Of a DNA stretch of 36,299 nucleotides, positions 1-36,299 are shown one piece after another. Under the pieces are notes generated by a model that did no database searches, was not told the origin of the DNA, and saw nothing but the letters and a program-made list of their open reading frames with translations. The stretch comes from Actinomycetota bacterium. Lineage in GTDB: Bacteria > Actinomycetota > Coriobacteriia > Anaerosomatales > UBA3086. A program made the position numbers and the translations under genes. Numbering within the stretch: the first letter of the stretch is position 1; each line of letters opens with the position of its first letter. The stretch is from positions 1 to 36,299 of the forward strand of contig JAQIBK010000170.1 of assembly GCA_027859125.1 (NCBI GenBank). Direction: 5' to 3'.

Positions 1-2505
1 GGCCGACCCCCCGCGGGCCGAAAGCCGCTGCGAGGCAAGGGGACGTCGCGTCCGCGGAAGGGCGGCAACACGCGCCCCAAGTGGCAGAGCACCGCTCTGA
101 AGATCGTCGGAATAGTGACGCTGATGTCCATCATCGGCGGTGGTCTGGTCGGCATGGTGATCTGGAAGAAGGCCAACGCCGATCTACCGGACATCACTGG
201 CACCGCACGCGGCACTGATCAGACGTCCTATATATATGACCGCAACGGTACACAGCTCGCCCGGCTCTACGCCGACGAGAACCGCACACACGTTGCCATC
301 TCGGACATTCCGATCGCCGTGCGCCAGGGCGTGATCGCGACCGAGGACCAGAACTACTACGAGCACAAGGGCATCGATCCGTGGGGTATCGCGCGTGCGC
401 TCTGGGTCGATATAACCCAAGGCAAGAGGCACGGCGGATCCACGATCACGCAGCAGTACGTGGTCAATGCGTTCGTCGAGCGAGAGAACTCGCTCATGCG
501 CAAGCTGAAGGAGGGCATCCTCGCCTACCGTCTGGAGCAGGACTTCTCCAAAGACGAGATCCTTGAGAAATATCTGAACACCATCTACTACGGACATGGC
601 GCCTATGGCGTGGAGGCCGCTTCCAAGACGTACTTCGGCGTGAGCGCCTCCGGCCTCTCGATCTCGCAGTCCGCCATGATCGCGGGTGTGATCAAATCGC
701 CGGGAAGATACTCACCGTACCTGGACCCTGAGGCTGCGGTCGACCGCCGAGACACCGTGTTGGGCCAGATGCTCTCCGAGGGCTACATCACACAAGAACA
801 GCATGATGCAGCAGTTGCTGAGGAGATGGTGCTCTCCACCCTGCAGGCGTCCGCAACAGCCGCTCCGTACTTCGTCGAGTACATCAAGGCACAGTTGACC
901 GAGGAGTACGGCTCAGAGACGGTCTACCGTGGCGGAATAACCGTGTCGACAACGATCGACATGCGCATGCAGACGGCAGCGGAGAACGCCATCACCAACA
1001 TTCTGAACGAGGAGGGCGACCCCTCCGCAGCGCTGGTGGCGATCGATCCGCGTACCGGCGAGATCATGGCCATGGTCGGTGGTACGGACTTCACGACCCA
1101 GCAGTTCAACGTCGCGGTCCAAGGACGACGTCAGCCGGGATCTGCATTCAAGCCGTTCGTGCTCGCGACCGCATTGGCCGAGGGCGTGCCGGCTGAGAAA
1201 TCCTACGAGTGCGGGCCAGCCAAGCTTCCCTTGTCCAACGGACAGACCTGGAGCGTGACCGGAGCGCACGGCGCCAAGACCAGTGGCCCCATGCGCCTCC
1301 GTCAGGCCACTGAGAAATCAGTGAACTCGATCTTTGCGCAGTTGATACTCGCGGTGAGTCCTAGCGACGTGGTCACCACTATAGAGTCCATGGGCATCCA
1401 TGAGGGGATCATGGCCGTACCCGCGATCGCTCTGGGCGGTCTGAATGAGGGCGTGTCCCCGCTGGAGATGGCGTCGGCATACGGCACGTTCGCCAACGCA
1501 GGCGTCCACGCGACACCCCAGGGGCTGCTGGAGGTCTCATCAGCGGACGGCGAGACGATGTACTCGCTGGAACCCGAGCTGACCGAGGCGATCGATCCTG
1601 CAGTGGCATACCTCACGACCGACATCCTGAAAGGCGCCATTTCTCGCGGCACCGGGACCGGGGCGAACATCGGGCGTCCCGCAGCAGGCAAGACGGGTAC
1701 GACGCAAGCGTATCGCGACGCATGGTTCGTCGGTTATACGCCTGATCTGGTGTGCGCGGTATGGGTGGGGCATCCCGACGGTCAGATCGAGATGGCCAAC
1801 GTTCACGGCCGAAAGGTCTCTGGCGGATCGTTCCCCGCCGACATCTGGGCGCAGTTCATGAAGGAAGCGCTCGTGGACACGCCATCCTCGGACTTCACCA
1901 AGCCCAGCGGACTCGTGAACCTGACCGTTTGCGACGACACAGGGCTGCTGAACACCGAGTACTGCGAGAAGTCGGTGACGGGGCTGTTCATTCGCGGCTT
2001 CGTTCCCAAGGAGACCTGCGACCTTCACACCGGTCCGATCGAGATCGACATCCCCAACGTGATCGGCATGACCAAGGAGGCCGCTATCGCACTACTGAAG
2101 CAGCTCATGCTTCTGTTCGAGGTGACCGAGAAGGATGTGCACGGTATTCCGGCAGGAATCGTGGCCAGTCAGACTCCTGCGGCGGGCAGCACGGGCACCA
2201 CAGAGACGGTCGTGTCGCTGATTGTGGCGAACGGTGGAGACGCCGACCTGTCCCCCATCGCACAGTTCGTGTTCGGGCCGACGGAACCCTCGATGATGCA
2301 ACCTGTCGCTTTCGACGGGTCCGTCTCGACCGATGACGGCGAGATAGTCACGTACCTCTGGGAGTTCGGTGACGGAACCGAGGAGCAGCTTGGCGCAAAC
2401 GTGAGCCATGTATTCAGTGACCCCGGTACGTGGGAGATCACCCTGTGGGTCACCGATGACAGCGATCAGACTTCTTCGGTCACACAGAAGATCACGGTGA
2501 AGTAG
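1..2505 (+). CDS. Class A penicillin-binding protein with PASTA and PKD domains (5' end outside window)
   Basis: A bifunctional peptidoglycan glycosyltransferase/transpeptidase that polymerises and cross-links the cell wall outside the membrane. The frame is open from base 1, where it encodes a basic, Arg/Lys/Pro-rich cytosolic tail ahead of one membrane anchor (IIGGGLVGMVIW). The ORF-track start (GTG at 115) falls inside that anchor, so the true start is upstream of the window. The GT51 motifs ATEDQNYYEHKG and GGSTITQQ come first, then the transpeptidase motifs SAFK, SVN and KTGT. A cysteine-containing stretch typical of Gram-positive PBP1A follows, then one PASTA domain (IPNVIGMTKEAA) and a C-terminal PKD-like domain (YLWEFGDGT). 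Family assignment is firm. The PKD tail is an unusual addition, perhaps for wall or glycan contact. A strong hairpin follows the stop codon. Confidence 0.95.
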   Translation, partial: GRPPAGRKPLRGKGTSRPRKGGNTRPKWQSTALKIVGIVTLMSIIGGGLVGMVIWKKANADLPDITGTARGTDQTSYIYDRNGTQLARLYADENRTHVAISDIPIAVRQGVIATEDQNYYEHKGIDPWGIARALWVDITQGKRHGGSTITQQYVVNAFVERENSLMRKLKEGILAYRLEQDFSKDEILEKYLNTIYYGHGAYGVEAASKTYFGVSASGLSISQSAMIAGVIKSPGRYSPYLDPEAAVDRRDTVLGQMLSEGYITQEQHDAAVAEEMVLSTLQASATAAPYFVEYIKAQLTEEYGSETVYRGGITVSTTIDMRMQTAAENAITNILNEEGDPSAALVAIDPRTGEIMAMVGGTDFTTQQFNVAVQGRRQPGSAFKPFVLATALAEGVPAEKSYECGPAKLPLSNGQTWSVTGAHGAKTSGPMRLRQATEKSVNSIFAQLILAVSPSDVVTTIESMGIHEGIMAVPAIALGGLNEGVSPLEMASAYGTFANAGVHATPQGLLEVSSADGETMYSLEPELTEAIDPAVAYLTTDILKGAISRGTGTGANIGRPAAGKTGTTQAYRDAWFVGYTPDLVCAVWVGHPDGQIEMANVHGRKVSGGSFPADIWAQFMKEALVDTPSSDFTKPSGLVNLTVCDDTGLLNTEYCEKSVTGLFIRGFVPKETCDLHTGPIEIDIPNVIGMTKEAAIALLKQLMLLFEVTEKDVHGIPAGIVASQTPAAGSTGTTETVVSLIVANGGDADLSPIAQFVFGPTEPSMMQPVAFDGSVSTDDGEIVTYLWEFGDGTEEQLGANVSHVFSDPGTWEITLWVTDDSDQTSSVTQKITVK

Positions 2506-2551
2506 CGCAACGTGCACAGCCTAGTGGACTGAGAATCGGCATATATGACAC

Positions 2552-2580
2552 GCGACGCCCGCCGGATCGGCGGGCGTCGC
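2552..2580. terminator. Bidirectional terminator between PBP and U32 genes
   Basis: A perfect 12-bp inverted repeat (GCGACGCCCGCC / GGCGGGCGTCGC) with a 5-base loop sits between the convergent ends of the first PBP gene and the U32 gene. T-runs are short, so the termination strength is inferred. Confidence 0.75.
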
Positions 2581-2609
2581 TGCATTTGGATCCGATCGAT
2601 GTGGCGGAG

Positions 2610-5051
2610 CTACTTCACGCCACGAAAGAAGTGTCCACTGGTCGTGTTCTCGACCATTGCCGCATCCGGCACGGTACGACCAGCAACTGCAGTTCTAAGA
2701 ATGTCGCCGACCTCGCTCACCACTCGCTGAGCGAACCGCAGGCTGTCGACATGCAAGTCGAGTCTCACCGCACCTAACCCGGTCTCGACGACCTCGTTGA
2801 GTGCGCGCGTGAGATCCAGCGGCACCGCGTTGTAGATGTGGCTGCGCCCGGTGGGATCGGTAACGACAGGGAACTCGTAACCTTTTTGGTCTCGCAGCGT
2901 GTGGCGTCCATGACGACGCTTGCATGTGTCGCAGTTGCGCTTGCAGGGTCCCTGGGCCATGAGCACGCAGTGCTCGGTGACCATGAGCTCCTGTCGACCC
3001 CATATGGCCGTACCGACGCGGACCTTCGAATGCTGCGCCATCTCCGCGATCTGCCTGCCCGAGAGCTCCGGCGAAAGCCACACGGACGATGCTCCGAGAT
3101 CGACGAGAGCCTCGAGCGTCCAGGGATTGACAGCGCCCAGCGACCAATCGGCCTCGACCTCGATTCCCTCATCGGCGAGCTTGCGGATCAGACCCAGATT
3201 GCCGACGACCACACGCTGGCACTTGGCGACGTCACGCAGAAAGCCGTCGGCCTCAGTGTCGTGCGCAATGCGAGGGATCACGGGCACGATGCGATCGGGC
3301 ACCTTGCCCCCGAACTCCTTGAGCAGCCACACGGGGATCTGTACGCGGGCGACGTTGGTGTCCAGGCATGCCCTGGCGATGGAGATGTCCGACGTGGCAA
3401 CGACTATTTCAGGTGCAGCAGTCTCATGCTTGCGTCCGCGCGGGACGGATATCTCGATGTTCTGGAACGAACGATCGGCCCAGGGTGCGAGCACACTGGC
3501 CTCATACTCGTCGATCGCTTCGCGGCGCACGCGGTGAAGCGTGGAGTACCCGACACCTGCACCGGCATCGAGTTCGATGTCCCACGATGCGGCGCGATAC
3601 GGAGTACCGCCCAGACGTCCAACGTGTTCAGCGACCTCATCGGCTGTGATGGGCTTGGTGCGGGCGACTTCGATCGTCGGTCCCTCGGCAGCGCCGAAGT
3701 GGGTGCCGTCATTGACCCGGACGGTCAGGGGCCGATTCCTCACGAGCGTGACGGAGATGTCCAGATCTATCGTGCCTTCGGACGCATCTTTGGTGAACGT
3801 ACGCTTGGCGGCCTGCTCCAGCGATGCGTTCACGACGCGGAACACTCGATCGCTCTTGGACAGCCGCTTCTCTGCGAGAATGCCCACGGATGCTCCGGCC
3901 GGCGCGGACATGGTCGTACCGTCCTCGTATCGCATGGTTCCGACCTTCTGGGCGAAGCGACCATTGTTGGTCCAGAACTCGATCGTGTCGCCGGAGTCGA
4001 GCGCACCCTCGAGCGCAACGGTCGCCCAATGGTCCTCGAGACGAGATACACGCCCTATGGCCACACCGCGATTGTTCGGACGTGTGTAGCTCATCATGCT
4101 GTTGCCTCGCTCCTCGAGCAGGTACGCAGGGGAGAAACCGCGACTGAAGGCCTCGTCCAGGATCGAGCGCTCACCCTCAGTGATGCTGAACTCCGCAGGA
4201 TCCTCCAATGCGCGATCCAGTGCGGCGCGATAGACCCTGGTCACCAAAGCCACATATTCGGGGGACTTCATCCGTCCCTCGATCTTGAAAGCCGAGACAC
4301 CTGCCTCGATGAGCGCAGGCAGCTGACCGATGCCCACGATATCGCGCGGACTCAGGAGATAGAGCCCGGGAGTCTCCACGACCTCTCTACGGCCATCCGT
4401 CAATTCATAAGGCATGCGGCATGGCTGAGCACAGAGCCCTCGGTTGCCCGAGCGCCCGCCGATCATGGACGACATGAGGCACTGGCCCGAGTAGCTGACA
4501 CAGAGCGCGCCGTGAACGAACGACTCGACCTCGATGCCTTCGACAGCTGCCAGTGTCGATATCTCGCCAAGAGAGGTCTCACGAGCGAGCGTCACACGGG
4601 AAACGCCGAGCCGCGCGAGCTCCTCGACAGTGGCAGAGTTGTGAGTGTTCATCTGAGTGGAGGCATGGATCCGCACGTGCGGAAGCTCGCGCCGGAGCAA
4701 GCGGAGCAGACCGAGATCCTGCACGATCACAGCGTCGATTCCGGTCTCCCATGCACGCGAGACCATCTCGACGGCAGTGATCATCTCATCGGCCAGCACG
4801 AGAACGTTCGCAGTGAGGTAGACTCGAACGCCATGCAGGTGCGCGAAGTGGCACACCTCAGGCAGCGTCTCCAGGGAGAAGTTCTTGGCACTTCGACGGG
4901 CGTTGAGACTCTCGACCCCGAGATAGACCGCGTCGGCACCGTTGTTGACCGCCGCACGTAGGGATTCGGGGCCGCCAGCGGGCGCGAGGAGTTCGGGAAC
5001 GCGAGTGGGGGAGTGGGGATTCGTCTCGGAAAGAGACAGGTCCTGATTCAT
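2610..5051 (-). CDS. U32 family protein, RlhA-like (peptidase U32 / 23S rRNA hydroxylation factor type)
   Basis: An 813-residue member of the U32 family. Relatives RlhA and TrhP are needed for hydroxylation of 23S rRNA or tRNA, and UbiU/UbiV for oxygen-independent ubiquinone hydroxylation; true peptidase activity is doubtful for most members. The signature ESFVHGALCVSYSGQCLMSS lies near residues 176-195, with further cysteines at about 207 and 211, matching the cysteine ligands of the Fe-S members. The C-terminal half fits the DUF3656-containing long form and has another cysteine cluster (CKRNCDTCKRRHG). The ORF track runs upstream to 5312, across the opposite PBP gene. I chose the ATG at 5051 because AGGAAGG lies just upstream and the conserved LLAPAGGPESL begins soon after. 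The gene is transcribed divergently from the second PBP. Substrate is not determined by the sequence. Confidence 0.9.
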   Translation of the reverse strand: MNQDLSLSETNPHSPTRVPELLAPAGGPESLRAAVNNGADAVYLGVESLNARRSAKNFSLETLPEVCHFAHLHGVRVYLTANVLVLADEMITAVEMVSRAWETGIDAVIVQDLGLLRLLRRELPHVRIHASTQMNTHNSATVEELARLGVSRVTLARETSLGEISTLAAVEGIEVESFVHGALCVSYSGQCLMSSMIGGRSGNRGLCAQPCRMPYELTDGRREVVETPGLYLLSPRDIVGIGQLPALIEAGVSAFKIEGRMKSPEYVALVTRVYRAALDRALEDPAEFSITEGERSILDEAFSRGFSPAYLLEERGNSMMSYTRPNNRGVAIGRVSRLEDHWATVALEGALDSGDTIEFWTNNGRFAQKVGTMRYEDGTTMSAPAGASVGILAEKRLSKSDRVFRVVNASLEQAAKRTFTKDASEGTIDLDISVTLVRNRPLTVRVNDGTHFGAAEGPTIEVARTKPITADEVAEHVGRLGGTPYRAASWDIELDAGAGVGYSTLHRVRREAIDEYEASVLAPWADRSFQNIEISVPRGRKHETAAPEIVVATSDISIARACLDTNVARVQIPVWLLKEFGGKVPDRIVPVIPRIAHDTEADGFLRDVAKCQRVVVGNLGLIRKLADEGIEVEADWSLGAVNPWTLEALVDLGASSVWLSPELSGRQIAEMAQHSKVRVGTAIWGRQELMVTEHCVLMAQGPCKRNCDTCKRRHGRHTLRDQKGYEFPVVTDPTGRSHIYNAVPLDLTRALNEVVETGLGAVRLDLHVDSLRFAQRVVSEVGDILRTAVAGRTVPDAAMVENTTSGHFFRGVK

Positions 5052-5190
5052 CGTTTGAGCCTTCCTGTGACGCGCCTCGGTCTCGCGGGAGCGGACCCTC
5101 GGCGGTGTCGGTACGGTAACGTCACGGTTGTGTCTGGCGCGATGAACGCACCATGTAGCACAATAGGCAGGTTGGAGGTGAGAGGGACAC

Positions 5191-7389
5191 ATGTCAAGTA
5201 GGCGAGCTCGTGCCAGGCGCCACAAAGGCGCTGGCAAAGGAATCATCATCATGCGAGTTGCCGTCGTCGCAGTCGCGGCGCTACTTGTCCTGGCCGCTTC
5301 CGGCGCTTTCACCGGATATGCGGTGGCGATGTCCTGGCTCGAGGACCTTCCGGACTACCAGTCGGCCGAGGCTTTCGAACTGGCTCAGCCCACCAAGATA
5401 TACTCCGCCGACGGTGTGCTTCTAGCCCGTCTGTTCCTTGAGAACCGCACCACCGTTCCCATGTCCGAGATCGCAACCGACCTGGCCGACGCCATCGTGG
5501 CCATCGAGGACGAACGCTTCTACCAGCATGACGGTGTGGACTACCTGGGTATCGCGCGCGCCGCCTTCAAGGACGTCATAGCAGGCGACTTCGACGAGGG
5601 CGCCTCCACCATTACTCAGCAGTACATCGATAACACGGTCTTGCGTGACGAGCGCACCGATCGCACCCTGCGCTACAAAGCGCGCGAAGCGTATCTCGCA
5701 CTTGAACTGGAGAAGCTGAAATCCAAAGAGGAGATCCTTGGCCTCTATCTCAACGCGATCTACCTTGGTGACGGAGCGTACGGCGCACAAGCGGCGGCCC
5801 ACACCTACTTCGCCAAGGACGCAAAGGACTTGACCTTGCCTGAGGCCGCCACCCTGGCCGCTCTGGCGCAGGCACCGAGCAGGCTGAACCCGTACGATAA
5901 TCCCGAAGGCGCCACACAACGACGCAATCTCGTACTGGGACGCATGCTCGCCAACAACTTCATCACCCAGACCGAGCACGATGAGGCCATCGCGGCCCCC
6001 ATGGCGGTCGAGGGCAGCGAAGAGCCCGAGGGTGGCATCTATCAGGCGCATTACTTCGTCGCCCACGTCAAGAAGGTCCTGCAGCAGGAGTACAGCCAGT
6101 CGCTCGTGTTCCAGGGCGGATTGACAGTGTACACCACCCTCGACACCCGCCTGCAGGGATACGCCGAGGATGCGGTGTTCTCTCGCTACTACCGCGACAC
6201 TGATCCCAACTGCGCCTTGGTGTCGATCGACCACACCAACGGGCATGTTGTGGCAATGGTCGGTGGAGATGACTTCTCTGAGAACAAGTTCAACCTGGCA
6301 ACCCAAGGCAGACGTCAGCCGGGTTCAGCGTTCAAGATGTTCGTGCTGGTCACCGCGCTCGAGGATGGCATGCCCCCCAGCCGCTACGTGGACTCCAGCT
6401 CCCCTGCTGTGATCCCGACCAATCCTCCCTGGGTCGTCAGCAACAGTGAGGGCTACGGTCGAGGAATGATCACAATGCGGGCGGGCACGCGCGGCTCGGT
6501 CAACACGGTGTTCGCGCGTCTGATCTTCGAACTGGGTGCGGACAAGGTCGCTGCCACAGCGCGGCGCATGGGCATCACGTCCGATGTGCCCGCCTACCCG
6601 TCCATCGCTCTGGGCACTCACAACGTGTCGGTGATTGACATGGCGTCGGCATTTGGCACGCTGGCCAATTTGGGAACGCGCAACGATCCGGTCGTGATAA
6701 CGAAGGTGCTCGATCGTGCCGGCGAAACGGTCTTTGAGTCCACGCTGCTGCCCCAGGAAGTCGTTTCGCCCGAGATCGCATATGCGGCGATCAACATCAT
6801 GAAGGGCGTTATCACCGGAGGCACGGCGCGACGTGCCAACATAGGTCGACCGGCTGCCGGCAAGACCGGGACCAGCCAGAACTACCGCGACGCATGGTTC
6901 TGCGGCTTCACTCCGCAGCTCACCACGGCAGTCTGGACGGGCTACTACGAAAGAGAGACATCCATGCGCAACGTCAACGGGGTCCGTGGTTTTGGAGGAA
7001 CGCTCTCCGCCCCGGTGTGGGCGGACTACATGTCAAAGGCGCTCGAAGGTCTGCCTGCCGTGGATTGGCCACGTCAGGAGACACCCGACTATCGCTGGAA
7101 GTCCGCGTGGGCCGCGACGCAACCGACCACCTCGTATCTGGGCTTCTACCTGGAGAGCGTTCTCAAGGATCTCAATGAGTCCGGATTCAAGATCGTTATC
7201 GGTGAGCAGTACCACCCCAACGCCCTTGCTGGTGTGGTGATCGGACAAGTGCCCGCACCGGGTGACCCGATCTCTCCGGGTGCCGCACTGACACTCACTG
7301 TGTCCAAGGGCCCCATTCCTGCACCGCCGCCGCCGCCGTCGGTGCCGACGACCGGCGCACCGAGCCCGCCAACCACTGGCACCCCATAG
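5191..7389 (+). CDS. Class A penicillin-binding protein with C-terminal PASTA domain
   Basis: A second bifunctional peptidoglycan glycosyltransferase/transpeptidase (732 aa), paralogous to the PBP at the left edge. An Arg-rich cytosolic tail is followed by a single membrane anchor (about 20-42). GT51 motifs are IEDERFYQHDG (catalytic Glu about 106) and STITQQ (139-144). Transpeptidase motifs are SAFK (Ser379, Lys382), SVN (436-438) and KTGT (558-561). One PASTA-like domain (about 640-710) leads into a Pro/Thr-rich tail that may cross the wall. The start is set by GGAGGTGAG shortly before ATG. It lacks the PKD domain and the cysteine loop of the first PBP, so the two probably differ in partners or location. 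Confidence 0.95.
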   Translation: MSSRRARARRHKGAGKGIIIMRVAVVAVAALLVLAASGAFTGYAVAMSWLEDLPDYQSAEAFELAQPTKIYSADGVLLARLFLENRTTVPMSEIATDLADAIVAIEDERFYQHDGVDYLGIARAAFKDVIAGDFDEGASTITQQYIDNTVLRDERTDRTLRYKAREAYLALELEKLKSKEEILGLYLNAIYLGDGAYGAQAAAHTYFAKDAKDLTLPEAATLAALAQAPSRLNPYDNPEGATQRRNLVLGRMLANNFITQTEHDEAIAAPMAVEGSEEPEGGIYQAHYFVAHVKKVLQQEYSQSLVFQGGLTVYTTLDTRLQGYAEDAVFSRYYRDTDPNCALVSIDHTNGHVVAMVGGDDFSENKFNLATQGRRQPGSAFKMFVLVTALEDGMPPSRYVDSSSPAVIPTNPPWVVSNSEGYGRGMITMRAGTRGSVNTVFARLIFELGADKVAATARRMGITSDVPAYPSIALGTHNVSVIDMASAFGTLANLGTRNDPVVITKVLDRAGETVFESTLLPQEVVSPEIAYAAINIMKGVITGGTARRANIGRPAAGKTGTSQNYRDAWFCGFTPQLTTAVWTGYYERETSMRNVNGVRGFGGTLSAPVWADYMSKALEGLPAVDWPRQETPDYRWKSAWAATQPTTSYLGFYLESVLKDLNESGFKIVIGEQYHPNALAGVVIGQVPAPGDPISPGAALTLTVSKGPIPAPPPPPSVPTTGAPSPPTTGTP

Positions 7390-7406
7390 ACTCTTGTGCG
7401 AAAGCC

Positions 7407-7443
7407 AGCAACCCGCCCTGGAGAAGACCCGGAGCGGGCTGCT
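7407..7443. terminator. Bidirectional terminator between PBP and NIF3-like gene
   Basis: Arms AGCAACCCGCCC and GAGCGGGCTGCT form a roughly 12-bp stem. On the - strand every pair is Watson-Crick or G-U, so it suits the end of the arg-mpg-NIF3 transcription unit best. On + it is followed by TTCTGTTTC and could also end the PBP transcript. Confidence 0.6.
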
Positions 7444-7498
7444 TTCTGTTTCATCCGTGTCATGCCCGGAGCCATTGGTGACCCACAGGAACCGACGG

Positions 7499-8461
7499 CT
7501 ACGTGCGCTTCACACGCACCATGCCCGAAGTGCACAAGATCTGGATCTCTCCGGCCTTCTCGATCTCATCGAGAATGAGATTCATGCCGATCACGTCCGA
7601 TGATATGTGTCCCGCGATGATCAGATTGAGCTTGAGCTCCTCGGCACGCTTTCTGTGATCCTCGGAGTAGTGCATGCCCACCAGCGTTCCCACACCGGCC
7701 GCGGAAAGCCGGTTCAAGGCGTCTGTGGGGCCCTCGGTGCCGCCGGTCATGTCCACGACTATGCGACCGGGACGGTTGGCTCCATCGCCCTGCACCAGAA
7801 TGGGGCCATATCCCTTCTTGGCCGCGTCCTTGTACTCGGGGATATCGCGTAGCGACTTCACGACCGCGTCGAGCGTCTCGGGCTTCGCAGCCTCAAGGTG
7901 CGCCTGCACGAAGGCATTGACGGAGTTGTCGGCCGGAGTATGGCAGGACATCGAGGCGAAGCCGAGCAGGTTGGCCGCGTCGATCGCACGATAGTGGTTC
8001 GCCGGCATGATGCGACGGCGAACCTCTTGGGCACGCGGGCCTATCAGTGCGTCAGCGGCGCCGATGGCGACACCTTGGTCAGCCCAGAGGTCGGCCTGCA
8101 TGAGCATGACCTCGTGGAGGTTGGCGAAGCCGGGACCCTCGGGGTGATGCGACAGCACCAGGTCGATGGGCGCGCCCTTCTCGCGGAGACGATCAGCCAG
8201 GAGTACCTCTGCGGCCTCCATGTCGATACCGGTGATCAGACCGCGGATCTCCATCTCAGGGTCGCCCGCGCAGATGCGGGTGTCGGCGTAGGGATTCGTG
8301 AACTTCTCGGTGTCAAAGAACTCCTTGTCCTCAGCCTCCAGCTCGTCGAACGCCTTCTGCTCGTTGGCCATGACGCGAGCGAGCTCCTTGGAGTCGCGCT
8401 TGTCCTGGTCCATGCCGTGCGCCACCGCGATTCGGTAGATGTCTTTGAGTTTCACTGGCAC
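7499..8461 (-). CDS. NIF3-like (NGG1p-interacting factor 3 family) protein
   Basis: A 320-residue protein of the NIF3 / DUF34 type, a family of probable dinuclear-metal proteins whose reaction is not established. Histidine-rich motifs fit metal ligands: LVLSHHPEGPG near the middle, and near the C-terminus MHYSEDHRKRAEE and IIAGHISSDVIGMN. It begins with GTG, preceded by GGGGAG five bases upstream. It lies 44 bp downstream of the DNA glycosylase gene and is the last gene before the hairpin at 7407, so it may be the tail of the arg transcription unit. I recognise the family but cannot give a substrate; a hydrolase or metal-chaperone role is only a guess. Confidence 0.75.
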   Translation of the reverse strand: MPVKLKDIYRIAVAHGMDQDKRDSKELARVMANEQKAFDELEAEDKEFFDTEKFTNPYADTRICAGDPEMEIRGLITGIDMEAAEVLLADRLREKGAPIDLVLSHHPEGPGFANLHEVMLMQADLWADQGVAIGAADALIGPRAQEVRRRIMPANHYRAIDAANLLGFASMSCHTPADNSVNAFVQAHLEAAKPETLDAVVKSLRDIPEYKDAAKKGYGPILVQGDGANRPGRIVVDMTGGTEGPTDALNRLSAAGVGTLVGMHYSEDHRKRAEELKLNLIIAGHISSDVIGMNLILDEIEKAGEIQILCTSGMVRVKRT

Positions 8462-8505
8462 GAACTCCCCTTTCCTGACGCGTCGCCCAGAAGCGACGCG
8501 AGCTA

Positions 8506-9117
8506 TCAGCCGATCCGACCTTTGGACACATTCTTGTGTCCTTCGAGATAGTAACGCAGATGCAGTTCGTGCCCCGCAGAAAGGCCGATGCGACCCGATG
8601 TCGCAACTCTCTCGCCTGCCGGAAGCCGCAGAGCATGAATCCGAATCGCACTATCGATGAGTCCACCCCCGTTGTCGGACATGGTCAGTCCCAGAGCCGC
8701 CGCAAGCTTGCCGGGACCATTGGTGAGTTCGCGGTCAGACCGACCTTGCCGACGCAAACGCATCGTCTCGAGACCGATAGTGGGCTCGATGGCACGAATG
8801 AGAACCGCACCCGCCGTCCCTTCCGACTCGCACACGAGGTTCAACATGTGGTGATTGCCGTACGTGAAGTAGACGTACAGGTGGCCGGGAGGTCCATACA
8901 TCGTGGCGTTACGTTTGGTGATGCCCTTGGTCGCAGCGTGAGAACCCGGATCGTCCGATCCCAGATACGCCTCTGTCTCAACGATGCGTCCGCCCGTGAC
9001 CACGCCATCCTTGTCGGAAATGAGCAGCATCCCCAAGAGTTCCGGCGCGACTGCACGCGGATCGCGATCGAAGAACCCTTGCTGCACCAAAGCCGCGTCT
9101 GATAGTGGTACAGCCAC
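8506..9117 (-). CDS. 3-methyladenine DNA glycosylase (AAG/MPG family)
   Basis: A base-excision repair enzyme that cuts alkylated purines from DNA. Recognisable family blocks are LLGMLLISDKDG, GGRIVETEAYLG (with the catalytic Glu), GPPGHLYVYFTYGNHHMLN and RELTNGPGKLAAALGL. About 203 residues is the usual length. The ORF track begins at a GTG at 9162 that would overlap argH and has no ribosome site. I prefer the GTG at 9117, with AAAGGGAA a short distance upstream and a 20-bp gap after the argH stop. The position directly behind argH suggests co-transcription with arginine genes although the functions are unrelated. Confidence 0.92.
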   Translation of the reverse strand: MAVPLSDAALVQQGFFDRDPRAVAPELLGMLLISDKDGVVTGGRIVETEAYLGSDDPGSHAATKGITKRNATMYGPPGHLYVYFTYGNHHMLNLVCESEGTAGAVLIRAIEPTIGLETMRLRRQGRSDRELTNGPGKLAAALGLTMSDNGGGLIDSAIRIHALRLPAGERVATSGRIGLSAGHELHLRYYLEGHKNVSKGRIG

Positions 9118-9137
9118 CTTGTTTCCCTTTGCGGAGC

Positions 9138-10553
9138 TCAGTCGCGGTGTGCCTCCGTCCACGTCGCGTCCACGGCCAGCGCATCTCGAGCGACCAGCAG
9201 CTGATCCAGCACAGCATCATTACCTGTGCCACCCACACTCACGCGACGCGCAACGACACCGTAGATGTCGACGGAATCGATCGCATCGGCCTGGAAAGCG
9301 GGGTCCGTGTCCAAGAACTCCTGAGTACTCATGTCCTGCAAAGTCCGACCTTCGCGCTCGAGTTTGAGCACCAACCTGCCGACGACTTCATGCGCCTGCC
9401 GAAATGGCATACCCGTGCCCACGAGGTAGTCGGCCAGATCCGTCGCAGCCATGAATCCGCCCTGAGCACCGGCGAGCATGGTCTCCGTGTTCACGTACAT
9501 TGTCGAGATCATGCCCTCCATCGCTCGCAGGCCGTCTGCGAAAGTGTCGATGGCATCGAACGCGCCCTCTTTGTCCTCCTGCATATCTTTGTTGTATGCG
9601 AGGGGCAGCCCCTTGAGCATGACGAGAAGACCTGTGAGATCGCCGACGACGCGTCCCGTCTTGCCGCGCGTCAGCTCGGCGAAATCGGGGTTCTTCTTCT
9701 GGGGCATGATGCTGGAGCCCGTGGAGAACGAATCGTCCATGGTGATGAATCCGAACTCCTCGGTGGACCAGAGGATCAGTTCTTCACACAAACGCGAGAG
9801 ATGCACCATGCCCACGGTGCACGCGTAGGTGAGGTCGAGCAGGAAGTCGCGGTCAGAGACGGAGTCCATCGAGTTGGGTCCCACCGCATCGAACCCAAGT
9901 GTGTCTGCCACGAACTGGCGGTCTATGTCGAACGTTGTGCCTGCGAGCGCGGCGGATCCCAGCGGAAGGACGTCGGCCGCCTCATACGCATGGCGCAAAC
10001 GGGTAACGTCACGCGTGAGCATCCAGTAATAGGCCAGGAGATGATGGCCGAACAGAACCGGCTGAGCCTTCTGCATGTGCGTGTATCCCGGCATCACAAC
10101 CCCGTGGTGCTCCTGAGCCACGTGCAGCAACGCGGAACGCAACTCATTCACGTGACCGATGAGATCGACTGCGGCGTCCTTGCAGTACATGCGGGTGTCC
10201 AACGCAACCTGGTCGTTGCGACTGCGCGCCGTGTGAAGGCGACCGCCGGCGGTCCCTATCTTGTCGGTGAGTGTGCGCTCTATCGCCATATGAATATCCT
10301 CGTCGGCGATCCTGAACTCGAACTCGCCTTCGCTGATCGAACGGAACACGTCGTTCAGTCCGGATTCGATCTCGTCGGCATCCGCAGACGTGATGATGCC
10401 CTGCTTGGCCAGCATGCGTGCATGTGCAATAGAGCCCTTGATGTCCTGAGCCCACATGCGACGGTCGACCATGAGCGAGGCACCGTACTGTTCGAGGAAC
10501 GCGCTCGGGGACTTTTCGAATCGCCCGCCCCAGGGCTTCTTGGCGTCAGACAC
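9138..10553 (-). CDS. argH: Argininosuccinate lyase
   Basis: Last step of arginine synthesis: splits argininosuccinate into arginine and fumarate in the cytosol, as a homotetramer. The fumarase/aspartase signature GSSIMPQKKNPD is at about 279-290 (catalytic Ser loop), and the general acid/base region YTHMQKAQP at about 157-165. The start is GTG at 10553, with GGAGG about ten bases upstream, just before SDAKKPWGGRF, the conserved N-terminus. The ORF-track extension to 10775 overlaps argG and is spurious. Length of 471 aa is normal. It lies 44 bp after argG in the arg cluster. Confidence 0.97.
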   Translation of the reverse strand: MSDAKKPWGGRFEKSPSAFLEQYGASLMVDRRMWAQDIKGSIAHARMLAKQGIITSADADEIESGLNDVFRSISEGEFEFRIADEDIHMAIERTLTDKIGTAGGRLHTARSRNDQVALDTRMYCKDAAVDLIGHVNELRSALLHVAQEHHGVVMPGYTHMQKAQPVLFGHHLLAYYWMLTRDVTRLRHAYEAADVLPLGSAALAGTTFDIDRQFVADTLGFDAVGPNSMDSVSDRDFLLDLTYACTVGMVHLSRLCEELILWSTEEFGFITMDDSFSTGSSIMPQKKNPDFAELTRGKTGRVVGDLTGLLVMLKGLPLAYNKDMQEDKEGAFDAIDTFADGLRAMEGMISTMYVNTETMLAGAQGGFMAATDLADYLVGTGMPFRQAHEVVGRLVLKLEREGRTLQDMSTQEFLDTDPAFQADAIDSVDIYGVVARRVSVGGTGNDAVLDQLLVARDALAVDATWTEAHRD

Positions 10554-10597
10554 GCTGGTGAATCCTCCAATGCAAGCAGGTGGGTGGGATCGATTCC

Positions 10598-11824
10598 TTA
10601 TACTTCCCCCTCTTTGCCCACCTTGCGGCGCTGGCGCGCCCATACCTTGGTGGGCAGACCGTGCAGGTCGATGAACCCTTTGGCAGCCTTGTGGTCGAAG
10701 TTGTCGGCCTCGTCGTACGTGGCCAACTCGTAGTCGTAGAGAGAGTACGGACTGCGGCGACCGACAACCACGCATGAGCCCTTGAAGAAACGAAGACGCA
10801 CGTCACCTGTGACCAGCGCTTGTGTGGAGTCGACGAAACCGTCCAAAGCCTCCTTGAGAGGCGAGAACCAGAGCCCGTTGTAGACGAGCTCGGCCCACTT
10901 CTGCTCGATTTGAAGCTTGTAGTGAAGCACGTCGCGCTCAAGACAGAGATCCTCAAGAGCCTTGTGCGCCTGGATGAGCGTGAGCGCACCGGGGACCTCG
11001 TAGACCTCGCGGGACTTGAGGCCGACCAAGCGGTTCTCGATCATGTCGATGCGTCCGAAGCCGTGCTTGCCTGCGACCTCGTTCATGGCAAGGATGATCT
11101 CGTGGAACGACTTCTTCTCGCCGTTGAAGGAGACGGGCAGACCGGCCACGAAGGAGATCTCCGCGTACTCGGGCTCATCGCAAGCCGGCACGTTCCCGTC
11201 ACCGGTCATGGCGTAGATGTCCGCAGGCGGCTCGACCCAGGGATCCTCGAGCACGCCGCACTCGATGGCGCGTCCCCAGAGGTTGTCGTCGATCGAGTAC
11301 GGGTTCGCCTTGGTCGTGGGCTCCGGGATGCCGTGCTTGACCGCGTACTCCATCTCCTGGTCGCGAGTCTTCAGCTCCCACTCGCGAACCGGGGCGAGCA
11401 CCTCGATGTCCGGGTCGAGCGCGGAGATCCCGACCTCGAAGCGTACCTGGTCGTTGCCTTTTCCGGTGCAGCCGTGCGCGATGTAACGTGCGCCGGTGCG
11501 TTGGGCCACCTCGACCAGATGCATCACGATGATCGGACGCGACATGGCCGAGAGCAGCGGGTACTTGTTCTCATAGAGGGCGTTGGTGCGAAGCGCCTTG
11601 GACAGGAACTCCTCGACGTACTCCTCGCGAACGTCCTTCACGATCGATTCGATCGCACCTACCGTCAACGCCTTCAGGCGGACCGTCTCGAGATCCTGAC
11701 GCTCCTGACCCACATCGATCGCCAGCGCGATCACATCCACGTCGTGGTTGTCGATGAGCCAGCGGATCGCCACGGAAGTATCGAGTCCACCGGAGTACGC
11801 GAGAACGACTTTCTCTTTGGCCAT
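10598..11824 (-). CDS. argG: Argininosuccinate synthase
   Basis: Joins citrulline and aspartate with ATP to make argininosuccinate. The ATP-pyrophosphatase loop AYSGGLDTS lies at residues 9-17, and IAHGCTGKGNDQVRFE and the aspartate/citrulline-binding blocks follow in order. Length is 408 aa, as expected. The start is the ATG at 11824 with AAGGGGC upstream, not the ORF-track ATG at 11860. It ends in TAA, which matters for the valS stop discussed elsewhere. It sits between argR and argH, with a 66-bp gap after argR. Confidence 0.97.
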   Translation of the reverse strand: MAKEKVVLAYSGGLDTSVAIRWLIDNHDVDVIALAIDVGQERQDLETVRLKALTVGAIESIVKDVREEYVEEFLSKALRTNALYENKYPLLSAMSRPIIVMHLVEVAQRTGARYIAHGCTGKGNDQVRFEVGISALDPDIEVLAPVREWELKTRDQEMEYAVKHGIPEPTTKANPYSIDDNLWGRAIECGVLEDPWVEPPADIYAMTGDGNVPACDEPEYAEISFVAGLPVSFNGEKKSFHEIILAMNEVAGKHGFGRIDMIENRLVGLKSREVYEVPGALTLIQAHKALEDLCLERDVLHYKLQIEQKWAELVYNGLWFSPLKEALDGFVDSTQALVTGDVRLRFFKGSCVVVGRRSPYSLYDYELATYDEADNFDHKAAKGFIDLHGLPTKVWARQRRKVGKEGEV

Positions 11825-11890
11825 TGAAAGCCCCTTCTTGTTCGTGCGCGCGCCAGACAAGCGTGCGCTGATTCACATTACTGAAGCGGC

Positions 11891-12322
11891 CTAGCGTGCG
11901 CCGCGGAACTTGTTGAGGTTGTCGACCAACTGCTGACCGGCCTCCGGGGTCTGCGCGATGACCAGAATCGTATCGTCACCTGCGATGGAACCAAGAACGT
12001 CGGCGATATCCGCAGCGTCAAGAGCGGCGGCGACACCGGGAGCCGTGCCCACGGACGCCTTGATCAGCACGAGGTTCTCCGTGCGCTTCACGCCGATCAC
12101 CAGGTCGGAGATCATCCGCTGCAGGTGGAGGTCCTCGGCGAGCACGTAGACGCCCTCCGGCAGCTTCCTGAGGCCCATCTCAGTGATGTCGCGCGAAACG
12201 GTCGCCTGCGTGCAGGAGAACCCATCGGCTTCCAGGTGATCAACGAGCTGACGCTGTGTGCGAATGTGCTCGGCGCGCACGATATCGCGAATCGCATCCT
12301 GTCTTCTTGTGCGCTTCCTCAT
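11891..12322 (-). CDS. argR: Arginine repressor ArgR
   Basis: Arginine-responsive hexameric repressor of the arg genes. The N-terminal winged-helix part (QRQLVDHLEADGFSCTQATVSRDITEMG, about 22-50) binds DNA; the C-terminal part holds the arginine-binding, hexamer-forming region (SVGTAPGVAAALD and GSIAGDDTILVI). 143 aa is typical. AAGGAG lies six bases before the ATG. It is encoded inside the operon it should control (38 bp after argF), so it is expected to be autoregulated through the palindromes upstream of argC. Confidence 0.95.
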   Translation of the reverse strand: MRKRTRRQDAIRDIVRAEHIRTQRQLVDHLEADGFSCTQATVSRDITEMGLRKLPEGVYVLAEDLHLQRMISDLVIGVKRTENLVLIKASVGTAPGVAAALDAADIADVLGSIAGDDTILVIAQTPEAGQQLVDNLNKFRGAR

Positions 12323-12360
12323 GTCGCTCCTTCAACTGGTGCCTGCAATATGGCCGTGCA

Positions 12361-13299
12361 CTAGCCCATGATCAGAGAGAGCAGTGCCTTCTGGGCATGC
12401 AGCCGGTTCTCCGCCTCGTCATACACGATCGAAGACGGAGCATCGATCACTGTGTCTAGCACTTCCTCACCCCTGTGGGCGGGAAGACAATGCATGAACA
12501 CGGCGTCGTTGGCAGCCCGCGCCATCAGAGCAGGGTTCACGGCGAAGTCATCGAATACCGCGACCCGCGCAGCATGCTCGTCCTCTTGGCCCATCGACGC
12601 CCACGTGTCTGTAGCGACCACGTCTGCACCGTCGACCGCGGCGTTGGGATCCACACCGATCTCGATGCTCGCTCCTGTGCCGGCCGCGATCTTGCGGGCT
12701 TTGGCGATGACATGAGAGGCCGGCTCAAAGCCTGCAGGCGTCGCTATCGCCACATCCATACCGGTCAGAGCACCTGCCAGAAGGTAGGTATGTGCCATAT
12801 TGTTGCCGTCGCCCACGTACGCGAACCTGAGTCCCGACAGCTTCCCTTTGTGCTCTCTGATCGTGAGCAGATCGGCGAGACCCTGACAGGGGTGGTAGTC
12901 ATCGGTGAGTGCATTGACCACCGGCACTGAGGCGACTCTTGCGATCTCCTCAACGAAGGACTGGTCGAAAGTACGGATCACGATCGCGTCGACGTACCGC
13001 TCCAGCACACTCGTGGAGTCGGCCACGGTCTCTCCACGAGAGAAGGCGCTTCCCTCGCCGACGAGCACTACCGGAGTGACACCGAGACGCGCGCACCCCA
13101 CTTCGAACGACACACGCGTGCGCATGGAAGGCTTCTGGAATATGAGAGCCGCAGCCCGTCCGGAAAGAGGCGCCGAGTGGTCGCCGGCGGCCCAGGCGGC
13201 CTTCTGCTCCAAAGCCGCGTCGAGAACGAGGGCAACCTCGTGAGGTGTGAGATCTGACAGCGCCAACAGATCACGTCCCGAGAGTGGTGTCGTCATCAT
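12361..13299 (-). CDS. argF: Ornithine carbamoyltransferase
   Basis: Transfers the carbamoyl group from carbamoyl phosphate to ornithine, giving citrulline. The carbamoyl-phosphate loop reads KPSMRTRVSFE (about 56-66; Met in place of the more usual Thr, a common natural variant). The ornithine-side motif HCLPAHRGEEV and the DYHPCQGLADLLT block identify the ornithine rather than aspartate enzyme. Two adjacent ATG codons are possible starts; GAGGAG fits the second slightly better, and the first abuts the argD stop with no gap, which suggests translational coupling. 312 aa is normal. Confidence 0.96.
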   Translation of the reverse strand: MMTTPLSGRDLLALSDLTPHEVALVLDAALEQKAAWAAGDHSAPLSGRAAALIFQKPSMRTRVSFEVGCARLGVTPVVLVGEGSAFSRGETVADSTSVLERYVDAIVIRTFDQSFVEEIARVASVPVVNALTDDYHPCQGLADLLTIREHKGKLSGLRFAYVGDGNNMAHTYLLAGALTGMDVAIATPAGFEPASHVIAKARKIAAGTGASIEIGVDPNAAVDGADVVATDTWASMGQEDEHAARVAVFDDFAVNPALMARAANDAVFMHCLPAHRGEEVLDTVIDAPSSIVYDEAENRLHAQKALLSLIMG

Positions 13300-14505
13300 T
13301 CACTCCTCTCCATGAAGAAGTTCATACAAAGTGGCACAAAGTGTATCAATTTCGGCGGTTCCACACACTAGCGGGGGTAGAAAACGCAGAATATTCGTTC
13401 CAATGTTATTCAAGACGATTCCGCGACTCAGGGCCGCCAGAGCCAAATCGCCCGCGATCGGCTGCTCGAACTGCGCCGCGACCATCAATCCTGCTCCACG
13501 GACCTCTGTTATCGCGCCCGTCCTCTCACCCAGATCGATCAGCGCGTCACGTAGATACGCGCCGACCTCGACCGCGTTCTCACCGAGGCCCTCGCAGGCC
13601 AGTGCATCTATCGTTGCACGCGCTGCGGCACAGATCACCGGACCCCCCGCGAATGTCGAACCGTGGTCGCCTGGCGATAAGTACTCCGAGAAACCCTCGT
13701 ACGCGAGCAACGCACCGATGGGAAGGCCGTTGGCCATCGCCTTGGCCAGAGGCATCAGATCGGGGCGCACACCGTATGCCTGATGCGCGAACGCCGGACC
13801 TGTACGAAAGAAACCGGTCTGCACTTCATCGAGCACCAGCGCGGCATCGTGCGCATCACACAACGACCGCACCGCCTGCAGGTACTCCAGAGTGCAGGGG
13901 TAGACTCCGCCCTCACCCTGAATGGGCTCCAACATGACCGCAGCCGTGTTCGGGCCGACGGCGGCCTCGAGCGCTTCGATGTCATTGAGCGGCACATGGG
14001 AGAAGCCCGGCAACATGGGCGCGAACGGATCCTGTTTCGCAGGCTGTGGCGTAGCGGCCAACGAGCCCATGGTGCGACCATGGAACCCTCTGAGCACGCT
14101 GACGATCTCGTAGGCTTGCTCGCCCTTGCGCTCCTTGGAGCGCTTGCGTGCCAGCTTGATGGCGGCCTCGCACGCCTCGGTGCCCGAATTGGCGAAGTGC
14201 ACGCGATAGCCCTCACCTGCCAGTGCGACCAAATCCCCTGCCAGTTCCGCCCTGTGCTCCACATGGAAGAGGTTGCTCACATGAGTGAGTTTCGCCACCT
14301 GTTCCTGCACCGCAGCCACGACAGCCGGATGCGAGTGTCCAAGATTGACCGCTCCTATTCCCGACACGAAATCGAGATACTCGCGCCCGTCGTCGTCATA
14401 CAGCCGCATGCCGCTACCGGACACGAACAACACGTCCTTGCGAGCGTACGTGTTCATGTGGAACTCATCGTCATGCGCCTTGAGGTGGTCGAACATCTCA
14501 CCCAT
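13300..14505 (-). CDS. argD: Acetylornithine aminotransferase
   Basis: PLP enzyme that converts N-acetylglutamate semialdehyde to N-acetylornithine using glutamate; many family members also act on succinyldiaminopimelate. Class III aminotransferase features are visible: the N-terminal DFVSGIGAVNLGHSHP, the cofactor-binding LVLDEVQTGFFRTG, and the Schiff-base lysine in PLAKAMANGLPIGA. 401 aa fits. The start at 14505 is three bases after the argB stop; its SD is weak, so translation may depend on coupling with argB. Confidence 0.96.
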   Translation of the reverse strand: MGEMFDHLKAHDDEFHMNTYARKDVLFVSGSGMRLYDDDGREYLDFVSGIGAVNLGHSHPAVVAAVQEQVAKLTHVSNLFHVEHRAELAGDLVALAGEGYRVHFANSGTEACEAAIKLARKRSKERKGEQAYEIVSVLRGFHGRTMGSLAATPQPAKQDPFAPMLPGFSHVPLNDIEALEAAVGPNTAAVMLEPIQGEGGVYPCTLEYLQAVRSLCDAHDAALVLDEVQTGFFRTGPAFAHQAYGVRPDLMPLAKAMANGLPIGALLAYEGFSEYLSPGDHGSTFAGGPVICAAARATIDALACEGLGENAVEVGAYLRDALIDLGERTGAITEVRGAGLMVAAQFEQPIAGDLALAALSRGIVLNNIGTNILRFLPPLVCGTAEIDTLCATLYELLHGEE

Positions 14506-14508
14506 GGC

Positions 14509-15411
14509 TCACGCACCACCCTCGAACGCCGAGGAGAGCCCGGGGGCCGCCGCCTCGCCGCTCTGTGTGAGCATGGTGCCGACGCCTGCATCGGTGTAGA
14601 CCTCGAGCAGCAGCGCATGGGGCAGGATGCCATTGAGCAGATGAGCCCGGCCGACGCCACCGCGCAGAGCCTTGGCGCACGCACCGATCTTGGGGATCAT
14701 GCCGCGAGAGAGCGATTCGGACATCATCATCTCCTCGGCCTGCGCGAGCGAGAGGCTGGAGATGAGCGACGACTTGTCGGCGAAGTCGCGATACAGGCCG
14801 TCGACGTCCGTCAGGAAGATGAGCTTCTCGGCGCCCAGAGCGGCGGCGATCTCGCCGGCGACGTTGTCGGCGTTGATGTTGTACGAGCCGCCGTCCTCAC
14901 CCACGCCCACCGTGGCGATGACCGGAACGAAGCCGTCCTCGACGAGCTTGGTGATGACTGTGGTATCGATCGAGGTGACCTCGCCCACGCGGCCGAGCTT
15001 CTCAGACACCTGGCGTGCGCTGATCAGGTTGGCGTCGTCGCCCGCGATGCCCACGGCGAGCCTGCCGTGAGCGTTGATGGCGGTCACGAGCTGCTTGTTC
15101 ACCTTGCCGACGAGAACCATCTTCACGACTTCCATGGCCTCGTCGTCGGTGATGCGCAGTCCCTCGTGGAACTCGATCGGCATGCTCAGCTTGTTCATAT
15201 ACTCGTTGATCGCCGGACCGCCACCATGCACGATCACCGGATTGATGCCGACGAGCTTCATGAGCACGATGTCGGATGCCACCGACTCGCGCAGCAAGGG
15301 ATCGGTCATTGCCGAACCGCCATACTTGATGACAACTGTCTTTCCCCAGGTGCGCTTTATGTAAGGCAGCGCCTCGGTGAGTGTTTCTGCTTTGGCGAAC
15401 AGGTCCTTCAT
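14509..15411 (-). CDS. argB: Acetylglutamate kinase
   Basis: Phosphorylates N-acetylglutamate; in this family it is usually the arginine-inhibited step when, as here, a hexamer-type N-terminal helix (LFAKAETLTEALPYIKRTWG) is present. The amino-acid kinase core shows VIKYGGSAM, IVHGGGPAIN and FLTDVDGLY. The ATG at 15411 has AAGGAG eight bases upstream and gives 300 aa; the ORF-track extension to 15498 runs into argJ. Feedback inhibition by arginine is inferred from the family, not seen directly. Confidence 0.96.
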   Translation of the reverse strand: MKDLFAKAETLTEALPYIKRTWGKTVVIKYGGSAMTDPLLRESVASDIVLMKLVGINPVIVHGGGPAINEYMNKLSMPIEFHEGLRITDDEAMEVVKMVLVGKVNKQLVTAINAHGRLAVGIAGDDANLISARQVSEKLGRVGEVTSIDTTVITKLVEDGFVPVIATVGVGEDGGSYNINADNVAGEIAAALGAEKLIFLTDVDGLYRDFADKSSLISSLSLAQAEEMMMSESLSRGMIPKIGACAKALRGGVGRAHLLNGILPHALLLEVYTDAGVGTMLTQSGEAAAPGLSSAFEGGA

Positions 15412-15440
15412 GGTTTCGCTCCTTAACTGCGGATCGATCG

Positions 15441-16700
15441 CTATGTCCGATACTCTCCGTTGATCCGCACGTACTCGTAACTCAAGTCGCACGTCCACAC
15501 CGAGGCGGCACCCTGCCCCAGGTGCAGATCGGCGATGACCTCGATCTCATCGGCAGCCAGTGCCTCTGTGGCCTCGATCTCATCGAACTCGACCGCCATC
15601 CCGTTCCGGCACGTGGTGATTCCAGCGAAGATCACTTCCAGCGTGTCCTGGTCCACCTTGGCGGACGACTTGCCCACGGCCATTGCGACCCGACCCCAAT
15701 TGGCGTCTGCGCCGAAGATCGCCGTCTTGAACAGCGGGGAGTTGGCGATCGACCGAGCGGCATCCGGCGCGTCCGCATCGCTTTCCGCGCCCCTCACGGT
15801 CACCTCGATGAACTTGGTGGCCCCTTCGCCGTCCCGCACGATCATGCGCGCCAACTCAGTGCACACGTGTGCCACAGCCGCAGCCACCGCATCGAACGCG
15901 GCATCGGCCGGCTCGATCCCCTTACCACCCTTGGCACCGCTGGCCATGAGCATGCACATGTCGTTCGTCGAGGTATCGGAGTCGACCGTGATGCGATTGA
16001 AGCTGGCGTCGACCGCAGCCCTCAGTGCCGCGTCACACGCAGCCGATGAGAGCGGGGCGTCGCAGGTGAGAAAGGCCAGCATGGTGGCCATGTTCGGCAT
16101 GATCATGCCGCTTCCCTTGGCCATGCCACCGACCGTGAAGCTGCGGCCGTCGACCTCGACTCTCACGGCCGTCTGCTTGAGAAACGTGTCGGTCGTCATT
16201 ATGGCTTCCGCCGCATCGTCACCAGTGGCGCTGTCCAGCGCCGCAGTCGCTTCACGAATCCCGCTGAGCACCGCCTGCATGGGCATGGAAACGCCGATGA
16301 CTCCGGTCGAGGAGACCGCGATGTCGTGAGGCTCGCACCCCAACTGCGTCGCCGCTGTCTCAGCCATAGCCAATGCGTTCGCGTGACCCGCCGCTCCCGT
16401 GCACGCATTGGCGTTGCCGGCGTTGACCACCACAGCGCGCGCCAGGCCATCGGCGAGGTGCTTGCGAGTGAGTGTGACCGGAGGAGCGGCCATGGAGCTC
16501 TGAGTGTAGACGGCCGCTGTCGGCACGCTCTCGAGAGCGGCCACGACACACACGTCGCGTCGGCCCGAGCGCTTGATGCCCGCAGCGACGCCGGACGCCA
16601 GGAATCCCCCTGGCGCGACCACGCCGCCTTCGGTCCACGTGAGTGAGTAATCGATCGCATCATCGTTGTCGAGAGTGTTCACGTCTGTCTCCATTGTCAT
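15441..16700 (-). CDS. argJ: Glutamate N-acetyltransferase / ornithine acetyltransferase
   Basis: Recycles the acetyl group from acetylornithine to glutamate and, in bifunctional forms, also uses acetyl-CoA. The proenzyme cleaves itself at the Ala-Thr bond in KGSGMIMPNMATMLAFLT, which is intact here, and the C-terminus ends in the family-typical RINGEYRT. No argE-like or separate argA-like gene is in the window, so the cyclic pathway is supported. 419 aa is slightly long owing to the N-terminus. Start at 16700 or the second ATG six bases on; it lies three bases after the argC stop. Confidence 0.95.
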   Translation of the reverse strand: MTMETDVNTLDNDDAIDYSLTWTEGGVVAPGGFLASGVAAGIKRSGRRDVCVVAALESVPTAAVYTQSSMAAPPVTLTRKHLADGLARAVVVNAGNANACTGAAGHANALAMAETAATQLGCEPHDIAVSSTGVIGVSMPMQAVLSGIREATAALDSATGDDAAEAIMTTDTFLKQTAVRVEVDGRSFTVGGMAKGSGMIMPNMATMLAFLTCDAPLSSAACDAALRAAVDASFNRITVDSDTSTNDMCMLMASGAKGGKGIEPADAAFDAVAAAVAHVCTELARMIVRDGEGATKFIEVTVRGAESDADAPDAARSIANSPLFKTAIFGADANWGRVAMAVGKSSAKVDQDTLEVIFAGITTCRNGMAVEFDEIEATEALAADEIEVIADLHLGQGAASVWTCDLSYEYVRINGEYRT

Positions 16701-16703
16701 GAC

Positions 16704-17744
16704 CTATATGACCGGAACCGGCAACATGAGCCCGGCTGTTTCCTCGTACCCTGATGCGATGTTCGCGCACTGGATAGCCTGCCCGGAGGTGCCCTTGACG
16801 AGGTTGTCGATGGCACACGATGCGATCAGCAAGCCCGCGCTCTCATCGACGGCCAGCCCTATGTGGGCTCGGTTGGATCCCCGCACCTCGGAGGTCGCAG
16901 GCATCCTGCCAGCCGCATGCACGGAAACGAAAGGCTCTTTGCCGTACCGTTCGAGATACAGATCGACGACGTCCTGGGCGGACGCCTCGACATTCATGCG
17001 CAAGTACACAGTCGCGAGCATTCCGCGATTCATTGGTACCAGGTGCGGCACGAAAGTGACCGATGACGACTGTCCTGAGGCGAGGCTGAATCCCTGTTCG
17101 ATCTCCGGCGTGTGCCGATGAGAGCCCACCTTGTACGGCATCATCGACTCATTCGCCGACGGATAATGTGTGACAGCAGTCGGCGCACGACCAGCTCCTG
17201 AGACACCGGACTTCGCATCGATGATCACTCCGAGCGGCGATACCATCTCCGCCTCCAACGCCGGCAACGCAGCCAGGATCGCTGCTGTCGGATAGCATCC
17301 GGGACATGCGATCAGGGTCGCGTCCGCCAGCTCCGTCCTGTCCATCTCAGGCAGCCCGTAGACAGCCTCTTTGAGGAGATCAGGGCTCTTGTGAGCGACT
17401 CCATACCAGTGTTCGTAGACCTCGACATCCTTGAGCCGAAAGTCGGCCGAAGCGTCGATCACTCGTACACCCCGAGCCAGCAGTGGCGCGGCATACTCCA
17501 TCGCGACTGTGTGTGGGACTGCCAGGAACACGACTTCGGAGCAGTCCGCGACAGCGCCCACATCCGGGGCCACATAGGACAGATCGGTCAATCCAGTGAA
17601 GGCAGGATAGACATCGTCGATGCGTCGACCAGCTTCTGAACCGGATGTCGCTATCGTTAGACGCATGTCGGGATGGCCCAACACGAGTCTTGTCAGTTCC
17701 ACGCCCGCGTAGCCGGGCGCCCCTATGATTGCGACATCAGTCAT
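16704..17744 (-). CDS. argC: N-acetyl-gamma-glutamyl-phosphate reductase
   Basis: NADPH-dependent reductase that makes N-acetylglutamate semialdehyde. The nucleotide-binding GAPGYAGVELTRLVLGHP begins at residue 8 and the active-site cysteine is in IACPGCYPTAAIL (about 145-157). 346 aa is normal. GGAGAAGG lies close upstream of the ATG. It is the first gene of the arg cluster, 29 bp or so downstream of the predicted transcription start and therefore directly under the ArgR-type operators. Confidence 0.97.
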   Translation of the reverse strand: MTDVAIIGAPGYAGVELTRLVLGHPDMRLTIATSGSEAGRRIDDVYPAFTGLTDLSYVAPDVGAVADCSEVVFLAVPHTVAMEYAAPLLARGVRVIDASADFRLKDVEVYEHWYGVAHKSPDLLKEAVYGLPEMDRTELADATLIACPGCYPTAAILAALPALEAEMVSPLGVIIDAKSGVSGAGRAPTAVTHYPSANESMMPYKVGSHRHTPEIEQGFSLASGQSSSVTFVPHLVPMNRGMLATVYLRMNVEASAQDVVDLYLERYGKEPFVSVHAAGRMPATSEVRGSNRAHIGLAVDESAGLLIASCAIDNLVKGTSGQAIQCANIASGYEETAGLMLPVPVI

Positions 17745-17779
17745 CGGCCTTCTCCATCAACGGAAACGATATGAAGCCG

Positions 17780-17809
17780 ATTGTATGCGCAAATACGCAT
17801 ATTGGTCAA
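17780..17809 (-). promoter_or_regulatory. argC operon promoter
   Basis: Reading leftward: TTGACC (17804-17809), an 18-base spacer, then TACAAT (17780-17785). This is the best sigma-70-like promoter in the window. Its spacer is largely filled by a palindrome (17784-17801), which also overlaps the first bases of the -10 box. Confidence 0.8.
17784..17801. promoter_or_regulatory. ARG-box-like operator 1
   Basis: TATGCGCAAATACGCATA, 18 bp with 6-bp perfect outer arms, the usual length for an ArgR box. It lies between the -35 and -10 of the argC promoter, so a bound repressor would block RNA polymerase. ArgR as the ligand is inferred from gene context. Confidence 0.7.
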
Positions 17810-17813
17810 CACT

Positions 17814-17834
17814 TATGCGCATTTTCTGCGTATA
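17814..17834. promoter_or_regulatory. ARG-box-like operator 2
   Basis: TATGCGCA-TTTTC-TGCGTATA, arms matching except at one position and sharing the TATGCG half-site of operator 1. The centres are about 31-32 bp apart, close to three helical turns, so both boxes face the same side; it lies just upstream of the -35. A weaker related site (TATTCGCGTAT) is at 17853-17863. Confidence 0.6.
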
Positions 17835-17875
17835 TACCTAAGAATAGTGTGGTATTCGCGTATCAGAGGAAGATT

Positions 17876-20284
17876 CTATCCACGAAGCTCCGCGCCTAGA
17901 TTGCCTGCCACCTTCTTGAGCATACGCTCATACGCCGGAGCAACGTCATCGTCTGAGAGCGTACGATCCGCGGCCCGCCAAGTGAGAGCGATGGCCATGG
18001 ATTTCTTGCCCTCGGGCACACCTGTTCCACGATAGACATCGAACAAGCGGCTGGACTCGAGCAGGTTGCCGCCCGCCTTGCGTATCGCATGCAGCAGGCT
18101 CTCCCCTGCAACGGATTCGTCGACCAGCAGAGCAATATCCATTGTGACCGCCGGCATGCGCGGCACCTCTGTGTACGGGCGAACCTCTTTTGCGGCAGCG
18201 TAGAGCGACTTCAAAGAGAGTTCGAACATGGTCACCGGCGCGTCGACCTCATACGCATCAAGTACCTGCGGATGCACTTCTCCGAGCCAACCGACCATCT
18301 GTCCGCGAACCTGGATCTGCACGCTGCGGCCCGGCTGCAGGAATGGCAACCCCGTCGCCACTGTGCGCCAACCCTCCACGCCCAACTCCTCCATGATGCT
18401 CTCGACGACGCCCTTTCCGTCAAAGAAGCCCAGCTCTACCTCCGGCTCATTCCACTGGGCACGATTCCAGGAACCCGCCAACGCAACTGCGAGAGTCTCT
18501 GTCTCCCGGGCCTGTGCCTTGCCCATGGTGCCCACGTAGGTAGCACCGATCTCGTAGAGGTGCACATCTGGATTTCCTCGGCGGAGGTTGTAGGAGACGG
18601 AACGCAGGAGACCGGCCGCCAACGTGTGCCGCATGACCGCCTGCTCGCCCGACATCGGATTGATGAGCTCGACCGGGACATGACCTTCCGGCACAGGTAT
18701 GCGCAAGCGCTCGGCATCTTCGGGGTCGATGAACGAGTACGTCATGGTCTCGTTGAGACTACCGGCGCGCAGCACGTGGCCGACTCGCTCCCGCCACCGC
18801 TGCACCGAGTTGAGTCCTCCCGCACGGCCGGCAGGTAGTGTGGACTGCACGCGCTCCATTCCCCATACCCTCACGACCTCCTCGACCAGATCGATCTCTC
18901 GCTCGAGATCCGGTCGGAAAGTGGGGACCTGAACGGTAAGGACGTCCTCGCCCTCGACGGTCAAGCCAAGACGCGCCAGTATCGCGCTCATCTCGGCGGA
19001 GGGGATGTCAGTTCCCAGCACCTTGTTCGCATATCCAACACGCAAAGTGAGAGGTCTGGGCTCTGATACGACCGGATATTCGTCGATCACGCCCGGAGCG
19101 ACTTCGCCACCGGCCACTTCAGCGAACAGCGCCGCCGCGCGATCGAGCGCAGCGATGCAACCTGCAGGATCGACACCACGCTCGAAGCGAGTGGACGCCT
19201 CGGAGATCAGCGCCAGCGAGCGGCTAGTATGCGAGACGTTGGGGCCGTCGAAAGACGCCGCCTCGAGCAGGATGTTCACAGTGGAGTCGGTCACCTCCGT
19301 GCTGAGCCCGCCCATGACGCCACCGAGCGCGACCGGTCCGCTTGGATCGGTGATCATGCACATCTCAGTGTTGAGCGCGCGATCCTGGTCGTCGAGCGTC
19401 ACCAGGTGCTCGCCAGACGTGGCCCGCCTCACATGGATGTGCGCCTTGCCGTCCGTATCGACCGCCAGCGTGTCGGCGTCGAAGGCGTGGAGAGGCTGTC
19501 CCAGCTCGTACATCACGTAGTTGGTGACGTCGACCACGTTGCTGACCGACCGCGAACCGGCAGCGGTCACACGCTCCGCGAGCCACTCCGGCGACGGACC
19601 GACCTTGACGTTGCGAATGAGCCTGGCCGTATATCGCGGGCACAGGTCTTGGTCGGCGATGGTCACACGGACGGAATCCGCGATGGGCGCGCCCACCTCG
19701 TCCGGTATCGACGCGGGAACGGATGCCTTGCGACTCGTGATGGCGCCCACCTCGCGTGCAACGCCCGCCATGGACAAGCAGTCGGGTCGGTTGGGCGTGA
19801 CCTCCAGCTCGATCACGGTATCGGACATCTGGTGGTACTCCGCGAACGGGGTACCGATCGGTGCGTCTGCTGGAAGGATCATGAGCCCGTCGGCGTCAGT
19901 ACCGAGTCCAAGCTCGATCGCCGAGCAGTTCATGCCCATGCTGACAACTCCACGCAGCTTGGCCTTCTTGATCTTCATACCGTTGGGGAGCTCCGAGCCC
20001 AATGTGGCCACGGGCACCTTGTCGCCAGCCTCGAAGTTCTGAGCCCCGCACACGATCGTGAGGTTCTCATCGGCACCGACGTCAACGGTGGTCACCCAGA
20101 GCTTGTCGGCTTCGGGATGCTTCTCTCGTGTGACGATCTGTCCGACGAAGACGCCGTCAAGCGCCTCCCCCGTCGTGTGCACGGCCTCTACGGCCGTACC
20201 TGTCATGTCGAGCAGATCCTTGAACTCGCCCAGAGGCAGGTCCACATCCACAAGTTCCTTGAGCCACTTCATCGAGACGCGCAT
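17876..20284 (-). CDS. pheT: Phenylalanyl-tRNA synthetase beta subunit
   Basis: Forms the alpha2-beta2 enzyme that charges tRNA-Phe. Domain order is as expected for the long bacterial form: N-terminal EMAP/OB-fold tRNA-binding region (about 40-150, CGAQNFEAGDKVPVATLG), B3/B4 editing domain, B5 domain, catalytic-like core and the C-terminal ferredoxin-fold anticodon-binding domain (about 705-800). 802 aa is full length. AAAGGAC lies upstream of the ATG, 48 bp after pheS. No hairpin separates its stop from the argC promoter. Confidence 0.97.
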   Translation of the reverse strand: MRVSMKWLKELVDVDLPLGEFKDLLDMTGTAVEAVHTTGEALDGVFVGQIVTREKHPEADKLWVTTVDVGADENLTIVCGAQNFEAGDKVPVATLGSELPNGMKIKKAKLRGVVSMGMNCSAIELGLGTDADGLMILPADAPIGTPFAEYHQMSDTVIELEVTPNRPDCLSMAGVAREVGAITSRKASVPASIPDEVGAPIADSVRVTIADQDLCPRYTARLIRNVKVGPSPEWLAERVTAAGSRSVSNVVDVTNYVMYELGQPLHAFDADTLAVDTDGKAHIHVRRATSGEHLVTLDDQDRALNTEMCMITDPSGPVALGGVMGGLSTEVTDSTVNILLEAASFDGPNVSHTSRSLALISEASTRFERGVDPAGCIAALDRAAALFAEVAGGEVAPGVIDEYPVVSEPRPLTLRVGYANKVLGTDIPSAEMSAILARLGLTVEGEDVLTVQVPTFRPDLEREIDLVEEVVRVWGMERVQSTLPAGRAGGLNSVQRWRERVGHVLRAGSLNETMTYSFIDPEDAERLRIPVPEGHVPVELINPMSGEQAVMRHTLAAGLLRSVSYNLRRGNPDVHLYEIGATYVGTMGKAQARETETLAVALAGSWNRAQWNEPEVELGFFDGKGVVESIMEELGVEGWRTVATGLPFLQPGRSVQIQVRGQMVGWLGEVHPQVLDAYEVDAPVTMFELSLKSLYAAAKEVRPYTEVPRMPAVTMDIALLVDESVAGESLLHAIRKAGGNLLESSRLFDVYRGTGVPEGKKSMAIALTWRAADRTLSDDDVAPAYERMLKKVAGNLGAELRG

Positions 20285-20332
20285 CTCGTTATCGTCCTTT
20301 CGTATTCTGACCCGTCATGCGGCTTCAACCCC

Positions 20333-21397
20333 TTAGAACTGCCGCAGGAATCGCATGTCGCCTTCCACCAGCATCCGCAAGTCGGGGATGCCGTACTTGA
20401 GCGCAGCAATACGCTCCACTCCCATACCGAAAGCGAATCCGTTGAAGCGATCCGTGTCGACGCCCGCATGACCGAAGACGTTGGGATCGACCATGCCGCA
20501 GCCCAGGATCTCGAGCCATCCGGTTCCCTGGCAGAACCGACAGCCTGCGCCATCGCAGATACCGCATGAGACGTCCACCTCTGCAGACGGCTCCGTGAAC
20601 GGGAAGAAGTGCGGACGGAATCGTGTACGACGGCCCTCACCGAATATCGCCTGAACCACGTGGTCGAGCGTGCCTTTGAGGTCTCCGAACGTGATGTTCT
20701 CATCGACCACGATGCCCTCGACCTGCGTGAACATCGGCAGGTGGCTGGGATCGGCGATGTCTCGCCGATAGACCCGACCCGGAGCGATGATGTAGATGGG
20801 AGGGTCGTTCTCCTCCATGGTGCGGATCTGCACCGGACTGGTGTGAGTGCGAAGCAGAACGTCGGACTGTCCCGTTGCCGACACGACGGCGCCTTCGGAC
20901 CTGTCGCGAACGTAGAAGGTGTCGCTGGCCGAGCGCGCGGGATGATGCGGCGTGTGGTTGAGAGCCGTGAAGTTGTAGTACTCCATCTCAACCTCAGGCC
21001 CCTCGGCAACCGTGTAACCCAGGCCTACGAACACCTCAACGATCTCGCGGGTGATCCGTTGGATCAGATGCTGGTGCCCTTGTGCTCGACGTCGACCCGG
21101 GAGCGTGACGTCCAAAGCTCCGGCATCCATGCGCTCCTGGAGCTCAGTCGCCTCGAGCTCGCTCTTGCGCGAATCGAGAGCAGCCTCGAGTGCCCGCCTC
21201 ACCTCGTTGGAGGTCTTTCCGACAGTAGGTCGCTCCTGGGCTGACAGCGAGCCGAGCCCGCGCAAGACGCCGGTCAGCGAACCTTTCTTGCCCAGATAGG
21301 CGACGCGCACGTCACTCAGCGCTGACGTATCCTGTGCCGACGAAATATCGGTGAGTGCGCGTTCGCGCAACTCATGCAGTTCCTCTACAACTCCCAT
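20333..21397 (-). CDS. pheS: Phenylalanyl-tRNA synthetase alpha subunit
   Basis: Catalytic subunit of PheRS, activating phenylalanine. The N-terminal coiled coil (LHELRERALTDI onward) is followed by the class II core: HPARSASDTFYV, the cysteine-containing CGICDGAGCRFCQGTGW common in Gram-positive PheS, and motif 3 GMGVERIAALKYGIPDLR. The ATG at 21397, with GGAGAGG just upstream, gives 354 aa; the ORF-track ATG at 21538 lies in the T-box leader and is spurious. The gene ends with TAA. Confidence 0.97.
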   Translation of the reverse strand: MGVVEELHELRERALTDISSAQDTSALSDVRVAYLGKKGSLTGVLRGLGSLSAQERPTVGKTSNEVRRALEAALDSRKSELEATELQERMDAGALDVTLPGRRRAQGHQHLIQRITREIVEVFVGLGYTVAEGPEVEMEYYNFTALNHTPHHPARSASDTFYVRDRSEGAVVSATGQSDVLLRTHTSPVQIRTMEENDPPIYIIAPGRVYRRDIADPSHLPMFTQVEGIVVDENITFGDLKGTLDHVVQAIFGEGRRTRFRPHFFPFTEPSAEVDVSCGICDGAGCRFCQGTGWLEILGCGMVDPNVFGHAGVDTDRFNGFAFGMGVERIAALKYGIPDLRMLVEGDMRFLRQF

Positions 21398-21740
21398 GAC
21401 ACCTCTCCGTGAACTCGGTTCCTGAAGGCCTGCTTCACAACCAGAAAGGAACCGACACTCGTCACCCGGCAGATACTGCCGAGGACGGGAATCGGTTCCC
21501 GCGGTACCACCTCGATTGGCCTGTTCGCACAGACCCACTCGTTGCGCCGTACTTGCGACGCGCCCGGTCTCTCACACCGTGCAGTCCCTTTATCGGGGGA
21601 TCCGGCTCACCTACTGGGCATCTCGCCGTTCAGCTCGCTGCTGATGGAGTGAACCGTCCACACCGCTCTCGCGAGACCCTTGCAGTCAGAAGGGGGCTCT
21701 CCCTGTAGCGATCGCACCTTGTGTGAGCGTATCTCCGTCA
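21398..21740 (-). ncRNA. T-box riboswitch (pheST leader, specifier UUC)
   Basis: The leader senses uncharged tRNA-Phe and controls pheST by transcription termination. The hallmark AGGTGGTACCGCG lies at 21500-21512. Stem I can be drawn: GACGGAG (complement of 21733-21739) pairs with CUCCAUC (21643-21649) with one mismatch, then a specifier loop containing UUC (21651-21653) followed by A, and above it CACAC/GUGUG. UUC is a Phe codon, matching the downstream genes. A stem III-like GGTGTGAGAGACC precedes the T-box. The terminator alternative is listed separately. Confidence 0.93.
21448..21499 (-). terminator. T-box terminator hairpin
   Basis: GGAACCGA and TCGGTTCC close a long hairpin that contains an inner CGGCAG-ATA-CTGCCG stem; in the RNA direction it is followed by TTTCTGG. 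The 5' arm overlaps the end of the T-box sequence, so it competes with the antiterminator. Confidence 0.8.
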
Positions 21741-21744
21741 TTGC

Positions 21745-21750
21745 ATTATC
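21745..21750 (-). promoter_or_regulatory. Possible -10 box for the pheST leader
   Basis: GATAAT read leftward, positioned so that transcription would begin right at the 5' strand of T-box stem I. I see no good -35 at the right distance. Confidence 0.4.
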
Positions 21751-21833
21751 GTGCTCAATTGGTTCGCTAGTGTACCACCAGCGGAGCGCCCGCACCACAG
21801 ATCAGGAGCCGGTCAACCCAAAGAGTGCATGCG

Positions 21834-22334
21834 TCAGCGCGTCTGTTCGGCGTCCACATAGATCGTCATGCGCACGTAGTCGCCCTCGAGGTCATTGCCG
21901 GCAGTCGCCGGCAGCCCGACCTCGAAGCTCAACTCCTCGCTCTTGCCCGCGCCCACGGTCACAGGAAGCGTGCGCAGCGCACTCATGGCACCGTCGTAAA
22001 CCTCTCGCTCGCCGTGAAGAACCCGCACTGTGAGCGAGTTGTAGAAGTCTGTGATGCCCATCTTCTTGGCGCCGGTCACCACGGCATCCACAACCAGGGT
22101 CCCGTCGTTGACGATCTTCATGGTCCGCGTCGCCGTACCACCGGGAGCCAGACCATCGATGGACAGAGCAGAGGTGGCCGGGATCGAGCTCAGATCCACT
22201 GTCCCCGCTCGAATCACGTTGTCGGGTATCTGCGTCTGCGCCGTGAAGTACGCACTCGCCGTCCCAACAAGTACAGCGAATAGGATTCCCAACGCAAGAA
22301 CGAATGCGCGCTTGTACCGAACTATCCAGCTCAT
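21834..22334 (-). CDS. TasA/camelysin-family secreted protein
   Basis: A 166-residue exported protein with one N-terminal hydrophobic helix (about 10-28) ending in TASAYFTAQT, the form of signal cleaved in TasA/CalY-type proteins. The following DNVIRAGTVDL and LAPGGTATRTMKIVNDGTL match the conserved start and beta-sandwich strands of that family, which includes biofilm fibre subunits and surface proteins. The ATG at 22334 has GGAAGGAC upstream; the ORF-track ATG at 22373 adds residues ahead of the ribosome site. No SipW-type signal peptidase or sortase gene lies nearby. A fibre-forming role is possible but cannot be shown from sequence; its placing between rplT and the pheST T-box is odd. Confidence 0.72.
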   Translation of the reverse strand: MSWIVRYKRAFVLALGILFAVLVGTASAYFTAQTQIPDNVIRAGTVDLSSIPATSALSIDGLAPGGTATRTMKIVNDGTLVVDAVVTGAKKMGITDFYNSLTVRVLHGEREVYDGAMSALRTLPVTVGAGKSEELSFEVGLPATAGNDLEGDYVRMTIYVDAEQTR

Positions 22335-22455
22335 GTCAGCGTCCTTCCACGCCCGCCGAGGGGTGGCTCCCAATGTTCACGGCATCCCGCCGTCTCAAGG
22401 GAGTGTGCCTCCAGGCGCTTACCGACAACAGACCAGAATCCGACCACAGGACGCA

Positions 22456-22486
22456 CGAAGGGCTCCGCATGGTGCGAAGCCCTTCG
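22456..22486 (-). terminator. Hairpin after rplT
   Basis: CGAAGGGCTCCGCA-TGG-TGCGAAGCCCTTCG, a 14-bp stem with one mismatch on + that becomes a G-U pair in the rplT transcript. It lacks a clear U-run. It is the likely end of infC-rpmI-rplT or a processing point before the TasA-like gene. Confidence 0.5.
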
Positions 22487-22508
22487 TCGAAGTCGAGTTG
22501 GTGCCGTG

Positions 22509-22868
22509 TTACGCGGAGATGGCCGTCTTCGCCTTCTCGACGAGCGCTGCAAAGGAAGCCGGATCGTTCACTGCCATGTCAGCGAGGACCTTGCGGTCCA
22601 GACCGATCTCGGCAACGTTCAGACCATGCATGAACTGGGAATAGGACATCCCGCTCAAACGAGCTCCAGCGTTGATACGCGTGATCCAGAGGCGACGAAT
22701 CTCACGCTTCTTGGTGCGACGATCGCGATACTCGTACTGCAGTGAGTGCTGAACCTGCTCTTTGGCAGCACGATAGGAACGGCTCTTCGCGCCGTAATAA
22801 CCCTTGGCACGAGTAAGTACTGTCTTGCGCTTCTTCTTGGCAGATACTGCGCGTTTCACTCTAGGCAT
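22509..22868 (-). CDS. rplT: Ribosomal protein L20
   Basis: Large-subunit assembly protein binding 23S rRNA. The basic N-terminus ([15 protein letters not shown]) and the [21 protein letters not shown] region are characteristic; 119 aa is full length. It lies 44 bp after rpmI, with GGAG before the ATG. In several bacteria L20 represses its own operon by binding the infC leader, which is relevant to the leader described at 23709-23915. Confidence 0.97.
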
Positions 22869-22912
22869 TGTCGTTCACTCCTGTCATTCCTACGGTCTCT
22901 AGAAGCGTCGGA

Positions 22913-23110
22913 CTAGCCGATGCCAAGATTCTTCTTGATCACTCTTGTGTCGCTCTTGTGCACGAGAGAATCGGCACGGAACGCACGCTTGCGCTTCGGG
23001 CTCTTCTTCTCGAGGATATGGCTCTTGAACGCGTTGGCGCGCTTGATCTTGCCGCTACCGGTGAGCTTGAACCGCTTCGCGGTACCCTTGTGTGTCTTCA
23101 TCTTCGGCAT
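22913..23110 (-). CDS. rpmI: Ribosomal protein L35
   Basis: Small basic large-subunit protein of 65 aa, starting [20 protein letters not shown], which is the family signature. The ORF track begins 15 codons earlier inside the end of infC; I chose the ATG at 23110 because GGGAGAT precedes it and the length then matches the family. It follows infC by 13 bp. Confidence 0.97.
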
Positions 23111-23123
23111 TGGTCTATCTCCC

Positions 23124-23687
23124 TTATTCCGAAGCCTCGACGGCCTGTTCGCCATCCTCGTGCTTCTCGTCCTTCTTTTTCAGCGGCTGCAGCATCATGA
23201 GCATGTTGCGACCCTCGAGCCTTGGCTGACTCTCGATGATCGCCTGATCGACGACCTCTCCAGCAAGACGCTCGAGAATGCTCAGACCACGTTCAGCATG
23301 TGCCATCTCACGACCACGGAACATGATCGTGACCTTGACCCTGGCGCCTGCTTCCAGGAAGCGAAGCACGTGCTTCTTCTTGGTCTGGTAGTCATGCTCG
23401 TCGATCTTGGGCCGAAACTTGATCTCTTTGATCTCGACCTTGGTCTGGTGCTTGCGCGCCTTCTTGGCCTTCATCTCCTGCTCGTACTTGAACTTGCCGA
23501 AATCCATGATGCGGCACACAGGAGGATCCGCACCCGGGGCAACCTCGACCAAGTCGAGGTTCTGGTCATCAGCGATCCGCTGTGCATCAACGGTCTCGAA
23601 GATCCCCAGCTGGGATCCGTCAACTCCGATGAGCCTCACTCGTGGAACGCGAATACGCTCGTTGATCCGGGGATCGTCTGCGCTAAT
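23124..23687 (-). CDS. infC: Translation initiation factor IF-3 (probable AUU start)
   Basis: Binds the 30S subunit, keeps it free of 50S and checks the start codon. Both domains are present: N-terminal [15 protein letters not shown], the linker [15 protein letters not shown], and the C-terminal [16 protein letters not shown]. The ORF track starts at an ATG at 23708, but the first codons there encode a perfect GGAGGTGA seven bases before an ATT at 23685-23687. IF-3 genes in other bacteria start with AUU, used for self-control, and the protein then begins right before the conserved PRINERIR. I therefore place the start at the AUU; ATG 23708 (with AGGGGGG upstream) or GTG remains possible. First gene of infC-rpmI-rplT. 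Confidence 0.93.
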
Positions 23688-23694
23688 GGGCACT

Positions 23695-23702
23695 TCACCT
23701 CC
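23695..23702 (-). promoter_or_regulatory. Ribosome binding site that decides the infC start
   Basis: GGAGGTGA on the - strand, seven bases before the candidate AUU start codon and inside the longer ATG reading frame. It is the strongest SD in the region, which argues that the upstream ATG is not the main start. Confidence 0.65.
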
Positions 23703-23708
23703 ATACAT

Positions 23709-23915
23709 CGCCGGCCCCCCTGAAGGAGCACGACATGGCCTTCAATAACAAAAATCCCGACGGCTATGGCCGACGGGATGCATTCAGGGAGCCTCAAGTG
23801 AGGACCTGAATCCGCTCGACCATGCAGCTGCACTTCTGGCGCCGCTAGGTGGGGACCCTACTTCAAGACCCGCACACGGGCGGGGTCCCACTTCATCTAT
23901 ATGCAGTTGTACAGC
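23709..23915 (-). ncRNA. infC leader RNA with attenuator structure
   Basis: About 200 bases without a gene between the predicted start of transcription and infC. In RNA order it has a small ATGCAG/CTGCAT hairpin, a long GTGGGACCC/GGGTCCCCAC stem with an inner CCCG/CGGG, a nested ATTCAGG-CCTCA/TGAGG-CCTGAAT hairpin, then an intrinsic terminator, then the infC SD. A terminator between promoter and gene implies transcription attenuation. In other bacteria this operon is controlled by L20; the ligand here is inferred. Confidence 0.65.
23754..23779 (-). terminator. Intrinsic terminator inside the infC leader
   Basis: In RNA order: ATCCCGTCGGC, loop CATA, GCCGTCGGGAT, then TTTTGTTATT. The stem has one mismatch and is followed by a real U-run, the clearest intrinsic terminator of the window. 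It lies upstream of infC, so it must be conditional, or it may also end thrS read-through. Confidence 0.8.
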
Positions 23916-23921
23916 CTGCAT

Positions 23922-23951
23922 AGTATAGGTGCGTACCGTCGGCTTGTCCAA
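23922..23951 (-). promoter_or_regulatory. infC operon promoter
   Basis: TTGGAC (23946-23951), 18-base spacer, TATACT (23922-23927), leftward. It begins about 20 bases after the thrS stop codon and upstream of the leader hairpins. Confidence 0.7.
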
Positions 23952-23973
23952 TCAGGGCTGCATCCTCGTCCGA

Positions 23974-25887
23974 TCAGTCCTTGGCGAGAACCAAACGAAT
24001 GAAGTCGTCCACGCTCATCGCACCGATGTCGCCCTGTGTGCGCTCTCGAACGGATACACCGTCGGACTCGACCTCGTTGTCGCCGATCACGAGCATGTGG
24101 GGCACTTTCTGCTGCTGCGCTTTCGCGATCTTGACGCGCATTGGCTCGCGATCGGCCGAAACATCGACACGGACCCCCGCGGCCTCGAGACGCGCCTTGA
24201 CACTCTCCACATGCTCAAGGTGACGGTCCGCGATCGGGATGATCGTGGCCTGCACCGGCGCGAGCCATATCGGGAACGCGCCCGCATAGTGCTCGATCAG
24301 AATGCCAAAGAAACGCTCCATGCTGCCCAGTATCGTTCGGTGCAGCATGAAAGGACGAGCCTCGTCGTTCTCGGCCGTGCGATAGGTCAGGTCGAAACGC
24401 TCGGGGAAGTTGAAGTCGACCTGGATCGTGGAGCACTGCCACGTACGCCCAATGGCATCACGCAGCTTGATGTCGATCTTGGGACCGTAGAAGGCACCGT
24501 CGCCCTCGTTGATCTCGTAGTCCAGACCACGCTCGGCGCAAGCCGCCTTGAGCGAATCAGTGGCCAGGTCCCACATGGCGTCCTCGCCGATGGACTTCTC
24601 GGGTCGTGTGGAGATCTCGGCGGTATAGGTGAAGTCGAACACCTCGGTGAAGACGTACTCCACGAGCTCGAGCATCTTCACTACCTCGCTCTGCACCTGA
24701 TCCTCCATACAGAAGATGTGCGCGTCGTCCTGCGTGAAGCCGCGGGCCCTGAGCAGTCCATGGACCACACCTGACATCTCGTGGCGATAGACCGTACCGA
24801 ACTCGAACATACGCATGGGAAGATCGCGGTAGGAGCGCACGTCGTTGTCGTAGATCATGACGTGACCCGGGCAGTTCATGGGCTTCACTGCGTACTCGTT
24901 CACCTTGCCGTCGCCCTCGTCGATCTCAAAGAAGTACATGTTCTCTTTGTAGAAGTCATAGTGCCCGGAGATCTTCCAGACGTCGGCCTTGTAGATATGT
25001 GGCGTGATCGCCTCGACGTAGCCTCGCTTGTAGAGCACGTCGCGCAGCCATTCCTGCAGAAGGCGCAGCACGCGAGCACCCTTGGGATGATAGAGAGGCA
25101 GACCTGCGCCGGCGATCTCATGGAACGAGAAGAGGTCGAGTTCCTTGCCCAGCTTGCGATGGTCCCGACGCTCGGCCTCCTCGATACGCGTCAGATGCGC
25201 CTCAAGGTCCTTCTTGTTGAACCAAGCGGTGCCGTAGATGCGCTGCAGCATTGTGCGATCCGAATCACCGCGCCAGTAGGCTCCGGCGACCTTCATGAGC
25301 TTGAACGCCCCGATGCGACCGGTGTGCGGCACGTGGGGTCCACGACAGAGGTCGGTGAAGTTGCCCTGGTTGTAGATGGAGATGATCTCGCCCTCAGGCA
25401 GATCCTCGATGAGCTCACGCTTGTATGGCTGACCGTCGAAAGCGTCCCATGCCTCCAGCTTGTCGAGCTCGCCGCGGTCGAACGGCAACTCCTCGGCCAC
25501 GATCTCACTCATGCGCTCCTCGATCGCCGAGAGATCCTCGGGCGTGAAGGGGCGCTCGACATCGAAATCGTAGTAGAAGCCGTCCTCGATGGACGGACCG
25601 ATACCGAACTTGGTCATTGGGAACAGCGAAGCGACGGCCTCGGCCAGAACGTGCGCTGTCGAGTGACGCAGGATATGAAGGGCCTCGGGACTCCGGTCCG
25701 TGATGATCTCAACCGCAGCTCCATCGGCCACCACATGGTTGACGTCGACCATTGCGCCGTCGATCTTGCCCGCAAGCGCAGCCTGCGCCAGGCGTGGACC
25801 GATCGCTCCGGCAACGTCCAGAATCGTCGCACCCTCGGGAACCTGCTTCTCGCTCCCGTCTGGCAACCTCACCGTGATCTCGACCAT
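23974..25887 (-). CDS. thrS: Threonyl-tRNA synthetase
   Basis: Charges tRNA-Thr. Order of domains: TGS (EITVRLPDGSEKQVPEG), the editing domain with HSTAHVLAEAV, the class II catalytic core with the zinc cysteine in KPMNCPGHVMIYD and motif 3, and the C-terminal anticodon-binding domain (APVQATIIPIADRH). I use the ATG at 25887; an ATG at 25896 is equally in frame but lies only two bases from GAGGAG. About 637 aa is normal. Unlike many Gram-positive thrS genes, no T-box consensus is seen upstream. Confidence 0.96.
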   Translation of the reverse strand: MVEITVRLPDGSEKQVPEGATILDVAGAIGPRLAQAALAGKIDGAMVDVNHVVADGAAVEIITDRSPEALHILRHSTAHVLAEAVASLFPMTKFGIGPSIEDGFYYDFDVERPFTPEDLSAIEERMSEIVAEELPFDRGELDKLEAWDAFDGQPYKRELIEDLPEGEIISIYNQGNFTDLCRGPHVPHTGRIGAFKLMKVAGAYWRGDSDRTMLQRIYGTAWFNKKDLEAHLTRIEEAERRDHRKLGKELDLFSFHEIAGAGLPLYHPKGARVLRLLQEWLRDVLYKRGYVEAITPHIYKADVWKISGHYDFYKENMYFFEIDEGDGKVNEYAVKPMNCPGHVMIYDNDVRSYRDLPMRMFEFGTVYRHEMSGVVHGLLRARGFTQDDAHIFCMEDQVQSEVVKMLELVEYVFTEVFDFTYTAEISTRPEKSIGEDAMWDLATDSLKAACAERGLDYEINEGDGAFYGPKIDIKLRDAIGRTWQCSTIQVDFNFPERFDLTYRTAENDEARPFMLHRTILGSMERFFGILIEHYAGAFPIWLAPVQATIIPIADRHLEHVESVKARLEAAGVRVDVSADREPMRVKIAKAQQQKVPHMLVIGDNEVESDGVSVRERTQGDIGAMSVDDFIRLVLAKD

Positions 25888-25918
25888 GTGAATCATCACT
25901 CCTCGGCTAAACAAAGCA

Positions 25919-25940
25919 CCCCGCCCTTGTGCGGGCGGGG
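25919..25940 (-). terminator. Terminator between zinc-ribbon gene and thrS
   Basis: CCCCGCCC, six-base loop, GGGCGGGG, then TGCTTTGTTTAG in the leftward direction. A perfect 8-bp GC-rich stem with an interrupted T-run, placed 31 bp upstream of thrS. Confidence 0.65.
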
Positions 25941-25966
25941 CGACGGTGAACACTCCCGGCCCAGTA

Positions 25967-26401
25967 CTACTGTTTCGTCTTGCAGTACGGACACACGGTC
26001 CAGCTCAACTTGAGAGCCTTCTCGCATTCGATGCAAGGCTTGCGTAGCCTCTTCATGCAACTGGGGCAGATCAGATAATCGCTCTCGACCGGCTTCTGAC
26101 AGTTGGGACAAGTCTCCATCTGTCGAGTCAGCGCGTTCTCCTTGGCCCGAATCTCCAGATCGCGCTCGCGCACGTCCTCGGCATACTCAGGCGGGCGGAT
26201 CACCAGGTAGATGATCCAGCCGGCAAGGTCGAAGATGAACACGGTGAGTGCCCAGAACCACGGCATCGCACCTCGGCGATCTGCGTCGCGATACGTCCAG
26301 AACGTCAGGGCGATGTGGAACACGATGAAGAACAGCGTGCACAGCTGCCTTGAGAGAATGAACTCACGGCTATCCAGAATCGGAGCCAGCAGGTCGCCCA
26401 T
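25967..26401 (-). CDS. Two-helix membrane protein with paired zinc ribbons
   Basis: I do not recognise a named family. The 144-residue protein has two hydrophobic segments (about 18-38 and 47-69) joined by a short charged loop, a charged helical linker (70-95), then eight cysteines in four CxxC pairs (C98/C101, C112/C115, C123/C126, C137/C140), the pattern of two consecutive zinc ribbons. The N-terminal half resembles small phospholipase-D-nuclease-like membrane domains (two helices with FWALTVFIFDLAGWIIYL). ATG 26401 follows AAGGGG; the ORF-track GTG lies two codons earlier. It stands alone between folC and thrS with its own terminator. A membrane-tethered adaptor or regulator is a guess. 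Confidence 0.75.
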   Translation of the reverse strand: MGDLLAPILDSREFILSRQLCTLFFIVFHIALTFWTYRDADRRGAMPWFWALTVFIFDLAGWIIYLVIRPPEYAEDVRERDLEIRAKENALTRQMETCPNCQKPVESDYLICPSCMKRLRKPCIECEKALKLSWTVCPYCKTKQ

Positions 26402-26434
26402 GAACACCCCTTCGGTTCTGATGTTGCACCCAAA

Positions 26435-26485
26435 GCACGTGCGTTGGGCTATGCGGGATTCTACCAGATGAACGGCCGCACGTGC
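26435..26485. promoter_or_regulatory. Paired GCACGTGC palindromes around a possible promoter
   Basis: GCACGTGC occurs at 26435-26442 and again at 26478-26485, with centres 43 bp apart (about four helical turns). Midway is TAGAAT (26458-26463, leftward), a possible -10 for the zinc-ribbon gene; its -35 is not convincing. The arrangement resembles an operator pair, but no regulator is known. Confidence 0.4.
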
Positions 26486-26521
26486 TGTCTTTGGACGCGT
26501 CGGCGCCCTGAACTTCCAAGG

Positions 26522-27874
26522 CTACTGTTCCAGCCTGCCGATAAGATCGCGGACTGCACCAGCAACGGTGATACTCCCTGTGGCCACTATGCCTGCAGCG
26601 CGTCCCGCATGAATGGCATGCGAGAGACCGGCTGCGATGTCGTCAAAATGAGCCGGACGCGTGCCGGTGACCTGCTCGGCCACATCGGCAAAATCGCTCG
26701 CAGCAAGCCCCCGCTGCGTGGGAGCGGAAACCAAGACGAACTCACAGCCAAGGGGTGCGAGCGCCTCAATCATGCCGCGCGCATCCTTGTCGGCGAACAC
26801 GCCCAACAGCAGAACCGGACGGCTGTTCTCGTCGGGCCATGCGGCCTCAATCGCCTTGCCGAGAGCGCGCGTGGCTTGTGGATTGTGCGCGCCATCGACC
26901 ACGATCCACGGATCCCGGTGCAGAACCTCAAAGCGCCCCGGGAATGCGAGTGCAGAGAGTGCGGTGCGAATCAGCTCGGGATTGAGGGCGCGCCCCATTG
27001 CAGCCTCTACCGCAGCGATCGCCGTGGCCACGTTGGGCGCTTGGAAGCCTGGGGCCATGAGTGTGATCTCGCCGTAATCCGCATGCACGCCCCTCACGCT
27101 GACGATGAGCTGGTCTCCGGGAGATGATGGTCGCTTCTCAATGCCATAGCGGACGGTGAGCTCCTCGGGAACGGACGTGCCCATACCATGGGGTCGCACA
27201 GCCCATGCGTGCGTGTCGCACTCCTCGACCCGTGTGAGGAAGTGACTGTCCACACCTGCTGTGGCCGGACCGAGCACCGCGGTGCTGGCCGGCTGAATGA
27301 TGCGCGCCTTGTCCGCCGCTATCTCATCACGCGTAGTCCCCAGATGCGCTGTGTGGTCGATGCCCACTCCCGTGATCACAGCCACACTGGGATCGACCAC
27401 GCTGGTGGCGTCCCAGCGCCCACCCATGCCGACCTCGAGACACGCGATGTCGACCTGCTGCTCGCGGAACAGCCACAGCGCCGCCGCGGTCAGCAGTTCG
27501 AACTCCGTAACTGGCTCTGCGTAGCCGTCGGCGGCCGCCGAAGCCGCAGCGTCGCGGGCGACGGCTATCGCACGGGAGAAGTCGGCCTCGGACACTGGCG
27601 CGCCCTCGACTTCGAAGCGCTCCGTGTAGCTCTGCATCTCGGGGCTCGTGTAGGCACTGGCTCTCATGCCATGAGCGCCCAGGATAGCGGCGGTCATTCG
27701 CGTCACCGACGACTTGCCGTTCGTGCCCGTAACCTGCACTGACGCGAATGCGTCCTGCGGGCGCCCCATGCACTCGGTGAGCGCACGGATGCCGTCCAGA
27801 GACGGGTTCACACCAAAGGTCAGCGCGCCCTTGAGCACGGCGACCGCATCGTCGTAGCTGAGACTCTCCCTCAT
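26522..27874 (-). CDS. folC: Bifunctional folylpolyglutamate synthase / dihydrofolate synthase
   Basis: Adds glutamate to dihydropteroate and to folates, using ATP, in the cytosol. Mur-ligase-type motifs are clear: the ATP loop VTGTNGKSSVTRM, the EVGMGGRWDATSVVDP magnesium/folate region, and the C-terminal VVDGAHNPQATRAL. 450 aa is usual. It starts 13 bp after the valS stop with GAGAAG upstream, so the two are almost certainly one transcript. Whether both activities are present cannot be read from sequence; no separate folC-like gene is in the window. Confidence 0.95.
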   Translation of the reverse strand: MRESLSYDDAVAVLKGALTFGVNPSLDGIRALTECMGRPQDAFASVQVTGTNGKSSVTRMTAAILGAHGMRASAYTSPEMQSYTERFEVEGAPVSEADFSRAIAVARDAAASAAADGYAEPVTEFELLTAAALWLFREQQVDIACLEVGMGGRWDATSVVDPSVAVITGVGIDHTAHLGTTRDEIAADKARIIQPASTAVLGPATAGVDSHFLTRVEECDTHAWAVRPHGMGTSVPEELTVRYGIEKRPSSPGDQLIVSVRGVHADYGEITLMAPGFQAPNVATAIAAVEAAMGRALNPELIRTALSALAFPGRFEVLHRDPWIVVDGAHNPQATRALGKAIEAAWPDENSRPVLLLGVFADKDARGMIEALAPLGCEFVLVSAPTQRGLAASDFADVAEQVTGTRPAHFDDIAAGLSHAIHAGRAAGIVATGSITVAGAVRDLIGRLEQ

Positions 27875-27887
27875 AGTGTCTTCTCGC

Positions 27888-30482
27888 CTACTCCTGCAGC
27901 TCAGCGGCTTGAGCCTCTAGGGTTGCCACCGTCTCGGCGAGGGCGACAGCTTTCGCGCGATCCTTCGCGATGACGTCGGGGGCCGCTTTGGCCAGGAATC
28001 CCTCGTTGGAGAGCTTGCGCTCGAACCTCTCCAGGTCCTTGCGCGTGGTAGCGAGCGCCTTGGCGATCCTCTCGCGCTCGGCGTCGAAGTCCACGAGACC
28101 CTCGAGCGCCACGTAGACCTCCATGCCTCCCACGGCGAGCGTTGCCGCGTGAGTGGGCTTCTCGGCATCGATTCCGGCGGTGAAACGATCCACACCGGCA
28201 AGCGTGTTCATCTGGCCGAACTGGTCGCGCACCCACGCGTCGTCGGCCTGGCTCGTGGTCTTGAACACCACGTCCACCGTCTGCTTGGGCGAGAGCTTGT
28301 ACTGGGCGCGCAGTGCGCGGATGCCGGTCGTGAGCTCGATGAGTCGGGCCACCGAAGTCTCGGTGTCAGCATCCACGAAGCCCGCCACCTCGGCGGGATC
28401 GGGCCAAGCTGCGACCATGATCGACTCGGCGCGATCGGCGTCCGCCAGAGGCAGGCGCAGCCAGATCTCCTCGGTCACGAAGGGCATCATGGGGTGGAGC
28501 AGGCGCAAAGCGCGATCGAGCACGAACACCAATGTGCGCTGCGTGGCGAGACGAGCGGCCTTCGCGGCGGCGTCCGCGCCTTCCGCGGCACCGGCGATCA
28601 AGCGGCCCTTGGCCAGCTCGATGTACCAGTCGCAGAACTCGTTCCAGAAGAAGTCGTAGAGAGCGCGCGACACGTCTCCGAACTCGTAGACCTCGAGCCC
28701 GGAGTCGACCAGCGCGGTGAGCCTGCCCAGGCGCGACAGGATCCAGCGATCCGCCAGCGTGTCGGCCGACGGTGCTCCGGGCTCGTAGTCCTCGTCGATG
28801 TTCATGAGCACGAAACGGCTCGCGTTCCATATCTTGTTGGCGAAGTTTCGGCTGCTCGCCAGCTTCTCCTCGGCGAAGCGGATGTCCTGACTACCGGTGG
28901 TCTGCAGCATGAGGCCGAAACGCATGCCGTCGGCTCCGTAGTGCTCCATGAGATCGAGCGGGTCCACGCCGGTGCCCAGCGACTTGCTCATGCGCCTTCC
29001 CTCGGCGTTGAAGACCGTGGGGTGGATGATGACGTCCTTGAACGGGATCTCGCCGTCGCGGAAGTACATGCCGTCCATGATCATGCGCGCCACCCACAGG
29101 AACAGGATGTCGCGCGCCGTGGAAAGCACACCGCCCGGGTAGAAGTAGCCCAGCTCGGGCGTGTTCTCCGGCCAACCCAGCGTCGCGAACGGCCAGAGCG
29201 CCGACGAGAACCACGTGTCGAGCACGTCGGGGTCCTGGCGCACCGCACCCCCGCACTTGGGGCACTCGGTCAGATCGGTCTCGCTCGCGACCATCTCACC
29301 GCACGCATCGCAGTAGAAGACGGGTATCTGATGTCCCCACCACAGCTGACGGGACACGCACCAGTCGCGGATGTTCTCCATCCACTGGAAGTAGACGATC
29401 TTCCAACGGTCGGGATGGAACGTGACGCGCCCGTCCTTGACCGCCTCGATGGCGGGTGCAGCGAGCGGCTTCATGTCCACGAACCACTGGTCGGAGAGCC
29501 ACGGCTCGATGACCGTATTGCAGCGATAGCAGTGGCCCACCGAGTGGTCGTGCTCGTCAGTCTTGACCAGCAAGCCCAGCACGTCGAGGTCGGCGATGAC
29601 TCGCTTTCGCGCCTCATAGCGATCGAGACCCTCATACACGCCACCCTCGGCGTTGATGGTGGCGTCAGCGTTCATGATGTTGATCTTGGCGCAGTCGTGG
29701 CGCTCGCCGATCTCGAAGTCATTGAGGTCATGCGCAGGCGTGACCTTGACCGCACCGGTTCCGAACGCAGGGTCGACATAGTCGTCGGCCACAATGGGGA
29801 TCTCGCGTCCCAGAAGCGGAAGCACGACCATCGAGCCGATGAGATCCTTGTAGCGCTCGTCATCGGGGTGCACGGCAACGCACGAGTCGCCCAGCATGGT
29901 CTCCGGACGTGTGGTGGCGACCACAACGTGGTCGACGCCGCCGACTGGAACTTTGAGCGGGTACTTGAGACTCCAGATGTGGCTGGCGACATCCTCGTGT
30001 TCGACCTCGATGTCCGAAAGGGCCGTCGAGCACCGCGGACACCAGTTGATGATTCGATTGCCGCGGTAGACGAGCCCCTTGTTGAACCAGTCGACGAATA
30101 CCTTGCGCACCGCGTCGATGTAGTTGGGATCCATGGTGAAGTGCTCGTCGTGGTAGTCGCACGAGCAGCCCATGGCTTTGAGCTGACCAACGATCGTGGA
30201 GCCGTGCTCGGCGCGCCACTCCCAACAGTGTTCTATGAACTTCTCGCGGCCCACGTCGTGACGCGAGAGACCCTGGGCGGCGAGCATCTGCTCGACCTTG
30301 TACTGGGTCGCGATGCCGGCATGGTCGGTGCCCACGATCCAGCGAGTGGGAACGCCGGACATGCGCTTGCGACGAATGACCACGTCCTGAATGGTGTTGT
30401 TGAGTGCGTGCCCCATGTGCAGCGAACCGGTCACATTCGGAGGAGGTATCACTATGGCGAACGGATCCACGCCCTCGACCAC
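27888..30482 (-). CDS. valS: Valyl-tRNA synthetase (N-terminus cut off by an in-frame TAA)
   Basis: Charges tRNA-Val and edits mischarged threonine. The class I signatures are PPPNVTGSLHMGHAL (HIGH motif) and GRRMSKSLGTG (KMSKS motif), with the editing insert between them, a CxxC zinc pair (YCDACGE / CPKCGG), the anticodon domain, and the C-terminal coiled coil (about 795-860) typical of ValRS. The listed ORF starts at a GTG with no ribosome site. The same frame continues upstream for 22 codons of good ValRS-like sequence to a TAA, then on to an ATG with AGGAGG. All other parts look intact. This is either an error, a real nonsense mutation, or read-through; see the separate entry and finding. 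Confidence 0.92.
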   Translation of the reverse strand: MVEGVDPFAIVIPPPNVTGSLHMGHALNNTIQDVVIRRKRMSGVPTRWIVGTDHAGIATQYKVEQMLAAQGLSRHDVGREKFIEHCWEWRAEHGSTIVGQLKAMGCSCDYHDEHFTMDPNYIDAVRKVFVDWFNKGLVYRGNRIINWCPRCSTALSDIEVEHEDVASHIWSLKYPLKVPVGGVDHVVVATTRPETMLGDSCVAVHPDDERYKDLIGSMVVLPLLGREIPIVADDYVDPAFGTGAVKVTPAHDLNDFEIGERHDCAKINIMNADATINAEGGVYEGLDRYEARKRVIADLDVLGLLVKTDEHDHSVGHCYRCNTVIEPWLSDQWFVDMKPLAAPAIEAVKDGRVTFHPDRWKIVYFQWMENIRDWCVSRQLWWGHQIPVFYCDACGEMVASETDLTECPKCGGAVRQDPDVLDTWFSSALWPFATLGWPENTPELGYFYPGGVLSTARDILFLWVARMIMDGMYFRDGEIPFKDVIIHPTVFNAEGRRMSKSLGTGVDPLDLMEHYGADGMRFGLMLQTTGSQDIRFAEEKLASSRNFANKIWNASRFVLMNIDEDYEPGAPSADTLADRWILSRLGRLTALVDSGLEVYEFGDVSRALYDFFWNEFCDWYIELAKGRLIAGAAEGADAAAKAARLATQRTLVFVLDRALRLLHPMMPFVTEEIWLRLPLADADRAESIMVAAWPDPAEVAGFVDADTETSVARLIELTTGIRALRAQYKLSPKQTVDVVFKTTSQADDAWVRDQFGQMNTLAGVDRFTAGIDAEKPTHAATLAVGGMEVYVALEGLVDFDAERERIAKALATTRKDLERFERKLSNEGFLAKAAPDVIAKDRAKAVALAETVATLEAQAAELQE

Positions 30483-30572
30483 TTCCTGTTCGAAGTAGCG
30501 TCCACGAGTCCAGGATGCAAAGAGTGGACCTTCAACGGCCTTGGGATCTTACGCCTTGGGCATGTCGCTCAT
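30483..30572 (-). pseudogene. Original 5' end of valS, interrupted by TAA at 30549-30551
   Basis: From ATG 30572 the frame reads MSDMPKA, stop, DPKAVEGPLFASWTRGRYFE, and then joins the valS ORF without shift. ValRS proteins normally begin with a YDPKAVE-like block, so the TAA stands where Tyr (TAC or TAT) is expected: one base change. AGGAGG lies at 30585-30590, and an in-frame ATG at 30584 is also possible. TAA is used as an ordinary stop by pheS and argG in this window. Confidence 0.8.
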
Positions 30573-30887
30573 ATCGTGCGTCATCCTCCTGTTGTTCGAC
30601 AATCACATGATTCTAGGACATGCCCTTCGCCAACGATACCCGTACGTACCTGAGACGGACCATGTGCGAGCGCAAAACCCCCACGCACTGGCGAACTTTG
30701 TGAACACGTGACCGATATATTCCAGAAGAAGAACCGTGCCTAAGGGCGATTCTCCCCGCTCATCGAGTTATGCGTCCGTCTATCATACAAATACCCAACT
30801 GGGTATATGCAAGTGATTTCGTTTGCCTGATAACGGTTAGGTAAGATTCGTTCATGATTGAGCAAAAAGACTGCAGGGAGATGTCTG
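30573..30887. other. Intergenic region between valS and the four-cysteine gene
   Basis: A 315-bp divergent region. It holds the palindrome/promoter described at 30782-30812, a TAGAAT (30610-30615, leftward) without a good -35 that might serve valS, and a TAAGAT (30842-30847, rightward) that might serve the small gene. No T-box consensus or other gene is visible. Confidence 0.5.
30782..30812 (-). promoter_or_regulatory. Promoter-like boxes with a palindrome in a 19-bp spacer
   Basis: Leftward TTGCAT (30807-30812) and TATGAT (30782-30787) are 19 bases apart, and the spacer holds the palindrome ATACCCA-N2-TGGGTAT (30791-30806). Long spacers with a central dyad are typical of MerR-family targets, while ATACCC/GGGTAT arms resemble CsoR/CstR-type operators. 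Either reading is inference. Confidence 0.45.
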
Positions 30888-31103
30888 ATGGAAAGCTGCG
30901 AACTCACAGAAGGTTGCATATTCTTCAACGACAAGATGACGGACATGCCCAGCATGGCGAACATGTACAAGAAGCGCTACTGCCACGGCGACTTCGCTCA
31001 GTGCGCCCGGTTCCGTGTGTTCAGTGTCCACGGGCGAGAGAGTGTCCCCGCCGACATGTTTCCCAATAACGCAGAACGTGCCGAAGAGATGGTGGCCGAC
31101 TGA
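30888..31103 (+). CDS. Small four-cysteine protein of unknown function
   Basis: A 71-residue cytosolic protein without a signal peptide. Cysteines at 4, 10, 32 and 39 lie in blocks that look conserved (CELTEGCIFFNDKM, YKKRYCHGDFAQCAR), followed by VPADMFPNNAERAEEM. I recall short proteins of this pattern from many bacteria, annotated as hypothetical; a metal or Fe-S site formed by the four cysteines is plausible. ATG 30888 is chosen because GGGAG lies seven bases upstream; the ORF track begins ten codons earlier. It is the only + strand gene in this part and has a strong terminator after it. Confidence 0.8.
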   Translation: MESCELTEGCIFFNDKMTDMPSMANMYKKRYCHGDFAQCARFRVFSVHGRESVPADMFPNNAERAEEMVAD

Positions 31104-31136
31104 CAGCTGTTCAGGACTTCCGAAGGACGCACGCAA

Positions 31137-31164
31137 AGAAGGGCCGCCATGTGGCGGCCCTTCT
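31137..31164. terminator. Bidirectional terminator between small gene and clpX
   Basis: AGAAGGGCCGCC-ATGT-GGCGGCCCTTCT, a perfect 12-bp stem with a 4-base loop between convergent genes; followed by TTTGCG on the clpX side and GCTATTTCC on the other. Confidence 0.85.
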
Positions 31165-31198
31165 GCTATTTCCATTCGAGGTAGAGTGTCCGCTGGGC

Positions 31199-32464
31199 CT
31201 ACGCGCTAGCCTCGCTCTCGCTCCCCCGCCTGACCATCGTCGGTCCGGTCTCGCCGGAGACCGTCTCCGGTGTGACGACCACACGCTCGATATCATCGGC
31301 ACTGGGCAGCTCGTACATGGTGTCGAGGAGCAACGACTCAAGGATCGAGCGCAACCCGCGAGCGCCAGTTCCGTGCACGATAGCCAAGCCGGCGATGGAG
31401 GCAAGAGCCTCATCGGTGAATCGAAGCTCAACGCTTTCCATCTCGAACAGACGCTGATACTGCTTCACGAGTGCGTTCTTGGGCTCGGTCAGGATATGCA
31501 CCAGATCGTCCTCGGAGAGTTCGTTCACGGTGGCGACCACGGGTATGCGGCCGATGAACTCGGGAATGAGCCCGAAGCCGTGAAGGTCCTCGGGGAGCAC
31601 GCGAGCGAGCAGCTCGCCACGCTCGGCGACACTGGAGTCGTTGATCTCCGCTCCGAAACCGACACCCTTCTTGCCGATGCGGTCAGCGATTATGTTCTCA
31701 AGGCCCACGAACGCCCCACCCAGGATGAACAGGAGATTGGTGGTGTCGATCCGGATGAGTTCCTGCTGCGGGTGCTTGCGTCCGCCTTGTGGCGGAACTG
31801 CAGCCTCAGTGCCCTCGAGTATCTTGAGAAGAGCCTGCTGCACACCTTCACCAGAGACATCGCGCGTGATCGAGAGGTTCTCCGCCTTACGGGCGACCTT
31901 GTCGATCTCGTCTATGTAGATGATGCCGACCTCCGCACGTTCCACATCGAAGTCGGCAGCGGTGATGAGCTTGAGCAGGATGTTCTCGACATCCTCGCCC
32001 ACGTAGCCCGCCTCGGTCAGCGCGGTCGCGTCGGCGATGGCGAACGGCACCTTGAGCACGCGTGCCAACGTCTGGGCAAGTAGCGTCTTGCCACAGCCGG
32101 TTGGTCCGAGCATCAGAATGTTGCTCTTGGCCAGCTCGACGTCACCCTCGGTTGAGAGCTCGGGCATGGTCTTGATCCGCTTGTAGTGGTTGTGGACGGC
32201 CACAGACAGGATCTTCTTGGCGCGCTCCTGCCCCACGACGTACTGGTTGAGGATGTCGTGGATCTCCATGGGAGTCGGCAGATCATCGACGAGCGGGGCG
32301 ATCGGTGACTCGACGACCTCGTCCTCGACGATGTCGTTGCACAGATCGATGCACTCATCACAGATATAGACACCCGGACCCGCAATGAGCTTGCGGACCT
32401 GACGCTGTCCTTTGCCGCAGAACGAGCACTTGAGATTCTCAGGCCCGTCAGTCTGCTTGGGCAT
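31199..32464 (-). CDS. clpX: ATP-dependent Clp protease ATP-binding subunit ClpX
   Basis: AAA+ unfoldase that feeds substrates to ClpP. The N-terminal zinc-binding domain uses C13, C16, C35 and C38. Walker A is [15 protein letters not shown], the pore loop is GYVGED, and Walker B is [13 protein letters not shown]. 421 aa is full length. GGAG is contained in the last codons of clpP, two bases before this gene, so translation is coupled. The hairpin at 31137 ends the tig-clpP-clpX unit. Confidence 0.97.
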
Positions 32465-32466
32465 AC

Positions 32467-33078
32467 TTACTCCACTTCCGTACCGCGCTTGACGAACACG
32501 TCGTCAACGAGACCATACTCTTTGGCCTCAACCGCGGTCATGATGTTGTCGCGCTCGGTGTCGAAGTGGATCTTCTCCACGGTCTGTCCGGTGTGCCTTG
32601 CAATGATCTGGTCCAGAGAGTCGCGCATGCGCAACATCTCCTTGGCCTGGATCTCGATATCCGTGACCTGGCCCTGCGTGCCGCCCCATGGCTGATGGAT
32701 CAGCACACGGCCGTTGGGAAGCGCATAGCGCTTGCCCGCAGCCCCGGCTGTCAGCAGAACCGCGGCCATCGACGCACACTGACCCACACAGATGGTGGAG
32801 ACGTCACTCTTGATGTACTGCATGGTGTCGTATACAGCCATGCCCGCCGTAACGGAGCCACCCGGCGAGTTGATGTACAGATTGATGTCCTTGTCCGGAT
32901 CAGCGCTCTCCAAGTGCAGGAGCTGCGCAATGATCAGGTTCGCGATGTCATCGGTGATCTCGTGGCCGAGGAAGATCACGCGCTCGTTGAGCAGTCGCGA
33001 ATAGATGTCGAAACTGCGTTCACCGCGCGAGGTCTGCTCAACGACTATGGGTACCAGTGCGTTGGCGTCGTAGGTCAT
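32467..33078 (-). CDS. clpP: ATP-dependent Clp protease proteolytic subunit ClpP
   Basis: Serine protease forming the two-ring chamber that works with ClpX. The catalytic triad is visible: Ser103 in GQCASMAA, His128 in LIHQPWGG and Asp173 in HFDTERD. 203 aa with a short propeptide-like N-terminus. The SD GAGGAG is made by the last two Glu codons of tig, three bases upstream, so the genes are coupled. Only one clpP is present here, whereas some actinobacteria have two in tandem. Confidence 0.97.
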
Positions 33079-33081
33079 GTG

Positions 33082-34422
33082 CTACTCCTCAGTTGAATCT
33101 GACGTACCCGGAATCTCGGGCTCCTTCTCAATGATTTCCACGTTCTCGTCATCCATAAGCCACATGATCGCCTTCGAGTGCATGATCTGCTCGTGAAGTA
33201 CGGAGATGACACCCGTCTCCTCCCACTTGGCGCGCAGTTCCTCGGCTGTCGAAGTGGAGGAATCGGCCATCTTGCCGATCTCCTCGTCGAGGTCCTCGTC
33301 GGTGACCTCCAGCTCGAGCTCTCTGAAGAGTGCTTCCAGGGCGAGCTCCTCGAGGACCGAAGTCTTCGCCTGCTTGGCGATGTCCGCCTCGATCTGATCG
33401 GGAGTCACCCCTGTCGCCTGCAGATACTGATCGCCTGTCATGCCGCGCTGCTCAAGGCCGGTCATGAAGTCGCGCATCATGGCCTGCTTGGCGCTATCGA
33501 CCATGGCCGCAGGGGCCTCGCCCTCAATACGCTCGGCAAGCGCAGCTCGAACTGCACGCTCAACCGACTGGCTGTGACCCACGGCTTTGGACTGCTCGAG
33601 TTTGACACGCACATCATCGCGGTACTCGGCGAACGTGTCGAAACCGCCCACGCTCGCTGCGAACTCATCGTCGAGCTCAGGCAGGACCTTCGCCTTGACC
33701 TCATGCACCTCGATATCGAACGTCGCCGTCTTGCCGATGAACTCCGGGTTCGAGGACGAATCCGGAATCGGGAACTCCGAGAATGCCGTCTCACCAGCCT
33801 TCGTGCCCATGAGTGTTGCGTCGAACTCGCCGGGCATCATGCCCATGCCCATCTCATAATTGTACTTGTCTACCGCGTTGCCGTCGTACTCCTCGCCGTC
33901 AACCTTGCCAACGAAGGAGAGCAGGACGAAGTCGCCCTTCTCCACACCGCGATCGACTAGCTCCAGAGTCGCGAAGCGATCACGGGTGTACTCGATCTGC
34001 GCATCGACCTCAGCGTCGGTGGTCGCACTGGGGGGAACCTCGATGGAGAGATCCTTGAGCGACGAGAGCTTGTACTCAGGACGCACCTCGATCTCCGCCT
34101 CGAAAGTGAACTCCTGACCGGGGACGAGCTCATCGAGCTCACCTATCTCAGGACTGGCGATCGGACGAACCTCGGCCTGATCGAGCGCGTCGCCGTAGAC
34201 CATGTTCACGAGACCCTCTTGAGCCTCAGCGAGAACGTAGCCCTTGCCAACGTTGTTGTCGATGACCGGGCGAGGAATCCTGCCACTGCGGAAACCAGGG
34301 ATCTTGACCTTCTTGCTGATCTCCTTGTATGCGTCAGTGATGGCTGAATCTACAACTTCTGCGGGGACAGTGACGGTGAGCTTCACCGCATTGCCATCGA
34401 GAGTTTCGACAGATGTCTTCAA
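33082..34422 (-). CDS. tig: Trigger factor (ribosome-bound chaperone)
   Basis: Binds nascent chains at the ribosome exit tunnel. The ribosome-docking motif GFRSGRIP is at 43-50; the FKBP-like prolyl isomerase domain runs from about 150 to 240 (GDFVLLSFVGKVDGEEYDG), followed by the helical chaperone arms and an acidic tail. 446 aa is normal. The start codon is TTG with AGGAGG five bases upstream, which may limit output. First gene of tig-clpP-clpX, 46 bp downstream of tRNA-Leu. Confidence 0.96.
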   Translation of the reverse strand: MKTSVETLDGNAVKLTVTVPAEVVDSAITDAYKEISKKVKIPGFRSGRIPRPVIDNNVGKGYVLAEAQEGLVNMVYGDALDQAEVRPIASPEIGELDELVPGQEFTFEAEIEVRPEYKLSSLKDLSIEVPPSATTDAEVDAQIEYTRDRFATLELVDRGVEKGDFVLLSFVGKVDGEEYDGNAVDKYNYEMGMGMMPGEFDATLMGTKAGETAFSEFPIPDSSSNPEFIGKTATFDIEVHEVKAKVLPELDDEFAASVGGFDTFAEYRDDVRVKLEQSKAVGHSQSVERAVRAALAERIEGEAPAAMVDSAKQAMMRDFMTGLEQRGMTGDQYLQATGVTPDQIEADIAKQAKTSVLEELALEALFRELELEVTDEDLDEEIGKMADSSTSTAEELRAKWEETGVISVLHEQIMHSKAIMWLMDDENVEIIEKEPEIPGTSDSTEE

Positions 34423-34468
34423 AGCGTCCTCCTAGATCATCATTCTCATACCTTGAGTGGAATCATCT

Positions 34469-34553
<85 letters not shown>

Positions 34554-34572
34554 ATGAGCACAACGGCTCTAC

Positions 34573-34578
34573 AGTATA
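34573..34578 (-). promoter_or_regulatory. Possible -10 box for tRNA-Leu (and tig)
   Basis: TATACT read leftward, 19 bases before the tRNA 5' end. No convincing -35 is seen. No terminator is visible between the tRNA and tig, so the promoter may also serve tig. Confidence 0.5.
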
Positions 34579-34621
34579 GCGAAAAGACCGCCGGATGGCT
34601 CCCCCTCCAACACGCAGGCCG

Positions 34622-36154
34622 CTAGGCGATCTTGTCGTCGGCAACATGGTAGTGGGGGTCCTCCATGATGTTAACCTCCATCATGCCCTTCGCATCATCC
34701 AGGAGCTCCAGGCAATCGGGGCTCAGATGACGCAGGTGCAGGCGTTTGCCCACGGCCGTATAGCGCGCAGCGAGCGCGTCGATAGCCTCAAGCGCTGAGT
34801 GATCGACGACCTTGGATCGCATGAACTCGACGATCACGTCCTGCGGATCGTCCTTGGGACTGAAGAGCGTCTGAAACTCACCGGCCGAGGCGAAGAACAG
34901 GGAACCCTCAAGCTCGTAGACACGCCACCCGTTGTCATCTTCATACGTTGTGACGTTGATGTGTTTCGCGTGTTCCCATGCGAAGACGAGCGCTGCGATC
35001 ACGACACCGGCAACCACGGCGATCGCAAGATCGGTCAGAACGGTGACCACGGTGACGCCCACAACGATCATCGCATCGGAACGCGGAATGCGTCGAAGGG
35101 CCTGCAGGCTCCCCCACTCGAACGTCTTCTCGGCCACCACGAACATCACTGCGATGAGAGCCGCCAGCGGAATCGCCTCGATGAGCGTCGACCCGAACAT
35201 GATGAAGGCGATCAGGAACAATGATGCACCGATTCCGGACAGACGCCGGAGCGCGCCATTGTTCACGTTGATCATGCTCTGCCCGATCATGGCGCAACCA
35301 CCCATGCCTCCAAAGAAGCCGGTGACGATGTTCGCGGCACCCTGTGCCAGACACTCCTTGTTGGGCCGACCACGCGTGTCGGTCATGGTGTCGATGAGGT
35401 TGAGCGTGAGCAGGGACTCGATGAGGCCAATAGCCGCCAGAATGAGCGAGTACGGGAAGATGATTCGAAGCGTCTCTAGATTCAAGGGCACCGCGGGAAG
35501 ATGAAACTCGGGCAGTCCGCCTGCGATCGAACCCATGTCGCCAACGGTCTTGGTGTCGAGGCCCAGCACGATGACGAGCGCGGAGACTGACACGATACCC
35601 ACGAGGGTGGCAGGAACCGCCTTGGTGAGCTTGGGAAAGAGATAGATGATCGCAACCGTGAGCGCGATCAGCCCCAACATGACGTAGAGCTGCGGACCCT
35701 GCATCCACACGTGCTCGCCGCCTGATCCGGCCACTTTGAAGTGCTCGAACTGCGCCAGGAAGATGACGATCGCCAAACCGTTGACGAAGCCGAGCATAAC
35801 CGGGTGAGGGACCATGCGGATGAACTTGCCCAGACGCGCGATACCAAAGGCCAACTGAAGCACGCCCATGAGCACTACGGCCGCGAACAGATACTCGACG
35901 CCGTGATCGACCACGAGTGCGACCATGACCACGGCCAGTGCGCCGGTGGCGCCGGATATCATGCCCGGCCGTCCACCAAAGATGGCGGTGATGAGCGACA
36001 CCATGAATGCAGCGTACAGTCCGACGAGCGGATCGACCTGTGCGACCAGGGCGAATGCGATCGCCTCGGGCACGAGTGCCAGAGCGACCGTGAGGCCGCT
36101 CAGAAGGTTCGTTCTTATCTCCTGCATGGTGAGTCCGAACAAATGGTGCTCCAT
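34622..36154 (-). CDS. SulP/SLC26 family anion transporter with STAS domain
   Basis: An inner-membrane carrier of 510 aa. The SulP transmembrane core shows SGLTVALALVPEAIAFALVA at the N-terminus, MISGATGALAVVMVAL, and the FGGMGGCAMIGQS loop with the NVNNGALRRLSG segment; the C-terminal STAS domain covers about 400-500 (VYELEGSLFFASAGEFQTLF). Family members move sulfate, bicarbonate or other anions; the short form with SLLTLNLIDTMTDTRG resembles the BicA-like group, but the substrate cannot be fixed. ATG 36154 has no clear SD; a second ATG at 36127 is possible. It stands alone, followed by the tRNA-Leu gene. Confidence 0.93.
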   Translation of the reverse strand: MEHHLFGLTMQEIRTNLLSGLTVALALVPEAIAFALVAQVDPLVGLYAAFMVSLITAIFGGRPGMISGATGALAVVMVALVVDHGVEYLFAAVVLMGVLQLAFGIARLGKFIRMVPHPVMLGFVNGLAIVIFLAQFEHFKVAGSGGEHVWMQGPQLYVMLGLIALTVAIIYLFPKLTKAVPATLVGIVSVSALVIVLGLDTKTVGDMGSIAGGLPEFHLPAVPLNLETLRIIFPYSLILAAIGLIESLLTLNLIDTMTDTRGRPNKECLAQGAANIVTGFFGGMGGCAMIGQSMINVNNGALRRLSGIGASLFLIAFIMFGSTLIEAIPLAALIAVMFVVAEKTFEWGSLQALRRIPRSDAMIVVGVTVVTVLTDLAIAVVAGVVIAALVFAWEHAKHINVTTYEDDNGWRVYELEGSLFFASAGEFQTLFSPKDDPQDVIVEFMRSKVVDHSALEAIDALAARYTAVGKRLHLRHLSPDCLELLDDAKGMMEVNIMEDPHYHVADDKIA

Positions 36155-36191
36155 TCATGATGACGTGAGGCTTCGATGGGAGACAGCACAA

Positions 36192-36221
36192 GAAGCTCCC
36201 AGCCCGAAGGTCAGGAGCTTC
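36192..36221 (-). terminator. Hairpin downstream of the tRNA-Lys 3' sequence
   Basis: GAAGCTCC and GGAGCTTC form an 8-bp stem around a region with a TTCG loop, followed by TTGTGCTG leftward. Placed as a terminator for a tRNA transcript coming from the right. Confidence 0.6.
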
Positions 36222-36232
36222 CGATGTGTCGA

Positions 36233-36299
36233 TGGTGGGCCGTGTAGGGGTCGAACCTACGGCCCGCTGATTAAGAGTCCTGCCGAGAACCTACCTCAG
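36233..36299 (-). tRNA. tRNA-Lys (anticodon CUU) 3' half, probably an att fragment
   Basis: Reading leftward, CTCTTAATCAGCGGGCC, the T-arm TAGGTTCGACCCCTA, the acceptor strand CGGCCC and CCA match the 3' half of a tRNA-Lys. From the anticodon loop back to base 36299 the sequence does not form a tRNA: only two pairs of the anticodon stem form and the expected AGCTCAG D-arm is absent. The window ends about nine bases short of a full tRNA length, so the acceptor 5' strand cannot be checked. Best read as a 3' fragment; a degenerate or unusual complete tRNA is the alternative. Confidence 0.6.

Follow-up and report, generated by a model that had tools for sequence, protein, structure and literature searches.

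The question raised by this locus is whether a chromosomal contig that ends within a tRNA gene preserves there the attachment site of an integrative element and, if so, how the sequences of the host and of the element came to be joined. Phages and islands routinely use tRNA genes as points of entry. The window, that is, the whole stretch of 36,299 nucleotides analysed here, is the entire contig C122 rather than a piece cut from a longer sequence, and its right end falls inside a tRNA-Lys gene. The source bin comprises 2.39 Mb in 322 contigs and is 90.7% complete. The content of the window is that of an ordinary chromosome, with penicillin-binding proteins, arginine biosynthesis, the Phe-, Thr- and Val-tRNA synthetases, ClpX-ClpP-trigger factor, a tRNA-Leu and a SulP permease (Table 1).

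A tRNA-Lys(CUU) gene split between two contig ends

The reverse complement of positions 36233–36280, GGACTCTTAATCAGCGGGCCGTAGGTTCGACCCCTACACGGCCCACCA, corresponds to positions 29 to 76 of tRNA-Lys(CUU), CCA included, so that the 3′ half proposed by the first-pass annotation is real. No tRNA was called at 36233–36280 by ARAGORN or by Rfam at its gathering score, and forced Rfam scoring gave the half tRNA 13.3 bits against a cut-off of 29 bits. When the right-end 400 bases were compared by BLAST with 61 genomes of relatives, the alignments ended exactly at 36280 in nearly all best matches. Beyond this point, positions 36281–36299 (on the minus strand, CTGAGGTAGGTTCTCGGCA) form neither a D-arm nor a 5′ anticodon stem and do not continue the tRNA, as had also been claimed. 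However, the mismatch is not limited to the 5′ side, as the 3′ anticodon-stem strand and the variable loop (positions 39–48) depart as well from the tRNA-Lys of the lineage. The hairpin noted downstream of the half gene is likewise present, with 8-bp arms, and aligns with the terminator that follows tRNA-Lys in the genome G001. Position 36280 therefore bounds a tRNA 3′ fragment that has no 5′ part on this contig; the half-tRNA observation is correct, and chance is excluded.

In G001, which belongs to the same genus, the tRNA genes Pro(UGG)-Gly(UCC)-Arg(UCU)-His(GUG)-Lys(CUU)-Leu(UAG) are intact and lie in a single row, and many other relatives also hold an intact tRNA at this site. In the genome studied here, Pro-Gly-Arg-His are located on another contig, C60, the last bases of which, ...GGGCCGTTAGCTCAGCTGGCAGAGCAGGGGAC, are the first 32 bases of tRNA-Lys. 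Therefore, the tRNA-Lys locus is split within the tRNA itself, with its halves on the ends of two contigs: C122 ends with tRNA positions 29–76 followed by 19 foreign bases, and C60 ends within ~3 bases of the foreign boundary. The rest of the 90.7% complete bin yielded no intact tRNA-Lys(CUU), but only the 5′ half at the end of C60; contig C300 carries a tRNA-Lys(UUU).

Table 1. Features near the right end of the window (positions count from the first base of the 36,299-nucleotide stretch).
Feature	Position	Strand	Evidence
tRNA-Leu(UAG), intact, host-side marker of the locus	34469..34553	-	ARAGORN; Rfam, 56.4 bits
Gene for a SulP-type anion permease of 510 aa, flanked by tRNA-Lys and tRNA-Leu	34622..36154	-	Pfam Sulfate_transp (2.1e-55) and STAS
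Hairpin, terminator-like, host sequence, downstream of tRNA-Lys	36192..36221	-	Inverted repeat GAAGCTCC...GGAGCTTC; 36188-36280 aligns with the G001 site at 83% identity
Host-type part: T-arm, acceptor 3′ strand and CCA (tRNA positions 48-76)	36233..36261	-	Identity to G001
Putative foreign, attP-like part GGACTCTTAATCAGCGGGC (tRNA positions 29-47) with anticodon CUU and TCAGC-type stem	36262..36280	-	Five clustered differences; exact 30-mer in viral locus L144 beside an integrase; absent from 149 other class genomes
Non-tRNA flank, candidate attachment-site arm, reaching the contig end	36281..36299	-	No tRNA 5′ half; no second copy

Host and foreign sequence within the 3′ half

The 3′ half is not uniform in its affinities. 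At positions 39–48, all 23 intact tRNA-Lys(CUU) genes retrieved from the order, that of G001 among them, read TCCCAAGGTC, whereas the window carries TCAGCGGGCC. Paired with the 5′ half on C60 (GGGGA), TCAGCGGGCC would give G-G and G-A at two of the five stem pairs; the C60 half fits TCCCA, not TCAGC. In contrast to this segment, positions 48–76 and at least the next eight downstream bases are identical to the tRNA-Lys(CUU) of G001 (L013). The five differences from G001 all fall inside 7 of the 54 aligned positions, for which the chance under random placement is ~0.0002, and this clustering points to a recombination block rather than to drift. A class-level pattern search covering 150 genomes, including the present one, found GACTCTTAATCAGCGGGNC (the TCAGCGGGNC type) in none of the other 149, and the sole near match in the order lies in G009, on a probable contaminant contig where RHS and LysM genes accompany an integrase.

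Judged by these identities, the T-arm, the acceptor and the terminator are the host's. Since TCAGCGGGCC is of a non-host, viral type while these three parts are of host type, at least positions 36262–36299 appear to be att-like DNA of foreign origin, which meets the host tRNA within or close to the T-arm. The foreign stretch is short, only ~38–42 bases, which is less than a sequencing read, and lies directly at the contig end.

Attachment sites in viral contigs and the search for an element

In viral contigs, tRNA-Lys(CUU) attachment sites typically have the segment TCAGCGGGCC. In IMG/VR, 43 contig stretches contain GACTCTTAATCAGCGGGYCGTAGGTTCGA, with an intact tRNA-Lys(CUU) in 15 and none in 28, and in nearly all of these 28, as in the window, the resemblance to a tRNA breaks off on the 5′ side of the anticodon loop. 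In three viral records, an intact tRNA-Lys(CUU) is accompanied by a displaced copy of its 3′ half; the exact repeats, of 66, 53 and 49 bases, start in the 5′ anticodon stem, and the two forms are textbook attL/attR pairs. The closest viral match, L144 (IMGVR_UViG_3300013233_000855), has 30 exact bases in common with the window and a Phage_integrase gene (tyrosine integrase) ~180 bases downstream; GGACTCTTAATCAGCGGGCCGTAGGTTCGA is shared exactly, and non-tRNA sequence lies upstream in both. However, their flanking arms are unrelated, and the L144 integrase lies 3′ of the half tRNA, a place taken in the window by the host terminator and SulP. Because the viral halves are cut alike and L144 matches exactly, positions 36262–36299 look like part of a foreign attachment site of the tRNA-Lys(CUU) kind, namely its anticodon side together with 19 bases of its arm. 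The exact T-arm and acceptor of the host occur in none of the 43 viral stretches, and no element with a host-type TCCCAAGGTC 3′ half was found in IMG/VR. Among GenBank phages, the matches were partial and of the tRNA type, none of the records reaching 80% coverage of the query.

This is a site of a known kind, and the kind of system is ordinary. The anticodon-loop class of att sites is common: in the Islander collection, 2083 of 3919 islands are centred on the anticodon (PMC4383910). In this anticodon class, strand exchange takes place in the anticodon loop, and the displaced fragment beside the host flank is the host's own (PMC4383910; see also PMC8371274); a class with crossover at the T-loop or the T-acceptor junction (J) exists as well (PMC4383910). 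The window shares with the tRNA-gene islands and prophages of the anticodon class (PMC4383910; Williams 2002) a CCA-ending 3′ fragment cut at the anticodon loop, orthologous to an intact tRNA and in attR orientation. It differs from them in that the fragment comes without an attachable second copy, integrase or element, and in being a mosaic of a foreign anticodon side and a host T-arm.

Within its own genome, the 3′ half has no second copy at up to three mismatches. Searches with the tail at 36281–36299, or with a 20-base tail plus flank, likewise retrieved no second copy from the same genome (up to three mismatches), from 399 other genomes of the class or from IMG/VR. The bin contains nine Phage_integrase matches, several of them near other tRNAs and none tied to this locus, from which the contig extends 19 bases into the candidate element. 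The integrase contigs C308, C302, C162, C96, C249, C194, C172 and C208 carry no fragment of tRNA-Lys, nor does any of their ends overlap the tail, and the relatives of the L144 integrase in the bin are only 25–32% identical to it.

Other integrases of this survey lie beside tRNA sequences. On contig C194 (L203), a tRNA-Pro(GGG) at 6223–6299 is followed ~180 bases downstream by a tyrosine integrase (6478–7029) pointing back to the tRNA, and within this genome the pair makes a better candidate for an element that targets a tRNA. Integrase sequences are also found near a tRNA-Met(CAU) on C162 (L200, 11194–11590) and near a tRNA-Arg(CCU) on C302 (L199, 13808–15273), both near contig ends. The G009 contig C125 (L145) carries, at 7793–9131, a tRNA-Lys(CUU) 3′ half without a tRNA, directly adjoining an integrase of 423 aa; it was not counted as a relative, since both its genes and its acceptor stem are suggestive of contamination.

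Origin of the junction

We tentatively favour, with confidence somewhat short of even, an origin in which the right contig end is the attR-like, chromosome-side end of the tRNA-Lys(CUU) locus after the entry of a foreign integrative element. This element would have brought, in its attachment site, a TCAGC-type tRNA-Lys(CUU) 3′ half truncated at the anticodon loop, like those of many phage contigs. Recombination with the host gene, for which we infer a tyrosine integrase as the agent, would have taken place in or near the shared T-arm. Because of this place of exchange, the right junction would hold the anticodon side of the element followed by the T-arm, acceptor and terminator of the host. 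The intact host tRNA would then lie at the far end of the element, beside tRNA-His, where the retained host anticodon stem would leave it functional. The element may have been lost or may have stayed unbinned; if an unbinned one exists, it is expected as a contig ending in CTGAGGTAGGTTCTCGGCAG or its complement.

An exchange in the T-arm would be unusual for such an element. Sites cut at the anticodon loop normally recombine there, which would have kept the host TCCCAAGGTC, and we know of none that uses the T-loop or T-acceptor junction class. The mosaic boundary, at or left of 36261, is where a J crossover would be expected to leave it, and a chimeric join would look identical. Also against this origin, the foreign part amounts to at most ~42 bases at the contig end, and no continuation, second copy or assignable integrase was found for it. 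It is unlikely, in our assessment, that the agent was specifically a phage-like element whose att site matched the tRNA-Lys(CUU) of another host group and which entered the mismatched tRNA by T-arm exchange, sparing the host anticodon stem.

Nearly equal in probability to the mosaic attR is a chimeric contig tail, in which the conserved T-arm and acceptor (~28 bases) would have served, in the assembly or the library, to fuse the contig with reads from the att site of a foreign phage or prophage present in the sample, the host tRNA-Lys being intact. The shortness of the foreign stretch, its place at the very end of the contig and the failure of the searches to retrieve anything continuing the tail are in agreement with such a join, as are the absence of the TCAGCGGGNC type from the other class genomes sampled and its mispairing with the 5′ half on C60. 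Another contig of the bin, C164, likewise begins ~15 bases from a tRNA-like match. Nevertheless, intact foreign tRNA genes would be expected to take part in such joins more often than attachment sites do, but the tail lacks a D-arm; a k-mer join needs the exact T-arm and acceptor of the host, which the 43 viral stretches do not have; and C60 stops almost precisely at the foreign boundary. Should C60 and C122 be joined through TCTTAATCCCAAGGTC, either the tail would be chimeric or the population would be a mixed one in which some sites are empty.

The first-pass annotation had placed the exchange inside the anticodon loop, so that 36233–36280 would belong to the host itself, as the 3′ half that an element beginning near 36280 had displaced. 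The boundary at the anticodon loop agrees with this simpler attR, as does the frequency of anticodon-loop att sites among the Islander islands (PMC4383910). However, an anticodon-loop (A) crossover leaves the host's own 3′ half between the loop and the flank, and the window has instead the element-type TCAGCGGGCC where the intact relatives have TCCCAAGGTC. The host 5′ half on C60 does not fit this stem, and the differences are clustered, unlike the scatter of a decaying fragment. Because TCAGCGGGCC, and not the host TCCCAAGGTC, lies beside the host flank, the observed exchange point would be on the T-arm side, and a displaced host half is quite improbable. Therefore, the proposal of an attachment site stands in part: the half tRNA occupies the orthologous place of an intact tRNA-Lys(CUU), its 5′ half is on another contig end and similar halves occur in viruses, but the crossover in the anticodon loop with retention of the host's own half does not hold. 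A genuine tRNA of unusual form, or a tRNA-Lys interrupted by an intron and with its 5′ part further right, is very improbable: the anticodon loop is a possible site of tRNA introns, but the tRNA match begins at positions 29–30, in the 5′ anticodon stem, which is not an intron position, the 3′ stem is unpaired with the host 5′ half, Rfam gave no intron match and C60 carries the 5′ half without an intron start.

Should the mosaic be genuine, it would offer a small natural example of the place of strand exchange between an element and a tRNA that does not match it. The locus also illustrates that a contig ending within a tRNA can point to a missing element, and that the sequence of the 3′ stem is worth checking against the host lineage before an attR is called.

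The neighbourhood of the tRNA-Lys gene varies in other respects. A SulP permease gene intervenes between tRNA-Lys and tRNA-Leu in the window, while in G001 these tRNAs are separated by ~100 bases, without SulP. The genome G059, from another family, has SulP at the same position, with matching SulP DNA and a similar tRNA-Leu/tRNA-Lys spacing, and the gene is possibly an older insertion at the same spot; its relatives among named genomes are mainly proteobacterial. In G043, an open reading frame resembling formate-tetrahydrofolate ligase (named by eye; contig C178, L146, 317–2297) lies between tRNA-His and tRNA-Lys(CUU), and the tRNA row is therefore broken at different places in different genomes.
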